A stretch of DNA of 64,000 nt from Ochrovirga pacifica (lineage in GTDB: Bacteria; Bacteroidota; Bacteroidia; Flavobacteriales; Flavobacteriaceae): NCBI RefSeq assembly GCF_000220525.1, contig NZ_AFPK01000028.1:1-64000 (forward strand), written 5' to 3'. The notes below the pieces were generated by a model. It saw nothing but the letters and a program-made list of their open reading frames with translations, did no database searches and was not told the origin of the DNA. Shown here in pieces: positions 1 to 64,000 of the stretch. Positions within the stretch are counted from its first letter, which is position 1; each line of letters opens with the position of its first letter. Position numbers and translations under genes: made by a program.

Positions 1-17
1 ATGAGGAAATAGGTGTG

Positions 18-1481
18 TTACTTGGGGGTAAATAAATTGTCCATTTCACACATATTGTTTTCATCATCTAATAAAACTACTAAAATATCATTGGCTTTTA
101 GTTCGGTAGCACCTCCAGGCCTAACAAAAATATTCCCTCTTTTAATCATTACAATAAAAGCACATTTAGGAAAATTTAAATCCACAATCCTTTTGTCAAC
201 CGCATTACAATTATTGGGTACTACAATTTCTTTCATTGCAGTTTTAGGCAAATCTAAAATGTAACGGTCATTTTGTGTTTCGCTTTTTTCATCTTCCGGT
301 AGTCCTACATTCAACCATTTAGCAAAGGTGGCTAAAGTAGTTCCTTGAATCAACACAGAGGTTACCGAGATAAAAAATACAATGTTAAAAATAATATGAG
401 CTTTTTCTATTCCTGCTAACAAAGGGTAGGTGGCAAATACAATAGGTACAGCACCACGCAAACCAACCCAAGAAATATATAACCTTCTTCTATTTTTCAT
501 TTTAAAAAACAACATACAAATAAATACTCCAATGGGTCTTGCAACTAAAATTAAAAACAAGGAAATTAGTAAGCCAATTCCCATATAAGGAATAATTTGG
601 TGTGGAAATACAAGCAAACCTAATGTTAAAAAAAGTACAATTTGCATTAACCAAGCCAATCCATCAAAAACTTTAAAAATGGTAGATTTGTGAATTAGTT
701 CTTGATTTCCTAAATAAACAGCACAGATGTAAATAGCCAAAAAGCCATTTCCACCTACAAAATCTGTAGTAGAAAAGGTAATAAACATTAAAGCAATGAC
801 TAAAACAGGATACAACCCTTCAAAACCTAACTGTATGTGGTTGATGACGTATTTACTAAGTTTACCAAAAGCAAAACCTAAAGCTCCTCCGAGAATCATT
901 TGTTGCAAAAAGAAAGGAATGATGGAAATAACACTGTCATTTTCGCCAGTAACCAAAGTTAAAAATGCAATTGTAAGTACATAAGCCATAGGGTCGTTAC
1001 TTCCACTTTCTAATTCTAAAGTAGGTCTTAAATTGGTTTTTAGAGCTAAATTTTTAGATCTTAATATAGAAAAAACAGCGGCAGCATCGGTAGATGATAC
1101 AATGGAACCTAACAATAAGCTTTCGTAAAGTGTAAAATCGGTAACCCACCACACAAACATCCCAAGCGAAGTAGCAGTTAGCAATACTCCTAATGTAGAA
1201 AGTAGTAGTCCTTCTTTTAGGATGGGTTTTACAGCCGGCCAATGAGTGTCTAAACCACCAGAAAATAAAATAAAATTTAAAGACACAATTCCAATAAATT
1301 GTGCCAGTTTAGGATTGTCAAATTCAATTCCTACAATTCCATCAGAACCAGCAAGCATTCCAATAGCTAAGAAAAGTATCAATGTAGGAACCCCAAATTT
1401 ATACGAAGTTTTTCCTACCATAATACTTACAAAAAGCAATAAAGACCCTACTAATAAAATATTTTCGATTGCTAAATTCAT
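18..1481 (-). CDS. CPA1-family K+(Na+)/H+ antiporter with TrkA-C domain
   Basis: This 487-aa inner-membrane protein should exchange monovalent cations for protons. About twelve hydrophobic segments fill residues 1-385, and the motif SIVSSTDAAAVFS near residue 127 is the conserved ion-path segment of CPA1 antiporters. Residues of about 405-485 form a cytosolic TrkA-C/RCK-C regulatory domain (LPKTAMKEIVVPNNC, then the GGATELKANDILVVL strand pattern), which is the NhaP2/CvrA layout. In that family the domain senses ligand or ion levels; the substrate (K+ or Na+) cannot be told from sequence. It lies 89 bases downstream of the penicillin-binding protein gene on the same strand and probably has its own transcript. 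The length is normal and both ends are intact. Confidence 0.88.
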   Translation of the reverse strand: MNLAIENILLVGSLLLFVSIMVGKTSYKFGVPTLILFLAIGMLAGSDGIVGIEFDNPKLAQFIGIVSLNFILFSGGLDTHWPAVKPILKEGLLLSTLGVLLTATSLGMFVWWVTDFTLYESLLLGSIVSSTDAAAVFSILRSKNLALKTNLRPTLELESGSNDPMAYVLTIAFLTLVTGENDSVISIIPFFLQQMILGGALGFAFGKLSKYVINHIQLGFEGLYPVLVIALMFITFSTTDFVGGNGFLAIYICAVYLGNQELIHKSTIFKVFDGLAWLMQIVLFLTLGLLVFPHQIIPYMGIGLLISLFLILVARPIGVFICMLFFKMKNRRRLYISWVGLRGAVPIVFATYPLLAGIEKAHIIFNIVFFISVTSVLIQGTTLATFAKWLNVGLPEDEKSETQNDRYILDLPKTAMKEIVVPNNCNAVDKRIVDLNFPKCAFIVMIKRGNIFVRPGGATELKANDILVVLLDDENNMCEMDNLFTPK

Positions 1482-1570
1482 GCTGTTACTTAGGTTTTAT
1501 TAAAGTTTATAAAGGGTTGCTGTATCACAAAATAAAATTAGAAAAAAGCCCTATTTTCTTTACAAAGGTT

Positions 1571-3841
1571 TTATTCTTTAGTATCTTCTTCTTCCTTATC
1601 TTTTTTTCCAAACAGTCTGGAGAAAAAATTACCTTTCTTTTTTTTCTTTTTCTTTTTGTCAAAAACATCTAAAATTTTTTCAAAAGTGTTTTCTTCTCTG
1701 TAAAATTCACAATCACAATCTTCTACAATAGCAGCATCAAAACTAGGAAAAGTACTGTTTAATTGTTTGTTTAGACTGGTTTGTTGATATTTGTGCCCAA
1801 CCACAGCACCCACCAAAGGCAAAGCGGCAGCCGAACCTCCGCCAATCCAGGATGGAAGTGTAATGCTAGGGTATTTACATCCTACCCAACTACCAATTAC
1901 AATACTATTGTTAAAGCCGATAAACCAACTATCACTATAGTCTTGTGCAGTTCCTGTTTTTCCTGCCCACGATCCTTTAGCACCAAAACGATTTTTAAGG
2001 CTTAAAGCCGTTCCTTTATCGACTACATTTTTTAACAAATATTGCATGGTTTCTAAACTTTTAGGATTTAGATCCACTTTTGTATGCTTTAGTTTTGGGT
2101 GTTGATAAATAACAGTACCTTCTGCTGTTTCTATACTACTGATATAATACGGGGAGATTTGCTTTCCTCTGGTAGCAAAAGGAACATAAGCTGCTACCAT
2201 TGTTTCTAGAGAATAAGTTACTGTTCCTAAAGCAATAGAAGGATTGTTGGGCAATGTTTTGTCTAGTCCTAAAGCTTTGGTCGTGTTTTGCAAAGCAGAA
2301 TGTCCAATTTTAAAATAAGTGTTTACTGTTGGGATGTTCATACTTTTAGCCAAAGCTCCAACCATACTGTAATAACCACCATTAGAATGGTCGTAGTTTT
2401 TAGGAGTCCAACCTTCGTAATTCACATATTCTTTTTCCTCGTTGTTAATCCAGTCGCAAGGTTTTTCTCCATTTTCTAAAGCCGCAGTATATACAAAAGG
2501 TTTAAAAGTTGATGCTGCTTGTCTTTCGCTTTTTATTAAGTTGTATGGCAAATACTCAAAATTATTTCCACCTACATACACTTGTACAGCTCCGGTATTG
2601 GGATTTAAACCGTAGATTGCTGCGTGAATTGTTTTTAGGTAATGCTCAATAGAATCTTTGGCAGATAAAAGCTGTTTGTCTTCTTCCCAACGAAATACTG
2701 GACGATCTTTTTTTTGAGTTGCTATTTTCTCTATTTCTTGATTTGAAAGTCCTTTATTTTTTAATTGTTGGTACACATTGCTTTGTTGCCATTCTTGTGT
2801 TATTAATGATTGAATCTTTTTTTGTTTTCGAATTCTTTTCCAGGCAGCATCCATCGTTTTTTGCAAACGGATTAAATGTGCTTTTCGTGCTTTTAATGCT
2901 TGTGTTTGTAGTTCTGCATTCAAGGTGGTTTTCACAATCAAACCATCTTGTTGCAAATCCCAGGGACTGCCGTCTGGTTTGGTTTTGTTTTCTAGTAAAA
3001 GCGCTGCTTTTTGTGCTATTTGATATAAAAAATAACCGTTTGGATTTTCTATTTCTAAATTATTATAGTGGGTTTCAACTGGCTTTTTGCTTAACAAAGC
3101 ATAGGTGCTATCTGCAATAAAGTTTACTTTCTGCATTTGTTTCAATACCACATTCCTTCTTTTAAAAGCATGTTCAGGATGTTTTCTAGGGTTGTAGTAT
3201 GAGTTGGCTTTAAGCATTCCTACTAAAATTGCAGATTGTTCTAGAGAAAGTTCATCAACATGTACAGAAAAATAACGCTGGGCAGCAGACTCAATTCCAT
3301 ACACTCGTTCACCAAATGGTACGGTGTTAAAGTACAGAGTTAATATTTCTTCTTTGCTGTAAATACTCTCTAAACGGTTGGCCAAAATTGCTTCTTTGGT
3401 TTTGTTTACAGGCATAGAAAGTAGAGAAAAGTCCTTACGTTTAAATAAGTTTTTGGCTAGTTGCTGAGAAAGTGTACTTCCACCTCCTGAAGAACGATCT
3501 CCTAAAAGAAGAGTTTTAACAATAACACGTAACATAGCAATTTTATCAATTCCCTGATGTTCGTAAAAGCGTACATCTTCTGTAGCTATTAATGCTTGTA
3601 CTAAATGTTTTGGAAGTTTATGGTATGGTACATTGGTTCTATTGGTATAAAAAAACTTTCCAATCAATTGCTCATCAGTACTATAAACAACACTGGCTTG
3701 TGCTTGTTTTATTTCTGTTAATTCTTTTTTATTAGGAATAGGGCCAAAACCACCAATCCAAACCAAAAGGATAAAGAAAGCAATAGAAAAGATTCCAAGA
3801 ATGAGGAGTCTAATAACAAAACCGAGCAATTTTTTTAACAT
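1571..3841 (-). CDS. Class A penicillin-binding protein (glycosyltransferase/transpeptidase)
   Basis: This 756-aa bifunctional peptidoglycan synthase polymerises glycan from lipid II and cross-links stem peptides in the periplasm. A membrane anchor spans residues 8-30. The GT51 domain carries EDVRFYEHQGID (88-99, with catalytic Glu) and GSTLSQQLAKN (121-131). The transpeptidase domain has STFK (444-447, with nucleophile Ser), SMN (500-502) and KTGT (628-631), so both activities look intact. The C-terminus ends in a cytosol-like basic/acidic tail with a run of eight lysines. That run comes from a homopolymer-rich tract near 1625-1665 which could be slippage-prone but is in frame here. It is the last gene of truA-ABC-ridA-PBP, with a 3-base gap to ridA. 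Confidence 0.92.
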   Translation of the reverse strand: MLKKLLGFVIRLLILGIFSIAFFILLVWIGGFGPIPNKKELTEIKQAQASVVYSTDEQLIGKFFYTNRTNVPYHKLPKHLVQALIATEDVRFYEHQGIDKIAMLRVIVKTLLLGDRSSGGGSTLSQQLAKNLFKRKDFSLLSMPVNKTKEAILANRLESIYSKEEILTLYFNTVPFGERVYGIESAAQRYFSVHVDELSLEQSAILVGMLKANSYYNPRKHPEHAFKRRNVVLKQMQKVNFIADSTYALLSKKPVETHYNNLEIENPNGYFLYQIAQKAALLLENKTKPDGSPWDLQQDGLIVKTTLNAELQTQALKARKAHLIRLQKTMDAAWKRIRKQKKIQSLITQEWQQSNVYQQLKNKGLSNQEIEKIATQKKDRPVFRWEEDKQLLSAKDSIEHYLKTIHAAIYGLNPNTGAVQVYVGGNNFEYLPYNLIKSERQAASTFKPFVYTAALENGEKPCDWINNEEKEYVNYEGWTPKNYDHSNGGYYSMVGALAKSMNIPTVNTYFKIGHSALQNTTKALGLDKTLPNNPSIALGTVTYSLETMVAAYVPFATRGKQISPYYISSIETAEGTVIYQHPKLKHTKVDLNPKSLETMQYLLKNVVDKGTALSLKNRFGAKGSWAGKTGTAQDYSDSWFIGFNNSIVIGSWVGCKYPSITLPSWIGGGSAAALPLVGAVVGHKYQQTSLNKQLNSTFPSFDAAIVEDCDCEFYREENTFEKILDVFDKKKKKKKKGNFFSRLFGKKDKEEEDTKE

Positions 3842-3844
3842 ATC

Positions 3845-4225
3845 TTACAATTCAGCAATCACAGAAATCTCTACATTTACATCTTTTGGTAGTCTAGCTA
3901 CTTCTACACATTCTCTTGCCGGAGCAGTGTCTTCGTTAAAATAACTAGCATATACTTGATTAATGACAGCAAAGTTATTCATATCCGAGATATAGATAGA
4001 GGCTTTTAAAACTTGTTCGAAAGTAATTCCTGCCTCGGATAAAATGGCTTGAATATTTTTCATTACCTGATGTGTTTCTTTGGCAATGCTATCGGTTACA
4101 AAGTTTCCTGTTGTGGCATCCATAGCAATTTGTCCAGAAACGTATAAAGTTCCATTACTAGCCACCGCTTGGTTGTAAGGACCTAATGGGGCAGGAGCGT
4201 TGGGGGTCTGAATAATTTTTTTCAT
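3845..4225 (-). CDS. ridA: RidA-family enamine/imine deaminase
   Basis: A 126-aa protein of the YjgF/YER057c/RidA family, normal length. Members form trimers and hydrolyse reactive enamine/imine intermediates, such as 2-aminoacrylate made by PLP enzymes, in the cytosol. The start MKKIIQTPNAPAPLGPYNQA, the VSGQI segment and the C-terminal region containing ARECVEVARLP (with the conserved substrate-carboxylate Arg) are typical. It sits between an ABC exporter (3-base gap) and a penicillin-binding protein (3-base gap), so it is co-transcribed with envelope genes. I see no functional reason for that position beyond operon packing. Confidence 0.9.
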   Translation of the reverse strand: MKKIIQTPNAPAPLGPYNQAVASNGTLYVSGQIAMDATTGNFVTDSIAKETHQVMKNIQAILSEAGITFEQVLKASIYISDMNNFAVINQVYASYFNEDTAPARECVEVARLPKDVNVEISVIAEL

Positions 4226-4228
4226 TGG

Positions 4229-5998
4229 TTAAGCGATTTCTTGTTTAGAAAATTGTTTGTCGTGTAGGTTTTTGTAATAACCATTTTCAATTTGAAGCAA
4301 TTCTTGATGTTTTCCTTGTTCTACGATTTTTCCTTGATCTAATACAATTATTTTATCAGCGTTTTTAATAGTAGCCAATCGGTGTGCAATAACTATACTA
4401 GTTCTTCCTTGGGTAATTTTATCTATGGCAAACTGAATCATTTGTTCAGAATGTGAATCGATAGAAGAGGTGGCTTCGTCTAAAATTAAAATACTTGGGT
4501 TAGATACATAGGCTCTTAAAAAAGCAATTAGCTGTCTTTGTCCAGAAGACAACATCACTCCACGTTCTTTTACATTATACTCAAACCCATTAGGAAGACT
4601 TTCTATAAATTCACTAATTCCAATTTGCTGGGCTGCTTCTTTTATTTGGTTTAAAGTAATTTCTTCTTTTTGCAAGCTGATGTTGTTTTGTATGCTATCA
4701 GAAAACAAGAAAACATCTTGTAACACAATCGAGATTTCGTTACGTAAAAAGGTCAAATCATAGTTTTTAATTGGAGTGCCATCTACCAAAATAGTTCCGC
4801 TATCTATATCATAAAAACGATTGATTAAATTTGTAATGGTTGACTTACCAGCTCCAGTTGCTCCTACAATGGCTACGGTTTCTCCTTGTTGTACGTCAAA
4901 ACTAATTCCTCTTAAAACAGGTTCATTTTTGATGTAGCTAAAGGTCACATTGTCAAAACGTATATTTCCTTTAATTTCGGGTAGCGTAAAAGTTCCTTGG
5001 TTGTCTATGTGACTTTGAGTGTCCATTACTTCAAAAATACGATCTCCGGCAACCATTCCCATTTGCAGCGTGTTAAATTTATCTGCAATTTGTCTCAAAG
5101 GTCTAAAGAGCATTTCGGTCATCATAATAAAACCAATAATTTCTCCGTGGGTTACTCCGTTTCCTTCAATCAAGTCTTTTGCCCCATACCATACCAACAT
5201 TCCCGTTGCAATAGAAGATAAGACTTCGGCCACAGGAAAAAAGATAGAAAAATACCAAACAGTTTTTACATGTGCTGCTCGGTGTTTTTTATTGATTTCT
5301 ACAAATTTTTGATATTCAATAGCTTCTCTATTAAACAATTGTACAATCTTCATCCCTGTTACACGTTCTTGAACAAAACTGTTTAAATTGGCTACTTGGT
5401 TCCTTACCTCTTGAAAGGTTACTTTTATGGCCCTTTGAAAAATTTTGGTAGCATAGATTAAAATAGGTAGCACAATAAAAGAAATAAGAGCCAACTTCCA
5501 GTTAATGACTAGCATCAGCACGGCAACAAACAACATTTTTAAAATATCATTTACAATCATAAACAATCCTTGGCTAAAGAATTGTGCAATAGTTTCTACA
5601 TCCGAAACTACGCGAGTTACCATTTTTCCTACCGAAGAATTGTTAAAATAAGCCATTCTAAAAGACAAAATATGCTTAAAAAGCTTACTACGGATGTCTT
5701 TAATAACACTTTGCCCTAGCAAATTGGCCAAATAAATAAAAAGTAGTTGAAAAATTACTTCGGCCAATAAAACCACTAAAATAATCAATACAATCATTCC
5801 AAAACCTTCTTGGGTTTTTGTTTCTACATAATTGTCTATAGCATCAATAATTAATTTAGGCCTTAGTGTAGACACCGTTGCCAAAGCAATTGAAAAAATG
5901 GTAGAGAAAACAAACAAGCTTCTGTAAGCAAGTGCGTAGTTCATAATTCGGCTAAAAATGGCCAAATCGAATATATTTCCTTTTTTAGATGATGACAT
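4229..5998 (-). CDS. ABC exporter, fused permease/ATPase (MsbA-like)
   Basis: A 589-aa half-transporter that should dimerise to export a lipid, peptide or drug across the inner membrane using ATP. Residues of about 20-320 hold six transmembrane helices of the ABC type-1 fold. The ATPase domain (about 340-575) has Walker A GATGAGKST, signature LSSGQRQ, Walker B ILILDEATSS and the H-loop VIAHRL. The substrate is not determinable; many Bacteroidota homologues are annotated as MsbA- or multidrug-like. Its start overlaps the 3' end of truA by 14 bases, indicating translational coupling, and ridA follows after 3 bases. Confidence 0.9.
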   Translation of the reverse strand: MSSSKKGNIFDLAIFSRIMNYALAYRSLFVFSTIFSIALATVSTLRPKLIIDAIDNYVETKTQEGFGMIVLIILVVLLAEVIFQLLFIYLANLLGQSVIKDIRSKLFKHILSFRMAYFNNSSVGKMVTRVVSDVETIAQFFSQGLFMIVNDILKMLFVAVLMLVINWKLALISFIVLPILIYATKIFQRAIKVTFQEVRNQVANLNSFVQERVTGMKIVQLFNREAIEYQKFVEINKKHRAAHVKTVWYFSIFFPVAEVLSSIATGMLVWYGAKDLIEGNGVTHGEIIGFIMMTEMLFRPLRQIADKFNTLQMGMVAGDRIFEVMDTQSHIDNQGTFTLPEIKGNIRFDNVTFSYIKNEPVLRGISFDVQQGETVAIVGATGAGKSTITNLINRFYDIDSGTILVDGTPIKNYDLTFLRNEISIVLQDVFLFSDSIQNNISLQKEEITLNQIKEAAQQIGISEFIESLPNGFEYNVKERGVMLSSGQRQLIAFLRAYVSNPSILILDEATSSIDSHSEQMIQFAIDKITQGRTSIVIAHRLATIKNADKIIVLDQGKIVEQGKHQELLQIENGYYKNLHDKQFSKQEIA

Positions 5999-6737
5999 TT
6001 TTTATGGTATCAGGGTATGTTACTTCTGTTAAAAATAAACCGTGTGCTGGTACCGAAGCTCCTGCGTTCGAACGGTTTTTACTCTCTATAATTTCAATTA
6101 TTTTTTCAGGATCAATTTTCTCTTTACCAACTTCGCAAAGCGTTCCTACTACAGCTCTAACCATATTACGCAAAAAACGATCTGCTGATATATGAAAAAT
6201 CAACTCAGTTCCATTTAAAATCCATTCTGCCCTACGGATGTCGCAGTTGTACGTTTTTACATCGGTCTTAGAACGAGAAAAACATTGAAAATTGTTAAAT
6301 TCTAGCAAAAAACTTGCCGCTTTGTTCATGGCAGGTACATTTAGTTGATGATTGATTTGCCATGTAGTATCTGTCGTAAAAGGACTTTTACCTAACAATA
6401 TTCTGTATTCGTAGCTTCGTTGAATAGCATCAAAACGTGCATGTGCATTGTCTTGCACCTTAAAAATATGATGGAATACAATGTCTTTGGGCAAAAGGGA
6501 GTTGATTTTATAACAGTAAACCGTGGCATCTAATTCTACATCGATGTCAAAATGAACAAACATTTGCGATGCATGTACTCCCGCATCGGTTCTACCTGCA
6601 GCAACAACTTCTATAGGAGTTCTTAAAATGGTAGATAAGACCCTTTGTACTTCTTGTTGAACACTAATAGCATCGGGCTGAATTTGCCATCCATGATAAT
6701 TTTTTCCTAAGTAAGAAAGTTCTGCAAAATATCTCAA
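5985..6737 (-). CDS. truA: tRNA pseudouridine(38-40) synthase
   Basis: A 250-aa TruA, which isomerises uridine to pseudouridine at positions 38-40 of the tRNA anticodon arm. The catalytic aspartate is in AAGRTDAGVHA (about residue 51), the invariant motif of the family. The N-terminus (RYFAELSYLGKNYHGWQ) and the C-terminal segment RFLRNMVRAVVGTL, typical of TruA, are present. It is the first gene of the minus-strand operon, and its 3' end overlaps the ABC exporter by 14 bases. The gap of about 109 bases to the divergent phosphoesterase must hold both promoters, but I see no clear TAnnTTTG box there. Confidence 0.95.
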   Translation of the reverse strand: MRYFAELSYLGKNYHGWQIQPDAISVQQEVQRVLSTILRTPIEVVAAGRTDAGVHASQMFVHFDIDVELDATVYCYKINSLLPKDIVFHHIFKVQDNAHARFDAIQRSYEYRILLGKSPFTTDTTWQINHQLNVPAMNKAASFLLEFNNFQCFSRSKTDVKTYNCDIRRAEWILNGTELIFHISADRFLRNMVRAVVGTLCEVGKEKIDPEKIIEIIESKNRSNAGASVPAHGLFLTEVTYPDTIKNVII

Positions 6738-6846
6738 TATGGTTTGTTTTTACAAAGTGTAAAGGTATTGAATTCCGATGGCAGTATCAACTAGACAACA
6801 GCAACATTAGTGCTTAAAATTGTATAAAAATAACGATGTTTGTGTT

Positions 6847-7341
6847 ATGAAAATACTACTCTTGTCTGATACACATAGTTACATAGATGCAACCATTCTT
6901 AAATATGCAAAACAAGCAGATGAAGTTTGGCATGTAGGGGATATTGGTGCTATAGAAGTAACCGATCAACTAAAAAAAATAAAACCTTTAAGAGCAGTTT
7001 ACGGAAATATTGATGGAACCGAAGCCAGAGCAGAATTTCCCTTAGACAATAGGTTTGTAGTGAACGAGGTAGAGGTTTGGATGACTCATATTGGTGGATA
7101 TCCCAATAAGTACAATGTTAGAATTAAAGACGAAATAAAGAAAAACCCACCAAAAGTATTCATCAGTGGGCATTCTCATATTTTAAAGGTTCAATACGAT
7201 GCTAAATTAAATTTGTTACATATGAATCCTGGTGCTGCCGGTAAACATGGTTTTCATCAAGTAAGAACCATGTTGCGTTTTGAGATTAAAAACAAACAAG
7301 TCACCAATTTAGAAGTTATCGAATTAGGAAATCGAGCTTAA
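6847..7341 (+). CDS. YfcE/MJ0936-family metallophosphoesterase
   Basis: A 164-aa calcineurin-like phosphodiesterase. The metal-binding motifs are complete: SDTH (D and H near the N-terminus), GDIG, GNID and GHSH near residue 110. Homologues hydrolyse phosphodiester test substrates with divalent metals; the physiological substrate is unknown. I place the start at the ATG at 6847 (MKILLLSDTH), which gives the family's usual N-terminus; an in-frame ATG at 6820 would add nine unconserved residues. Its stop codon overlaps that of the convergent acyl-CoA synthetase gene (TTAA, 7338-7341). Confidence 0.88.
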   Translation: MKILLLSDTHSYIDATILKYAKQADEVWHVGDIGAIEVTDQLKKIKPLRAVYGNIDGTEARAEFPLDNRFVVNEVEVWMTHIGGYPNKYNVRIKDEIKKNPPKVFISGHSHILKVQYDAKLNLLHMNPGAAGKHGFHQVRTMLRFEIKNKQVTNLEVIELGNRA

Positions 7342-9119
7342 TCTTCTTTTCTTGGATATATTTTTTTGTATAAATCAGCATAAAGTTCTAAAATAATACG
7401 TCTTTTCATTTTTAAGGTAGGCGTTAAATGACCAGCTTCTATGCTCCATTCATCTGGGGTAAGCTCAAAACGTTTGATTTGTTCCCATTGGCCAAACTTT
7501 TGATTGCAAAATTTTATCTCTTGCTGAATACGTTCTAACACCAAAGGATTGGTAATTAACTTTTGGGGAGTATCCACGTCGTTGATGTGTTTTATAAGGC
7601 ACCAGCTTTTTACATAATTAAAATTGATTTGAATTAAAGCAGCAGGCATTTTTTCTCCTTCGCCAATAACCATCACTTGTTCTATAAATCTAGATTGTTT
7701 TAACTCATTTTCTAACAAGGTAGGTACAATATATTTTCCTCCTGAAGTTTTAAATATTTCTTTTTTTCTATCAGTAATTTTCAAAAATCCATCAGCATCT
7801 AGTTCTCCAATATCTCCTGTGTGAAAATATTCTCCAGTCATTACTGCAGCTGTTTTTTCAGGATCCTTGTAGTATCCCATCATTACGTTGGGGCCTTTGA
7901 CTAAAATTTCTCCATCTTCTGCAATTTTAACCGTCTGATTTTGTATTGGTTTACCAACAGTTCCTATTTTAAAAGCTTTGTTTTTAATATCGTTAACAGC
8001 AATAACAGGCGAAGTTTCTGTCAACCCGTAACCTTCTAGAATAGGCATTCCTGCAGCTGCAAAAACTCTGGCCAATCTGGGTTGTAATGCTGCACTTCCT
8101 GATACGAGAACTTCTAAATTTCCTCCCAACGCTTCTTTCCATTTGCTAAAGATTAATTTTCTAGCAATTTTTAGTTGAAACTCATACCACCAACCATTAA
8201 CACCAAAGGGTTCATAAATTAAACCCAGCTCTACTGCCCAAAAAAACAACATTTTTTTTATGCCTGTTAGTTCTTTTCCTTTGGCATAAATGCTGTCGTA
8301 GACTTTTTCGTAAAGTCTAGGAACTGCAGTCATAATATTAGGTTTTACCTCTTTTAGATTCTGGCTCATTGCCTCAATAGATTCTGCAAAATAAATTTCA
8401 ATACTGTTGTATTGGTACAAGTATAAAATCATACGTTCAAACACGTGGCATACGGGCAAAAAGCTTAATGCCTTTCCAGTTCCTTTGGCTACGGGAACTC
8501 TAGGTGTACAATCTACCGTGTTAGATACAAGGTTTTGATGACTTAGCATCACCCCTTTGGGGTTTCCTGTAGTTCCAGAAGTGTAGATAAGCGTTGCTAA
8601 ATCGGTACTTTTAATTTCGTTTTTTCTGCTTTCCAAAAGCTCATCAACATCGCTGTGTTTTCCTAAGTTTTCTATTTCCGTCCAATGTTTAACGCCTTCA
8701 ATCTGGTCAAAACTGTATACGTCTTTTAAAGAGGTATTGTCCTTTACTTTTTCTACTTTGTTTAGAATTTCTACATCAGAAACAAAACAGTAGGTGGCTC
8801 CAGAGTGATTTAGAATGTACTCGTAATCTTTAGAAGAAATGGTTGGATAAATAGGAACATTTTGTGCTCCTGTTTGCAAAATCGCCATGTCTAAAATATT
8901 CCATTCCGTTCTGTTATTGGTAGAAATGACAGCAATTTTATCATTTTTTTGAATTCCTAAAGCCAAAAGTCCTCTAGAAACATTGTTATAGCTTTCGATA
9001 TATTGTTGGGTAGAAATAGATATCCATTCTCCATTTTTTTTGGTAGAAAAAGCTTTTTCTAAAGGGTTGTTTTGTAGTTGATAAATGGGAAAATCAAAAA
9101 TTCTTGAAGTTTTTACCAT
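7338..9119 (-). CDS. Long-chain fatty acid-CoA ligase (AMP-forming)
   Basis: A protein of about 593 aa of the ANL adenylating superfamily that activates fatty acids to acyl-CoA via an acyl-AMP. The signatures are the phosphate loop LIYTSGTTGNPKGVMLSH, GYGLTETSPV, and the hinge/C-terminal motif YFHTGDIGELDADGFL with TDRKKEIFKTSGGKYI. Length and motif spacing fit the bacterial/eukaryotic-type FAA1 clade rather than FadD. The ATG at 9119 (MVKTSRIFDFP) begins where family homology starts; an upstream in-frame ATG at 9170 is possible but adds a poorly conserved leader. It lies 56 bases downstream of oxyR on the same strand, so read-through is possible. Confidence 0.9.
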   Translation of the reverse strand: MVKTSRIFDFPIYQLQNNPLEKAFSTKKNGEWISISTQQYIESYNNVSRGLLALGIQKNDKIAVISTNNRTEWNILDMAILQTGAQNVPIYPTISSKDYEYILNHSGATYCFVSDVEILNKVEKVKDNTSLKDVYSFDQIEGVKHWTEIENLGKHSDVDELLESRKNEIKSTDLATLIYTSGTTGNPKGVMLSHQNLVSNTVDCTPRVPVAKGTGKALSFLPVCHVFERMILYLYQYNSIEIYFAESIEAMSQNLKEVKPNIMTAVPRLYEKVYDSIYAKGKELTGIKKMLFFWAVELGLIYEPFGVNGWWYEFQLKIARKLIFSKWKEALGGNLEVLVSGSAALQPRLARVFAAAGMPILEGYGLTETSPVIAVNDIKNKAFKIGTVGKPIQNQTVKIAEDGEILVKGPNVMMGYYKDPEKTAAVMTGEYFHTGDIGELDADGFLKITDRKKEIFKTSGGKYIVPTLLENELKQSRFIEQVMVIGEGEKMPAALIQINFNYVKSWCLIKHINDVDTPQKLITNPLVLERIQQEIKFCNQKFGQWEQIKRFELTPDEWSIEAGHLTPTLKMKRRIILELYADLYKKIYPRKED

Positions 9120-9175
9120 TGTAGTTGAATTAGTTTCAATTAAAGTATGATTTTTTTTTATCCTTAGCAATATTT

Positions 9176-10117
9176 TTATTTCATTTTTAAAGGACTTACA
9201 ATATCAACATCACTAAAAGCAATGATTCCTCTAATAATACTAGAGATTTCTTCTTTTAGCGCATTGATAATTTGGAGCTTTAATCCTGCTTTATGATAAA
9301 TAATACTAACCTCTCTGGCAGGATAAGGGCTTTTAAATTCACGAATTAGTTTTTGTTTGCTTTCGCTTAAATCCATCGAATTTAGGTAAGGGAGTAAGGT
9401 CATTCCCAAACCTTCATCGGTTAGTTTAATAAGGGTGTCAAAACTTCCACTTTGTAAAGAGAACTTTTTGGTTTTTTTATTGTTTAGAGAGCTACAAATG
9501 TTAAGCACGCTTTCCTTAAAACAATGGCCGTCTTCTAAAAGCAATAAATCATCAACATCCAAGTCTTGGGGAGTTAAGTCTTTTTGATCAAACAGACGAT
9601 GGTTTTCGTGTACCAATCCCACAAAAGGTTCGTAATAAATAGGGGCTTCTTTTAAAAGATCTTCTTGTAAAGGAGTGGCAGCAATAGCAGCATCTAGATG
9701 TCCATCTTTTAATTTTTGTACAATTTCTTCTGTGGTAAGCTCGTTAATAATTAGTTCTACTTCGGGATATTTTTTATTAAAACTTTTTAGAAACAAAGGC
9801 AACAAGCTAGGCATTATGGTAGGAATAATACCTAGTTTAAATTCTCCTCCAATGTATCCTTTTTCTTGCTGTACAATGTCTGTAATACGACTGCTTTCGT
9901 TGACAATAGTTTTGGCTTGATTCACAATTTTTTTACCGACTTCGGTAACTTCAATCGGTTTTTTATTTCTATTAAATATCTGAATCTCTAACTCTTCTTC
10001 TAATTTGTGAATTTGCATACTTAAAGTAGGCTGTGTTACAAAACAATGTTCTGATGCAGTGGTAAAGTTTCTGTATTCGGCAACTGCCAAAACGTATTTT
10101 AGTTGAGTAATGGTCAT
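9176..10117 (-). CDS. oxyR: LysR-type peroxide-sensing regulator OxyR
   Basis: A 313-aa LysR-family transcription factor with an N-terminal helix-turn-helix (TQPTLSMQIHKLEEEL) and a C-terminal sensing domain. The redox pair is visible: LLLEDGHCF places Cys199 and LNICSS places Cys208, the same numbering as E. coli OxyR, where the two cysteines form the H2O2-induced disulfide. This argues for a true peroxide sensor and not a generic LysR protein. It is transcribed divergently from dps, the classic OxyR target, across a 115-base gap with oppositely facing -7 boxes and a near-palindrome. Confidence 0.93.
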   Translation of the reverse strand: MTITQLKYVLAVAEYRNFTTASEHCFVTQPTLSMQIHKLEEELEIQIFNRNKKPIEVTEVGKKIVNQAKTIVNESSRITDIVQQEKGYIGGEFKLGIIPTIMPSLLPLFLKSFNKKYPEVELIINELTTEEIVQKLKDGHLDAAIAATPLQEDLLKEAPIYYEPFVGLVHENHRLFDQKDLTPQDLDVDDLLLLEDGHCFKESVLNICSSLNNKKTKKFSLQSGSFDTLIKLTDEGLGMTLLPYLNSMDLSESKQKLIREFKSPYPAREVSIIYHKAGLKLQIINALKEEISSIIRGIIAFSDVDIVSPLKMK

Positions 10118-10152
10118 TGTAAATAGTGTATCAGGTTTGTTTATACGATTAT

Positions 10153-10160
10153 CAAAAGTA
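10153..10160 (-). promoter_or_regulatory. -7 box of the oxyR promoter
   Basis: On the minus strand this reads TACTTTTG, an exact match to the Bacteroidota -7 consensus TAnnTTTG. It lies 35 bases upstream of the oxyR start. I do not see a well-placed -33 TTG. Confidence 0.5.
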
Positions 10161-10177
10161 TCAATAATATTTATGAT
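10160..10177. promoter_or_regulatory. Candidate OxyR operator between oxyR and dps
   Basis: The 18-base stretch ATCAATAATATTTATGAT is a near-palindrome (14 of 18 positions symmetric) lying directly between the oppositely oriented -7 boxes of oxyR and dps. A LysR-type regulator controlling both genes would be expected to bind here. The assignment is inferred from position and symmetry. Confidence 0.35.
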
Positions 10178-10198
10178 AACAGCGGTTTTAATTCGTAT

Positions 10199-10206
10199 TA
10201 TTTTTG
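10199..10206 (+). promoter_or_regulatory. -7 box of the dps promoter
   Basis: TATTTTTG matches the Bacteroidota TAnnTTTG -7 consensus, 27 bases before the dps ATG. There is no convincing -33 TTG at 17-23 bases, which would suit a promoter that depends on an activator such as OxyR. Confidence 0.5.
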
Positions 10207-10232
10207 AAGTGTAATTAAAAACATAGAAACAA

Positions 10233-10700
10233 ATGAAAACAATTGTAGAGATAGAAAATCAATTTTCTAAAGAAATTACTAAAAAACTAAATGTTTTATT
10301 GTCAAATTTTCAAATTCACTATCAGAATTTACGCGGGTTGCATTGGAACATCAAAGGGAAAAACTTTTTTGAGTTGCATACCAAGTTTGAAGAGTATTAC
10401 AACGATTCTCAAGAAAAAATTGATGCAATTGCAGAACGTATTCTAACATTAGAAGGAACACCGTTGCACACTTTTTCGGACTATTTAGAAAACTCTAATA
10501 TTAAAGTAGGGAAAAATATTACCCAAGATGTAGCTGCGGTTCAGTTGGTAATAACGGGTTACAAAACATTATTAGAAATAGAAAGAGAACTATTAACCCT
10601 AACAGACAAAGCAGATGATGAAGGAACCAACGCTTTGATTAGTGAGTTTATTAGTGAACAAGAAAAAACGTTATGGATGCTAAAATCTTGGTTGGCATAA
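10233..10700 (+). CDS. dps: Dps/ferritin-like DNA-protecting protein
   Basis: A 155-aa Dps-family miniferritin. Members assemble into dodecamers that oxidise Fe(II) with H2O2 and store iron, limiting Fenton damage to DNA. The ferroxidase ligand pattern is visible: the His in LHWNIKGKNFFELH, then the spaced Asp and Glu in EKIDAIAERIL. The length is usual. Divergence from a cysteine-complete OxyR implies peroxide induction. A strong hairpin terminator follows directly, so it is monocistronic. Confidence 0.93.
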   Translation: MKTIVEIENQFSKEITKKLNVLLSNFQIHYQNLRGLHWNIKGKNFFELHTKFEEYYNDSQEKIDAIAERILTLEGTPLHTFSDYLENSNIKVGKNITQDVAAVQLVITGYKTLLEIERELLTLTDKADDEGTNALISEFISEQEKTLWMLKSWLA

Positions 10701-10720
10701 ATACCAATTAAGTGTATAAG

Positions 10721-10757
10721 AAAAACTCCTTTTTTTAAAATAAAAAAGGAGTTTTTT
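10721..10757 (+). terminator. Intrinsic terminator after dps
   Basis: The arms AAAAACTCCTTTTTT and AAAAAAGGAGTTTTT form a long A/T-rich hairpin with a short loop, followed by a T run. It starts 20 bases past the dps stop. Confidence 0.85.
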
Positions 10758-10809
10758 AATTTGGGGTAATGTTGGGGTATTTAAAAAAATAGAATATAAT
10801 CATACCTCA

Positions 10810-10833
10810 AAGATACACGAAGTTATGTATCTT
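10810..10833. repeat. Inverted repeat, candidate operator 1
   Basis: AAGATACA (10810-10817) and TGTATCTT (10826-10833) are perfect 8-base inverted arms separated by 8 bases. It lies about 65 bases upstream of the likely -7 box of the operon, an activator-like position. Confidence 0.45.
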
Positions 10834-10850
10834 CATCCATGCAATTATGT

Positions 10851-10871
10851 AGATAAAATACTGTTTTATCT
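10851..10871. repeat. Inverted repeat, candidate operator 2
   Basis: AGATAAAA (10851-10858) and TTTTATCT (10864-10871) are perfect 8-base inverted arms with a 5-base spacer. This is the second dyad upstream of the same promoter box; both dyads begin with AGATA, so one regulator could bind both. Confidence 0.45.
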
Positions 10872-10896
10872 CATATCCATTTTCAGAAACCTATTG

Positions 10897-10904
10897 TAAA
10901 TTTG
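10897..10904 (+). promoter_or_regulatory. -7 box, glucosylglycerate operon
   Basis: TAAATTTG fits TAnnTTTG. No TTG lies 17-23 bases upstream, which is compatible with activator dependence. It is the only good box in the gap. Confidence 0.4.
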
Positions 10905-10991
10905 TGTTGTTAGCAATTGGAAAAACACAGAAAAGACAACAGAGTCTGATGCGATTAACAAAAAAAAACTAAAACTTAGAACTATAAAAAA

Positions 10992-11801
10992 ATGCTTTTG
11001 TCTATGAGAAAAATGGTATTTACGGATTTAGATGGGACTTTTTTAAATCACGATGATTATTCTTTTGAGCCTTCTTTAAATGCAGTTTCGGTACTAAAAG
11101 AAAAAAAAATTCCTCTAATTTTTACCACAAGTAAAACCAGAAAAGAAGTAGAAATTTTACAAAAAGAAGTAGGCATACAAGAACCATTCATAGTAGAAAA
11201 CGGAGCAGCACTCTTTGTTCCTAAAGGATATCAAGATTTTGATTTTTCTTTTTTAGATGTTTTTGATGCAAACTATTATGTGTACATGTTAGGAGTGCCT
11301 TATGGCAAAACAGTAGCTTTTTACAATCGATACAAAGAAGCATTTGGAATGCATGGTTTTAGCGACATGGATTTGCCTCAAGTTGCCGAATGTACTGGGT
11401 TAAAAGAAAAGGATGCCGTGCTTTCTAAAAATAGAGATTTTACCGAGCCTTTTTTATGGGAGCAAGAAGAGCGACTGGAAGAATTGTCTGATTTGGCTTT
11501 AGAATATGGATTAAAAATTACCAAAGGAGGTCGTTTTTATCACCTAATAGGAGCAGGACAAGACAAAGGAAAAGCTGTGGCTAAATGTGTAGCGCTGTTT
11601 CAAGATTTATTTCAGCATCCCATCAGCTCTATTGGTTTAGGAGATGGAGAAAATGACATTCCTTTACTAGAAAATGTAGACATTCCTATTGCCATTCAAA
11701 ACCACGAAGGAAAATATATAGAAGTCAATGCAAAACAGTTTCAAAAATCAACCTATAAAGGGGCTGAAGGATGGAACGAAATGATTTTAAAAAATGTATA
11801 A
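10992..11801 (+). CDS. HAD phosphatase, glucosyl/mannosyl-3-phosphoglycerate phosphatase family
   Basis: A protein of 269 aa or less in the HAD IIB (MpgP/YedP) family. Motif I is FTDLDGTFL (Asp nucleophile and acid/base), motif II IFTTSKTRKE, and motif IV GLGDGENDIPLL. The family removes phosphate from glycosyl-3-phosphoglycerate to release the compatible solute. Next to a GT81 synthase and a GH13_18 phosphorylase, the substrate is most likely glucosyl-3-phosphoglycerate; the mannosyl analogue remains possible. Three in-frame ATGs (10992, 11004, 11013) could start it; 11004 (MRKMVFTDLDG) fits the family best. Its stop overlaps the next gene's start by 8 bases (ATGTATAA). Confidence 0.85.
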   Translation: MLLSMRKMVFTDLDGTFLNHDDYSFEPSLNAVSVLKEKKIPLIFTTSKTRKEVEILQKEVGIQEPFIVENGAALFVPKGYQDFDFSFLDVFDANYYVYMLGVPYGKTVAFYNRYKEAFGMHGFSDMDLPQVAECTGLKEKDAVLSKNRDFTEPFLWEQEERLEELSDLALEYGLKITKGGRFYHLIGAGQDKGKAVAKCVALFQDLFQHPISSIGLGDGENDIPLLENVDIPIAIQNHEGKYIEVNAKQFQKSTYKGAEGWNEMILKNV

Positions 11802-12948
11802 ACAATTAGCAGAAGAAATTTATTACAAGGCTTTAAACAAAGTAAAAGCATCGGCATTAATTAAAGACAATGTTTCGCTAAAAGAAAATGTTTTACAGCT
11901 AGTAAATCAACACTATGTATTAGAACCCAAGACTAAAATTTACGTGTTTGGAGCAGGAAAAGCAGCTTTGGCTATGGCTAAAGAATGCGAGCTTTTGTTA
12001 GGGGAAAGAATTCAGGGAGGCGTTGTGGTATCTCACGAAACAGGAAGTTTGCAATACTGTCGTCACCTAACCGCAACACATCCGCTTGTTTCCGAAAAAA
12101 GTATTCACGCAGGTTCAGAGCTTATTCAAGCAATGTCTGCTATGGAACCCGATGCTGTTTTTATATTCTTATTATCAGGTGGTGCTTCTGCCATGATAGA
12201 AAAACCTGTACAGGGAATTACTTTAGACGATTTTACTAAAATTTCAATGGCTTTGTTGACTTCTGGAATAGACATCAAAGCATTGAATACGGTAAGAAAA
12301 GCAATATCACAAATAAAGGGAGGGAAATTGGCCGATGTGGTAAAAGCAAAAGGAGAGGTTTTGGTGTTGAGTGATGTTATAGGTGACGATTTAAATACCA
12401 TTGGTTCTGCTCCTATGTATAATGGTAAGTATAAACATCACTTAATAGGAAATAATACCGTGGCTCTAAAAGAAGCCCTAAAATTTGTAGAAGACAAGGT
12501 GGCAGTTGCCAAAATTATAACAACTACGTTGGATTGTAGTTCGGAAGAAGCAACACAAATAGTAAAAAAACACATACAAGAATACGATGCCAAGCACCAA
12601 AGTTTCTGTTTACTTTTGGGAGGAGAAACAACAACAGTGGTAAAAGGAACCAATGGTTACGGAGGAAGAAACCAAGAGTTAGCACTTAGATTGTTGTTAG
12701 AAGGAGTTGTAACCGAAAATATAAGTATATTAAGTGCAGGGAGCGATGGAATTGACGGTCGTTCGGAGGCAACAGGTGCTTATATAGATGCAACTATTTA
12801 TGAACAAATAAAAATAAAACAATTAAATCCAAAACATTACTTAGAAGCCAGTGATAGCAATACTTTTTTTAAAGCATTAGGGTATGACTTTGTTACAGGA
12901 ATTACAGGAACCAATGTGATGGATTTTATCATCATTTTAAAATTATAA
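11794..12948 (+). CDS. Glycerate 2-kinase (GckA/MOFRL family)
   Basis: A 384-aa glycerate kinase that phosphorylates D-glycerate with ATP, by family to 2-phosphoglycerate. The motifs are FGAGKAALAMA near residue 51, LLSGGASAMIE, VLSDVIGDDLNTIGSAP, and the C-terminal MOFRL block LLGGETTT...GGRNQELAL...SAGSDGIDG. In this operon it would recover the glycerate released by the phosphorylase into lower glycolysis. It overlaps the phosphatase gene by 8 bases, and the glycosyltransferase follows after 3 bases, so the products are likely made together. Confidence 0.88.
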   Translation: MYKQLAEEIYYKALNKVKASALIKDNVSLKENVLQLVNQHYVLEPKTKIYVFGAGKAALAMAKECELLLGERIQGGVVVSHETGSLQYCRHLTATHPLVSEKSIHAGSELIQAMSAMEPDAVFIFLLSGGASAMIEKPVQGITLDDFTKISMALLTSGIDIKALNTVRKAISQIKGGKLADVVKAKGEVLVLSDVIGDDLNTIGSAPMYNGKYKHHLIGNNTVALKEALKFVEDKVAVAKIITTTLDCSSEEATQIVKKHIQEYDAKHQSFCLLLGGETTTVVKGTNGYGGRNQELALRLLLEGVVTENISILSAGSDGIDGRSEATGAYIDATIYEQIKIKQLNPKHYLEASDSNTFFKALGYDFVTGITGTNVMDFIIILKL

Positions 12949-12951
12949 TAT

Positions 12952-14163
12952 ATGGCAGATTTTTTTCAGAACGGGGTCATTACCACGCTTCAAAATTTAG
13001 GAGATAGAAGTTTAGAACATTTAGAAAAGGAGCTAGAAAAGTTTAGTAAAAGAAGAGGAATGGTACTCTTGCTCCCTGCTTTGTATTCAGAGTTTGAAAC
13101 CCCAGCAATGTTTAAAATCATAGAAGAATTAAAGAATGTAAAATACTTATATAAAATTATTTTAGGACTTGATAGAGCAACCAAAGAGCAGTTTGAAGAA
13201 GTCAAAGAAATTATGTCTGTATTGCCCTCTAAAGTAGATGTATTGTGGAACGATGGTCCTAGAATAAAAGAGTTGTACAACGATTTAAAGACAGAAGGTT
13301 TTCCAGGGTTAGACACTCCTGGTAAAGGAAGAAATGTTTGGACCATGCTAGGCTATGCGTTGGCAGATAAAGATGCTTATGCTTTTGCTTTACACGATTG
13401 TGATATTGTAAACTACAGTAGAGAAATTCCTGCTCGTTTGTTTTATCCTATTGTGCATCCTGCTTTAGATTTTGAATTTAACAAAGGTTTTTACTCTCGT
13501 GTAACTCACAAACTACACGGTAGAGCAACTCGTTTATTGTACACACCTTTGGTAAATGCTTTGTGTAAAGTATACGGTAGAAATAAGTATTTAGAATATA
13601 TGGAAAGTTTCCGCTATTCTTTGTCAGGAGAGTTTTCATTTATCCGCTCGTTGGCCAGAGGTATCGCTATTTCTCCTACATGGGGATTAGAGGTTTCTAC
13701 ATTAAGCGAAGTTTATAAAAGTACCTCTAACAAAAGAATTTGCCAAACAGAAATTATGGAAACCTACGAGCACAAACATCAAAATTTGGGCGATCAACAA
13801 TCGGGAGGTGGCATTTATAAGATGAGTAAAGATATTGCCAAAACGATTTTTAGAGTCATGGCTCAAGAAGGAGTTATTTTTTCAAAAGCTTCCTTTAAAA
13901 CCCTTTTGGCAACATACTTTCAAGAATCACGATTTGAAATTTCTAAATACAACGCACTAAGCAAACTGAATGATTTAGAATACAACAGAGAAAAAGAAAT
14001 CAAAGCTGTAGAAGCTTTTCAAGATGCAATCAAAGAGGCTTCGCATGAGTTTTATGAAGATCCTATGGGAGTTCCTTCTTTATCGTCTTGGATTACAGTA
14101 CGTTCGGTAATGCCCGATTTTTCTAAAAAGTTTGTAGATTTTGTTAAAAAAGACAATGCATAA
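12952..14163 (+). CDS. GT81-like glucosyl-3-phosphoglycerate synthase
   Basis: A 403-aa cytosolic GT-A glycosyltransferase related to GpgS (family GT81). The metal/nucleotide-binding DxD is D149-C-D151 in LHDCDIVNY, and PGKGRNVWTML (123-133) matches the family's acceptor/donor loop. GT81 enzymes move glucose (sometimes mannose) from an NDP-sugar to 3-phosphoglycerate. It lies between the glycerate kinase and the GH13_18 phosphorylase, whose start it overlaps by 8 bases (ATGCATAA). The sugar donor is inferred from the neighbouring phosphorylase family and is not proven by a residue I can see. Confidence 0.8.
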   Translation: MADFFQNGVITTLQNLGDRSLEHLEKELEKFSKRRGMVLLLPALYSEFETPAMFKIIEELKNVKYLYKIILGLDRATKEQFEEVKEIMSVLPSKVDVLWNDGPRIKELYNDLKTEGFPGLDTPGKGRNVWTMLGYALADKDAYAFALHDCDIVNYSREIPARLFYPIVHPALDFEFNKGFYSRVTHKLHGRATRLLYTPLVNALCKVYGRNKYLEYMESFRYSLSGEFSFIRSLARGIAISPTWGLEVSTLSEVYKSTSNKRICQTEIMETYEHKHQNLGDQQSGGGIYKMSKDIAKTIFRVMAQEGVIFSKASFKTLLATYFQESRFEISKYNALSKLNDLEYNREKEIKAVEAFQDAIKEASHEFYEDPMGVPSLSSWITVRSVMPDFSKKFVDFVKKDNA

Positions 14164-15910
14164 GCCTATGAGACATATATCAGACAAAGAACATACCATC
14201 AACAAAAGATTGCACAAGTTGTATCCGCCAGAAATTGCAGATCGAGCGGTGGATAGCATTGTAGATTTAATTTTTAAATACAAGTCTAGAATCAAATCGT
14301 CTCCTTATCATTTAAGTGAAAAAGACATTATTCTAATCACCTACGGAGACCAAGTAAATAGAGATTACGAGCCATCGCTACAAACCTTAAAAGATTTTAT
14401 GGACAAGCATTTGGATGGAGTGATTAATTCTGTTCACATCCTTCCGTTTTACCCTTATTCATCAGACGACGGATTTTCGGTGGTAAATTACAGTGCTGTA
14501 GATCCTAAAATGGGATCTTGGAAAGAGATAGAAAAAATTAGTGCAGACTATCGATTGATGGTCGATGGAGTAATCAACCATATTTCGCAGTTTTCAGATT
14601 GGTTCAAGGCCTTTTTAGCGGGCGATCCATATTTTAAAGATTTTTTTATAGAAGTAGATCCTTCTTTAGATTTAAGCAAAGTTGTTCGTCCAAGGGCACT
14701 CCCCTTGATTAGTGAATATACAGATGACAAAGGAGAAACACGTTATGTTTGGACTACTTTTAGTAAAGATCAGGTAGATTTAAACTACAAAAGCCATCGT
14801 GTACTAAGAAATGTACTGGATGCTTTGTTTTATTACGTAGAAAAAGGAGCTACCTTAATTCGCTTGGATGCGATTGCTTTTATTTGGAAAGAAATTGGAA
14901 CCGAATGTGTGCATTTAGACGGAACACACGAGCTCATTCAATTAATGCGAGAAGTCTTGCACGAAGTTGCTCCAGAGGTAATTATTATTACAGAAACCAA
15001 TGTCCCGCATCATGAAAATGTATCTTACTTTGGTAGCGGAGATGATGAAGCTCAGATGGTTTATAACTTTGCCTTGCCTCCCTTATTATTGCACTCTATT
15101 TTAAACGGAAATACAGAAACATTAACAGCTTGGGCAAAAACATTAACCTTGCCTAGTGATAAGGTTTGTTTCTTTAATTTTACAGCCAGTCACGATGGAG
15201 TAGGGCTAAGACCAATTAAAGGAATTTTAACAGATGATGAGGTAAATGTAATGGTGTCTAGAGTAAAAAGTCATGGAGGTTTGGTGTCTTACCGAACAGA
15301 GTCTGACGGAAGCCAGTCTCCTTACGAACTAAACTGTAGCTATATTGATGCATTAACCAACCCTAATGCAGATGATGAAGTCCGATACAAACGTATGTTG
15401 CTATCTCAGGCTTCGGTGTTGGTAATGCCAGGAGTACCAGGAATCTATTTCCATTCTTTAGTAGGGTCTAGAAATTATCTAGATGGAGTAAAACATACAC
15501 GTATTAACCGAACCATTAACAGAGAAAAATACCATATAGATTGGCTAGAAGAAGAGTTGCAGACCCAAGGAACGTTGGCCAAAACCATTTTTGAAAATTA
15601 TAAAAAGTTAATTGCCATTCGTATTAACGAAGCAGCATTTAACCCATTTGGAACTTTTGATTTTCTAGATTTAAGTCCCAAAGTATTTGCTGTAGACCAA
15701 CATGCCAAAGAAGAAAACGAACGTATTGTAGCCATTCATAACTTTGCTGCCGAAGAGGTAGTGGTTTCTTTACCAGATTCAATAAGTTTACCATTAACAA
15801 ATTTATTGGCTACAGGCATTGCAGATTTCCCTCCAACCGATGCCAAAGTAACAGGCAGAACTTTAACATTGCAACCCTATCAAATGCTCTGGTTAAAAGG
15901 AGCTTTGTAA
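14156..15910 (+). CDS. GH13_18 sugar phosphorylase, probably glucosylglycerate phosphorylase
   Basis: A 584-aa retaining phosphorylase of GH13 subfamily 18 (the sucrose phosphorylase group). The catalytic triad is intact: nucleophile Asp in LIRLDAIAF (about 238), acid/base Glu in IITETNVPH (about 280), and transition-state Asp in TASHDGVG (about 347). The subfamily covers sucrose, glucosylglycerol and glucosylglycerate phosphorylases; the operon with GT81, phosphatase and glycerate kinase points to glucosylglycerate + Pi giving glucose-1-phosphate + glycerate. The ATG at 14156 is preferred; an in-frame TTG at 14141 is less likely. A terminator follows 30 bases after the stop. Confidence 0.85.
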   Translation: MHKPMRHISDKEHTINKRLHKLYPPEIADRAVDSIVDLIFKYKSRIKSSPYHLSEKDIILITYGDQVNRDYEPSLQTLKDFMDKHLDGVINSVHILPFYPYSSDDGFSVVNYSAVDPKMGSWKEIEKISADYRLMVDGVINHISQFSDWFKAFLAGDPYFKDFFIEVDPSLDLSKVVRPRALPLISEYTDDKGETRYVWTTFSKDQVDLNYKSHRVLRNVLDALFYYVEKGATLIRLDAIAFIWKEIGTECVHLDGTHELIQLMREVLHEVAPEVIIITETNVPHHENVSYFGSGDDEAQMVYNFALPPLLLHSILNGNTETLTAWAKTLTLPSDKVCFFNFTASHDGVGLRPIKGILTDDEVNVMVSRVKSHGGLVSYRTESDGSQSPYELNCSYIDALTNPNADDEVRYKRMLLSQASVLVMPGVPGIYFHSLVGSRNYLDGVKHTRINRTINREKYHIDWLEEELQTQGTLAKTIFENYKKLIAIRINEAAFNPFGTFDFLDLSPKVFAVDQHAKEENERIVAIHNFAAEEVVVSLPDSISLPLTNLLATGIADFPPTDAKVTGRTLTLQPYQMLWLKGAL

Positions 15911-15913
15911 AAT
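15896..15913 (+). repeat. Imperfect direct repeat, copy 1 (3' end of the phosphorylase gene)
   Basis: AAAGGAGCTTTGT (15896-15908) followed by AAAAT covers the last codons and stop of the phosphorylase. The same 13 bases recur at 16091-16103. Confidence 0.6.
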
Positions 15914-15939
15914 TTATAAATACGAACAGGTTTAAACGC

Positions 15940-15978
15940 AAAACATCCCAAATTGTAAATAACATTTTGGGGTGTTTT
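15940..15978 (+). terminator. Terminator of the glucosylglycerate operon
   Basis: AAAACATCCCAAA (15940-15952) pairs with TTTGGGGTGTTTT (15966-15978) through 13 positions including one G-T, 30 bases past the phosphorylase stop. Confidence 0.75.
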
Positions 15979-16090
15979 GATGTTTACACACTTTGTTCTA
16001 CAATAAGAAATATGCTTTTTTTGTCATTAAAATTGCAAGCATTAGTAACTAAACTTTTATTACAAAGTTTATTATGTTTTTATAAAAAGT

Positions 16091-16110
16091 AAAGGAGCTT
16101 TGTGTAAAAT
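16091..16110 (+). repeat. Imperfect direct repeat, copy 2
   Basis: AAAGGAGCTTTGT then GTAAAAT repeats the end of the phosphorylase gene 195 bases downstream, with a 2-base insertion that destroys the stop frame. Confidence 0.6.
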
Positions 16111-16129
16111 ACACCTTAGAAATCTATAA

Positions 16130-16188
16130 AAACACTAGGGCTTTTTAGTAAAAGCTTAGTAACAATTCTATAAATTCCCTAGTGTTTA
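16130..16188. repeat. Spaced 11-base inverted repeat
   Basis: AAACACTAGGG (16130-16140) and CCCTAGTGTTT (16178-16188) are exact inverted copies 37 bases apart, in non-coding DNA beside the accessory module. It could be a long-loop hairpin, a recombination-site remnant or a protein site. Confidence 0.5.
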
Positions 16189-16469
16189 ATTATTTTACTT
16201 TTGTGTTTTTTTTAAATACTCAAGGGTTTTTAAGCAAAACGTACATTCCTTGTTTATAAAAGCTACCAAGTTTTTTCTATTTTGGAGCTAATCTTTTAAT
16301 ACAAAGTAACAGACACATAGATTTTACTAGCTACTTAAAAAAGTTTTAAAACTATTTTAAGACTGTTCAAGACTCTATTTTAGGACTTAATTAAATGATA
16401 AGCCAAGTAAAGTAAAAGTAAATGCTAAATTCAGTATTTAACGAAAGTATTGTCGTTATTAATCACAGT

Positions 16470-18164
16470 TTACATCCACATTTCTCTTATTTTACCAATC
16501 ATTTCAGCTTCTACGTTCTCATATTCGTCTTTTTGTAATAAACTATATTTTTCTTTTAACTCTACAATTGGACATTCAAAATCAACACCATAAGATTCAG
16601 CAATACCAAGAATTAGTTGACTGTCTTTAGGTTGAGAATCTTTAATAAAATGCATAATCTTATCTATATGCTCAATATCTTGATCTTGTTGATTAGGAGA
16701 GTCAACTATCAATGGAAAGTAAGTAGAGGAAGAGTATTTTTTCATAACATGAAAGAATGAAAAATAATAAGCTATTAAAGCTCGAGGTCTTGAGCTACCA
16801 GTTTCTTTTGATTCGATAACACTTGTTATTGATTTATATTCGTTTTCGGTTAAAGAATGTATGTCAAGTTTTTTTAAAAAAGAAGTCATTTTATTTTTGA
16901 AAAAAACAACTATTTCATTTTTACGTTTTTTACTTTCAAATTCTTTAAGTTTTTTTTCAAGATTTTGTTTTTCAATTGTGTTTTCAACTATTATCTGTTT
17001 TAATTCAGCGTATTTCTGAGAAAAAATTGATTTGACATGCTTTTTTCCAGAGCTTTCAATTACGTCTTTAAGATTTAACTTACCTTTTTTCTCATTGAGA
17101 ATTTTATTAAGGTTTGTTAACTCTCCAACCGTCGAATTCAGTTTATTATTTTCATTAAATATCTTGTCGTTTATTTCTTTGACTTCTTTTTTTAACTCAA
17201 CTAATAAATCTTTACTTTTTTGTTCGTCTTGAGCTATTTCAAACCTTTCTGTGAAAGAATTTTCATAAACGGCACCACAAGTTGGACACCCAATTAGTTC
17301 AGGTAATTTTTCAGATGCAAACTTTAAATCATTATGGCTTTCTATAATTGCTTGCTTAACAATGTTTATCTGGGTATCATAAGATGCTTTTAAGTGATAT
17401 AGATCGTGTAAATCAGACTTTAAGTTTTCTTCTTTTTTCTTTAAAAATTCTAACTCAGTTAACAACTCAGTAATCTCTTCTTTAAAATCCTCAATATTTA
17501 TATTAAATTGAGTTTGAGATAATTTTTCTTTTATATCATTAAGGATTTTACCAGTTATTTTTTGTTCCTTTTCAGTCTCATCAATGATTCTTAAATATGA
17601 ATCAATTTCTTTTTTTGTTTCATAGTACTTGTTTGGGCGAATACCTGAATGGTAGTTAATACATTGATTTCTATATTGTTTAATTTGTTGTAGAGATTTA
17701 AATGAAGACCAGCTTTTTGACCAGCTTTCATCTTGGTCTACATAAAAAGGCAGTAACAAATATGCAGGAGGAGGAATTATAAAACCACTATTTTGCGATT
17801 GAAATAGAGGTTTGAAATCGAATAGTTCACTTAAAAAAGGAGCTAATTCTTTTGTTACTGAGTCAAAAAGTCCCAGTAAATCATCATTAGAGTCATATAT
17901 TGCAAACCGTTTGTTGTCTCTTATAATTTGATATCTAACGGAGTCAAGTTCAAATTTAACTAGTGATATTACATTTGCACCTTTAAACTTAGAGTTCATT
18001 AATGGTTCTGCACCAAAAGTTCTATATATACTTTTAATTAATGATGATTTCCCAGTATGGTTTTTACCATATATTAGGGTTCTATGTCTGTCAAATTCAA
18101 CTCTTTTTGCTTTTTTCTCCTTTTGAGATAGCAATAGAATTTCCGATATGAATAACTTTTTCAT
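16470..18164 (-). CDS. SMC/Rad50-like ABC ATPase of a putative defence module (LmuB-like)
   Basis: A 564-aa ATPase with the Rad50/SMC layout. Walker A is IYGKNHTGKSS (31-41); a Q-loop-like segment follows at about 143. Heptad-rich coiled coil spans about 180-290 and 305-425, with a CPTC zinc-hook motif (293-296) at the turn. The distal half has SSRPRAL in the signature position and the Walker B-like strand PLIVDSPNQQ (484-492), where the usual catalytic Glu after Asp is Ser. This resembles the DUF3732/ABC-3C ATPases and LmuB. It lies 44 bases downstream of a DUF4297-type nuclease on the same strand and is visibly AT-richer than neighbouring genes. The exact system type is inferred. Confidence 0.72.
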   Translation of the reverse strand: MKKLFISEILLLSQKEKKAKRVEFDRHRTLIYGKNHTGKSSLIKSIYRTFGAEPLMNSKFKGANVISLVKFELDSVRYQIIRDNKRFAIYDSNDDLLGLFDSVTKELAPFLSELFDFKPLFQSQNSGFIIPPPAYLLLPFYVDQDESWSKSWSSFKSLQQIKQYRNQCINYHSGIRPNKYYETKKEIDSYLRIIDETEKEQKITGKILNDIKEKLSQTQFNINIEDFKEEITELLTELEFLKKKEENLKSDLHDLYHLKASYDTQINIVKQAIIESHNDLKFASEKLPELIGCPTCGAVYENSFTERFEIAQDEQKSKDLLVELKKEVKEINDKIFNENNKLNSTVGELTNLNKILNEKKGKLNLKDVIESSGKKHVKSIFSQKYAELKQIIVENTIEKQNLEKKLKEFESKKRKNEIVVFFKNKMTSFLKKLDIHSLTENEYKSITSVIESKETGSSRPRALIAYYFSFFHVMKKYSSSTYFPLIVDSPNQQDQDIEHIDKIMHFIKDSQPKDSQLILGIAESYGVDFECPIVELKEKYSLLQKDEYENVEAEMIGKIREMWM

Positions 18165-18208
18165 TCTTCTTTACTCTTAAGTTTCTTACCAATTTTTTTA
18201 AGCTTCCT

Positions 18209-19297
18209 TTATTTTTCATTTAGAACTTTAATAATTAAACATTTTATAAAATATTTATCGTAAAAAGTATTTTCAATTTTACATTCACAATGGTTTACTA
18301 TTTCTATCAAATCAAATGAATCTTTAATGTTTCCATTTTCTATTTCAGTACTAATAATAGTTTCAATATCCTGATATAGGTTGTTTAATAATATATTGTT
18401 ACTGTCTTTTATAAGAGTTGCCGATAGGTCTCGCCAAGCTTTTTTAAATTTTAAAAGTTCGATATGACCTATATTACATCTTTCTATAGAATATTTAATT
18501 TCTAACCACTCTTCATCAATACTTTTATAAAGACCTGCTTTTTTTAAAAAAGCTAAGAATTGTTTTTTACTAATTCCTTTAATTTCAATTAGTTCCTCTA
18601 AATTTGAAATAGATTTGTCTGTAACTGTAGATTCGGTTCTTCTTGAAATCTCATTGAACACCTGTTTATATGCCAACTCAGGGTTAACTTTATTTTCTGG
18701 GTTAATTTTGTTTATTAATTTACTTAGCTCTCCTAGACAATGTGTTGAACTATCAATGTTGCTTAGATTTGTGACATGAAAATGAGTAATATCTTTAAAA
18801 TCAATTGTTTTTAAAGAATGTTCATTTTTTATTGCATCTTCAAAGACCTTTAGTACTTTGGGATCTAATTCATCTGCTTTAATTATTGTTTTTTTTAGAG
18901 ATTCAGTTCCGTTTGCAAGGTTCTTGAAGGAAAATTTTGCGTTTGATACAAAATTTAAAGAATTTGTATTATTAGAGAAGTTTATTTTATTTAAGTAAAG
19001 CTTTCCACTTATTGAAAGCGGTTCTTTTTTGGTTTTCTTTGTTAAAGCAGTATTTGTCCAGTTCCCAAAGTCTTTAGATTTTATTTGGTAGAAATCTATT
19101 TTATCCGGGTTGGTTGAAGAATCAAGAACAACAAGGTCGTCGTGAAAATCAAATAGAAATACATAATCATCTTTCTTCTCATGATTAGATAAAAGAAGAT
19201 AAAGAGAAAGATTTTTCTGGAATATATATTTTCTAGCAGTTTTACTTCCAGATTCTTCCCTTGGTATTAATGATATAATTTCTTTTTCTAGCTTCAT
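18209..19297 (-). CDS. DUF4297/Cap4-like nuclease of a putative defence module (LmuA-like)
   Basis: A 362-aa protein whose first 80 residues match the Cap4/DUF4297 PD-(D/E)xK nuclease layout: basic N-terminal helix SGSKTARKYIFQKNL (16-30), FDFHDDLVVLD (49-59) with the metal-binding Asp, and the strand FYQIKSKD (69-76), in which Q-x-K replaces E-x-K. Residues of about 90-362 match nothing I know and probably bind the ATPase or form a sensor. In Lamassu and related ABC-3C systems such a nuclease is the toxic effector released by the SMC-like ATPase. It is the first gene of the module. I see no good -7 box upstream. Confidence 0.65.
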   Translation of the reverse strand: MKLEKEIISLIPREESGSKTARKYIFQKNLSLYLLLSNHEKKDDYVFLFDFHDDLVVLDSSTNPDKIDFYQIKSKDFGNWTNTALTKKTKKEPLSISGKLYLNKINFSNNTNSLNFVSNAKFSFKNLANGTESLKKTIIKADELDPKVLKVFEDAIKNEHSLKTIDFKDITHFHVTNLSNIDSSTHCLGELSKLINKINPENKVNPELAYKQVFNEISRRTESTVTDKSISNLEELIEIKGISKKQFLAFLKKAGLYKSIDEEWLEIKYSIERCNIGHIELLKFKKAWRDLSATLIKDSNNILLNNLYQDIETIISTEIENGNIKDSFDLIEIVNHCECKIENTFYDKYFIKCLIIKVLNEK

Positions 19298-19360
19298 TTT
19301 TTCGTATTGTGACCTTAACAGCGTATAGCGTACAAGAATCCTAAATGTAATATAAATTTT

Positions 19361-19400
19361 AAAAACACCCTATGTATCATCTTTGGTTTGGGTGTTTTTT
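19361..19400 (+). terminator. Orphan terminator in the divergent gap
   Basis: AAAAACACCC (19361-19370) and GGGTGTTTTT (19390-19399) form a perfect 10-bp stem with a 19-base loop and a T run. The genes on both sides point away from it, so it terminates no adjacent gene. It may be a leftover from the arrangement before the defence module was inserted. Confidence 0.6.
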
Positions 19401-19573
19401 ATCAAATGCTACCAAATTGAATAATTGCTGTGTACAAAAATGAGATTTGTATATGTTGTTTTTTGTGCGTTCTAAATCTCACCTTTTTAAGTGTTAAATT
19501 ATAATCTAGGGCGATTAAACAACACAATCGTTAGAGTTTTGTAGTCTCAATAAAAACATAAAATTTTAATAGG

Positions 19574-20653
19574 ATGAAAACATATTTTAGAAAAATTAGC
19601 TATTTGGCAACAATGCTAGCTGTGTTAGGGCTTGTTGCTTGTACCAACAACACCAACAGTCTGCAAGAACCTACATATCAATCTGCAGAAACTTATTTAA
19701 AAGAAATTGGTTTTAGGGGAAGTGTGCTTATCCGAAAAGGAAACAAAGATGTTGTAAGAAAAGGCTTTGGTTTGGCAGATGTAGCAAATTCTACAAACAA
19801 CAATCCTGAGTTAATCTACCGTATTGGTTCTGTTACAAAATCGTTTACAGCAGCTGCCATCATACAGCTAAAAAGAGATGGGTTTATTCAGAGTCTAGAT
19901 CAGCCATTAAGTGATTTTGATGATGAATTTCCGTTGGGAAATCAGATAACACTAAGACATTTGTTAACACATCAATCGGGAATACATGATTATGTAGCTG
20001 GAGTGGAGGACTTTGTAGAGGAGCATGATTATTATATAGAAAAAGAAGAAATTTTGGAGGTCATCACAAAATCAATCCAAGAGGATGGGTTGCAGTTTAC
20101 TCCAGGAGATTACTTTTCATATTCCAATGCCAATTATTTTATTTTAGGAATGTTAATAGAGGGGTTGACAGGAAAAACCTATCAACAATATTTGCAAGAA
20201 AAAATATACACTCCGCTGGCACTAGATCACACAGCAAAAAGTCCTGACGAAATAACAGGAACAGAAAGAGCAAAAGGCTATTACCAAGATGATGAGGTTG
20301 CACCGTATCAGATGAATATTGCTTACAGTGCAGGAGAACTAGAAAGTTCTTTGGCAGATTTAGAAAAATGGGGAGATGCTATGCTTGGAGACTTCTACAC
20401 AGAAACAGAAAAACAAGAGTTTTTTGCTGCTCCTTATGCACAAGAAGACGTTAATGTTCCTGGGGCAGGTTGGTTTACTTTACAACAGAATAACAAAATC
20501 GTTTACCATCATGGGGGAGATGTACGTGGATTTACAAGCTTTTTGGTACTAGTACCCGAGGCTAATGGAATAATTGTTTTGTTAAGCAATGAACAAGACC
20601 AAGGAGAACAACGCGCTAAAATACTAGAGGTTATTTTAGAAAACGAGTTTTAA
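19574..20653 (+). CDS. Class C beta-lactamase-like serine hydrolase, lipoprotein
   Basis: A 359-aa exported protein of the AmpC/DD-peptidase (Beta-lactamase, PF00144) family. A lipoprotein signal with lipobox LVAC (about 20-23) anchors it in the envelope. Active-site motifs are SVTK (Ser nucleophile and Lys), YSNANY (Tyr base) and HHGGD in place of KTG, as in esterase/peptidase-type members. Such proteins act as esterases, D-aminopeptidases or carboxypeptidases; true beta-lactamase activity is unlikely to be the main role. It is monocistronic, with 179 bases to the next gene. Confidence 0.85.
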   Translation: MKTYFRKISYLATMLAVLGLVACTNNTNSLQEPTYQSAETYLKEIGFRGSVLIRKGNKDVVRKGFGLADVANSTNNNPELIYRIGSVTKSFTAAAIIQLKRDGFIQSLDQPLSDFDDEFPLGNQITLRHLLTHQSGIHDYVAGVEDFVEEHDYYIEKEEILEVITKSIQEDGLQFTPGDYFSYSNANYFILGMLIEGLTGKTYQQYLQEKIYTPLALDHTAKSPDEITGTERAKGYYQDDEVAPYQMNIAYSAGELESSLADLEKWGDAMLGDFYTETEKQEFFAAPYAQEDVNVPGAGWFTLQQNNKIVYHHGGDVRGFTSFLVLVPEANGIIVLLSNEQDQGEQRAKILEVILENEF

Positions 20654-20734
20654 GCTGTGTGCAGTAAACAAGGTACGCATCGGTTTTGGGAATGCAGGTA
20701 TTTCTAAAACAGATACGTTATTTCTTTTTTCCTA

Positions 20735-20748
20735 TTGAACTAGTTCAA
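20735..20748. repeat. 14-base perfect palindrome, candidate operator
   Basis: TTGAACTAGTTCAA is perfectly self-complementary and lies 85 bases upstream of the SDR gene in an otherwise plain 179-base gap. Size and symmetry suit a dimeric regulator site; which gene or regulator is unknown. Confidence 0.4.
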
Positions 20749-20832
20749 CCGTACTCTCATTCTATTTTTCAAAATTTGTTCTTAAGATTGATTGAGTCAA
20801 TCCACACGAAATCATTAAATAAATTATAGAAA

Positions 20833-21552
20833 ATGACTGTTTTAAAAAATAAGAAAGCCATCATCACAGGGGGAGGTAGAGGCTTAGGAAAAGCTACAGC
20901 AATTGCTTTTGCCAAAGAAGGTATAGATGTTGCTATCACTGGTAGAAATGAAGAAGTATTAAAAGCTACCGTAGCAGAATTAGAAACCTATGGCATAACG
21001 GCCATTTATGCAGTGTTCGATGTAGGTGTGTACGAGCAAGTACAAACAGGAATCAAAGGTTTGATAAACCAATTGGGTACTGTAGATATTTTAGTAAATA
21101 ATGCAGGAATTGCAGCTGTCGGATCTTTTAACGAAATGGACGTAAGTCAATGGACACAGACCATTCAGACCAATGTAATGGGAGTTTATTACGTTACCAA
21201 AGAAGTATTGCCATATTTATTAGAAAAGAATTCTGGAGATATTTTTAATATATCCTCTACAGCAGGGTTAAATGGAAACCCGAACATATCTGCTTACTGT
21301 GCTTCTAAATTTGCAGTAATAGGTTTGTCTGAATCTTTGATGAAAGAGGTGCGTAAAAACAACATAAGGGTGTGTACTTTAACGCCAAGTACTATTGCTA
21401 CAGACATGACGACTGAATTGGGAATGATTCCTGAAAACTCTGAAGACAAAGTGTTGCAACCCGAAGATTTTGCAGAATTAATTGTTGCTGGTTTAAAATT
21501 GCCAAAGAGAGCCATGTTAAAAGGGGCTTCTTTGTGGTCTACAAATCCGTAA
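20833..21552 (+). CDS. SDR-family NAD(P)-dependent oxidoreductase (3-ketoacyl-ACP reductase-like)
   Basis: A 239-aa short-chain dehydrogenase. It has the Rossmann motif TGGGRGLGKA (about 12-21), the NNAG motif, the catalytic Ser in NISSTAG and YCASK (Tyr and Lys). An Arg in ITGRNEE suggests NADPH preference. The closest type is 3-ketoacyl-ACP reductase-like, but with no fatty-acid genes nearby the substrate is unknown. A palindrome (20735-20748) lies upstream and a bidirectional terminator just after the stop. Confidence 0.88.
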   Translation: MTVLKNKKAIITGGGRGLGKATAIAFAKEGIDVAITGRNEEVLKATVAELETYGITAIYAVFDVGVYEQVQTGIKGLINQLGTVDILVNNAGIAAVGSFNEMDVSQWTQTIQTNVMGVYYVTKEVLPYLLEKNSGDIFNISSTAGLNGNPNISAYCASKFAVIGLSESLMKEVRKNNIRVCTLTPSTIATDMTTELGMIPENSEDKVLQPEDFAELIVAGLKLPKRAMLKGASLWSTNP

Positions 21553-21561
21553 GTTTCTTAA

Positions 21562-21609
21562 ATAAAAACCTGTTTGGGCTGATGTAAGTCTGTCTAAATA
21601 GGTTTTTAT
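21562..21609. terminator. Bidirectional terminator, SDR gene / LRR-kinase gene
   Basis: ATAAAAACCTGTTT (21562-21575) pairs with AAATAGGTTTTTAT (21596-21609) over 14 positions with one G-T. It lies between convergent genes and overlaps the last bases of the kinase gene. Confidence 0.7.
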
Positions 21610-22907
21610 ATGTTTTTTAAAAGAGTTACAATTTCCGAAAAACAAGGTCTTTTATCTACTGTGGGGTGGCAACACACAGTAATAAGTGCTTCCCAAGCAG
21701 TGCGTTTTTCAGGGGGCATTGTGTTTGTAGAGGTCAATTGCAATATGTCTTCTACCAAGCAACCAAAAGCACGGACTTCTACACGCTCTATAAATTTTGA
21801 AAGAGAAGAGCGAACATCGTAAAAAGAAGCAGCTCCAAAATCTCCTAAAATTGCTTTTCCAGAAGGATGGATTAAAATATTGTGTGCATACAAATCTCCA
21901 TGCTGTATGCCTTTTTTATGCAAATGAGCAGCTACAGAAGCAATCCCTTGGCAAATGTGTAACAACTCTCTAGAGGAAAAAGAGGTACCTTTATCAAACG
22001 TATCTCTTGTACAAGTAGCTAAACTAGGGGGATTTCCTAAGTTGTTGCATTCAGCAGGAATCAATTCCATCACCAAACCTTTTTGTTGTTCTGGATGGTG
22101 TTTTAGCTGCCCAATTACAGGAATCAAATTGAGATGAAGTCCTGTGGCTATAGAAACTTTCATTTCATCTTCTGGTAAACCATCCGTGGTAACCGTTCCC
22201 TTAAATAGTTTAATGGCTACTTCTGTAGATTTACTTTTCCATAAAGCTTTATAAATTACTCCAGATGCTCCTTCTCCCAGCAAAGTATTCAATTCAAAAT
22301 CTTGCCAATGATAACTAGCTAAATTATGTAATTGTTCAGGTTGATGTGTTGCTGGATTTCCACTAAAAGCAATCCAAGCTAGTTTAGGGAGTTGAAACAA
22401 CCACAAAGGAAATTTCTGTAATTGATTGCAAGAAATTCGTAGCAACTCTAAATTTTTGCAATTAGCCATTGCCTCAGGAAGTTCTAGAAGTTGATTGCCA
22501 GCCAATCCACATTTTTGTAGCAAAGAACAAGTCCCAATACTATTGGGTAAGTAAGTAATTTTATTATCAGTTAAAATCAGCCAACGCAATTTTTTAGGAA
22601 ACACATGTTCTGGAATTTCCTTAATTTGATTCGATCGAAATCCTACCATGCTCAATTCTGGACAATCTGCCAATTCACTCGGAAATTTCTGAAATTTGTT
22701 GCGTGCAAAAAACACAATTTTTAAGTGTTTAAAGTCGCTCATATTCTTGGGTAGCTCTGACAGATTGTTGTCAGACAAATCCAATATTTCTAGACTGTTT
22801 GCTAGCGTAAAAAGTTCTTGAGGAAATTCCGACAGGCCACAAGCTAACTTTACTTTTTTGCTTCCTAGTAATGCTCCAGATTTTAAGGCTTCTAAGGTAT
22901 GTAACAT
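21606..22907 (-). CDS. Leucine-rich repeat / protein kinase fusion
   Basis: A 433-aa protein without a signal peptide, so cytosolic. Residues of about 17-185 contain seven or so leucine-rich repeats of the LxxLxLSxNxLxELP type. Residues 206-433 are a eukaryotic-like kinase: glycine loop GEGASG (211-216), AIKLF (Lys233), HGDLYAHN (336-343, with HGD in place of HRD but catalytic Asp338 and Asn343 kept), and DFG (356-358). Kinase activity is therefore plausible. It follows folK after 10 bases on the same strand. Related LRR-kinase proteins occur sporadically in Gram-negative bacteria; the target is unknown. Confidence 0.85.
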   Translation of the reverse strand: MLHTLEALKSGALLGSKKVKLACGLSEFPQELFTLANSLEILDLSDNNLSELPKNMSDFKHLKIVFFARNKFQKFPSELADCPELSMVGFRSNQIKEIPEHVFPKKLRWLILTDNKITYLPNSIGTCSLLQKCGLAGNQLLELPEAMANCKNLELLRISCNQLQKFPLWLFQLPKLAWIAFSGNPATHQPEQLHNLASYHWQDFELNTLLGEGASGVIYKALWKSKSTEVAIKLFKGTVTTDGLPEDEMKVSIATGLHLNLIPVIGQLKHHPEQQKGLVMELIPAECNNLGNPPSLATCTRDTFDKGTSFSSRELLHICQGIASVAAHLHKKGIQHGDLYAHNILIHPSGKAILGDFGAASFYDVRSSLSKFIERVEVRAFGCLVEDILQLTSTNTMPPEKRTAWEALITVCCHPTVDKRPCFSEIVTLLKNI

Positions 22908-22917
22908 GCTATGGGAA

Positions 22918-23418
22918 TTAAAAAATTAACGTTTGATTTGTTTTTACAATAGTACTATCGTCTTTACAGTTTTCTAACAACTGAGATAAAGATGTTTTTA
23001 ATGTAGGATGGTAATGGTTGGGGGCAATTTCTAACAAAGGAATCAAAACAAATCTTCGATCTTGCATTCTGGGGTGTGGAATTTCTAATTTTTTTGTTTG
23101 AATGATTTCATCGTTAAAAAAAATGATGTCTATATCCAAAGGTCTAGCAGTATATCCTGTGGTTTGGTGATTTCTAACTCTTCCTAATTCTTGTTCAATT
23201 TTTAAAAGTTCATCAATCAGATCTTTAGCAAGTAGCGTGGTGTTAACCGATAAAGCAATGTTGTAAAAATCCTCACTTTTAAATCCCCAAGGAGGAGTTT
23301 GGTATACCGAAGAAACGTGTGTAATTTGTCCTATCTTGTTTATTTTTTGCAAGGCATTGTTCAGGTTTTCTACCTTATTTCCTTGGTTGGTTCCTAGCGA
23401 TAAAAGTGCTGTATTCAT
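22918..23418 (-). CDS. folK: 2-amino-4-hydroxy-6-hydroxymethyldihydropteridine pyrophosphokinase
   Basis: A 166-aa HPPK, which transfers pyrophosphate from ATP to the pterin in folate synthesis. The motifs LSLGTNQGNK, SSVYQTPPWGF, RPLDIDIIFF and PHPRMQDRRFVLIPL are all present. The ATG at 23418 (MNTALLSLGTN) gives the family N-terminus; an upstream start at 23442 adds eight unconserved residues. It is divergent from sppA (63-base gap) and upstream of the LRR-kinase gene. Confidence 0.94.
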   Translation of the reverse strand: MNTALLSLGTNQGNKVENLNNALQKINKIGQITHVSSVYQTPPWGFKSEDFYNIALSVNTTLLAKDLIDELLKIEQELGRVRNHQTTGYTARPLDIDIIFFNDEIIQTKKLEIPHPRMQDRRFVLIPLLEIAPNHYHPTLKTSLSQLLENCKDDSTIVKTNQTLIF

Positions 23419-23452
23419 CCTTGTAATGCAATAAAAAGGCAAAGAAAAGGTT

Positions 23453-23460
23453 TATATTTG
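23453..23460 (+). promoter_or_regulatory. -7 box of the sppA promoter
   Basis: TATATTTG fits TAnnTTTG, 22 bases before the sppA ATG. No well-spaced -33 TTG is seen. Confidence 0.45.
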
Positions 23461-23481
23461 TTTTGAATAAAAAATTGAAGC

Positions 23482-25218
23482 ATGAATTTCTTAAAAAACG
23501 TTTTAGCCTCTTTAGTAGCCATCTGTTTGGCCCTTGTTATTTTTGTAACCATAGGAGTTGCCATTGCTATGGTTGCCTCTAAAGACGCTATAAAAGAAGT
23601 AAAGCCCAATTCGGTGCTAGAAATAGACCTTTCGGGTGAGTTGAATGATTACGCTCCTACAGCGCTAAACCCTGTAGCAGAAGCATTGGGCTTAGAAAAT
23701 CAAACCTACGGATTTAACCAAATAAGCAAAGCTATAGAGAGTGCCATTTACGATGATAAAATTAAGGGGATTAGCCTAACCAATATTCCTGAAAATATAG
23801 GCTGGGCACAGTTAACAGCTCTTAGAGCTATGTTAGAAGATTTTAAAAAGAGTGGGAAATTTATTTACGCCTATGAGGATGTGTATTCTCAAAAAAAATA
23901 CTATTTGTATACTGTAGCAGATCAGTTATTTATTTCTCCATTGGGTTATGTAGAGCTTAAGGGATTGCACTCTGAAGTTATGTTTTTTAAAGACTTTCAA
24001 GAAAAATACGGAGTAAAGATGGAAGTGGTAAGGCACGGAAAATACAAAAGTGCAGTAGAGCCTTTTTTAGCAAACGAAATGAGCGATGCCAACAGAGAAC
24101 AAATTACAGCTTTAATTACAGGTTTGTGGCAACAGGTAGCAAATGAAATCAATTCGTCTCGTAATTTTGATGTCAATGCTGCTGTAATGAATTTGTACGG
24201 ACAGTCTGCCACCTCAGCCAAAGAACACGGTTTGGTAGATGCTATTTTGTATCCAGATGCTTATGAGAAGCTGATGCAACAAAAACTAGGAACAGAAGCA
24301 TTAGAGAAAGTAAAAATGAACGACTATTTAGCTCAAGTTACTTTGTTAGAGATGCTTCCTAAAACTCAGAAAATTGCCGTAATTTATGCACAGGGAGAAA
24401 TTATTTACGGCAAAGGAGATTTAAAAACCATTGGTCAAGAAAAAATGATCAAAGCATTTAAGAAAGCAACAGAAGATAACAATGTAAAAGCAATTGTGCT
24501 TAGGATAAATTCTCCTGGAGGTAGTGCTTTAGCTTCCGATTTAATTTGGAATGCTGTACAAATGGCCAAAGAAAAAAAGCCAGTGGTGGTTTCTATGGGG
24601 AATTTAGCTGCTTCAGGAGGTTATTACATTGCTTGTGGTGCCAACAAAATTTTTGCAGAACCTACAACCATTACAGGATCTATTGGTGTTTTTGGAGTTT
24701 TGCCCAATGCAGCCAAACTAACACAGGATATAGGAATTCATACAGAAGTTGTAAGCACGCACGATAACGGAATTCACTACAGTCCTTTTCATCCTGTAGA
24801 CAAAAGGTTTAAGGGAGTTGTAAAAAATAGCATAGAACACATTTACGATACTTTTGTTACTCGTGTTTCTGAGGGAAGAAAGATGACCAAACAACAAGTC
24901 AATCAAATTGCGCAAGGAAGAGTGTGGACAGGTAGCAAAGCATTAGAAATAGGTTTGGTTGATGAGTTAGGAAGTTTAGAAGATGCTATTATTTATGCAT
25001 CAGAACAAGTAGCATTGCAAGATTTTTCGATAGAAGAATATCCTAAATACGACTTAGATTTAAAAGAAATGTTAGGTTTTTCTCCTTTGCTACAGACAAA
25101 ATTTGGGTGGAATGCTTTTTTGCCTAAAAAAGTATCTAGCAAAGCTACAATTTTGCAAAGAGTGCTAGAAGAGCCATCTGCACAAACACGTATTCCTTTT
25201 GAATTGATGGTAGAGTAG
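23482..25218 (+). CDS. sppA: Signal peptide peptidase SppA, 67K type
   Basis: A 578-aa membrane-anchored serine protease that degrades cleaved signal peptides. One N-terminal transmembrane helix (about 8-30) is followed by two tandem S49 domains. The Ser/Lys dyad is visible: the Lys in RHGKYKSAVEPF in the first domain and the Ser in NLAASGGYYIACG in the second. This matches the long E. coli-type enzyme. It is monocistronic, with a strong convergent terminator after the stop. Confidence 0.93.
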   Translation: MNFLKNVLASLVAICLALVIFVTIGVAIAMVASKDAIKEVKPNSVLEIDLSGELNDYAPTALNPVAEALGLENQTYGFNQISKAIESAIYDDKIKGISLTNIPENIGWAQLTALRAMLEDFKKSGKFIYAYEDVYSQKKYYLYTVADQLFISPLGYVELKGLHSEVMFFKDFQEKYGVKMEVVRHGKYKSAVEPFLANEMSDANREQITALITGLWQQVANEINSSRNFDVNAAVMNLYGQSATSAKEHGLVDAILYPDAYEKLMQQKLGTEALEKVKMNDYLAQVTLLEMLPKTQKIAVIYAQGEIIYGKGDLKTIGQEKMIKAFKKATEDNNVKAIVLRINSPGGSALASDLIWNAVQMAKEKKPVVVSMGNLAASGGYYIACGANKIFAEPTTITGSIGVFGVLPNAAKLTQDIGIHTEVVSTHDNGIHYSPFHPVDKRFKGVVKNSIEHIYDTFVTRVSEGRKMTKQQVNQIAQGRVWTGSKALEIGLVDELGSLEDAIIYASEQVALQDFSIEEYPKYDLDLKEMLGFSPLLQTKFGWNAFLPKKVSSKATILQRVLEEPSAQTRIPFELMVE

Positions 25219-25235
25219 AACTTTAACAGAAACAA

Positions 25236-25274
25236 AAAATAGATAAGTGAAAGTTGATTTTACTTATCTATTTT
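25236..25274. terminator. Bidirectional terminator, sppA / small lipoprotein gene
   Basis: AAAATAGATAAGT (25236-25248) and ACTTATCTATTTT (25262-25274) form a perfect 13-bp stem with a 13-base loop between convergent genes, overlapping the last codons of the lipoprotein gene. Confidence 0.85.
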
Positions 25275-25631
25275 GATGGTTTCTCCTTCTTGTTTAAAGT
25301 TGCTTCCTAGGTAAGAGCCTTTAAATTGATATGATTTTTCTTTAATCCCTGTAATTTTTACAACAAACGGAATGCTGTCCAGTTTACTTTTGGGATTTAC
25401 CTTTCTTAGCTCGTATTCAAAATCAGATTTCCAGTAAATGGAAAACGTATCTACTTGATTTTTATAAAACTCTATTTGTAACATTTCAGTTCTGTAAAAA
25501 GTAGAGCTATCTTTTCTTTTGCCTAAATAGGTTTTAAAATGTCCTTCTTTAAAATAAGAAACATCTGTTTTGTTTCCAGAAACGCAAGAAGTCAAAACAG
25601 ATGCTACTATGATATAAATAAGATGTTTCAT
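25260..25631 (-). CDS. Small lipoprotein of unknown function
   Basis: A 123-aa protein with a lipoprotein signal (lipobox LTSC, about 13-16) followed by a short beta-rich domain with FYKNQVDTFSIYW in the middle. It resembles a small flavobacterial family sometimes mislabelled 'DNA topoisomerase IV'; I see nothing topoisomerase-like. It lies directly downstream of purB (4-base gap) and is probably co-transcribed. The function is unknown. Confidence 0.7.
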   Translation of the reverse strand: MKHLIYIIVASVLTSCVSGNKTDVSYFKEGHFKTYLGKRKDSSTFYRTEMLQIEFYKNQVDTFSIYWKSDFEYELRKVNPKSKLDSIPFVVKITGIKEKSYQFKGSYLGSNFKQEGETIKIDK

Positions 25632-25635
25632 GTAA

Positions 25636-26979
25636 TTAAATACCTGTATAATTGCTAGGAGTAATGGCTTTTAATTCTGTTTTAATGTCGTCAGAAACTT
25701 CTAACGTATCAATAAAACTAGCAATCGTTGCTCCTGTAATTTTTTCGTTTACACGGGTTAGCCCTTTTAACGTTTCGTATGGGTTTGGATAGGCCTCTCT
25801 ACGTAAAATAGTTTGAATAGCTTCGGCAACCACTGCCCAATTATTTTCTAAGTCTTTGGCAAAAGCATCGGTGTTAATTAACAGTTTGTTCAACCCTTTT
25901 AATGTAGATGCAAATCCAATTAATGTATGTCCAAAAGGAACCCCAATATTTCTTAATACGGTAGAATCTGTTAAATCGCGTTGCAATCTAGATACTGGTA
26001 ATTTTACAGACAAGTGTTCAAAAATTGCATTGGCAATTCCTAAGTTTCCTTCAGAGTTTTCAAAATCAATAGGATTTACTTTATGAGGCATTGCTGAAGA
26101 TCCTACTTCTCCTTTTTTGATTTTTTGCTTAAAGTAATCGTTAGAAACATAAGTCCAAATATCTCTATCCAAATCAATCAAGATGGTGTTGATGCGTTTG
26201 GCAGCATCAAAAATAGCAGCCATATGATCGTAGTGTTCTATTTGTGTGGTTGGAAAAGAATGATGCAGGCCTAAAATATTTTCAACAAAATCAGTACCAA
26301 AAGACTTCCAATCAATTGTTGGGTAAGCAACATGATGTGCGTTAAAATTTCCTGTAGCTCCCCCAAATTTTGCTGCATGTGGTATTTGTTGTAACAATGT
26401 TAATTGTTGTTCAATACGCTCTACAAACACTTTAATTTCTTTTCCTAAACGTGTAGGAGATGCCGGTTGACCATGGGTTCTAGCCAACATAGATATGTCT
26501 TTCCATTCTGTAGCTAGTTCATTTAACTTGTCTACTACTAAAGACAATTCTTTAAAGTAAACTTGGTTAAACATGTCTTTAATAGACAAAGGAATGGCAG
26601 TGTTGTTAATGTCCTGAGAAGTAAGACCAAAGTGAATAAACTCTTTATATGTTTGTAATTCTAAGGCATCAAACTTTTCTTTAATAAAGTATTCTACCGC
26701 TTTTACATCGTGGTTGGTTACTTTTTCTATATCTTTTATTTTCTGAGCATCATCACTAGAAAAATCTTGATAAATAGCTCTTAAGTCATCGTACAAAGAA
26801 GTATTAAAATCTTCTAACTGAGGTAAAGGAATTTCGCACAAAGCTATAAAGTATTCAATTTCTACCTTTACTCTGTATTTTATCAATGCTTCTTCGGAGT
26901 AGTAAGCGGCTAATGAAGCTACTTTACTACGGTACCTTCCATCAATAGGAGAAATCGCATTTAAATTGGATAAACTCAT
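25636..26979 (-). CDS. purB: Adenylosuccinate lyase
   Basis: A 447-aa PurB that cleaves SAICAR and adenylosuccinate, releasing fumarate, in purine synthesis. The superfamily signature GSSAMPHKVNPIDFENSEGN is near residue 290, with HDVKAVEYF and the LTSQDIN segment also present. Size and composition match the E. coli-type clade. The ATG at 26979 (MSLSNLNAISPIDGRY) is the conserved start; an ATG at 27015 would add an unconserved leader that overlaps the promoter box. Confidence 0.95.
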   Translation of the reverse strand: MSLSNLNAISPIDGRYRSKVASLAAYYSEEALIKYRVKVEIEYFIALCEIPLPQLEDFNTSLYDDLRAIYQDFSSDDAQKIKDIEKVTNHDVKAVEYFIKEKFDALELQTYKEFIHFGLTSQDINNTAIPLSIKDMFNQVYFKELSLVVDKLNELATEWKDISMLARTHGQPASPTRLGKEIKVFVERIEQQLTLLQQIPHAAKFGGATGNFNAHHVAYPTIDWKSFGTDFVENILGLHHSFPTTQIEHYDHMAAIFDAAKRINTILIDLDRDIWTYVSNDYFKQKIKKGEVGSSAMPHKVNPIDFENSEGNLGIANAIFEHLSVKLPVSRLQRDLTDSTVLRNIGVPFGHTLIGFASTLKGLNKLLINTDAFAKDLENNWAVVAEAIQTILRREAYPNPYETLKGLTRVNEKITGATIASFIDTLEVSDDIKTELKAITPSNYTGI

Positions 26980-27001
26980 CTTATTTATTTTGATTAAAGT
27001 G

Positions 27002-27009
27002 CAAAAGTA
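27002..27009 (-). promoter_or_regulatory. -7 box of the purB promoter
   Basis: It reads TACTTTTG on the minus strand (TAnnTTTG), 22 bases before the purB ATG, and supports the downstream start. Confidence 0.5.
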
Positions 27010-27139
27010 CATCAAAATAAGAAAAGTAAAAAGATGTTTTTTTTATACTTTAGACTTTGTACTTTTAAGCCAAACAAAATTGCAATAAAACACTGAGATT
27101 TACGAATCAAACAGTGGCAATCTACCAAATTATTTATTG

Positions 27140-28735
27140 ATGAAATTTGTTCCTTTTTTAATTTTTTCACTCTTATTTACAACTTCTTTATCCGCTCAAA
27201 AAAAAGAAATCAATCAAACAGACAACCAAGGAAATAGACACGGTTATTGGGAAAAAAGATATCCTTCTGGAAGAATTCGCTATACGGGGGCTTTTCAGCA
27301 CGGAAAAGAAGTAGGAACGTTTCTTTTTTATGAAAATAAAATTGCCAACAATTATCCAGCAATTAAAAAGGTGTTTTCTGAAACTTCAACGTTGGCACAG
27401 GTTACTTTTTATGATTTTTATGGTCGTGTACAAAGCAAAGGTACATTAAACGAAAAAAATCGCGAAGGAGTTTGGGAGTTTTACAGCAGAAAAGGGAATG
27501 TAATTTTGGTAGAGAATTATAAAAACAATCAACTGCATGGAAAACGAACTGTTTATTTTGATTCGGGAGTAGTTGCCGAAGAAGCCTATTATAAAAATGG
27601 AGTTAAGGATGGAATGATGATCCGATATAGCCAACAAGGAAATAAGTTGTTAGAAATGACTTTTGTAGACGGAATTTTACATGGTCGTGCCAATTTTTAC
27701 GAAGCTAATGGAAATCTAAAAGAATCGGGATTGTATTACAAAGATTATAAAGTAGGAAGGTGGGATTATTATATTGATGGAGAGTATATGGGGTACAAAG
27801 AGCCTAACTTAAAAAGAGACAAGCCTTCGGATGAACATATTTTAAAAAGCATAGCAGATAAAAATCAACCTGATAGACCAGAATATGCCAAACTAACCGA
27901 TGAGCAAATTTTAAGAAATATAAGGGCAAAGCAAATGCTAAAACAGCCAGATTATGCCAAACTAACCGATGAACAAATTTTAGCAAACATTGCAGCTAAA
28001 AAGCAAGAAGTACAACGTTACGAGAAATTAACCGATGCAGAAATTTTGGATAACATTCGTGCCAAGCAAGAAATCGCCAATCAAGCACCGAGCTATGCTA
28101 AGTTGAGTGATGAAGAGATTTTGGCCAATATAAAAGCGAAACAAGAAACAGGAGAACTACCTTATGCACAGCTTACAGACCAAGAAATACTAGAAAATAT
28201 TAGAAAAAAGCAGCCTGAAGCTGAAAAACAGTACGCAAAAATGTCAGACGATCAGATTCTTGCAAACATTCAGGCCAAAAGGAATGAGGTTATAGAATAC
28301 GAACGTTTAACAGATGAAGAGATTTTAGCAAATATTAGAGCCAAGCAACAGGTTGAAGAAAACGAACCTGACTACGAAAAAATGACGGATGAGGAAATTT
28401 TGGCAAGTATAAAAGCCAAACGTATTAAAGCAACCCAACCTAAATACGACAAACCTACGGATGATCAAATTCTAAGAAATATGTCTTCTAAGATGGATCA
28501 GCTAATCGAAGAGAAAAAAATAGAAGATGCTGAGATTTTAGAAAACATCAGAAAGAAAAATCAAGCAAAGAACAAAAAGAAAAAAGGGATAAAGAAAATA
28601 ACAGATCAGGAAATACTAGAAAACATTGATCGTAAAAAAGAAAAACCTAAAAAGGAAGTTCAGAAATTGTCTGATGAAGAAATTTTAAAAAATATTGAAG
28701 CTAGAGAGAAGAAAAGTAAAAAGAAGCTTTATTAA
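27140..28735 (+). CDS. Secreted MORN-repeat protein with a 13-copy charged C-terminal repeat
   Basis: A 531-aa exported protein with signal peptide MKFVPFLIFSLLFTTSLSAQ. Residues of about 25-225 hold four or five MORN-2/YwqK-type repeats (GYWEKRYPSGRIRYTG, GVWEFYSRKGN, GKRTVYFDSGVV, GRANFYEANGN). From about residue 228 to the end run 13 copies of a 17-residue unit, consensus Y-x-K-L-T-D-E-E-I-L-x-N-I-R-A-K-Q, separated by 3-8 variable residues, with helix-forming, highly charged composition and a lysine-rich tail. I know no family for this unit. The TTG at 27137 is a less likely start than the ATG at 27140. Confidence 0.8.
   Translation: MKFVPFLIFSLLFTTSLSAQKKEINQTDNQGNRHGYWEKRYPSGRIRYTGAFQHGKEVGTFLFYENKIANNYPAIKKVFSETSTLAQVTFYDFYGRVQSKGTLNEKNREGVWEFYSRKGNVILVENYKNNQLHGKRTVYFDSGVVAEEAYYKNGVKDGMMIRYSQQGNKLLEMTFVDGILHGRANFYEANGNLKESGLYYKDYKVGRWDYYIDGEYMGYKEPNLKRDKPSDEHILKSIADKNQPDRPEYAKLTDEQILRNIRAKQMLKQPDYAKLTDEQILANIAAKKQEVQRYEKLTDAEILDNIRAKQEIANQAPSYAKLSDEEILANIKAKQETGELPYAQLTDQEILENIRKKQPEAEKQYAKMSDDQILANIQAKRNEVIEYERLTDEEILANIRAKQQVEENEPDYEKMTDEEILASIKAKRIKATQPKYDKPTDDQILRNMSSKMDQLIEEKKIEDAEILENIRKKNQAKNKKKKGIKKITDQEILENIDRKKEKPKKEVQKLSDEEILKNIEAREKKSKKKLY
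27820..28720 (+). repeat. Coding tandem repeat, 13 degenerate units
   Basis: DNA encoding the 13 units in the MORN-repeat protein. The units are diverged at the base level but keep the Asp-x-x-Ile-Leu-x-Asn-Ile core, so selection on the protein and not recent slippage maintains them. The period is irregular, about 60-75 bases. Confidence 0.8.
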
Positions 28736-28784
28736 CGCTTGTTAATTCCAAAAGGTGAACAATTCTGCTCTTAATTTTTTGTCG

Positions 28785-28792
28785 TATCTTTG
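28785..28792 (+). promoter_or_regulatory. -7 box of the mnmA promoter
   Basis: TATCTTTG fits TAnnTTTG, 22 bases before the ATG at 28814. The -33 region is weak. Confidence 0.55.
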
Positions 28793-28813
28793 TGCACTTA
28801 AATTTTTTTGAAT

Positions 28814-30004
28814 ATGAAACGAGTAGTCGTTGGACTTTCAGGAGGCGTAGACAGTAGTGTAGCAGCATATTTGTTGCAACAACAAGGATATGAAGTAATA
28901 GGATTGTTTATGAAAAATTGGCACGATGATTCCGTGACCATTTCTAATGAGTGTCCTTGGTTAGAAGATAGTAATGATGCCATGTTGGTAGCAGAAAAAT
29001 TGGGCATTCCTTTTCAAGTAGTTGATTTAAGCGAAGAATACAAAGAACGTATTGTAAATTATATGTTTTATGAATACGAGCGAGGACGAACTCCCAACCC
29101 TGATGTACTTTGCAACCGAGAAATAAAGTTTGATGTGTTTATGAAAATAGCACTAGATTTAGGAGCAGATTTTGTAGCAACAGGACATTATTGCCGTAGA
29201 ACCGTAACAAGTGATGATAATGGTAAAGAAGTATATCAACTGAAAGCTGGGGTTGATATCCATAAAGATCAATCGTATTTTTTATGTCAATTGTCTCAAG
29301 AACAACTGGCTAAAGCTTTGTTTCCTATAGGAGAATTAACCAAACCCGAAGTAAGAGAAATTGCCAAAGAATTAGATTTAGTAACTGCAGAGAAAAAAGA
29401 TTCTCAGGGACTTTGTTTTATTGGAAAAGTACGATTGCCAGAATTTTTACAACAAAAGCTACAACCCAAAGAAGGGGTAATTGTACAAGTTCCAAAAGAC
29501 TACAACGCCTATCAACAAGAAGTTCCTGTATTTAAAAATAAAGAAGCAGAACTGGCTTTTTATGCTCAAAAGTACGAGTATAGCATTGATAGTGGAAAAA
29601 CCGTTGCCAAGCATCAAGGGGCTCACTATTTTACCAAAGGTCAGCGAAAAGGATTGGCTGTAGGGGGAACCCAAGAGCCATTGTTTGTAATAGAAACCGA
29701 TGTTGAAGAAAATATAATTTATGCAGGAGAAGGTAAACAACATCCTGGTTTGTATAGAAAAGTATTGTTTGTGGCCAATGAAGAATTGCATTGGGTAAGA
29801 AAAGATTTGGCTTTAAATATTGGGCAAACCTTAGAAGTGTCCGCTAGAATTCGTTACCGTCAACCTTTAGAAAAAGCCACTTTATACCAAGTAGCTAACG
29901 GAATGTATGTTGCTTTTAACAATCCACAATCAGCCATACAAGAAGGGCAATTTGTAGCTTGGTATGCCAAGGAAGAATTGTTAGGTTCTGGCGTGATTGC
30001 TTAA
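28814..30004 (+). CDS. mnmA: tRNA-specific 2-thiouridylase
   Basis: A 396-aa MnmA, which thiolates U34 in the wobble position of Glu/Gln/Lys tRNAs. The PP-loop is [14 protein letters not shown] at the N-terminus; the catalytic cysteines are in [11 protein letters not shown] and GLCFIGKV, and the DKDQSYFL-like segment ([11 protein letters not shown]) is present. The ATG at 28814 is preferred over an in-frame TTG at 28808. The subtilase gene follows after 10 bases. Confidence 0.95.
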
Positions 30005-30014
30005 AATATAAAAA

Positions 30015-31634
30015 ATGAAGTATTTTGCTGTGCTTTTGTTGTTCATTTCCTATCAGCTAAAAGCACAGGAACATGCTTGGATTTTTTTTAAAGACAAACC
30101 ACAAGCAAAGTATTATTTGCAAAATCCTTTGCAAATGCTTTCTCAAAAAGCTTTGGATCGTAGAACTGAGCAGCAAATAGCTTTAGACCTAAGTGATGTC
30201 CCCGTAGCACTTAACTATCTACAAACCCTAAAAAGAGAAACCGAATTACAAGTATACGGAGCTTCTAAATGGAGAAATGCAGTGCATGTAGTAGGAACAG
30301 AAGAACAAGTGCTAAAGACATTAAGTCTTCCTTTTGTAGCTAGAGTACAGTTTGCCAATCGTTCTTTAGAACGTACAAATTTAAGTATAGATATTCCCGA
30401 AAGTACAGATGCTCAGCAAATACAGCAAGCAGACTCTACCGCCAAGTTTTATGGCAATACAACATCTCAAAATTCGATATTACACTTAGATGAACTCCAT
30501 AAAAAAGGGTATTTGGGAGCAGGTATAGATATTGCTGTTTTTGACGAAGGGTTTTACGGAGTTCGTAAGGTTTCGGTATTTTCTCATTTGTTGGATGGAA
30601 ACTTAGAAAATGGAGAAATTAAAAACACATACAATTTTGTGAATCAAACAACGGATGTATATCAAGAAATAGGCAGAACTCACGGATTACACGTATTATC
30701 TACCTTAGCAGCATATAAGAAAGATTTTTTGATAGGAACTGCACCCAACGCTAATTATCACTTATTTGTTACCGAAGATTACCAAGGGTTAGACCATCCG
30801 TTAGAAGAATTTTATTGGGTACAAGCTGCTGAAAAAGCAGATAGTTTAGGGGTATCAATCATAAATAGTTCTTTGGGATATACACAGTTTGCAGAAGCTA
30901 AATACAACTATACTTATGCAGATTTAAATGGGACTACAGCCTTTGTAACAATCGGAGCAGCTATAGCAGCATCTAAAGGAATTTTAGTCGTAAATGCTGT
31001 GGGAAATTTAGGAAATAAATCATGGAAGTACTTGGCTGCACCTGCAGATGCTCCTAATATTCTTGCTGTTGGTGCAGTAGATGTGCATAAGCAAATTGCA
31101 AGCTTTTCTTCTTACGGACCTACTGCAGATGAACGTGTAAAACCAGAAACTTTGGCACAAGGAGTTGCGGTTAAAGTAGTGAATACAGACAACCAAATTG
31201 TGGAACAGAGTGGAACATCATTTTCTTGTCCTATCATAGCAGGTATTGCAGCTTGTTTGTGGCAGGCATTTTCGTTTAAAACCAACTTGGAAATTAGAGA
31301 GATGATCATTCAGAATTCTCAATGGGTACATCAACCTAGAGCACAAGAAGGATATGGTGTGCTAGATCTTAAAGGAATTACTATTCCCGAAAAAAAACAG
31401 TTTCCATTCCAGTTTTTTTGGTCTCTTCAACAAGTAGAAGTTTTGTTTGATGTTGATTTTAAGGGATTTGTTTGGGTTGATGTTTTTAGCATTACAGGAA
31501 AAAAGCTTATCCATTGGAAATGTTCACCAGATCAAAACATACAGTCATTTAAGCAATTGGCTAGCGGAATTTATGTGGTAAAGTACAGATATCAGCAGCA
31601 AACAGAAATCAGAAGAATACAAGTGGGAAACTGA
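30015..31634 (+). CDS. Subtilisin-like S8 serine protease with T9SS sorting domain
   Basis: A 539-aa secreted protease. A signal peptide ends near residue 17 (YQLKAQ), a pro-region follows, and then the S8 domain: Asp in IAVFDEGFYG, His in RTHGLHVLSTL, oxyanion region VNAVGNLGN and Ser in SGTSFSCPIIAG. The last 75 residues look like a type A T9SS C-terminal sorting domain (VFSITGKKL...LASGIYVVKYR), so export to the cell surface by the gliding/type IX pathway is expected. It lies 10 bases after mnmA and is followed by an FMN oxidoreductase after 17 bases. Confidence 0.88.
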   Translation: MKYFAVLLLFISYQLKAQEHAWIFFKDKPQAKYYLQNPLQMLSQKALDRRTEQQIALDLSDVPVALNYLQTLKRETELQVYGASKWRNAVHVVGTEEQVLKTLSLPFVARVQFANRSLERTNLSIDIPESTDAQQIQQADSTAKFYGNTTSQNSILHLDELHKKGYLGAGIDIAVFDEGFYGVRKVSVFSHLLDGNLENGEIKNTYNFVNQTTDVYQEIGRTHGLHVLSTLAAYKKDFLIGTAPNANYHLFVTEDYQGLDHPLEEFYWVQAAEKADSLGVSIINSSLGYTQFAEAKYNYTYADLNGTTAFVTIGAAIAASKGILVVNAVGNLGNKSWKYLAAPADAPNILAVGAVDVHKQIASFSSYGPTADERVKPETLAQGVAVKVVNTDNQIVEQSGTSFSCPIIAGIAACLWQAFSFKTNLEIREMIIQNSQWVHQPRAQEGYGVLDLKGITIPEKKQFPFQFFWSLQQVEVLFDVDFKGFVWVDVFSITGKKLIHWKCSPDQNIQSFKQLASGIYVVKYRYQQQTEIRRIQVGN

Positions 31635-31651
31635 GGATAAACACACAGAGA

Positions 31652-32599
31652 ATGCAACAGAATAGAATAACAAAATTATTAGGGATACAATACGCTATTG
31701 TTCAAGGAGGAATGGTTTGGGTAAGTGGTCACAAACTGGTAACTGCTGTAAGCAATGCAGGAGGCTTGGGCTTGTTAGGGGCGGGGTCTATGTATCCAGA
31801 AGTCTTTAGAGAACATATAAAAAAATGTCAGCAAAATACAGACAAACCTTTTGGGGTTAATATTCCGTTAATGTATCCTCAAGTAGAAGAGTTGATGCAA
31901 ATTGTACTAGAAGAGGGAGTGAAAATTGTATTCACTTCGGCAGGAAATCCAAAATTATGGACAGCTAAATTACAAGCTCATGGAATAATAGTGGTGCATG
32001 TAGTAAGTAGTGTTAAGTTTGCGTTAAAAGCACAAGAAGCAGGAGTGAATGCTGTTGTTGCCGAAGGATTTGAAGCGGGTGGGCACAACGGAAGAGAAGA
32101 AACCACAACGTTTACACTTATTCCAATGCTAAAAGAACACCTTAAAATTCCGCTAATAGCCGCTGGAGGAATTGCAACGGGGAGAGGCGTTTTAGCTGCA
32201 GAAGTTTTAGGGGCAGATGGAGTACAAATAGGAAGTCGTTTTGCGGTGAGTAAAGAGTCTTCAGCTCATCAAAATTTTAAAGAATTAATGACAGAGTTGC
32301 AAGATGGCAGCACACAGTTAACGTTTAAAGAACTGGCTCCTGTAAGAATTGTAAAAAATGAATATTATCAAAAATTGTTGGCATTGTACCAAACACATCC
32401 TAGTATAGAAACTCTAAAAGCTTTTTACGATGCAGCTAAATTAAAAACGGGTATTTTTGAAGGAAAAGTTGCAGACGGAAAATTAGAAATAGGACAAATA
32501 GTAGGGCTTTTACATCAAATTGATGATGTAAAAACTATCATGAAAAATTTAATTGAAGAATACCAAACGGTAAAACAAAACTTATCACATGACAAATAA
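31652..32599 (+). CDS. NAD(P)H-dependent flavin oxidoreductase (nitronate monooxygenase-like)
   Basis: A 315-aa FMN-binding TIM-barrel protein of the 2-nitropropane dioxygenase/nitronate monooxygenase family. The N-terminal QGGMVWVSGHKLVTAVSNAGG and the FMN-phosphate segment AAGGIATGRG, followed by GADGVQIGSRF, are diagnostic, and EAGGHNG supplies the conserved His. FabK-type enoyl reductases are related, so the substrate is open. It ends inside the start of the DUF1456 gene (11-base overlap). Confidence 0.85.
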   Translation: MQQNRITKLLGIQYAIVQGGMVWVSGHKLVTAVSNAGGLGLLGAGSMYPEVFREHIKKCQQNTDKPFGVNIPLMYPQVEELMQIVLEEGVKIVFTSAGNPKLWTAKLQAHGIIVVHVVSSVKFALKAQEAGVNAVVAEGFEAGGHNGREETTTFTLIPMLKEHLKIPLIAAGGIATGRGVLAAEVLGADGVQIGSRFAVSKESSAHQNFKELMTELQDGSTQLTFKELAPVRIVKNEYYQKLLALYQTHPSIETLKAFYDAAKLKTGIFEGKVADGKLEIGQIVGLLHQIDDVKTIMKNLIEEYQTVKQNLSHDK

Positions 32600-33059
32600 T
32601 GATGTTTTTAGAAGATTAAAATACGCTTTTAACTATACTCCACAAGATATGATCTCTTTTTTTAATCAAGTGGGACTTACAATAACTCCTGAACAAATAA
32701 CAACTTATTTAGCAAAAGATACTTCTGAAAAAGAGAATACATCTTTAGATGACGAACAGTTTGCCAATTTTTTAAACGGAATGATTGTTCACTACCGTGG
32801 AAAAAAAGAGGGAATAGTGCCTGTAGCCGAGCAAAAATTAAATAACAATATTGTTTTTAGAAAATTAAGAATAGCCCTAAACCTAAAAGATACTGATATT
32901 TTAGCCTTGCTTAAATTGGCAGGTTTTAATTTTGGAAAATCAGAACTTTCGGCTTTTTTTAGAAAACCAGGACATCATCATTATAAAAAGTGTCAAGATC
33001 AAGTATTGCGTAATTTTTTAAATGGCTTGTACCTAAAAAATAATCCAGATAAAAAATAA
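32589..33059 (+). CDS. DUF1456 (YehS-like) protein
   Basis: A 156-aa cytosolic protein made of two similar halves (NNDVFRRLKYAFN at the start and NNIVFRKLRIALN in the middle), each ending with an FLNG motif. This is the YehS/DUF1456 duplication. No biochemical role is established. It overlaps the preceding oxidoreductase gene by 11 bases and ends at a strong convergent terminator. Confidence 0.88.
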   Translation: MTNNDVFRRLKYAFNYTPQDMISFFNQVGLTITPEQITTYLAKDTSEKENTSLDDEQFANFLNGMIVHYRGKKEGIVPVAEQKLNNNIVFRKLRIALNLKDTDILALLKLAGFNFGKSELSAFFRKPGHHHYKKCQDQVLRNFLNGLYLKNNPDKK

Positions 33060-33093
33060 ATAAGTGTCTTTTTTAAAGGACGAATCATTAAAA

Positions 33094-33125
33094 AAAACAG
33101 CTTCTTTAGAATTAGAAGCTGTTTT
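33094..33125. terminator. Bidirectional terminator, DUF1456 gene / phoH
   Basis: AAAACAGCTTCT (33094-33105) and AGAAGCTGTTTT (33114-33125) form a perfect 12-bp stem with an 8-base loop between convergent genes. Confidence 0.9.
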
Positions 33126-33145
33126 ATATAAGAAGAATAGACAAA

Positions 33146-34477
33146 TTATAACAAGTCGTTGGCTAAATTGGCCAATTCAGAACGTTCTCCTTTTTCTAAT
33201 TTTATATGAGCAAAAAGTTCATGTCCTTTTAATTTGTCAATCAAATAAGTTAAACCGTTACTATGTTCGTCCATATAGGGAGTATCAATTTGATTGATGT
33301 CTCCCGTAAAAATAATTTTGGTTCCTTCTCCGGCACGTGTAATAATGGTTTTTACTTCGTGTGGTGTTAGGTTCTGAGATTCGTCTACAATCATAATTAC
33401 ATTTGCCAAGCTACGACCTCTAATAAAAGCCAAAGCGGTAAGGACCAGTTCTTCATTTTCTTCCATTTCATCCAAAGCTTTTCTTTTTCTAGAGTCTGCT
33501 TTGTATTGCGATTTGATGAACTTTAGGTTGTCAAATAAAGGTTGCATATAGGGAGATATTTTTTCTTCGGCACCTCCAGGCAAAAAACCAATGTCACGGT
33601 TGCTAAGCGGTATAATAGGTCTGGCTAAAATAATTTGGTTGTATAAGTTTTTTTGTTCTAATGCAGTTGCCAATGCCAAAAGTGTTTTCCCTGTTCCTGC
33701 AATTCCTTGTAAAGCAATTAATTTAATATCCTGATTAAGTAGTGCATCAATCGCAAAAGTTTGTTCTGCATTTTTGGGTTTAATTCCGTAGGCATAACTT
33801 TTTTCTACTCGTTCTATCTTTTTGGTTTCGGAATTGTATCGAGCCAATACAGAGTCTTGGCTGTTGTTAAGAATATAATACCCGTTTGCCATTTTTTGAT
33901 CGCCTAAAATGCCATTTTCATCAATAGCATTGTTTTGATACAACTCACGAATTACGTCCGATTCTAAATCATCTAGATTGATAGAGCCTTTGGAAACTTT
34001 TTTAATATCAACAACTTTTCCTGTTTTGTAATCTTCAGCTTTTAGCTGTAATGCCTTTGCTTTGATCCTTAAGTTGATGTCTTTGGTGACTAAGGTTACT
34101 TTGGTTTCAGGAAATTCTTCTTTCATCAGCAAAGCTGTGTCAATAATTTTATGGTCGTTTTTACCGGTTCCATAAGCATCTTTGGCACTTTTGTCTTTAG
34201 GATTGTTGTTCATGGCTATAAACAAATCTCCCTTTTCTTTTCCTAAAGAAATCCATTCGTTTAAATTTTTGTTGTCTGATATTTTATCTAAAAAACGTAT
34301 GACAGATCGGGCTTCAAAGTTTTTGGTATCATTTCCTATTTTAAAATTGTCTAACTCTTCTAAAACTGTTATGGGAATTACAACATTGTTATCTTCAAAA
34401 TTTTTAATGGAGTTGTGGTCAAAAAGTAATACAGAAGTATCTAAGACAAATATTTTTTTAGGATGTTTTATTGTCAT
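33146..34477 (-). CDS. PIN-PhoH fusion ATPase/ribonuclease (PhoH2)
   Basis: A 443-aa fusion. The N-terminal PIN domain (about 1-135) has IFVLDTSVLL and other conserved acidic residues of the nuclease site. The PhoH domain (about 240-443) has Walker A GIAGTGKTLLA and Walker B VIMIVDESQNL. PhoH2 proteins are described as RNA helicase/ribonucleases. The ATG at 34477 (MTIKHPKKIFVLDT) fits the family; an upstream ATG at 34510 adds 11 residues. It is monocistronic. Confidence 0.9.
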   Translation of the reverse strand: MTIKHPKKIFVLDTSVLLFDHNSIKNFEDNNVVIPITVLEELDNFKIGNDTKNFEARSVIRFLDKISDNKNLNEWISLGKEKGDLFIAMNNNPKDKSAKDAYGTGKNDHKIIDTALLMKEEFPETKVTLVTKDINLRIKAKALQLKAEDYKTGKVVDIKKVSKGSINLDDLESDVIRELYQNNAIDENGILGDQKMANGYYILNNSQDSVLARYNSETKKIERVEKSYAYGIKPKNAEQTFAIDALLNQDIKLIALQGIAGTGKTLLALATALEQKNLYNQIILARPIIPLSNRDIGFLPGGAEEKISPYMQPLFDNLKFIKSQYKADSRKRKALDEMEENEELVLTALAFIRGRSLANVIMIVDESQNLTPHEVKTIITRAGEGTKIIFTGDINQIDTPYMDEHSNGLTYLIDKLKGHELFAHIKLEKGERSELANLANDLL

Positions 34478-34640
34478 ATTAAGGTGTTTTAGTGTACTTA
34501 AATGTAGCAATCTTTTTTATGGGAAACAACGGAATCTAGTAACTAAGACCTATTAATTGGTGCTGTTTTTTAATAGGTTTTTACTAAGTTTTTGATAATG
34601 AGTGAATCATGTATGTGTGGTTGTTTTAATTTTTACAAAA

Positions 34641-34670
34641 AAGCCGATGTATTATTAAAAACATCGGCTT
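34641..34670 (-). terminator. Terminator of the GH2 gene
   Basis: AAGCCGATGT (34641-34650) and ACATCGGCTT (34661-34670) form a perfect 10-bp stem. On the minus strand it is followed by a T run and lies 10 bases past the GH2 stop. Confidence 0.85.
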
Positions 34671-34679
34671 GGTACTTTT

Positions 34680-37601
34680 TTAATTTAAGTCATTACTCCA
34701 CTGACTGAGCTCAAAGGCATTGATCCAAATTCCTTTATCTTCTTTTCCATCATAATTAATAATCACATCGTTTGTCCCATCGGATGTAAATACAATTTCA
34801 GCCGTCTCGGATGCCTTGTACTGTCTGTTTTTCCCTTCGCTTATTTTTGTATGCGCGTTTTGTTCTTGTCCTTTTACTGTAATATCAATCTGTTTTTCGT
34901 AAGGCAATTTGTATATTTTTTGTGATTTGAGTTTGTTTGTATTCGAATCCATCAAATCTGAATTGGTTCTTGGAGCATGATGCCAAGTGGTGAGCTTGTA
35001 GGTTCCTTTTGCTAAATGTTGAAAGACCAAATTGACTCCTTGTTTGTCGATAGCAATTACACCATCACCATAAGCAAAACCATATTTACCAATCACATTC
35101 ATTTCACCCAGCCAACGAATAATTCCCTTGTTACTTGCAGTTTTTATTGATACAGAGGCATAGCTAAAGTTTTTAAATACATAGGTTGATTGTTGGTTTT
35201 GGTCTGTGCCGTTCCAGTAGTTCCATCCAAACTGTGTTAACTGATCTGGAGCTCCCAAATCTACTCTCTCTGTATCAAAATCATAAATTGCCTGAGCATT
35301 TTTAGCAATTTCATTAGCTGTATAAGAAGTAATCCAAGTAGTAGCTTTGGCAGATTTTAGTCCTTTACAGCTTGCTTTTACGGTTAGTTTTCCTGTTTCT
35401 TTTCCTGCTCGTATCAAGGCAGGTGCTACACCGTACTCTGTAAACATAGGGTTGGCATTAATGTCTGTAGCATCTCCTATGATTTGAGCGTCTTTGTTAA
35501 CGCTAAAATGTATTTTTTTATCAAAATTAGAAACTACCATTCCGTTTTTATCTACAACTGTGGCATAGGCAAGTACTATATCACTCTGATCGGCTTCAAA
35601 GGTTCTGTTGGCATCGTCTATACGGAGCTGAATGGCATAGGGTTTTCCCACAGTCTGTTTGGTTTTACTAAGTATATTTCCGTTGTTAAAGTAAGCACGT
35701 GCTTCTATTTTACCTTTTTGATATGGAATGTTTTTAAAATGAAAAGGAGCATGCTGTAGCCCGTTGTATATAGTGTCTTTGCTTGGTTGCTGTTTGGCTA
35801 CGCTTTTTCCGTTTACAAACAGTTCTACTGTTTTGGCATTGCTATACACAGTTATTTGGTTGGTTTTGGGTTGCCAGTTCTCCAGAATTTTAACAAAAGG
35901 TTCTTTTTTTAATTCTGTTTTGTACCAATCCAGTTCTGGGCGAGGTTGCCTAAAAATAGTCATCATACCGCTACGTGTTCGGTCTATAGAATCGTTGGCT
36001 TTGGCATGAGTTGGATGAAAAGTATAATAGGCGTGAGCAGTCCAAGAAATTAATCCAGTCATTTTTGGGTCTCTAAAATAAGGTCCCAAAGCTTCGGCAC
36101 CGTGTCTCCCTTCCATAGCAAACATTGGTTCGGATCGGTCCCAAATAAAGGGTCCGTAAAGCATGTTTGCATTGATATCTGTAAGTCCAGAACTTTGCCA
36201 TCCTGTCCATCTAGCTCCCTGAGATGCCGTTAAACGAGTAGGGTCTTCTTGTTTGATAGTATTATGTATTCTAGGAACATAGCCTCTGTGATTGATTCCG
36301 GCACCCCACATGACTACTGACGGATGATTTCTGTGATTTCTAACCAATACACGAGCCGCTTGTTCTAAATGATCCCACCATTCTTTTTTTTGCGAGATAG
36401 AAATCCAAGTAGGAGCTTCCTCATAAACTAAAATTCCCAATTCGTCACAGGCATCTAAAATGGTGTTGTCATGAGGGTAATGTGCGGTCCTTAAAATGTT
36501 AAAACCATATTCTTTAAACTGTAATACATCTTTGTAATGTAACGAGTTGGGTACTGCATCGCCTATATAAGGAAAATGTTGATGACGGTTGGCACCAATC
36601 AATTTGATAGGTTGATCGTTGAGTAAAAAACCTCTTTCTGGATCTAATTCAAATTTTCGTAGTCCTATTTTGTTTTCTACAAAATCTACGGCTTTTCCAT
36701 CGACCCATATAACGCTATTTACCCTATATAAATAAGGGTTGATGGTATTCCAAAAGTGAACATTGTCTTCAATGCTTCCTATTTGATTGAATTGGAAAGA
36801 CTGTTTCTTATCTATAGTTTGTGTATTCTCCAAACGCAAAACCACCAGTCCTTTTTTGTCTATAATTCGTGTTTTGATAGTGCAGTTTACTGGGGTGTTA
36901 CGCTCGTTTTTAATCGATGTTTTAATATTGATCGTTGCATTTTTATTTACCACATCTATGGTAGGTGTGGTAATGTTTACTCCTGTATCCATGGCTTCCC
37001 AGTTAAAAGTAACGTGTACTGGATCGGTTTCTACCAAATAAACATCGCGATATAGTCCGCTAAATTTTACATAATCAAATGGACCTGGATCTGGCGGAAT
37101 AACATCACTTCGTCGGTTATCTGCCAATACAGTGATTTGGTTATTTTGTCCTTTGTGAACATATGGTGTAATATCAAAATGAAAAGGAGAATAACCTCCA
37201 ATGGCTGAAGTTCCTACATGCACTCCATTTACCCATACATCTGTTTTTTGATGTACGCCCTCGAATTCTAAAAACACCTTTTTTTGGTGGTTTTTTACGG
37301 GAATTGTTTTTCGATACCAACCTACATTTCTATGAAAAATTAGCTGAGTTTTTTCGTCTTGTAAACCGTCTAAGGTTAAAGAGGTCAGTTTTAAGGTATG
37401 AGGAATGCTAACATTTTCCCAATTTGTATCATCTAGATTGGGTAAATAGTTTTTGGCATCGGGTTGGCCTAATAAAAACTTCCATCCAGTTTTTAGGTTT
37501 ATTTTTGTTCGCTCTGTTGCTGGAAAACCTTTAGGGAGTTCTTGCGAATATATTCTAAAGCCACATAAAAAGCAGAAAAGTATTAGTGAAAAATGTTTCA
37601 T
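34680..37601 (-). CDS. Secreted GH2-family glycoside hydrolase with altered acid/base site
   Basis: A 973-aa exported protein with a signal peptide (about 1-20). The GH2 sugar-binding, immunoglobulin-like and TIM-barrel domains are recognisable (HRNVGWYRKTI, FSGLYRDVYLV, GANRHQHFPYIGD, LRTAHYPHD). The nucleophile candidate is E497 in FAMEGRHG. At the acid/base position, where the family has W-x-x-G-N-E, this protein has WGAGIN (432-437), so Glu is replaced by Asn. Residues of about 780-970 form a C-terminal beta-sandwich-like region. No SusC/SusD or other CAZyme is adjacent. It may cleave an unusual algal beta-linkage or be a degenerate binder. Confidence 0.82.
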   Translation of the reverse strand: MKHFSLILFCFLCGFRIYSQELPKGFPATERTKINLKTGWKFLLGQPDAKNYLPNLDDTNWENVSIPHTLKLTSLTLDGLQDEKTQLIFHRNVGWYRKTIPVKNHQKKVFLEFEGVHQKTDVWVNGVHVGTSAIGGYSPFHFDITPYVHKGQNNQITVLADNRRSDVIPPDPGPFDYVKFSGLYRDVYLVETDPVHVTFNWEAMDTGVNITTPTIDVVNKNATINIKTSIKNERNTPVNCTIKTRIIDKKGLVVLRLENTQTIDKKQSFQFNQIGSIEDNVHFWNTINPYLYRVNSVIWVDGKAVDFVENKIGLRKFELDPERGFLLNDQPIKLIGANRHQHFPYIGDAVPNSLHYKDVLQFKEYGFNILRTAHYPHDNTILDACDELGILVYEEAPTWISISQKKEWWDHLEQAARVLVRNHRNHPSVVMWGAGINHRGYVPRIHNTIKQEDPTRLTASQGARWTGWQSSGLTDINANMLYGPFIWDRSEPMFAMEGRHGAEALGPYFRDPKMTGLISWTAHAYYTFHPTHAKANDSIDRTRSGMMTIFRQPRPELDWYKTELKKEPFVKILENWQPKTNQITVYSNAKTVELFVNGKSVAKQQPSKDTIYNGLQHAPFHFKNIPYQKGKIEARAYFNNGNILSKTKQTVGKPYAIQLRIDDANRTFEADQSDIVLAYATVVDKNGMVVSNFDKKIHFSVNKDAQIIGDATDINANPMFTEYGVAPALIRAGKETGKLTVKASCKGLKSAKATTWITSYTANEIAKNAQAIYDFDTERVDLGAPDQLTQFGWNYWNGTDQNQQSTYVFKNFSYASVSIKTASNKGIIRWLGEMNVIGKYGFAYGDGVIAIDKQGVNLVFQHLAKGTYKLTTWHHAPRTNSDLMDSNTNKLKSQKIYKLPYEKQIDITVKGQEQNAHTKISEGKNRQYKASETAEIVFTSDGTNDVIINYDGKEDKGIWINAFELSQWSNDLN

Positions 37602-37673
37602 GAAATTTGTTTTTCACGAAACTACAACATCGTTTAAAAAAGTACTATCACAAATGATTTGTTTAGGATAAGA

Positions 37674-38717
37674 TTAGTTTTTTACATCCCACTTATCTCT
37701 TAGCACATTTCCAATAATCATAAAAGAAAGTACTAAAAATACAATAAGCATTCCTGGAATAATTGCTAAAAAAGCTTTTCCTGTAACAATATAATTGTAG
37801 TGGTTTTTTATAATAATTCCCCAAGAAGGAGTAGGAGGTTGTGCTCCCAATCCTAAAAAACTAAGACCACTTTCTACTAAAATTGATGCGGCAAAATTAG
37901 ATGCAGAAATTACAATAATGGGGCCAATAATATTAGGAATAATATGTTTGATGATGATTTGAAAATCAGACAAGCCCAAAACTTTAGCAGCCTCTATATA
38001 TTGCCTGTTTTTAATACTTATAGTCTGACCTCTTACCACACGAGCTACTTCTACCCACATAGTTAAACCCACAGCAACATAAATTTGCCAAAGTCCTTTG
38101 CCCAAACTTACAGTAATTGCAATGACTAATAATATGGTTGGAATAGACCAGGTTACGTTAATAATCCACATGATGATACTATCTACAAAACCGCCAAAAT
38201 AACCAGCCAAAGCTCCTAATAACATACCTATAACTAAAGAAATACTTACGGCAACTATTCCTATAGAAAAAGAAATGCGTGCCCCAATAATCAAACGACT
38301 AAGTAAATCTCTACCGTATTTATCTGTACCCAACCAAAAGGTTTTTTTAACAACCTTTACTTGCTCTGTTTTTGCTATTTCTACAAATTCATCTTGTCGT
38401 TCGGGTCGATACGTAATTTTTTCTGGAGTACTAGTAAAATATTCAGAAATAGGTGTTTCTTTTACAAAAATAGATTTGCCATATAAAAATTGATGCCATA
38501 CAGAAGTTTTATGATTGTTGTTTTGTACTTCTTGTAGCATGTAAGTAGTATATCCAGGTGGTTTTGCCTGTAAAGTAACATGCATGGTGTTGGCATTGGG
38601 TGTATTGTCTGGTGCAATAAAATAGGCTAACAAAGCGAGTACACTACCTAAACAGATAAAGCCAACACAAAGGTTGGCTAATAGGTTTTTAAACATGAAA
38701 TGAGAAGACAATCTCAT
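37674..38717 (-). CDS. OppC-type ABC transporter permease
   Basis: A 347-aa inner-membrane permease of the oligopeptide/dipeptide family. After a first transmembrane helix (about 15-35) comes an unusually long periplasmic segment of about 100 residues, then the core LGTDKYGRDLLSRLIIGARISF and the EAA loop EAAKVLGLSDFQIIIKHIIPN. No binding protein, second permease or ATPase gene is adjacent, so the rest of the transporter is elsewhere. Starts at 38717 or 38696 are both possible; it begins 5 bases after the S41 protease gene, implying co-transcription. Confidence 0.85.
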   Translation of the reverse strand: MRLSSHFMFKNLLANLCVGFICLGSVLALLAYFIAPDNTPNANTMHVTLQAKPPGYTTYMLQEVQNNNHKTSVWHQFLYGKSIFVKETPISEYFTSTPEKITYRPERQDEFVEIAKTEQVKVVKKTFWLGTDKYGRDLLSRLIIGARISFSIGIVAVSISLVIGMLLGALAGYFGGFVDSIIMWIINVTWSIPTILLVIAITVSLGKGLWQIYVAVGLTMWVEVARVVRGQTISIKNRQYIEAAKVLGLSDFQIIIKHIIPNIIGPIIVISASNFAASILVESGLSFLGLGAQPPTPSWGIIIKNHYNYIVTGKAFLAIIPGMLIVFLVLSFMIIGNVLRDKWDVKN

Positions 38718-38722
38718 GTGAT

Positions 38723-40822
38723 TTAGTGTGCTATTTTTAATTTGCTTAACGTTTCAATTGCGGTGTGTACATAAATATCTTCGTCTAATTTTTTATGCCA
38801 GGCAGTACGTTTGTCTTTTAGAATAGAGTCTTTAACAACTAAATTATTTTCGTAAGCAGGATGTGTAAAGTGATATGGAGAATTAAATTTTAAAATATCC
38901 TTATATTCTTTCGCTTCAATATTTAACTGTTCTTGTTTTTCTTTGTATTTGTTAAAATTAAGAGAATACGTAACATCATCTTGGCTGTTCTTTAACCATT
39001 TGGCATAGGCATCAATTTTATTAAATTGTTTGTTGCTGTTAATGTACTGTTGCATTTCTGTAACTACTTGATCAAAATTGCTGTAGTGAGTTTGTGTTAC
39101 ATAATTAGCTTTGGGAATTTGATCCCATGCCAAAGGAGATTTTAATTCACTTTCAGATATATCTAAATATGTAAAACGGTCTGGCATTACAATATCCGAG
39201 CTTACTCCTTTTAATTGGGTAGACCCTCCGTTAATTCTATAAAATTTTTGAATGGTTAATTTCAATGCTCCCAAATCGCTACTGTAGGGCAAATATTGGT
39301 TGATAGGAATGATATTTTGAACCGTTCCTTTTCCATAGGTTTGCTTGCTACCTATAATTATGGCTCTTTTATAGTCTTGCATTGCGGCTGCTAAAATTTC
39401 AGATGCAGAGGCGGACATTTCATTTACCATTATAACCAAAGGTCCATTCCAAACAATACTACTGTCATTGTCTTTTCTAATATCAGGATGACGATCCTTA
39501 TATTTTACCTGTACAACAGGCCCTTTTTCTATAAACAAACCTGCGATGTCTATAGCGGTGCTTAAAGATCCACCACCGTTGTTTCTTAAGTCAATCGCCA
39601 AACCATCAATTCCTTCTTTTTTTAATGCTTCAATTTCTTTGCGCATGTCATCTCCAGAGTTGCGTTGCTTTTGATTTTTAAAATCGATGTAAAATTTAGG
39701 TAAGTGAATAATTCCATACTTTTTACCGTTTTTTATGGTGATAGAAGATTTAACAAATGTTTCTTCAAACTCAACAATATCTCTTACAATAGCAATTTTT
39801 TGGTAGGTGTTGTCTACTTTTTTTACTGTAAGAGTTACAGTTGTACCTTTTTTTCCTTTGATCAATTCAATAGCATCAGATAAGCGCATTCCTACAATAT
39901 CTGTAGGTTCACCGTCTCCCTGAGCTACTTTTACAATATAATCTCCTACTTCTAAATCTCCTTGTTTGTAAGCAGGACCTCCAGGAATTAGTTCTACAAT
40001 TTTTGTGTATCCTCTTTCATCGGACAAACGAGCTCCAATACCTTCAATAGATCCAGCCATGCTAGAATCAAATCTTTTCTTCATTTCAGGAGCAAAATAA
40101 TTGGTATGTGGGTCAAACTGTTCTGTTATACAGTTTAGGTATGTGGCAAATCTTTCGGCATCTAAGGTTTGATGTTCGTAATAAAACAAATCTTTAATAC
40201 TTTCTAAAGTTTTGTTTCTAGCTTTCTTTTCTAGCTCAGCAAATGTTTTCATTTTGTAAGCCTTGTCGTCTTTTGCTTTGTCTTCTTCTTCCTTTAGGTA
40301 ATCGTTCAATTTGCTTAAAGTAGAGAATTTTAGGTGTTTTCTCCATACGTTTTTTTGTGCTGCTTGGTCTATTGGGTATTCAATAGTTTTTTCGTCTAAA
40401 GAGATCGATTCTTTTACATTGTAATCAAACTCTTTTCCTAAAATTTCTTGGTAGTAAGACTCCGTTTCATTCAAACGTTTTAAGTATGTAGCCGTAACTT
40501 CTTTGTAAAAATCAAACTTACGACGTAAAATTTGGTCATCAATATCGTGATAATATTTTTTAAAACTAGCAATATCGCTAGCCAAAAAATATCTTTTATA
40601 AGGATCTAAATTTTCTATAAACTGGTCAAAAATATTTTCAGAAAACCGATCATCAATCATCTTAGGAGCATAGTGACCTCTTTCTAAAATAACTCTTAAA
40701 GCTTCTATCAGTACTTGGTCTTTTTCTGGATCGTCTGCTTTTGGACGAGCTTGGAAACTATAAAAAGCCAGTGCAGCAATAACAATAGCTGAAAAGTAAA
40801 TGTGTTTTGCATATTTTTTCAT
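38723..40822 (-). CDS. Tail-specific (C-terminal processing) protease, S41
   Basis: A 699-aa Prc/Tsp-type periplasmic protease that degrades or trims envelope proteins from their C-termini. An N-terminal anchor (about 8-25) is followed by a helical region, a PDZ domain (about 240-320), and the S41 core with Ser in MSASASEIL and Lys in KQTYGKGTVQN. The C-terminal helical DUF3340 part is present, so this is the long Prc type. The ATG at 40822 (MKKYAKHIYFSA) is preferred over 40837. It precedes the OppC permease gene in one operon. Confidence 0.92.
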   Translation of the reverse strand: MKKYAKHIYFSAIVIAALAFYSFQARPKADDPEKDQVLIEALRVILERGHYAPKMIDDRFSENIFDQFIENLDPYKRYFLASDIASFKKYYHDIDDQILRRKFDFYKEVTATYLKRLNETESYYQEILGKEFDYNVKESISLDEKTIEYPIDQAAQKNVWRKHLKFSTLSKLNDYLKEEEDKAKDDKAYKMKTFAELEKKARNKTLESIKDLFYYEHQTLDAERFATYLNCITEQFDPHTNYFAPEMKKRFDSSMAGSIEGIGARLSDERGYTKIVELIPGGPAYKQGDLEVGDYIVKVAQGDGEPTDIVGMRLSDAIELIKGKKGTTVTLTVKKVDNTYQKIAIVRDIVEFEETFVKSSITIKNGKKYGIIHLPKFYIDFKNQKQRNSGDDMRKEIEALKKEGIDGLAIDLRNNGGGSLSTAIDIAGLFIEKGPVVQVKYKDRHPDIRKDNDSSIVWNGPLVIMVNEMSASASEILAAAMQDYKRAIIIGSKQTYGKGTVQNIIPINQYLPYSSDLGALKLTIQKFYRINGGSTQLKGVSSDIVMPDRFTYLDISESELKSPLAWDQIPKANYVTQTHYSNFDQVVTEMQQYINSNKQFNKIDAYAKWLKNSQDDVTYSLNFNKYKEKQEQLNIEAKEYKDILKFNSPYHFTHPAYENNLVVKDSILKDKRTAWHKKLDEDIYVHTAIETLSKLKIAH

Positions 40823-40978
40823 ATCAACATATATCATAAATAATGGTTACTAAAGTAAGTTTTTTAAGGGCAATACAAAAATTTGATTCATTGGATTTAA
40901 TTCCCACTAAAACTAAGGTTTCTTCGTTGCAATTTTCTATTTTTAATTTATTAAAATTCGAAAATTCAATACGCAAAG

Positions 40979-41758
40979 ATGACAAAAAACAGGCCAAAAA
41001 TTTTAGTAACTAATGATGATGGTATTACTGCCAACGGTATCAGAACTTTAATAGAGGAAATGTGTCAGTTAGGAGACGTATATGTGGTGGCACCCGACAG
41101 TCCACAAAGTGGAAAAGGACACGCTATTACCATTGATGCTATTTTAGAATTAAAACCCCAAAAGGTAGATGGGGATGCTTTGGTAGAAATTGCTTGTACA
41201 GGAACACCAGCAGATTGTGTAAAGTTGGCTATTAATGAAGTGTTAGATACCAAACCCGATTTGTGTGTGTCCGGAATTAATCATGGAAGCAATTCCTCTA
41301 TCAGCGTTATTTATTCAGGAACTATGAGTGCTGCTATAGAAGCAGGAATTGAAGGAATACCGTCTATTGGTTTTTCCTTATGCGATTATGGTGCTTCTGC
41401 CGATTTCAGTGAAGCTAGATCGTATGTAAAAAAAATAGCTCAACAAGTACTAGAAAAAGGATTGCCAGATGGGGTAGTGCTTAACGTAAACTTTCCTAAG
41501 ATTTCTGAAATTCCTTACAAGGGAATTAAAGTTTGTAGACAAGCAAGAGCCAATTGGAGAGAAAAATTTGACAAACGTGTAAATCCTATAGGGAAAGAAT
41601 ATTTTTGGTTAACAGGGCAGTTTGAAAACTTAGATGCTGGTGAAGATACAGATGAATACTGGCTGGCACAAAACTACATTTCTCTAGTGCCTATTCAGTT
41701 TGATTTAACAGCACATCACATGATACAAAAACTAAATGCCTGGAAATTGAATGACTAA
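40979..41758 (+). CDS. surE: 5'/3'-nucleotidase SurE
   Basis: A 259-aa SurE, a metal-dependent nucleoside monophosphate phosphatase linked to stationary-phase survival. The N-terminal ILVTNDDGITANGI carries the metal-binding Asp pair, PDSPQSGKGHAIT the conserved Ser, and SGINHGSNSS the third metal motif. It is the first gene of surE - small membrane protein - lpxB - comEC. Its stop overlaps the next start by 8 bases (ATGACTAA). Confidence 0.94.
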   Translation: MTKNRPKILVTNDDGITANGIRTLIEEMCQLGDVYVVAPDSPQSGKGHAITIDAILELKPQKVDGDALVEIACTGTPADCVKLAINEVLDTKPDLCVSGINHGSNSSISVIYSGTMSAAIEAGIEGIPSIGFSLCDYGASADFSEARSYVKKIAQQVLEKGLPDGVVLNVNFPKISEIPYKGIKVCRQARANWREKFDKRVNPIGKEYFWLTGQFENLDAGEDTDEYWLAQNYISLVPIQFDLTAHHMIQKLNAWKLND

Positions 41759-42044
41759 AAAGTTGTTAAAACAAACAAGTATTGGTTTTATAGTAGCCTT
41801 GTGTGTTTGTGTATTAGGAGTTCTTTTTTATGTGCTTGTGTTTTTGCCCAAAGGTGAAATTAGCCATATATTTGCCACTTTGTATAAAAATAAGTTGTTG
41901 ACCAAAGTAATTTCTTTAGGAGCCATACCTAATGTATTGTTGTTTCATTGGTTTTTAAAAAAACACCAAATATATCATGCTAGAGGAGTATTGATTGCGA
42001 TGATGTTGCTGGCTTTGTTTTTTGTATTTCTAAAATTGGTTTAA
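41751..42044 (+). CDS. Small three-helix membrane protein
   Basis: A 97-aa protein with three predicted membrane segments (about 9-32, 52-68, 77-96) and a KKH-rich loop. No known domain. It is locked in the operon: an 8-base overlap with surE, and a stop immediately followed by the lpxB ATG. Conserved linkage to lpxB hints at an envelope role, but no function can be read from the sequence. Confidence 0.75.
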   Translation: MTKKLLKQTSIGFIVALCVCVLGVLFYVLVFLPKGEISHIFATLYKNKLLTKVISLGAIPNVLLFHWFLKKHQIYHARGVLIAMMLLALFFVFLKLV

Positions 42045-43151
42045 ATGAAATATTATTTAATAGCAGGAGAAGCTTCGGGAGATTTGCATGCTTCTAATTT
42101 AATGAAGTCCCTTACAGAGAAAGATCCAAATGCGGAGTTTCGTTTTTTTGGCGGTGATTTGATGCAATCCGTTGGAGGAACCTTGGTAAAGCATTACAAA
42201 GATATGGCTTTTATGGGGTTTTTGGAGGTGTTAAAAAATATTAGAACTATTTTTAGAAATATTGATTTGTGCAAACAAGATCTTTTAAAGTACCAACCCG
42301 ATGTTTTGATTTTGGTAGATTATCCTGGATTTAATTTAAGAATAGCCGAATTTGCAAAAAAACATGGTATTGTTGTTCACTATTATATTTCTCCAAAAAT
42401 TTGGGCATGGAAAGAAAGCCGAATTCATAAAATAAAAAGAGATGTAGATGTAATGCACGTTATTTTTCCTTTTGAAATTGATTATTATGAAAAAAAGCAT
42501 CAATTTCCTGTAAATTATGTCGGTAATCCTTTGTTAGATGCTATCAATCAAAGAGAAAAAGTAAACGAAACAGATTTTAGAAAAAAACACCAATTAGGCA
42601 ATAAACCCATTGTGGCTCTTTTGCCAGGTAGCAGGACACAAGAAATTCATAAAATTCTTTCGGTTATGCTATCTGTCGTTCATCATTTTCCAGACTATCA
42701 ATTTGTTATTGCTGGTGCACCAAGTAAATCACCATCTTTTTATCAACCCTATATAGAAGGTTTAGATGTAAAGTTTATAGATAACCAGACCTATGATTTG
42801 TTGTCAATATCGCATGCTGCTTTGGTAACTTCAGGGACGGCAACCTTAGAAACGGCTTTGTTTAAGGTACCACAGGTGGTTTGTTACAAGACTAGCGGAA
42901 TTACCTATACCGTTGCCAAATCTTTGGTAAAGCTAAACTATATTTCTTTGGTTAATTTGGTAATGGATCAAGAAGTAGTTACAGAATTGATTCAGGTAGA
43001 ATGTAATACCGAAAAAGTACATCAAGAACTTTTGGCAATACTTACAGAACCAGGACGAACTCAGCAATTAGAAGCGTACCAAGTTTTACATAAAAAACTA
43101 GGAGGACAAGGAGCAAGTGATAAATTGGCCAACAGTATTTTAGGTATGTAA
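42045..43151 (+). CDS. lpxB: Lipid-A-disaccharide synthase
   Basis: A 368-aa GT19 enzyme joining UDP-2,3-diacylglucosamine and lipid X into the lipid A disaccharide on the cytosolic face of the inner membrane. The family start YYLIAGEASGDLHASNLM and the motifs YISPKIWAWKE, FPFEIDYY and LLPGSRTQEI are intact. The ATG abuts the preceding stop, indicating coupling. Confidence 0.95.
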   Translation: MKYYLIAGEASGDLHASNLMKSLTEKDPNAEFRFFGGDLMQSVGGTLVKHYKDMAFMGFLEVLKNIRTIFRNIDLCKQDLLKYQPDVLILVDYPGFNLRIAEFAKKHGIVVHYYISPKIWAWKESRIHKIKRDVDVMHVIFPFEIDYYEKKHQFPVNYVGNPLLDAINQREKVNETDFRKKHQLGNKPIVALLPGSRTQEIHKILSVMLSVVHHFPDYQFVIAGAPSKSPSFYQPYIEGLDVKFIDNQTYDLLSISHAALVTSGTATLETALFKVPQVVCYKTSGITYTVAKSLVKLNYISLVNLVMDQEVVTELIQVECNTEKVHQELLAILTEPGRTQQLEAYQVLHKKLGGQGASDKLANSILGM

Positions 43152-43175
43152 TTTTTTTTATAGCTTTAAAAGGCT

Positions 43176-45194
43176 ATGAAATTACTGTTTAATTATATTC
43201 CAACTCAACTTTTGTTGGGAGTTCTTTTGGGGATTCTTTTTCCTCCTTCTGATTACAAGTTGGTACCTGTGATGGTAGTACTACTATTGGTATTATTGGC
43301 TTTGTGGAGTGCGGTTAAATTGATTAAAAATGATATAGCAAAAAACACAATTATCTTTTTTTTAGTTCTTTTTTTAGGAATGCAAACTTCGCATTTTGTA
43401 CAACTTAACATAACACAAAAATATCCAAAAACAACATCTTGTAGCCAACCAAACACACACAATTTGGTGAAAATCGTTTTGTATCAGGGGCTAAAATCAT
43501 CAAAAAAATACGTTCGTTTTTATGCAGATGTCCATAGGTTGGCTTGCAAACAATATGTAGGAAAAGTTTTAGTACAAATCCCCAAAAAAGAAAATAAGAA
43601 TTGGTTAATTGGCGATGTATTGCTAAGTCAATCTAAAATACATTCAATAGCACTGCCAGTTTCTCCATATCATTTTGATTACAAATCGTATTTGACTAGA
43701 AGCAATGTGTATCAAAAAATAGTGGTAAAAGAGGCACGAAAAATAGGAGAAGTAGGGTCTGTATTTATTAGCATTCAACAATTTAGAAATGCGATTGTAG
43801 AAAAATTACATCAAGCCAAAATTTCTAAAGAAACCCAAAGTCTTATGATGGCAATGCTATTGGGAGACAAAGAGTTGATTTCAGAAAGCACTCAAAAATC
43901 TTTTGTAGATTCTGGAGTGGTACATCTTATTGCTATTTCAGGAATGCATGTTGGAGTTTTGTATGTGTTGTTGTTGTGGACTTTTGGATTTTTAAAAAAA
44001 CCTTCCTGCGGTAAATGGCTGTATGTAGGTATTGTGTTGTTGTGTTTATGGTTGTTTGCTCTCTTTTCGGGCTTGTCTAGTTCTGTAGTTCGTTCTGTAA
44101 CGATGTTTAGTTTTGTGGTTGTTTCAAAACTGTTTCAGAGAAAAACATTGTTGTTAGAACCAATTTTAAGTTCTGCTTTGGTTTTGTTGATTGTGAAACC
44201 TAGTTTTTTGTTTGATGCTGGTTTTCAACTAAGTTATGCAGCTGTAATTAGTATTGTGGTATTTTATCCGGTGTTATCAAAAAGACTAAAATTCAATTCT
44301 AAAGTAAAACAGTATTTTGTAGATGTTTTATTAGTTTCTATGATTGCTCAGTTGGGTGTGTTGCCTTTGTCTTTGTACTATTTTCATCAATTTCCTTTTC
44401 AGTTTTTAATTGCTAATTTTTTTGCAGTATCGCTATTACCACTGGTACTTTATGGTGGTTTGGTAGTGCTTTTAAAGTTGATGTGGTTCTCTTTTTTTAA
44501 CTGGATAGAATATTATTTTGATCAAGCAATTTTAGGATATTTAAGAGTTATAGAGTATATCGCATCTTGGGAATCTTGGGTGGTAAGAGATATATCTTTT
44601 CAGCTAAGTTCTGTGTTTTTTTATTATTTGATAATTTTTTGTCTTTGGGATTTTTTGGTACAATTTAAAATTAAAAGTTTATACAGGGTTTTTATAGCTG
44701 TTATTGTATTTCAGACCTATTTAATAATTGATAGTTTTATAGCAAGTCGACAACAAGAATTGATTGTTCAGAATAATTATTTTACAAACTTGATTAGTGT
44801 TCAGAAAGGAACAAAATTGATTGTTTATGGAGAGCAAGAAACATCAAAAGAAATAAAAAATGCAATATTGCCATTGATTCATAAATCTAATGTGGATAGT
44901 CTACAGGTTTTATCCGATGAGGTTTTTGTCTTTAAGCAACAGTGGTATTGTATTGTTTCAGAGTCATTAGCTTACCAAAAACTAAGTAAAAAAGGAATGG
45001 TTTTGATTTTAAGAAACAATCCTAAGGTGCATTTAGAAAGGCTGCTAATAGCTTTAAAACCCAGACTTGTAATAATTGAAGCAAACAATTACAACACCAA
45101 TAGCCAAAAATGGAAAAGCACTTGTAATTTTTTACAAGTGCCTTTTTATAGTATAAGCGAAAAAGGTGCTTTTGTACTTACAACTGAGTTTTAA
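43176..45194 (+). CDS. ComEC/Rec2-family DNA-uptake channel protein
   Basis: A 672-aa polytopic membrane protein. An N-terminal DUF4131 region (about 1-170) is followed by the Competence domain with LLGDKELISEST and HLIAISGMHVGVLY (about 240-255). About the last 150 residues are soluble and look like a degenerate metallo-beta-lactamase remnant: I see no HxHxDH motif. ComEC moves single-stranded DNA inward in natural transformation. A hairpin terminator for the convergent thioredoxin gene lies inside its 3' coding end, and the two genes overlap by 17 bases. Confidence 0.85.
   Translation: MKLLFNYIPTQLLLGVLLGILFPPSDYKLVPVMVVLLLVLLALWSAVKLIKNDIAKNTIIFFLVLFLGMQTSHFVQLNITQKYPKTTSCSQPNTHNLVKIVLYQGLKSSKKYVRFYADVHRLACKQYVGKVLVQIPKKENKNWLIGDVLLSQSKIHSIALPVSPYHFDYKSYLTRSNVYQKIVVKEARKIGEVGSVFISIQQFRNAIVEKLHQAKISKETQSLMMAMLLGDKELISESTQKSFVDSGVVHLIAISGMHVGVLYVLLLWTFGFLKKPSCGKWLYVGIVLLCLWLFALFSGLSSSVVRSVTMFSFVVVSKLFQRKTLLLEPILSSALVLLIVKPSFLFDAGFQLSYAAVISIVVFYPVLSKRLKFNSKVKQYFVDVLLVSMIAQLGVLPLSLYYFHQFPFQFLIANFFAVSLLPLVLYGGLVVLLKLMWFSFFNWIEYYFDQAILGYLRVIEYIASWESWVVRDISFQLSSVFFYYLIIFCLWDFLVQFKIKSLYRVFIAVIVFQTYLIIDSFIASRQQELIVQNNYFTNLISVQKGTKLIVYGEQETSKEIKNAILPLIHKSNVDSLQVLSDEVFVFKQQWYCIVSESLAYQKLSKKGMVLILRNNPKVHLERLLIALKPRLVIIEANNYNTNSQKWKSTCNFLQVPFYSISEKGAFVLTTEF
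45118..45141 (-). terminator. Terminator hairpin inside the comEC coding end
   Basis: GCACTTGTAA (45118-45127) and TTACAAGTGC (45132-45141) form a perfect 10-bp stem with a 4-base loop. Read on the minus strand it lies 37 bases after the thioredoxin stop and is followed by TTTT; on the plus strand it is followed by CTTTTTA but lies 53 bases before the comEC stop. Confidence 0.6.
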
Positions 45195-45705
45195 ATTGTT
45201 TTTCAAAAGTTTCCCAGTCACTATTTTTGTACGTTTCTTGAGCCATAAAAGTTATAATTTTTTCCATTTGGGTAGGTTTTAAATACCCTGGAACAGCTTC
45301 AACATAATTGTTCTCTTTGTCTAAAAAAACAGTGGCAGGATAAGCTAATTTACCTTTTAAAAGTACATAAGCAAGTTCGTGCACCCCATTTCTTCCATTG
45401 TTAATGTAATTAAACGTTTCACCTTTGTAGGTTAGGGTTTCTCTTTGCTCTGCATTGAACTTTACCGCATAATAATTTTTATTGATGTACGCAGCAATTT
45501 TGTCATGTCCATAAGTTGCTTGGTCCATTTTTTTACACCAACCACACCAATCTGTATACACATCAATTAAAATAGGTTTTGGATTGGTTTTGTTAAGAGT
45601 AATGGCTTCTTCAAAACTAATCCATTTAATTTTTACAGGCTTTGGATTGTTTGCTACTAATAGCAATGAAGAAAATAGCAATAAAGCAGAGAAAATTTTT
45701 TTCAT
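45178..45705 (-). CDS. Periplasmic thioredoxin-fold protein
   Basis: A 175-aa exported protein with signal peptide (about 1-18). The thioredoxin-like domain has the redox motif WCGWCKKMD (about 51-59) and a cis-Pro segment AYPATVFLD. This is the DsbD-gamma/DUF255-like type, probably reducing periplasmic disulfides. Its 3' end overlaps comEC by 17 bases. It lies 52 bases after the peptide transporter gene on the same strand. Confidence 0.85.
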   Translation of the reverse strand: MKKIFSALLLFSSLLLVANNPKPVKIKWISFEEAITLNKTNPKPILIDVYTDWCGWCKKMDQATYGHDKIAAYINKNYYAVKFNAEQRETLTYKGETFNYINNGRNGVHELAYVLLKGKLAYPATVFLDKENNYVEAVPGYLKPTQMEKIITFMAQETYKNSDWETFEKQFKTQL

Positions 45706-45757
45706 AAAATTATGTTTGTTAGAACAGTCGAATTTACTAAAATAGCCTTACTCAATG

Positions 45758-47521
45758 CTACGTAATTCCATGCATTTTTTTAACCAAAGTTTTGTTCAAT
45801 AATGCTACCAAAATTCCAGAAACAATTGGAACAAAAGTAAAAATAAGGAAAAAGGTAGATAAGTCATACTGATGGGTAATGTTTTCAATTTGTCCACCTA
45901 AAGATCCTGCTATTTTGTTACCAATGGCAATGGCCAAGTACCACATACCATACATAAAACCAATCATTCTTGCGGGCATTAACTTACTTACTTGCGATAG
46001 CCCAACAGGAGACAAACATAACTCTCCTAAAGTATGGAAAAGATAAGCGAAAATTAACCAAATCATACTCACTCTTACGGCACCAGGTAATGCATCTGAT
46101 GGTACTGCTTTGGCTCCAAAAGCTAAAAAGGCAAATCCAACTCCTAATAATACCAGACCAAGACCGTACTTTTGAGCTGATGTAGGGTTGTACTTACTTT
46201 CCCACCATTTAGAAAACAAAGAAGCAAAAGCAATAATAAAAAAGGAATTTAAAGTACTAAACCAAGAAACTGTTACCGTGGTAACATCGGCAGAAAATTC
46301 TTTATAAACCATACCTCCTACAATTCCCCAAATAAGCAAAAAGCTTATGATAAGCATAAAGTTAGAAATCTTGATAAGTTTATGAGTTTGCTTGTACAAT
46401 AAAAACAATACCCAAGAGATAATAACTAAAGGAATAACGGTAAGTAGAGTGTTGATAATGTTAAAAATTACAGCATAGTTTCCAGTTAGTTCTCTTTGTG
46501 TGTAATCACGAGCAAAAATAACCAATGAAGTTGCTCCTTGTTCAAAAGACATCCAAAAGAAAACGGTAAATATTGCAAAAATAATAAGAGCTACCATTCG
46601 GTCTCTTACCACTCTTTCGTATCTTACAATTCGGCTAATGGCTAATACCAAAAATAAACCTAAGGTGATTAAAATAATCTGAGTTGGTCCTGCAAGATTA
46701 TCTGATTCTCCAATAAACTTTTGAGGTAGCAAGTGCATATTAGCAATTTTTGACATAGGATCGTTAAGCAAATACAATAAACCAACAACAGAACAAATAA
46801 CAATTAAGACTTTATCAATTATTGTAAATTTGTTAGTGTCTTCAGTTTTTACTTTTACCTTTTTTTCACGCTTTGGCACAGCTCCAATTTCACCAAATAA
46901 AGGTGAAGCAAGCCAAAACTGTAAAGTTCCAAACAGCATAAAGATTCCTGCCAAACCAAAACCATAAGCCCAACCTTTTGTTTCGGCTAGATAACCACAA
47001 AGCATCATTCCAAAAAATGCACCTGCATTTACACCCATATAGTAAATTGTGTATGCACCATCTTTTTTTTGAGGAACGTTTTTGTACATTTCAGAAATAA
47101 TAGAAGTCATATTAGGCTTAAAAAAACCAGTACCTAATACTAATAAAGCAAGACCTACATACAAAGAGGCTTCTGTTTCTAAAGCCATAGAAGCATGTCC
47201 TAAGGTCATAATAAAGGCTCCTATAACTACAGCCCATTTGTATCCTGTAACTTTATCTGCTATAATTCCACCAAGAATAGGAGTAATGTATAGCAAACTG
47301 GCATAAGTACCAAATAAAGCACCTGCTTGTTCAGGGCTCCATCCCCAACCAGGGTTGTTTACTCCTGTAATTGCCATGGTTAAAAAGTTAACTAATAAGA
47401 CTCTCATTCCATAAAAAGAGAAACGTTCCCACATTTCTGTGAAAAAAATAACAAACAATCCTGCAGGGTGTCCTAAGATTGTTTTTTGATTGGTTTCTGA
47501 ACCACCATAAATATACTCCAT
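45758..47521 (-). CDS. POT-family proton-coupled peptide transporter
   Basis: A 587-aa major-facilitator permease that imports di- and tripeptides with protons. The signature FFTEMWERFSFYGMR (ExxERFxxYG) is near residue 30, and about 14 hydrophobic helices are present, two more than the MFS core as usual for POT. The motif GTGFFKPNMTSI in the first half is also typical. It has its own -7 box (47544-47551). A cytosolic loop rich in Lys/Glu (about residues 215-232) is unremarkable. Confidence 0.92.
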   Translation of the reverse strand: MEYIYGGSETNQKTILGHPAGLFVIFFTEMWERFSFYGMRVLLVNFLTMAITGVNNPGWGWSPEQAGALFGTYASLLYITPILGGIIADKVTGYKWAVVIGAFIMTLGHASMALETEASLYVGLALLVLGTGFFKPNMTSIISEMYKNVPQKKDGAYTIYYMGVNAGAFFGMMLCGYLAETKGWAYGFGLAGIFMLFGTLQFWLASPLFGEIGAVPKREKKVKVKTEDTNKFTIIDKVLIVICSVVGLLYLLNDPMSKIANMHLLPQKFIGESDNLAGPTQIILITLGLFLVLAISRIVRYERVVRDRMVALIIFAIFTVFFWMSFEQGATSLVIFARDYTQRELTGNYAVIFNIINTLLTVIPLVIISWVLFLLYKQTHKLIKISNFMLIISFLLIWGIVGGMVYKEFSADVTTVTVSWFSTLNSFFIIAFASLFSKWWESKYNPTSAQKYGLGLVLLGVGFAFLAFGAKAVPSDALPGAVRVSMIWLIFAYLFHTLGELCLSPVGLSQVSKLMPARMIGFMYGMWYLAIAIGNKIAGSLGGQIENITHQYDLSTFFLIFTFVPIVSGILVALLNKTLVKKMHGIT

Positions 47522-47543
47522 ACGATCATCAAATTAAAAACAA

Positions 47544-47551
47544 CAAAGATA
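47544..47551 (-). promoter_or_regulatory. -7 box of the POT transporter gene
   Basis: It reads TATCTTTG on the minus strand, 22 bases before the ATG, directly downstream of the terminator of the DUF5723 gene. Confidence 0.55.
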
Positions 47552-47567
47552 TCATCCTATTCATAAA

Positions 47568-47593
47568 AAAAGACTGCTGTTTAGCAGTCTTTT
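47568..47593 (-). terminator. Terminator of the DUF5723 gene
   Basis: AAAAGACTGCT (47568-47578) and AGCAGTCTTTT (47583-47593) form a perfect 11-bp stem with a 4-base loop and a T run on the minus strand, 30 bases past the stop. Confidence 0.9.
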
Positions 47594-47622
47594 AATTTAC
47601 AAATGTAGATAAAATAGGTTTG

Positions 47623-48960
47623 TTAATTAGCATTTAGCCATTTGTTGTAGCCAAATACTAAATTAATACCAAATTGAAGATTGATATTTTGAGCATCTTC
47701 GGGTTTGGCAAATATTTGGTTTACATTGTCTGATACTAAATACAATTGTAAAGGTCCTAGTTTGGTGGCAAGGTTAAAACCAAAGTCCAAATTACCTTGA
47801 GCATTTTTAATACCTACAATACCGTAGGTTGTTTTGTCTAAAGCAATATTATATCCCAAAGCAATTACTGACTCAGTATTTTTAATAGTGTGTTTGTTAA
47901 ACATTGTAGCTCTAAAAAGGTGTTTACTTGCCAGCAAATAACTTAAAGAAGCGTAAGAGTTGGTTGCCAATTTAGTGGTATAAGATTTTCCTTCTCTTTC
48001 GCCCATTTCTAGGTCTTCGTCCAATTCGTCTTCTAATTTGTCTAAAATGTCATCATCGGTTTTTAGGTCTACTCCGTCTACAATTAAGTTTTGGGTATCT
48101 TCAATATAGTATTCTTTTACTCCTTTTTTCCAAGTGATAGAGCCTATGTCGTTTACTGCAACTTCTAGGTTTAGGTTAGGGATTATTTCATAAGTTGCTC
48201 CTATATCAAAGCCCAATCCTGTGTTGTCAGTTGTAAATTCAAATTCATTGTTGTCTGCTAGCTGAATTCCAGTAACTCTAGCTACAGCATTTCTCGTGTT
48301 AATTGTCCATGTATAATCGTCGTTAACTTGTATGCTTGCAAAAGCGTTGTTCTGAGTTGACCCATTTGCTAGTCCAATCAAAGATTTTATTCTTATACCA
48401 ACGGCCAGTTTGTTGTTAAAAAATTGTTGTGTAAATCCTACACCACTTTCTATATATGCTGTTGTATTAAGTTGGTCGTCTATAAAAATCCCATTGCTTT
48501 CTTGGGTCAATCCATTTGCCATTAAATGAATCAGTCCTTTTTTGCTCATTTGCCAGTTTACATTTTCTCTAGCATTGATAAAGAAACTAATTGACCCTTT
48601 TTTTCTTTTAAAAGCCAAGTTTAGAAGAGTAACATTGGCAGTTTGACTTAATGTATTGTAATCACCTTTAATTGTATTGTATGTATTTAAAAAATCATAT
48701 TCTAATCTGTTTGTGCCTGGAACTTCCTTTAATAAGTCTGAAGCAGTAAATCCGTTACTAAGTTGTGCACCTACACCTCCTAAACCAGGCAACCCTAAAG
48801 AAAAAGAATTTTTTGGGATGTAAACTGGAGAGATATTGGTGGTTTGAAGAACATAATCTCCTAAATGGAATAAGGAAACTTGACTATTTTGTGCACAAAC
48901 ACTGTGACTTGTAAAGACAGTGTTTGCCATTAAGGCTATCAATTTAATTGTGTTTTTCAT
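47623..48960 (-). CDS. DUF5723-family outer-membrane protein
   Basis: A 445-aa exported protein with signal peptide (about 1-23, ending VCAQ). Alternating hydrophobic/polar strands through the body and an aromatic-rich end (LQFGINLVFGYNKWL) suggest a beta-barrel. The segment SLGLPGLGG early on and the overall plan match DUF5723. An acidic stretch (about 290-325) interrupts the barrel pattern. It lies 11 bases downstream of the large lipoprotein gene, so the two products may form a surface pair. The function is unknown. Confidence 0.75.
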   Translation of the reverse strand: MKNTIKLIALMANTVFTSHSVCAQNSQVSLFHLGDYVLQTTNISPVYIPKNSFSLGLPGLGGVGAQLSNGFTASDLLKEVPGTNRLEYDFLNTYNTIKGDYNTLSQTANVTLLNLAFKRKKGSISFFINARENVNWQMSKKGLIHLMANGLTQESNGIFIDDQLNTTAYIESGVGFTQQFFNNKLAVGIRIKSLIGLANGSTQNNAFASIQVNDDYTWTINTRNAVARVTGIQLADNNEFEFTTDNTGLGFDIGATYEIIPNLNLEVAVNDIGSITWKKGVKEYYIEDTQNLIVDGVDLKTDDDILDKLEDELDEDLEMGEREGKSYTTKLATNSYASLSYLLASKHLFRATMFNKHTIKNTESVIALGYNIALDKTTYGIVGIKNAQGNLDFGFNLATKLGPLQLYLVSDNVNQIFAKPEDAQNINLQFGINLVFGYNKWLNAN

Positions 48961-48971
48961 TGTCTTTACTT

Positions 48972-50753
48972 TTATTCGTTATCACTAAATTTTAAATCTC
49001 CTACCAGTCCTAATTGCATTCTAACAGTGTCTGTTGTTCTTAGTTTAATAGCATCAGGTGTGTTGTCTCCGTTGTTATCGGTAGAATTAAAAGTAACAAT
49101 CAAATTAATTTTGGTTGCTTGCGCTAAAAGATCAATTTCATTTTCTGTAAAAACAAGTTCTGTATGTTGGTCAGAAATAGTTCCTGTAACAGTACCATTG
49201 GCATCAATGCTTCCGGTGGAATAACCATCATTTCCTATAGGACAAGCGTTGAATGCTTCTACAGTTTTGTCAATACCTAAATTGTTGTTTTGATTGTCTA
49301 AAAATTGCAATTGAATAGTTCCTGCCAAAGGCATGGCATTGATGGTTCTTACATCTAACGTGATGCTTTTTGCGTTTTCTTGAATGTCTTCTGCATTATC
49401 AAAGTCAATTTCTTCACTAAAACTAAGTCCATCAAAAGAGGCGTGTAGTGGAATTTCTACATCAATGGTTACATCTAGGCTGTTTGCTGGGTTAAAAAAG
49501 TTATCGTTTGTGGTAGTAGCTCCTGGGTTGGCAATTCCAGAAACATTTAGGTTGAATTCCGTAGGCTTTTGATTTAACAAATCAACAAGGTTAGAGTTCT
49601 TGTTGTTAAGTATAATTTCTGTAGTTGTGCTCGTAGATGTCACTCCACCATCGGTTGATGTTCCTGCATCAAAAACAACATAATTAATTCCGTTATCTTT
49701 AAGAATATGATCATTAGTACTACCATTGTCAATAATCATTAAATTATTGTTTGTATTGGCATTGGTGCTAATGTTGTCTAGTTCCAAACCAATAGGAAAT
49801 CCATAAGTGTTGTTGGCAGAAATTTTTAGTGTTGGGTTTTTAAAAGCAATATTTCCATCTCCTAATTCTTCAAAAAAATCCAACTCAAACGTTTGATTAT
49901 TTACTTGAAAAGAACGGTTTTTAAAATCACCCAAAGCTGCTTCTATTTCAAGCCCAGCTGTTGTAATGGTGTAGGCCAAAAGATTGTTTTTATTAATGGC
50001 ATCGTTTTCTTCAAAATTGATGATTGCATTTAATTCTACAGCAAGATTGTTAAAACCATTTTTTGTTTTTGGATTTAAGCTATCATAAGTAAGTTCTAGC
50101 ATATATTCACTTAAATCTACATCGGCCAATGTAATATCGCTACCAGAGTTGTTGTTCAAAACAAAAGTTTCTGAAAATTCGGAATTATCAGATTTTCTTA
50201 TCAGTGATGGAATAGTAAACGTAACCACAGTTTCTGAACTAGTGTTGGTAAATAGGTTGATGGCTAAATTCCCTGAACGAAACTGAATTTGCTTAAAATC
50301 TTCATTTAACGGTGTGTTGTCTGCTTGTGTTAAAGGTTCAATTTCGTAAAAGTTTTCTTCTACCTGATCTCCTGAAACAGTACCTAAGGCGTAGTTAAAG
50401 TCACCATCCGGAATTTCGTCCGTATTGTCAAAAAGCTTAAATTCTCCTTCAAAGCCTTGATTATCTACCTTTACAAAATCGTCATTACCAGAGCCACTCA
50501 AACTTTCACTGTAGGTAAAAGAAATCAGAGAATTGGTTCCATCTTGTGTTTCTCCTACGGTTAAATCTTCTCCAAGTTCCTCAAACAATTCTGTGGCAGT
50601 ATAGCTTACATATCCTACGGGTAGGGCAATTTGTAGTTCGGGATCTACAATTTCCTTTTCAAAAAAGGAAGTATCAAAAGAGTCTGCACAGCTACTCAGT
50701 AATACAGAGCAGGTAGCCAAAACTCCCAATGTTTTTAGGGTATAGTTTTTCAT
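48972..50753 (-). CDS. Large outer-membrane lipoprotein of unknown function
   Basis: A 593-aa protein with lipoprotein signal (lipobox LLSSC, about 18-22) and an Asp/Asn-rich, beta-strand-rich body. The two halves have similar strand patterns (LVTFTIPSLI..., LDVTIDVEIPL...), suggesting tandem immunoglobulin-like modules, but I recognise no named domain. Its Asp/Asn content would suit calcium binding. It is first in the operon with the DUF5723 barrel gene. This pair recurs as neighbours in flavobacteria as far as I recall, which would support a joint envelope role. Confidence 0.65.
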   Translation of the reverse strand: MKNYTLKTLGVLATCSVLLSSCADSFDTSFFEKEIVDPELQIALPVGYVSYTATELFEELGEDLTVGETQDGTNSLISFTYSESLSGSGNDDFVKVDNQGFEGEFKLFDNTDEIPDGDFNYALGTVSGDQVEENFYEIEPLTQADNTPLNEDFKQIQFRSGNLAINLFTNTSSETVVTFTIPSLIRKSDNSEFSETFVLNNNSGSDITLADVDLSEYMLELTYDSLNPKTKNGFNNLAVELNAIINFEENDAINKNNLLAYTITTAGLEIEAALGDFKNRSFQVNNQTFELDFFEELGDGNIAFKNPTLKISANNTYGFPIGLELDNISTNANTNNNLMIIDNGSTNDHILKDNGINYVVFDAGTSTDGGVTSTSTTTEIILNNKNSNLVDLLNQKPTEFNLNVSGIANPGATTTNDNFFNPANSLDVTIDVEIPLHASFDGLSFSEEIDFDNAEDIQENAKSITLDVRTINAMPLAGTIQLQFLDNQNNNLGIDKTVEAFNACPIGNDGYSTGSIDANGTVTGTISDQHTELVFTENEIDLLAQATKINLIVTFNSTDNNGDNTPDAIKLRTTDTVRMQLGLVGDLKFSDNE

Positions 50754-50836
50754 ATAAAAAAGGTTTAGTAGTACAAAAAGTCTAATACTAAAGTACTAAA
50801 TTATAATTAATATATGTTAACTGATAAAATCCCTTA

Positions 50837-50870
50837 TTGCTCCATAATATTTTTATAGGATGTATATTTG
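50837..50870 (+). promoter_or_regulatory. Promoter of the HMG-CoA reductase operon
   Basis: TTG (50837-50839), a 23-base spacer, and TATATTTG (50863-50870) match the Bacteroidota -33/-7 pattern, 27 bases before the ATG. Confidence 0.65.
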
Positions 50871-50896
50871 CATGAAAACTAATTGAACAAAAACAA

Positions 50897-52168
50897 ATGG
50901 CAGCACTGATTTCTGGTTTTTCTAAACTAACCAAAACTGAAAAAATTGATTGGTTGGCTCAAAATTTTTTGCAAAACACAAAAGAAGCCAAAGAAATTCT
51001 TAGAACCTATTGGAACTCTGATGAAAAACTACAACAGTTACACGATGATTTTATAGAGAATACCATTTCTAACTTTTATATGCCTTATGGAATTGCTCCA
51101 AATTTTATGATTAACGGAAATCATTATACCATACCAATGGCTATAGAAGAAAGCTCTGTAGTAGCAGCAGCTTCTTTGGTTGCTAAATTTTGGTCTAACA
51201 AAGGTGGGTTTACTGCTAAAGTCATAAATACAGTAAAAGTTGGACAAGTACATTTTATGTATCAAGGATCTAAAGCTGATTTGGAGCGTTATTTTAGTGC
51301 TAAAAAAGACGAATTATACAGAGCTACTAAAGACATTACCAAAAACATGGAAAAACGTGGTGGTGGAATTTTAGACATTGAACTTAGAGACATAACCAGT
51401 CATTTAGAAAACTACTATCAACTACATGTAACTTTTGAAACGGTAGATTCTATGGGAGCAAATTTTATCAATTCCTGCTTAGAAGCTATGGCCAATGTGT
51501 TTAAAAACAATGAGGTAGAAATAGTAATGAGTATTTTGTCTAATTATGTGCCAGAGTGTTTGGTAAAAGCATCGGTAAGTTGCCATGTTGATGATTTACA
51601 TCCTACAGATGGAGCTTTGTTCGCTAAAAAAATGGAGCAGGCAGTAGCTATAGCCAATGTAGAACCACATAGAGCAGTAACGCACAATAAAGGAGTGATG
51701 AATGGAATTGATGCTGTGGTAATTGCAACGGGTAATGATTTTAGAGCCATAGAAGCAGGGGTTCATGCATATGCAGCCAAATCGGGAAAATATAAAAGTT
51801 TAACCAAATGTCAAATAAAAGATGATGTGTTTACATTTTCTATAGAAATTCCTTTGGCCTTAGGAACAGTAGGAGGTTTAACTAGTACTCATCCATTATC
51901 CAAACTGTCATTAGAAATACTAGGCAATCCATCCGCCAAAGAGTTGATGCAAATTATTGCTGTGGCAGGACTGGCTCAGAATTATGCTGCTTTAAGAGCT
52001 TTAACAACTACAGGTATTCAGGAGGGACATATGAAAATGCATTTGGTAAACATCCTAAATCAGCTAGAAGCAGATGCTGAAGAAAAGGAAAAAGTTACCT
52101 TAGCCATGAAAGGAAAAACAGTTAGTTATAGCGGAGTAGTAGCAGCGTTAGAAAAAGTAAGAGCTTAA
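50897..52168 (+). CDS. Hydroxymethylglutaryl-CoA reductase, class II type
   Basis: A 423-aa HMG-CoA reductase. Recognisable segments are the substrate loop with Glu in PMAIEESSVVAAAS, ATGNDFRAIEAG with the catalytic Asp, and TSTHPLSKLS with the His. Class II (so-called degradative) length and sequence are seen, but in Flavobacteriia this form serves mevalonate synthesis for isoprenoids. It is coupled to a GYDIA GHMP kinase by a TAATG overlap, supporting the biosynthetic direction. Confidence 0.9.
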   Translation: MAALISGFSKLTKTEKIDWLAQNFLQNTKEAKEILRTYWNSDEKLQQLHDDFIENTISNFYMPYGIAPNFMINGNHYTIPMAIEESSVVAAASLVAKFWSNKGGFTAKVINTVKVGQVHFMYQGSKADLERYFSAKKDELYRATKDITKNMEKRGGGILDIELRDITSHLENYYQLHVTFETVDSMGANFINSCLEAMANVFKNNEVEIVMSILSNYVPECLVKASVSCHVDDLHPTDGALFAKKMEQAVAIANVEPHRAVTHNKGVMNGIDAVVIATGNDFRAIEAGVHAYAAKSGKYKSLTKCQIKDDVFTFSIEIPLALGTVGGLTSTHPLSKLSLEILGNPSAKELMQIIAVAGLAQNYAALRALTTTGIQEGHMKMHLVNILNQLEADAEEKEKVTLAMKGKTVSYSGVVAALEKVRA

Positions 52169-53079
52169 TGAAGACATTTTACAGCAACGGAAAATTATTG
52201 ATTTCAGGTGAATATTTAGTGTTAGACGGAGCTTTGTCTTTGGCAGTGCCTACAAAATACGGGCAAACACTAGAGTTAAAAGAGAACCAAAGCAATTGTA
52301 TTGAATGGCACAGTTACAATGTAAATAAAGAATGTTGGTTTAGTGCAACTTTTAACATTAACACACTAACTTTACTTACTTTTAATGATAAAAAAATAGC
52401 AGCTACACTTCTGGAAATATTGCAAACAGCCAAAAAATTGAATCCTAATTTTTTAAAAGAATCTAAAGGACTGTCTGTAAAAACAACTTTGAATTTCCCT
52501 AATGAATGGGGCTTGGGTACATCTTCAACCTTAATCAATAACATTGCACAATGGGCAGAAATTAACGCTTTTGAACTGCTAGAAAAATCTTTTGGAGGTA
52601 GTGGATATGATATTGCTTGTGCACAATACGATACTCCTATATTTTTTAAAAGAAACGGAGTTTGTCCAACAATTGAACCTGTAAATTTTAATCCTAAATT
52701 TAAAGACCAATTGTTTTTTGTGTACTTAAATCAAAAGCAAGATAGTAAAGAAGGAATTCAAATGTATCGTTCTTTAACCATTGATAAAAAGAACTCTATT
52801 TCTAAAATTAATCAATTAACTCTAACAATGGTTCAAGCTGATGAACTGTCTGTTTTTGAGCAATGTGTAACCGAACATGAAACAATTATTGCTAATTTGT
52901 TAGGAATACAGCCTGTAAAAACACAATTGTTTTCTGATTATTTAGGATCAGTAAAAAGCTTGGGTGCTTGGGGGGGAGATTTTGTAATGGTAACAGGTAC
53001 AAAAGAAGAAGTAGCTTCTTATTTTGTACCTAAAGGATATTCAATTATTTTTTCTTTTAATGAATTATTGTTGAACTAG
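52168..53079 (+). CDS. GYDIA-family GHMP kinase (mevalonate pathway)
   Basis: A 303-aa GHMP kinase. The ATP loop is WGLGTSSTLI (about 111-120), and the family-naming motif is FGGSGYDIACAQ (about 140-151), whose Asp is the expected catalytic base. The GYDIA subfamily is restricted to Bacteroidota and lies next to mevalonate genes; the exact substrate (mevalonate, phosphomevalonate or related) is not settled by sequence. It overlaps HMG-CoA reductase by one base (TAATG) and shares a CTAG stop overlap with the convergent downstream gene. Confidence 0.85.
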   Translation: MKTFYSNGKLLISGEYLVLDGALSLAVPTKYGQTLELKENQSNCIEWHSYNVNKECWFSATFNINTLTLLTFNDKKIAATLLEILQTAKKLNPNFLKESKGLSVKTTLNFPNEWGLGTSSTLINNIAQWAEINAFELLEKSFGGSGYDIACAQYDTPIFFKRNGVCPTIEPVNFNPKFKDQLFFVYLNQKQDSKEGIQMYRSLTIDKKNSISKINQLTLTMVQADELSVFEQCVTEHETIIANLLGIQPVKTQLFSDYLGSVKSLGAWGGDFVMVTGTKEEVASYFVPKGYSIIFSFNELLLN

Positions 53080-53594
53080 TATTTGTCAAAATCAACATCG
53101 TCTAAACTGTCAAACTCATCAAAATCATTATCAAAATCATCGTCATCTAAGTTAAAATCATCGTCGTCATTTTTTTGAGCGGTAAATTCTTTTACCGGGG
53201 CTTCATCTGGTGTTTCACCTACTGATAAAATCAATTTAGGCAATTCAGTATCGGTGCTAGGGCTTACCTCAATCAACTCACAAAAAAACGTCCACATGTT
53301 TAAATAATCGTACACGTAAATTAGTTTTTCACCAACATCTTCTATATTTTGTTTTAGTGTGGTGTTGGACATAGACAGAGCATCAGGATCTTCGTCCATA
53401 GAAAATAGGGGGATTTCTTCACCCTGATTCCATTCATCATCAGATCTATAAAAAGAGGCCATTTCTTGACCATTAAATCCAAAAACTTTTGCAATAAGTA
53501 AGTGAAACGTTTCTAATGTATCGTTTGCATCTACTAATAAAGTTCTAATTACATCTTTTTCAGTGTCTAAAATGACTCTTATTTTATATACCAT
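53076..53594 (-). CDS. pRiA4b ORF-3-like (IS1096 TnpR-type) protein with acidic tail
   Basis: A 172-aa cytosolic protein. Residues of about 1-130 match the plasmid pRiA4b ORF-3-like fold, known from mobile-element passenger genes, including the ETFHLLIAKVFGFNG helix and the LIYVYDYLNMW strand. The last 30 residues are almost all Asp, Glu and Phe (NLDDDDFDNDFDEF). No transposase or inverted ends flank it, so it is a resident gene. The function is unknown. It has its own -7 box (53616-53623). Confidence 0.82.
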   Translation of the reverse strand: MVYKIRVILDTEKDVIRTLLVDANDTLETFHLLIAKVFGFNGQEMASFYRSDDEWNQGEEIPLFSMDEDPDALSMSNTTLKQNIEDVGEKLIYVYDYLNMWTFFCELIEVSPSTDTELPKLILSVGETPDEAPVKEFTAQKNDDDDFNLDDDDFDNDFDEFDSLDDVDFDKY

Positions 53595-53615
53595 ATAAAT
53601 TACGACTTTGTGTCA

Positions 53616-53623
53616 CAAAAGTA
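53616..53623 (-). promoter_or_regulatory. -7 box of the pRiA4b-like gene
   Basis: It reads TACTTTTG on the minus strand, 21 bases before the ATG. Confidence 0.5.
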
Positions 53624-53644
53624 GGTATAAAACTCAATATTACT

Positions 53645-53652
53645 TAATTTTG
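53645..53652 (+). promoter_or_regulatory. -7 box of the thioesterase-menF pair
   Basis: TAATTTTG fits TAnnTTTG, 22 bases before the thioesterase ATG. Confidence 0.5.
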
Positions 53653-53674
53653 CTAGGATTAAAATTACAATTTC

Positions 53675-54091
53675 ATGGATTTTAAAAAAGCTTTGCAACA
53701 AGTTAATGCATTTAGTAAAAATACCTTAATGGAGACTTTAGAGATAGAGTATACAGATATAGGAGAAAACTTTTTGGTGGCTACTATGCCTGTTAGTAGT
53801 AAAGTACATCAGCCCATGGGATTATTACACGGGGGAGCAACGGTAGCTTTGGCTGAAAGTGTAGGAAGTGCAGCATCTTTTTTATTTGTAAATCCAGAAG
53901 AATTTATTGTAAAGGGTATTGAAATTTCTGCCAATCATCTTAAAAGTAAAAAGAAGGGATTGGTAACTGCAAAAGCAATTAATTTACACAAAGGAAAAAC
54001 CACACACTTGTGGCAGGTAGAAATTAGAGATGAGGAAGGTGCAATGATTTCTATATGTAAAATAACCAATATTGTACTTCCTAAAAAATAA
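53675..54091 (+). CDS. Hotdog-fold thioesterase (PaaI/DHNA-CoA hydrolase-like)
   Basis: A 138-aa acyl-CoA thioesterase. The hotdog helix carries MGLLHGGATVALAES, with HGG and the catalytic acidic residue as in PaaI/MenI proteins. It precedes an isochorismate synthase by 11 bases on the same strand, so hydrolysis of 1,4-dihydroxy-2-naphthoyl-CoA in menaquinone synthesis is the most economical role. A general thioesterase function is not excluded. Confidence 0.85.
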   Translation: MDFKKALQQVNAFSKNTLMETLEIEYTDIGENFLVATMPVSSKVHQPMGLLHGGATVALAESVGSAASFLFVNPEEFIVKGIEISANHLKSKKKGLVTAKAINLHKGKTTHLWQVEIRDEEGAMISICKITNIVLPKK

Positions 54092-54102
54092 GAATACAGA
54101 CA

Positions 54103-55143
54103 TTGAAAATTTTACAAGAAATAACCCAAGCAATTGCGGAAGAAAAGCCTTTTGTTAGTTATAGAAACCCAAACGAAAAACAACTTCATTTATGGGTGCA
54201 AAATTCTAAAGAATTAAAACTATTTACAGATTTTAATCAATCAGGGTTTGTGTTTGCTCCGTTTGATGATGCACAAACCGCTTATCTCTTGTTTCCGGAC
54301 AAAGTATTTGTTGATACACTTACTTCTGAATCTGTAAAGCCGTTTTCTTCTGTTTCTATAAAAGATAACAAACAAGACAAGCAAAAGCATATAAACTTAG
54401 TTAATAGTGCAATTAAAACTATAAAAACTACCGAGATTTCTAAGGTTGTGGTGTCTAGAAAAGAAACCATAAAGAGAGCTAATTTTAATTGTGTTCAGAG
54501 TTTTAAAAATTTACTAGCCCATTATACCAATGCATACTGTTATGTTTGGTATCATCCCAAGGTTGGACTTTGGATGGGGGCAACACCAGAAACGTTACTC
54601 AAAGTGCATCAACAACAATTTACCACAATGGCTTTGGCTGGTACTTTACCTTATCAAGGTAGTATAAATGCAACTTGGGGAGCAAAAGAGTTAGAAGAAC
54701 AAAAAATGGTAACCGATTATATAGAATCACATTTAAAACCAGTAGTTTCCGATCTATCTTTGTCTGATGTTGAAACTGTAAAGGCAGGAAATTTATTACA
54801 CCTAAGAACCAAAATATCGGGAAGTTTAGACCACTGCAACTCTTTAAAAAATATTGTTGATTTATTGCATCCTACACCAGCAGTTTGCGGATTGCCTAAA
54901 GAGCAGAGCAAAGCATTTATTTTAGCCAACGAAAATTACAATCGCTCTTTTTATACAGGTTATTTGGGAGTGGTAAACTGGAATGCAAAAACAGAACTTT
55001 TTGTAAATCTAAGATGTTTAAACTGGGTCAACAATTTAATTAACTTATACGTAGGAGGTGGAATTACAGCACAAAGTATAGCAGAAAAAGAGTGGGAAGA
55101 AACCCAAGCAAAAAGTCAAGTAATGAAAAAGATTTTAGTTTAG
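54103..55143 (+). CDS. menF: Isochorismate synthase
   Basis: A 346-aa chorismate-utilising enzyme converting chorismate to isochorismate, the entry step to menaquinone. The conserved MGATPETLL, the segment ALAGTLPYQG, the C-terminal HPTPAVCGLPKEQ and GGGITAQSIAEKEWEET are present. The only suitable start is a TTG at 54103; no ATG precedes the conserved region. It is shorter than E. coli MenF, as usual in Bacteroidota. The stop codons of this gene and the convergent minus-strand gene overlap (TTAG, 55140-55143). Confidence 0.9.
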   Translation: MKILQEITQAIAEEKPFVSYRNPNEKQLHLWVQNSKELKLFTDFNQSGFVFAPFDDAQTAYLLFPDKVFVDTLTSESVKPFSSVSIKDNKQDKQKHINLVNSAIKTIKTTEISKVVVSRKETIKRANFNCVQSFKNLLAHYTNAYCYVWYHPKVGLWMGATPETLLKVHQQQFTTMALAGTLPYQGSINATWGAKELEEQKMVTDYIESHLKPVVSDLSLSDVETVKAGNLLHLRTKISGSLDHCNSLKNIVDLLHPTPAVCGLPKEQSKAFILANENYNRSFYTGYLGVVNWNAKTELFVNLRCLNWVNNLINLYVGGGITAQSIAEKEWEETQAKSQVMKKILV

Positions 55144-55595
55144 TTTTGCTGTTTTTTCTTTTTCTTATTGATATGTTCTAATAACTTTTTCTTAAAGTTA
55201 ATCTCGGCCATTTTTAATCGTAAAATTTGCTTAGGGCGGATGATAGTTTTAAGATTTTTACTTAAATCCATTCTAGCCTCAACAAGTTTTAATTCCTTGT
55301 CTAGTATTTGATTTAATAAAACATCCGCTTGTTCTTCGGATAAGTCTTTAAATTTGATGCCTTTTTGCAGTAAATTTCGCTCTTTATTTAGCTTAGAAGT
55401 TTCCGTGCGATATTTGTTGTATACCGGCCAAAACTTTTTAGACTGTTCAGGAGTTAAGGCAATTTTTTCGGTTATGTAGCTTTTTCTTAAGGCATAAATT
55501 TGCTTATAATCAATCTTTTGATTGTTGTTTTTTTGTTGTGAATAACTTAGACTCACTACATGGATTAAGAAAAAGAATAATAGTAGTTTTTTCAT
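55140..55595 (-). CDS. Periplasmic 'sensor of ECF sigma factor' protein
   Basis: A 151-aa exported helical protein with signal peptide (about 1-19) and the motif LTPEQSKKFWPVYNKY, typical of Spy/CpxP-like LTxxQ proteins. It lies 2 bases downstream of the anti-sigma gene and ends in a very basic tail (NKKKKKQQN). By position it would modulate the anti-sigma factor from the periplasm. Confidence 0.78.
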   Translation of the reverse strand: MKKLLLFFFLIHVVSLSYSQQKNNNQKIDYKQIYALRKSYITEKIALTPEQSKKFWPVYNKYRTETSKLNKERNLLQKGIKFKDLSEEQADVLLNQILDKELKLVEARMDLSKNLKTIIRPKQILRLKMAEINFKKKLLEHINKKKKKQQN

Positions 55596-55597
55596 AA

Positions 55598-56065
55598 TTA
55601 AAAATCGAGTACATCTAATTCTTTTGATAATTCTTCTATGTTTACGTAATCACCATTCAAATCGTTTGTAATAGTACTAGAGTCTTCTATTTTTAAAGTG
55701 TTTAGTATTTCATCGTATTCTATAGACTCTTCGTAAGTTAGATAATTAATTACATTTTGGTCTTCTAGTTGTACAGTGTTTTGTTGGTTTTGGTTGTAAA
55801 CAAACAATCCTAATACAAAAGCAGCAGCAATACTAACGTAAGGCATTAGTTGTATTAGCTTGGGTTTTGGTTGTTGAACTTTAAAGTCTTTAAAATAATT
55901 TTTGGGAACAATAAACCCATCACTTTTAGGAAGCTGATTTTCTGTTTTAGCAACAGATAATTTATCAGCAAAATTATCAAAGTAATTGTTTGGTGTTTTA
56001 AAAGGATTTTTACCTTTTGTAAAACCTTTTAAGAAATCTTCGCTATGTTGTGTTTCTTTTTCCAT
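55598..56065 (-). CDS. Putative anti-sigma factor
   Basis: A 155-aa single-span membrane protein. The cytosolic part is residues 1-70 with two NYFxxF motifs (PNNYFDNFADKL, PKNYFKDF), the transmembrane helix is about 73-89 (MPYVSIAAAFVLGLFVY), and the rest is an acidic periplasmic segment. It lies between the sigma factor (33-base gap) and the periplasmic sensor protein, the usual place for a membrane anti-sigma factor. Confidence 0.72.
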   Translation of the reverse strand: MEKETQHSEDFLKGFTKGKNPFKTPNNYFDNFADKLSVAKTENQLPKSDGFIVPKNYFKDFKVQQPKPKLIQLMPYVSIAAAFVLGLFVYNQNQQNTVQLEDQNVINYLTYEESIEYDEILNTLKIEDSSTITNDLNGDYVNIEELSKELDVLDF

Positions 56066-56098
56066 CTTGTACTTTAGATGTTTTTTGTGAAAAAAGGT

Positions 56099-56653
56099 TT
56101 AATATTTTTTTATAAAGGCTTCTATTTTTTTTACTGCGTGATGATAAGAGGATTTTAATGCACCTACAGAGGTTTGTAATATTTCGGACATGTCTTCGTA
56201 TTTCATATCATCAAAATATTTCATATTAAAAACCAACTGTTGTTTGTGAGGCAATTCTGCAATGGCTTTTTGTAGTATAATTTGTATGCTATCTCCATCA
56301 AAAAGCTCATCGTCTTGTACAGAGGTTCTTAGTTCTTTTTGATATTCATCAAAAGGCAAGTTAGATTTTTTGGCACTTTTATTTAAAAATGTAATGGCTT
56401 CGTTGGTGGCAATTCTATACATCCATGAATAGAGTTTACTTTCTTCTTTAAAACCCTGAATATTTTTATAAACTTTAATAAATGTATTTTGCAGCACATC
56501 GTCCGTATCTTCGTGATCTATCACAATTTTACGAATGTGCCAATACAACCTTTCTTTGTACAGTGAAACTAGTTTGTCAAATGCTTGAGACTGTTTGTGT
56601 TTGTTTTTAAGGTCTGCTACTAATTGTTGTTCTTCCGTCGTCAATTTTACCAA
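56099..56653 (-). CDS. ECF-type RNA polymerase sigma factor
   Basis: A 184-aa sigma-70 family factor with region 2 (DTDDVLQNTFIKVYKN, SWMYRIATNEAITFL) and region 4 (LPHKQQLVFNMKYFDDMKYEDMSEIL with GALKSSYHHAVKKI). It is read from a TTG at 56653, 7 bases after the upstream gene; no ATG precedes region 2. It directs a small envelope-stress or nutrient regulon with the two downstream genes. I cannot identify its target promoters. Confidence 0.92.
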   Translation of the reverse strand: MVKLTTEEQQLVADLKNKHKQSQAFDKLVSLYKERLYWHIRKIVIDHEDTDDVLQNTFIKVYKNIQGFKEESKLYSWMYRIATNEAITFLNKSAKKSNLPFDEYQKELRTSVQDDELFDGDSIQIILQKAIAELPHKQQLVFNMKYFDDMKYEDMSEILQTSVGALKSSYHHAVKKIEAFIKKY

Positions 56654-56660
56654 GCTCTAT

Positions 56661-58142
56661 CTACCCGTTTATTTGCTTTTTGTAACCAAATAATCCTTTA
56701 AATTTAATTGTTTCTGCAATTCCTTCTGGTAACATATCTTCCCAACCATCTTCGTTGGTACCAATTTTTTTGTATACATCAGGTCCTTGAATGTCCATAT
56801 ACTCTACATTGTAATTAGGAATATCTATTACCTTATTGGTTTGTTTAAAGTATTTGTACAGTTCTTTTACTCTGTGGTTTACTTTTAAGTTATTGCTGTT
56901 TATTATGGTTTTACCGTCTTTATCTAAAATAGGATATAGGTAAATAATTAAGTTGTTAGAAAATAACTTACCTACCCCTTCTAATATATTTCCTTTTAGG
57001 TGATGGTAGTATTTGATATCAAAAATATTCATAATACTATCTACTCCCATAGCAAAACATATTTGCTTGTGGGTAAATTCCCCAAAATAATCAGCTAATT
57101 TATAATATTCCTGAAAGTTTGTAATCATTACCATTTGTCCCAAAGAACACAACAAGTCTGCTCTATCTAAAAAGTCACGCTCATTTATTTGCCCTTCATT
57201 TTTTAGGTTAGATAGGGTAATTTCAAATATGGTACGAGTATTTTTAGGATCTACTTTTGGGTTTTCATGAAAAAGCTTTTTAGATTCTTCATATACATCC
57301 ATATTAATTCTTGTAACAGGTCTAAAACGACCTCTTAAGGCAAGAATATTCTTTTTGTAAAGTTCTTGAGCGGGCAACAAGTTTTTACCACTATCATTAA
57401 ACATCACAGCATTGGTCATGCCATTTTTTACCAATTGTAAGCTCATCAAACGGTTGTCTACATAGGTAAAACGAGGTCCAGAAAAGTTAATCATGTCTAT
57501 TTCTAACTCGTCTTTTTCAATGTTGTCATACAAAGACAAAATTAAGTCTTTAGGATTGTCGTTGTTATAAAAAGCACCATAAATTAAGTTTACACCTAAC
57601 TTTCCTAAGGTTTCTTGTTGTAAAGTAGCATCCGTTTGCTTAAATCGTAAGTGCAAAACAATTTCGTTGTAAGGCTCGTGTGGTGATAATTGGAATTGAA
57701 TTCCTACCCAACCGTGTCCTTTAAACTGTTTGGCAAAGTCAATAGTACACACCGTATTGGCATAACTAAAATACATTTTGTCTGGATGTTTTCTTCTGTC
57801 CAATCTACTTTCGATCAATTGAATTTCATGACGAAGCATTTTCTTTAAACGACTTTCGGTTACATATCGTTTGTCAGACTCCATTCCGTAAATTGCATCA
57901 GAAAAATCTTTGTCATAAGCACTCATAGCTTTGGCAATAGTACCAGAAGAACCTCCTGCTCTAAAAAACTGTCTTACGGTTTCTTGACCTGCTCCTATTT
58001 CTGCAAAAGTCCCGTAAATATTTTTATTTAGGTTGATTTTTAAGGCTTTAGTTTTACTGGTTAAGATGTTTTCTATTTGAATGTCTCCTTTGTGTGATAC
58101 AGGCATGTTGACTTTTTTCTTTGTTCTTCCCAAATATACCAT
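56661..58142 (-). CDS. Conserved 494-aa protein of unknown function
   Basis: No domain I recognise with confidence. There is no signal peptide or membrane segment, so it is cytosolic. Motifs such as GTFAEIGAGQETVRQFFRAG (31-50 region) and FAMGVDSIMNIFDIKYYHHL look like an enzyme rather than a structural protein. Related flavobacterial proteins are, from memory, sometimes labelled TonB-dependent receptor or nicotinate-nucleotide adenylyltransferase; neither label fits the sequence. The ATG at 58142 (MVYLGRTKKKV) is preferred over a TTG at 58163. It lies 7 bases upstream of the sigma factor gene. Confidence 0.7.
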   Translation of the reverse strand: MVYLGRTKKKVNMPVSHKGDIQIENILTSKTKALKINLNKNIYGTFAEIGAGQETVRQFFRAGGSSGTIAKAMSAYDKDFSDAIYGMESDKRYVTESRLKKMLRHEIQLIESRLDRRKHPDKMYFSYANTVCTIDFAKQFKGHGWVGIQFQLSPHEPYNEIVLHLRFKQTDATLQQETLGKLGVNLIYGAFYNNDNPKDLILSLYDNIEKDELEIDMINFSGPRFTYVDNRLMSLQLVKNGMTNAVMFNDSGKNLLPAQELYKKNILALRGRFRPVTRINMDVYEESKKLFHENPKVDPKNTRTIFEITLSNLKNEGQINERDFLDRADLLCSLGQMVMITNFQEYYKLADYFGEFTHKQICFAMGVDSIMNIFDIKYYHHLKGNILEGVGKLFSNNLIIYLYPILDKDGKTIINSNNLKVNHRVKELYKYFKQTNKVIDIPNYNVEYMDIQGPDVYKKIGTNEDGWEDMLPEGIAETIKFKGLFGYKKQING

Positions 58143-58145
58143 TTT

Positions 58146-58179
58146 TTGATTTTTTACTTGCAACGTTTTCGTATTTTTG
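58146..58179 (+). promoter_or_regulatory. Promoter of the MBL-fold hydrolase gene
   Basis: TTG (58146-58148), a 23-base spacer, and TATTTTTG (58172-58179) match the -33/-7 pattern, 18 bases before the ATG. Confidence 0.6.
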
Positions 58180-58196
58180 ATTAAGAAATTAATCGG

Positions 58197-58961
58197 ATGA
58201 AAATAACTTTTTTAGGTACAGGTGCTTCTCAAGGAATCCCAATGTTGCTGTCGGATGAGCCTGTAAATCACTCAACAGATTCTAAAGACAAAAGAACGCG
58301 ATCTTCTGTGTTAATTCAATGGAATAATTTTTCGGTTTTGGTAGATTGTGGAGGAGATTTTAGATACCAAATGTTGGCCAACAATGTACAACATATTGAT
58401 GCTATTTTGTTTACTCATGAGCATTCAGATCACATAGCAGGTTTGGATGATATCCGTCCTTTTTGTTACAAAATAGGACCCATGCCAATTTACGGAATGA
58501 AAAGAGTGATAGATGTATTGTCCGAACGCTATCAATATATTTTTGAGATAGAAAATAGGTATCCAGGAGCGGCAGCTGTAAATCCTTTTGTGGTTAATGA
58601 ATATCCGTTTGAACTAGGGGGAAAGAAAATTATTCCTATAAAAGTAAACCATGGAAATTTACCTATTTTAGGATATAGAATTGATAATTTTGCTTACTTA
58701 ACAGATGTAAAAACTATTCCTGAGACAGAGTTTGCAAAATTGCAGAATTTAGAAGTTTTGGTCATTAGTGCTCTAAGAATAGAACCACATCCTACACATT
58801 TAAATTTAAAGGAAGCCATAGCGATGACTGAAAAAATTAGTCCAGAAAAAGCTTATTTTATGCACATAAGTCACAGATTAGGTTTTCATGAAGAAGTTAG
58901 TAAATCATTACCAAATAATATTTATTTATCGTATGATGGATTGAGTTTTGATGTAGGCTGA
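58197..58961 (+). CDS. MBL-fold metallohydrolase (PhnP-like)
   Basis: A 254-aa metallo-beta-lactamase-fold hydrolase. Its metal motif is FTHEHSDHIAGLDD (HxHxDH, about 79-84), with further ligands in YLTDVK and MHISHRLG. The N-terminal FLGTGASQGIP is typical of the PhnP/RNase Z-like cyclic phosphodiesterase branch. The substrate is unknown. It is divergent from the 494-aa gene with a 54-base gap. Confidence 0.88.
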   Translation: MKITFLGTGASQGIPMLLSDEPVNHSTDSKDKRTRSSVLIQWNNFSVLVDCGGDFRYQMLANNVQHIDAILFTHEHSDHIAGLDDIRPFCYKIGPMPIYGMKRVIDVLSERYQYIFEIENRYPGAAAVNPFVVNEYPFELGGKKIIPIKVNHGNLPILGYRIDNFAYLTDVKTIPETEFAKLQNLEVLVISALRIEPHPTHLNLKEAIAMTEKISPEKAYFMHISHRLGFHEEVSKSLPNNIYLSYDGLSFDVG

Positions 58962-59049
58962 TTTTTATATAAAAGCTGATGTTTTAAGAAATTCAAATGA
59001 TTATTTTTATGAAGGTAATTAAATAATCAACTTTTTAAACTAGACAAAT

Positions 59050-59241
59050 ATGAATAAAGTAGTTCTTATCATCTTATCATTTTTTATTCCTCCATTAGCA
59101 GTGTATTTAAAAAGGGGATCCGTAGACAAGCATTTATTTATTAATATAGTTTTATGCTTGTTGGTTTGGGTTCCGGCAATATTACATTCTTTATGGGTTG
59201 TAACTCAAAAAGTAATTTTAAACAAAAAAGAGAGCTACTAA
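59050..59241 (+). CDS. YqaE/Pmp3-family small membrane protein
   Basis: A 63-aa two-helix membrane protein of the Pmp3/YqaE family (UPF0057). IILSFFIPPLAVYLKRG matches the family's FxPPxxVxxxxG core, and the second helix holds LVWVPAILHSLWVV. Members are induced by salt or cold and affect membrane potential. It ends within a bidirectional terminator. Confidence 0.88.
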   Translation: MNKVVLIILSFFIPPLAVYLKRGSVDKHLFINIVLCLLVWVPAILHSLWVVTQKVILNKKESY

Positions 59242-59254
59242 GACTCTCTTTTTT
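59224..59254. terminator. Bidirectional terminator, Pmp3 gene / hydrolase gene
   Basis: AAAAAAGAGAG (59224-59234) and CTCTCTTTTTT (59244-59254) form a perfect 11-bp stem with a 9-base loop. It includes the Pmp3 stop codon and lies 4 bases past the end of the convergent gene. Confidence 0.9.
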
Positions 59255-59257
59255 GTT

Positions 59258-59902
59258 TTACAAACGTTCTTCAATCCAGTTCTTAAAATCGTAAAAATTG
59301 TTTGGATGCACCCCGTGGCCCACAGGATATTCATTGTATTCGTAATCAATTCCTAAACTAGTCAATAATTCAGGACCTTTTTTAGCCCATTCCACAGGAA
59401 TTACTTGATCTACAGTTCCGTGAGAAACAAAGTAATCAATATTGTTTTTCTTTGGTTCAGAGATTAAAAAATCAGAGTTAAAATAACCACTAAGTGCAAT
59501 CACATGCTGAATTTTTTCAGGAAAAGTAAATGAAAAAGCATAGCTTAAAATGGCTCCTTGACTAAAACCCGTAAAAAAGATATTATTGGTGTCTACGTTG
59601 TACTTTTCAATAATCTCATCCAAGAAAGTATTCAATTTCTGAACTGATGCTTTTCCTTCTACAGGGTCAGAAAATTTGTTTTCATCTGCATCAAACGTAA
59701 TACTATACCAAGCATAACCCCCAAAAGGAAGCGGAGTAGGAGCTTGTACACTTACTACTAAGGCTTGTTCTGGCAATTCAGAAGCAAAAGAGAATAAATC
59801 ATTCATATTGCTTCCGTACCCGTGAATTAATAAAATCAAAGGTGCTTTGTTAGAGGCGATTTTAGGCTCTCTAACTATGTATTCTAAAGATAAATCTGTC
59901 AT
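59258..59902 (-). CDS. Alpha/beta-hydrolase (carboxylesterase/phospholipase family)
   Basis: A 214-aa serine hydrolase of the YpfH/carboxylesterase-2 family. The nucleophile elbow is GFSQGA (about 116-121), with acid Asp in HGTVDQVIPV and the catalytic His in YPVGHGVHP. The oxyanion segment is LIHGYGSN. It probably acts on short acyl esters or lysophospholipids. It lies 8 bases downstream of the dihydroorotase-like gene and is probably co-transcribed. Confidence 0.88.
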   Translation of the reverse strand: MTDLSLEYIVREPKIASNKAPLILLIHGYGSNMNDLFSFASELPEQALVVSVQAPTPLPFGGYAWYSITFDADENKFSDPVEGKASVQKLNTFLDEIIEKYNVDTNNIFFTGFSQGAILSYAFSFTFPEKIQHVIALSGYFNSDFLISEPKKNNIDYFVSHGTVDQVIPVEWAKKGPELLTSLGIDYEYNEYPVGHGVHPNNFYDFKNWIEERL

Positions 59903-59910
59903 AATGTTGA

Positions 59911-61167
59911 TTAAGCAAGTGTTAAAATACCATTGTTGTAAGTACCATAAACTTTTCCTTGGGTAGACTTTCCTAGGTAAGCACTGTTTTTAGAAGTTGA
60001 TAAGATAGCATCTTCTGTAAAAGTACCAGTTCCTTTTGTAGAGAATAAACTTAAGTTGGCTTTATTTCCTGTTTTGATGTAGGAAGGTTTTAAGCCAAAT
60101 ACCTGCAAAGGTCGATCTACAATTGTAGAAATTAACGTTTCTAAGCCCAATACTGGTAACAGACTTACAAACAAACTTTCCAAACCAATACTTCCGTCTT
60201 TAGCATGTGCAAATTCAATTTTCTTATGCTCTATGTCAATAGGGTCATGGTCAGAGGTCACAAAATCAATCGTTCCGTCTTTAACACCATCTACCAAAGC
60301 ATTTACATCTTGCTGAGTTCGTAAAGGAGGTAATACTTTGTAATTGGCATCAAAAGCAGATAGTTCTTGATCTGTTAAGGTTAAATGGTCTGCACTTACG
60401 CTACATGTAACTTGTAGGCCTTCTTCTTTTGCTTTTCTAATTAAGGCTACAGATTTTGTTGTGCTTATGGTGGGTATGTGTAGTTTTCCTCCTGTATATT
60501 CTAATAAAAATAGGTCTCTGCTTATTTGTAATTCTTCAGCCAATGCAGGAATCCCTTTCAATCCTAATTGCGTACTATTTATACCTTCGTTTACTACACC
60601 TTCTCCAGCAATTTTTTCATTATGTGGATAACTCATCACCAACCCATTAAAGCTTTGGGTGTATTGAAGTGCAATTTTAATTAAGTTATCATTTCTGATG
60701 CCTTTTTTATAATCGTTAAAAGCAATAGCACCTGCTTGTTGCATGTCATACAATTCTGCAATCTCTAGTCCTAAACTTTCTTTGGTTAAACTTCCTATAG
60801 GGTGAATGTTTACAGGGCTTGTAATACTTTGATTTTTTAAAAAGTGTACCAGTGATTTAGAGTCTATAAGAGGAGAACAGTTAGAGTTTAGAGCTACTTG
60901 AGTAAAGCCACTTTTGGCTGCTACTAGCAATCCGTTGGCAATAGTTTCTCTATCTTCATATCCAGGTTCTCCAAAGCTTACACTAGCATCAAACCATCCG
61001 TTAGATATGGTTAAGTTGTCTAATGTAATTTCTTGAAAATTATCAGGGCAAACAATCGAACTAGCAATTTGTTGAATGATGCCATTCTCAATCAATACAT
61101 CTTGTGTTTGATTGTGAAAATCACTTTGTGGATCAAATATAGTAGCAGATTTTAATAAAACATTCAT
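59911..61167 (-). CDS. Dihydroorotase homologue lacking the HxH metal ligands
   Basis: A 418-aa amidohydrolase of the PyrC multifunctional-complex type. The fold is recognisable (NGWFDASVSFGEPGYEDRET, YKVLPPLR, FVTSDHDPI), but where active enzymes have D-x-H-x-H-F-R-E-P-G this protein reads D60-A-S62-V-S64-F-G-E-P-G, so both metal-binding histidines are Ser, and PHHL has become ADHL. It is probably not an active dihydroorotase; inactive DHOase paralogues serve as structural partners of aspartate transcarbamoylase in some bacteria. The ATG at 61167 gives the family start; 61230 would add 21 residues. Confidence 0.82.
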   Translation of the reverse strand: MNVLLKSATIFDPQSDFHNQTQDVLIENGIIQQIASSIVCPDNFQEITLDNLTISNGWFDASVSFGEPGYEDRETIANGLLVAAKSGFTQVALNSNCSPLIDSKSLVHFLKNQSITSPVNIHPIGSLTKESLGLEIAELYDMQQAGAIAFNDYKKGIRNDNLIKIALQYTQSFNGLVMSYPHNEKIAGEGVVNEGINSTQLGLKGIPALAEELQISRDLFLLEYTGGKLHIPTISTTKSVALIRKAKEEGLQVTCSVSADHLTLTDQELSAFDANYKVLPPLRTQQDVNALVDGVKDGTIDFVTSDHDPIDIEHKKIEFAHAKDGSIGLESLFVSLLPVLGLETLISTIVDRPLQVFGLKPSYIKTGNKANLSLFSTKGTGTFTEDAILSTSKNSAYLGKSTQGKVYGTYNNGILTLA

Positions 61168-61296
61168 ACCGAAACTGAGGTGAATAAAATTAGAAATAAA
61201 GGAATAGGAAAATAAACATTTGGGCTCCAATGAGCTGCAAGAGAAAAAGTCGCAAAAAAGGGTTTAGCGTTTTTTATCATTGTTTAAAAAGTTGGT

Positions 61297-61325
61297 CAAA
61301 GATACGTAAAGAAAATCAATTGCAA
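61297..61325 (-). promoter_or_regulatory. Promoter of the dihydroorotase-like gene
   Basis: On the minus strand TTG (61325-61323), an 18-base spacer, and TATCTTTG (61304-61297) match -33/-7. The -33 lies in the last codons of the nucleosidase gene, and the leader to the ATG at 61167 is about 125 bases. Confidence 0.6.
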
Positions 61326-62050
61326 TACTTTTCTAAAATCCCTTTAGCGTATTTACTAGCTATTTTTTGGGTGAATTTTGGGAAATCTATAGGGGCATTA
61401 TCGTTGGCTTTGTCAGAGATAATTCGAATTACTTGATACGGAGTTTCATACGCTTCACAAACTTGTGCAACGGCTGCACCTTCCATTTCTACGCAAGACA
61501 AATTTGGTAACTGATTTTTTAATTGATTTTGTGTTTGTACATCGCTTATAAACTGATCTCCACTAGCAATTAACCCCATTACAACAGTGGGCAATTTGAT
61601 GTTAAATTCCTTTGCTTCTTCTTTAGATATATGTGTAAAATATGAGGCTTGAAATGCTGCAATACAGTCTTGAAGTAACTTGTTTTTAGGAGGAGTAAAA
61701 CTACTTTTTCCGATAAGAGGTATTTCGTGTTTTTTAAATAAAGGACTGGCATCCATATCGTGTTGTACTAAGCTGTTCGCCAATACCAAATCGCCAATAG
61801 CTAAAGTAGGATCTATAGCACCAGCAACTCCTGTAAAAATAATTTCTTTGGGGTTAAAATGTGCTATTAGTTGAGTTGTAGTTATTGCTGCTGCTACTTT
61901 TCCCCAATTAGAAAAAACCAAAACAACTTCTTGTTTATTTAATTTTCCTTGGTAGTATGTTCTTTGTCCTAAAACTAGTTTTTTTTGATCTGTAACGATG
62001 GTTAATAAAGCAGCCAATTCATCTTGCATGGCACTAATAATTCCAATCAT
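61316..62050 (-). CDS. mtnN: 5'-methylthioadenosine/S-adenosylhomocysteine nucleosidase
   Basis: A 244-aa MTAN that removes adenine from MTA and SAH. The conserved start IGIISAMQDELA (Glu12), FTGVAGAIDP, CVEMEGAAVAQVC (catalytic Glu) and RIISDKAND (catalytic Asp, about 207) are intact. A homologous futalosine hydrolase role is less likely given the standard menF route in this window. It is separated from the next gene by a 148-base gap with its own promoter. Confidence 0.92.
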   Translation of the reverse strand: MIGIISAMQDELAALLTIVTDQKKLVLGQRTYYQGKLNKQEVVLVFSNWGKVAAAITTTQLIAHFNPKEIIFTGVAGAIDPTLAIGDLVLANSLVQHDMDASPLFKKHEIPLIGKSSFTPPKNKLLQDCIAAFQASYFTHISKEEAKEFNIKLPTVVMGLIASGDQFISDVQTQNQLKNQLPNLSCVEMEGAAVAQVCEAYETPYQVIRIISDKANDNAPIDFPKFTQKIASKYAKGILEKYCN

Positions 62051-62090
62051 AATTTTTAGTTTTAATGTGTTTGGCTACTAACTTTTTGTT

Positions 62091-62753
62091 TTATAAAACA
62101 AGATTTCCGTCTTTTAGAACCAATTTTCTGTCGGCCATATTGGCTAAGGTTTCATTATGTGTTACAATAACAAAAGTTTGACGAAACTCATCCCTTAGTT
62201 TAAAAAATAGTTGATGTAAATTGTCGGCACTTTGAGTGTCTAGGTTTCCGCTGGGTTCATCTGCAAATACAATAGCGGGTTGGTTAATCAAAGCACGGGC
62301 AACAGCTACACGTTGTTGTTCTCCTCCTGATAGTTGACTAGGTTTGTTGTGTGCTTTGTTTTTAATTCCTAAAAAACTTAACAACTCTAAGGCTCTTTTT
62401 TGTACTTCTGCCTTTTTTTTATTGGCTATATATGCAGGAATGCAAATATTTTCTAGGGCAGTAAACTCTGGCAATAGTTGGTGGAATTGAAATACAAAAC
62501 CAATGTGTTGATTTCTAAAAGCTGCTAATTTTTTGTCTTTAAGACCAATAGGGGAAATGTTGTTAATTTTTAGAGAAACCTCAGGAATCAAATCAGGTAT
62601 ATCTAAGGTGCTAATAATCTGTAACAAAGTTGTTTTTCCTGCACCCGAAGGCCCAACAATTGCTACGACTTCTCCTTGTTTTATATGTAAATCAATTCCT
62701 TTAAGAACTTTGTGGTTAGAAAAGGTTTTTTGTATGTTTTTTGCAACAATCAT
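62091..62753 (-). CDS. lolD: Lipoprotein-releasing ABC ATPase LolD-type
   Basis: A 220-aa ABC ATPase of the LolD/MacB (o228) family with Walker [13 protein letters not shown] (about 33-44), signature [15 protein letters not shown], and Walker [13 protein letters not shown]. It would energise lipoprotein release from the inner membrane with LolC/E-type partners, which are not in the window. It lies 40 bases upstream of the nucleosidase gene on the same strand. Confidence 0.85.
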
Positions 62754-62850
62754 AGACTAAAAAATAGTGAAACGAAAATACTAAAAAAGATAGGAAATCG
62801 ACTTTTTTGTTAAATACTTATCATTTTTAAATATTGTTAGTGGTAATTCC

Positions 62851-62858
62851 TATTTTTG
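62851..62858 (+). promoter_or_regulatory. -7 box of the sucC promoter
   Basis: TATTTTTG fits TAnnTTTG, 28 bases before the sucC ATG. The -33 is not clear. Confidence 0.5.
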
Positions 62859-62886
62859 AAACCATCAAAATTTTTAAGACTCAGTT

Positions 62887-64000
62887 ATGAATTTACACGA
62901 ATACCAAGGAAAAGAAATTTTAAAAAGCTTTGGCGTAAAAGTACCTATGGAAATTGTAGCTAGCACTCCCGAAGAAGCTTTGGAAGCAGCTCAAAAAATT
63001 AACGCAGAAAAAGGATGTACTATTTTTGCGGTAAAAGCACAAATCCATGCAGGAGGACGTGGAAAAGGAGGGGGTGTAAAAATTGCCAAGTCTATAGAGG
63101 AGGTAAAAACGTATGCAGATCAAATTTTAGGAATGATGTTGGTTACTCCACAAACTTCTGCAGAAGGAAAAGAGGTACATCAAGTATTGATTTCTGAAAA
63201 TGTATACTACGAAGGACCTTCTAAGCCAGAAGAATATTATATGTCTGTTTTGCTAAACAGAGCTACTGGAAAAAATATGATTATGTACTCTCCTGAAGGA
63301 GGAATGGATATTGAAGAAGTAGCCGAAAAAACACCAGAATTAATCTTTACAGAAGAAATAGATCCTGCTACAGGAATTTTACCGTTCCAAGCACGTAAAA
63401 TTGCTTTCAATTTAGGATTGTCTGGAGCTGCATTTAAAGATATGACCAAGTTTGCTATGGCATTGTACAAAGCATACGAAGGATCAGATTCTTCTTTGTT
63501 TGAAATCAATCCAGTATTTAAAACAGCAGACGATCAAATATTAGCTGTAGATGCTAAGGTATCTTTAGATGAAAATGCTTTGTATCGCCATAAAGATTAC
63601 GTTGCTTACAGAGATATTAGAGAAGAGCATCCAACAGAAGTTGAAGCAAAAGAAGCAGGATTGAACTATGTTGCTTTGGATGGAAACGTAGGATGTATGG
63701 TAAACGGAGCAGGATTGGCTATGGGAACTATGGATTTGATAAAACAAGCAGGAGGAGACCCAGCTAACTTTTTGGACGTAGGAGGTACTGCGGATGCAAA
63801 ACGTGTAGAGACAGCGTTTAGAATTATCTTAAAAGACCCAAAGGTAAAAGCTATTTTAGTAAACATTTTTGGAGGTATTGTACGTTGCGACCGTGTAGCA
63901 CAAGGAGTAGTTGATGCTTATAAAAACATGGGTGATAGCATAAACGTACCTATTATAGTTCGTTTGCAAGGAACCAATGCTGTAGAAGCAAAAGAATTGA
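62887..64000 (+). CDS. sucC: Succinyl-CoA synthetase beta subunit (cut by the window end)
   Basis: The first 371 codons of SucC, open to the window edge. It is the ATP-grasp subunit that couples succinyl-CoA to succinate with ATP or GTP in the TCA cycle. The family start MNLHEYQGKEILKSFGV, KAQIHAGGRGKGGGV, FEINPV and NIFGGIVRCDRVAQG are present. It lacks only about 25-30 residues at the C-terminus by family length. I see no sucD before the edge. Confidence 0.95.
   Translation, partial: MNLHEYQGKEILKSFGVKVPMEIVASTPEEALEAAQKINAEKGCTIFAVKAQIHAGGRGKGGGVKIAKSIEEVKTYADQILGMMLVTPQTSAEGKEVHQVLISENVYYEGPSKPEEYYMSVLLNRATGKNMIMYSPEGGMDIEEVAEKTPELIFTEEIDPATGILPFQARKIAFNLGLSGAAFKDMTKFAMALYKAYEGSDSSLFEINPVFKTADDQILAVDAKVSLDENALYRHKDYVAYRDIREEHPTEVEAKEAGLNYVALDGNVGCMVNGAGLAMGTMDLIKQAGGDPANFLDVGGTADAKRVETAFRIILKDPKVKAILVNIFGGIVRCDRVAQGVVDAYKNMGDSINVPIIVRLQGTNAVEAKEL

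What the first reader, a model, noticed from the sequence alone, without database searches (positions are those of the whole stretch)
27140..28735. Exported MORN-type protein with 13 copies of an unfamiliar TDEEILxNIRAKQ unit
After ordinary MORN-2 repeats, 57% of the protein is a tandem array with a strong Asp-x-x-Ile-Leu-x-Asn-Ile core, charged edges and variable linkers. The DNA has diverged while the protein pattern is kept. It would form a long series of amphipathic helices, which suggests a periplasmic or surface scaffold or a binding array. I know no described family for this unit.
Basis: partly seen in the sequence, partly recalled or inferred. Interest (0 to 1): 0.5.

Follow-up and report, generated by a model that had tools for sequence, protein, structure and literature searches.

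The report
MORN protein with multiplied helix string
A probably exported protein common in flavobacteria has, in one small group of them, gained a tail of 6 to 15 near-identical short helices of no described family, which looks like a way to bind one partner many times over.

Summary
The ORF at 27140-28735 (+) encodes 531 aa: a likely signal peptide, MORN_2 repeats (above Pfam's cut-off) and 13 tandem units of 22-26 aa covering 57% of the protein.

The unit reaches no cut-off in Pfam or NCBIfam and has no convincing PDB match by sequence or fold. It is present in 8 of 8 genomes searched from the window's genus and the sister genus that holds Wenyingzhuangia, always on this MORN protein, in 6 to 15 copies. 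In a sample of 397 genomes of the family a profile finds it convincingly in 3, all from that clade.

The MORN protein is widespread (228 of those 397), usually just upstream of mnmA (59 of 77 loci read), and elsewhere has a tail of 25 residues or fewer (68 of 77). One other species has six copies of a different helix unit there; two genus-mates have one copy.

The array is under purifying selection (dN/dS 0.07-0.19). Each unit is predicted as one helix with a conserved face. I read it as a multivalent string of docking helices on an exported MORN scaffold. The partner is unknown and nothing was tested at the bench.

The parts
27140..28735 (+). whole gene: MORN_2 protein with C-terminal helix array, 531 aa
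27140..27196 (+). likely signal peptide (residues 1-19, ending ...SLSA)
   Evidence: read from the sequence; no signal-peptide program run
27197..27805 (+). MORN_2 repeat region (about residues 20-222); best Pfam stretch at residues 132-153 (27533-27598)
   Evidence: beta-strand prediction
27806..27826 (+). basic junction (residues 223-229) before the first unit; in 68 of 77 loci read the protein ends 0-25 residues after position 222
27827..28732 (+). array of 13 units of 22-26 residues (the last one 21), consensus YxKL(T/S)DEEILxNIxxK
27827..27895 (+). first unit, whose closest unit is the first unit in each of the three relatives compared
28457..28732 (+). last four units (10-13), divergent end set; units 10 and 11 have positional counterparts near the end of relatives' arrays
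28814..30004 (+). mnmA, downstream neighbour on the same strand in 59 of 77 loci read
25636..27015 (-). purB, divergent upstream neighbour

Best explanation
The protein is an exported MORN_2 scaffold whose C-terminus carries a string of short, separate helices, each displaying the same face (D2, I5, L6, N8, I9, K12 of the unit). Each helix is held by an N-capping box (T/S-x-x-E/Q) with a hydrophobic residue before it and a linker. The helices most likely dock on repeated or clustered copies of one partner in the periplasm or at the outer membrane (or on each other), so that unit number sets avidity and reach. The array grew by duplication of internal units from a short ancestral tail in the common ancestor of the window's genus and Wenyingzhuangia, and its number drifts while the face is kept by selection. 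Shown: the repeats, their clade, the variation in number, the purifying selection, the conservation pattern. Predicted: one helix per unit. Inferred: export, docking, multivalency, partner.
For: Thirteen regular units; present in 8 of 8 clade genomes with 13, 15, 13, 7, 6, 6, 6 and 7 units. dN/dS of the array 0.07-0.19 over six species pairs, like the MORN part at 0.06-0.22. Over 73 units I5 is 73 of 73, I9 and K12 72 of 73, D2 and L6 70 of 73, N or S at 8 in 72 of 73; these six lie within a 160-degree arc of a helix and the information moment at 100 degrees exceeds the permuted ones (0.252 against 0.102, fraction 0.0004). AlphaFold2 gives one helix per unit in the four-unit model, and in the full model 12 of 13 units have a helix that starts one residue after the unit's start. 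An unrelated species shows a different unit amplified at the same site, with single-copy forms in two of its three genus-mates that have the protein.
Against: No partner is known and no interaction was tested. Positions 2, 5, 6 and 9 are part of the search pattern, so only positions 8 and 12 are independent evidence of the face; the information moment peaks near 110 degrees rather than 100 among the angles tried. AlphaFold2 confidence is low (full model mean pLDDT 49.3, pTM 0.32 from 2 sequences; four-unit model 68.8, pTM 0.33 from 5), and units 10-11 are drawn as one long helix. Unit number varies from 6 to 15, so no fixed valency is needed. Location is unproven.
Confidence: 0.45

Rival explanations
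1. The units pack on each other into a compact or superhelical solenoid, so the conserved face is the inter-unit core and the array is a structural extension or spacer rather than a set of docking sites.
For: The conserved face holds three hydrophobic residues plus a conserved N and an oppositely charged D and K, as an inter-helix interface might. Regular 22-26 residue period in all eight proteins.
Against: With one helix per roughly 23 residues there is only one layer of helices; AlphaFold2 finds no confident packing (pTM 0.33) and Foldseek finds no PDB match better than E 6.7. The models are shallow, so this is weak evidence.
Confidence: 0.25
2. The array is a self-association or coiled-coil element that makes the MORN protein oligomerise, in keeping with the C-terminal dimerisation of some eukaryotic MORN proteins.
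For: TbMORN1 and its apicomplexan relatives dimerise through their C-termini and are described as protein-protein modules (abstract of PMC7725318). Balanced charge of the array in the window (63 K+R, 63 D+E) would suit helix-helix pairing.
Against: Unit lengths of 22-26 do not keep a heptad phase and the predicted helices are broken between most units. The eukaryotic dimers form through MORN repeats, not a helical tail.
Confidence: 0.15
3. Nearly neutral repeat expansion: a tolerated, disordered, charged tail without its own function.
For: Restricted to one small clade; the count varies between 6 and 15; AlphaFold2 confidence is low.
Against: dN/dS of the array is 0.07-0.19 over six pairs, about that of the MORN part; synonymous change between units is high (mean pS 0.70-0.86 in three proteins) while core residues are kept.
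Confidence: 0.1
4. Membrane-lying amphipathic helices that hold the protein to the inner leaflet of the outer membrane.
For: A hydrophobic stripe I5-L6-I9 in every unit; MORN proteins are often assumed to bind lipids (abstract of PMC7725318).
Against: Mean hydrophobicity is negative and the moment only slightly above shuffles (0.336 against 0.296 +/- 0.016). The cited abstract reports no membrane binding by TbMORN1.
Confidence: 0.05

Closest known systems
MORN_2 repeat proteins (Pfam PF07661), in particular the flavobacterial protein upstream of mnmA
   Same: Same N-terminal MORN_2 region and, in 59 of 77 loci read, the same position upstream of mnmA.
   Different: Most of the relatives end 0-25 residues after the MORN region (68 of 77); this one has a 302-residue array.
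The six-unit SLEEL array of genome G002 (unnamed species of the same family)
   Same: Same protein, same place after the MORN region, about the same period (23-24 residues), one helix-like unit with S/T-x-E-E-(I/L) and a Y-x-K linker.
   Different: Different unit; profile-profile comparison gives probability 0.6% over 7 columns; genus-mates have one copy or none.
Leptospira LIC20035 family adhesin (NCBIfam NF033566)
   Same: Matches in the MORN region only (residues 121-220, E 1.5e-5).
   Different: 24 bits against a cut-off of 250; no match to the array.
Fusobacterium nucleatum MORN2-domain proteins
   Same: Bacterial MORN2 proteins outside the cytoplasm: found in outer-membrane vesicles (passages of PMC10434195).
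   Different: Not compared by sequence here; those passages say their suggested role in adhesion and invasion has not been shown.

Membership tests
MORN_2 repeat protein (PF07661) | Score above Pfam's gathering cut-off with several repeat stretches | tested here: met
   40.5 bits against 29.6, three stretches; a single DNA-level stretch alone is below it, 23.7 bits
MORN_2 repeat protein (PF07661) | Orthology to the flavobacterial protein upstream of mnmA | tested here: met
   228 of 397 family genomes match at E <= 1e-15; mnmA downstream on the same strand in 59 of 77 loci read, the other 18 having none within the stretch held
LIC20035 family adhesin (NF033566) | Score above the NCBIfam cut-off of 250 bits | tested here: not met
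   24 bits, MORN region only
Known helical repeat family (Pfam, NCBIfam) | Array scores above a curated cut-off | tested here: not met
   Array alone: best Pfam hits DUF7936 17.9 (cut-off 27), PDDEXK_12 13.7 (27), CAK-anch_MAT1 11.2 (22) bits; no NCBIfam family
Alpha-solenoid (TPR-like, two helices per unit) | Units of two antiparallel helices | tested here: inconclusive
   One helix per 22-25 residue unit in a four-unit model of moderate confidence; no Foldseek match with E under 6.7
Continuous coiled coil | Unbroken helix with heptad spacing | tested here: not met
   Spacings 22-26, helices broken between most units, though 441-480 is drawn unbroken
Secreted or periplasmic protein | Functional signal peptide | not testable with these tools
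   Typical-looking N-terminus in the window and relatives

The most novel reading that the evidence does not exclude
The C-terminus of this exported MORN family is a recurrent site where a single docking helix is amplified into a multivalent string. It happened at least twice with different helices (DEEIL-type in the window's clade, SLEEL-type in G002), and in the second case the one-copy stage is still visible in genus-mates. Unit number would then be an evolvable dial of binding strength for a partner that many flavobacteria share.
Probability: 0.35. Interest if true: 0.6.

Novelty: new variant of a known kind. Interest (0 to 1): 0.42.

Why it matters
Bacterial MORN_2 proteins are common, but the passages read on Fusobacterium say their proposed roles are unproven. 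A family in which nature has added 1, 6, 7, 13 or 15 copies of one helix to the same scaffold gives a ready-made dose series for finding the partner: pull-downs with the array should enrich it strongly. The unit also has no curated family and could be described as one.

Tried and rejected
Known repeat family: searched Pfam, NCBIfam, PHROGs, PDB sequences and PDB folds. The weak hits were set aside: DUF7936 (E 0.0053 with the array alone, below cut-off), PHROGs 34020 and 6334 (E 0.0008-0.0009 with the array alone, over 12-24 residues, no stretch passing on its own), bL27m of a mitochondrial ribosome (E 0.0046, residues 195-266), SET7/9 (E 0.0065, MORN part).

Array elsewhere: plasmids, no match; viral contigs, 551 pattern matches but none a relative. 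In the family sample two genomes outside the clade gave E 0.0012 and 0.0071 (G356, G256): the frame of the first, read, holds no repeat array; the second has three stop codons in the match and was not read further. In a phylum sample of 395 genomes seven others gave E 0.001-0.007; read, none shows a series of the unit; four are the same non-repeat protein in one genus.

Homology of the two arrays: hhalign of unit profiles found none, but 24-column profiles have little power, and both share a Y-x-K linker and a capping box, so a common one-unit seed is not excluded.

The one-off open frame of 579 aa reported for G139 is not an array: the MORN frame ends 5 residues after position 222 (L096).

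Literature: no paper in the library holds both Wenyingzhuangia and MORN; four other term searches gave listings from which I saw no description of the unit. Subscription journals are mostly not held.

Full report
Observation. The ORF at 27140-28735 (+) encodes 531 residues. A core pattern finds 13 units at residues 230-511, spaced 22-26 residues, where shuffles give 0.106 on average and at most 2. The array takes 302 residues, 57% of the protein. Between units the DNA has drifted: no array of that length by Tandem Repeats Finder, mean nucleotide identity of cores 63%, mean pS 0.82 and pN 0.27 over 78 pairs. Pfam confirms MORN_2 before it. The N-terminus looks like a signal peptide; this was read by eye.

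Who has it. In the window's own genus one genome is held, the window's. In the sister genus all 7 of 7 genomes have the same protein, and all 7 carry the array; one of them is Wenyingzhuangia sp. 2_MG-2023, whose named record gives the identical gene. Unit numbers are 13 (window), 15, 13, 7, 6, 6, 6 and 7. A profile of the array searched in 397 genomes from 237 genera of the family finds 3 convincing genomes, all of this clade, and two weak matches (E 0.0012, 0.0071) that are not arrays as far as read. In 395 genomes of the phylum it finds the window's genome and seven weak matches, none a series of units. Plasmid and viral collections gave none.

The protein without the array. The MORN region is widespread: 228 of 397 family genomes match at E <= 1e-15. 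I looked at the open frame of all 228 (150 rows printed, 77 genomes, one): frames are 199-303 codons except for the window (548), two clade genomes (374, 367), G002 (373) and G139 (579, where the MORN frame itself has a 5-residue tail). These open frames count from stop to stop and are only a guide. In 77 loci read in detail, 68 have 0-25 residues after position 222 and 9 have 138-347: the 8 clade members and G002. Of 65 short tails of at least 5 residues, 61 have two or more K or R. In 59 of 77 loci mnmA follows on the same strand; 18 have none in the stretch held. In the window, in L032 and in Polaribacter glomeratus (L033) purB, mnmA, a subtilase and a further gene flank it.

A second array. 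G002, from another genus, has six copies of a different unit (S/T-L/W-E-E-I/L-x-x-R-K) after the MORN region. Of the six genomes of that genus, four have the protein: two of G002's mates end in one copy of this unit, one has none. Among the 68 short tails only those two hold such a motif. The MORN tree puts G002 with its three genus-mates (SH-aLRT 97) and the eight DEEIL proteins in another clade (100); the MnmA tree also gives the eight as one clade (100). Support between the two groups is modest, and hhalign of the units gives probability 0.6% over 7 columns. Independent amplification is the simplest reading; loss in three mates or a shared one-unit seed is not excluded.

Growth of the array. 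The first unit of the window is most like the first unit of each of three relatives; unit 11 is most like the corresponding EDAEIL-type unit in all three; unit 10 pairs with its positional counterpart in two of three and ties in the third; middle units match several units about equally. This fits gain and loss of units in the middle with kept edges. The last two units do not follow this neatly.

Selection. Over six species pairs dN/dS is 0.07-0.19 for the array and 0.06-0.22 for the MORN part; dS is saturated for the window-L032 pair. The array is therefore constrained about as much as the domain.

Shape. AlphaFold2 on the full protein with two sequences is poor (pLDDT 49.3, pTM 0.32), yet 12 of 13 units have a helix starting one residue after the unit start; units 10 and 11 are drawn as one long helix. 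A four-unit model from five in-register segments gives four separate helices, pLDDT 68.8, pTM 0.33. Foldseek finds nothing in the PDB better than E 6.7. Over 73 units the best-kept positions are I5 (73), I9 and K12 (72 each), D2 and L6 (70 each), N8 (58 N, 14 S). Positions 2, 5, 6 and 9 are in the search pattern; 8 and 12 are not, and stand above the other free positions (3.52 and 4.22 bits against at most 2.65). All six fall within a 160-degree arc. Hydrophobic amphipathicity is slight. T/S-D-E-E with a hydrophobic residue before it and I at position 5 is the textbook capping box with hydrophobic staple (recalled, not from a call).

Mechanism. A set of identical, polar-and-hydrophobic helix faces, kept by selection while their number drifts, is best read as many copies of one docking helix. 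The partner may be a repeated or clustered exported component. Rivals are inter-unit packing (solenoid), self-association, a tolerated tail, and membrane lying; the last two are disfavoured by the selection and hydrophobicity results. The TbMORN1 paper (abstract) describes MORN repeats as protein-protein modules and found no membrane binding, which suits a scaffold reading but concerns eukaryotes.

Verdict. A real, selected, clade-specific repeat of no curated family on a well-spread MORN_2 protein: a new variant of a known kind.

Noticed in passing
window 16470-19297 (-): An adjacent pair that matches LmuB (E 3.7e-197) and LmuA with a Cap4 nuclease domain (E 1.5e-77): a Lamassu-type anti-phage defence system.
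   Followed up: partly
window 21606-22907 (-): A protein with leucine-rich repeats followed by a protein-kinase domain (Pfam LRR_8 and Pkinase), an unusual eukaryote-like layout.
   Followed up: no
window 25260-25631 (-): Small protein with a lipobox-like N-terminus (LTSC), 75% identical in Wenyingzhuangia L032 and 39% in Polaribacter L033, no Pfam match at E 1e-4, beside purB.
   Followed up: no
window 28785-28792: TATCTTTG in the gap before mnmA, like the Bacteroidota -7 promoter element TAnnTTTG (consensus recalled), so mnmA may have its own promoter despite the conserved order.
   Followed up: no
window's genome as a whole (G000, genus code g1): The genome has a genus code of its own, yet both the MORN and MnmA trees place it among the Wenyingzhuangia-genus (g247) sequences; the genus split may not follow these genes.
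   Followed up: partly
window 30015-31634 (+): Subtilase (Peptidase_S8) after mnmA, found next to mnmA also in several relatives.
   Followed up: no
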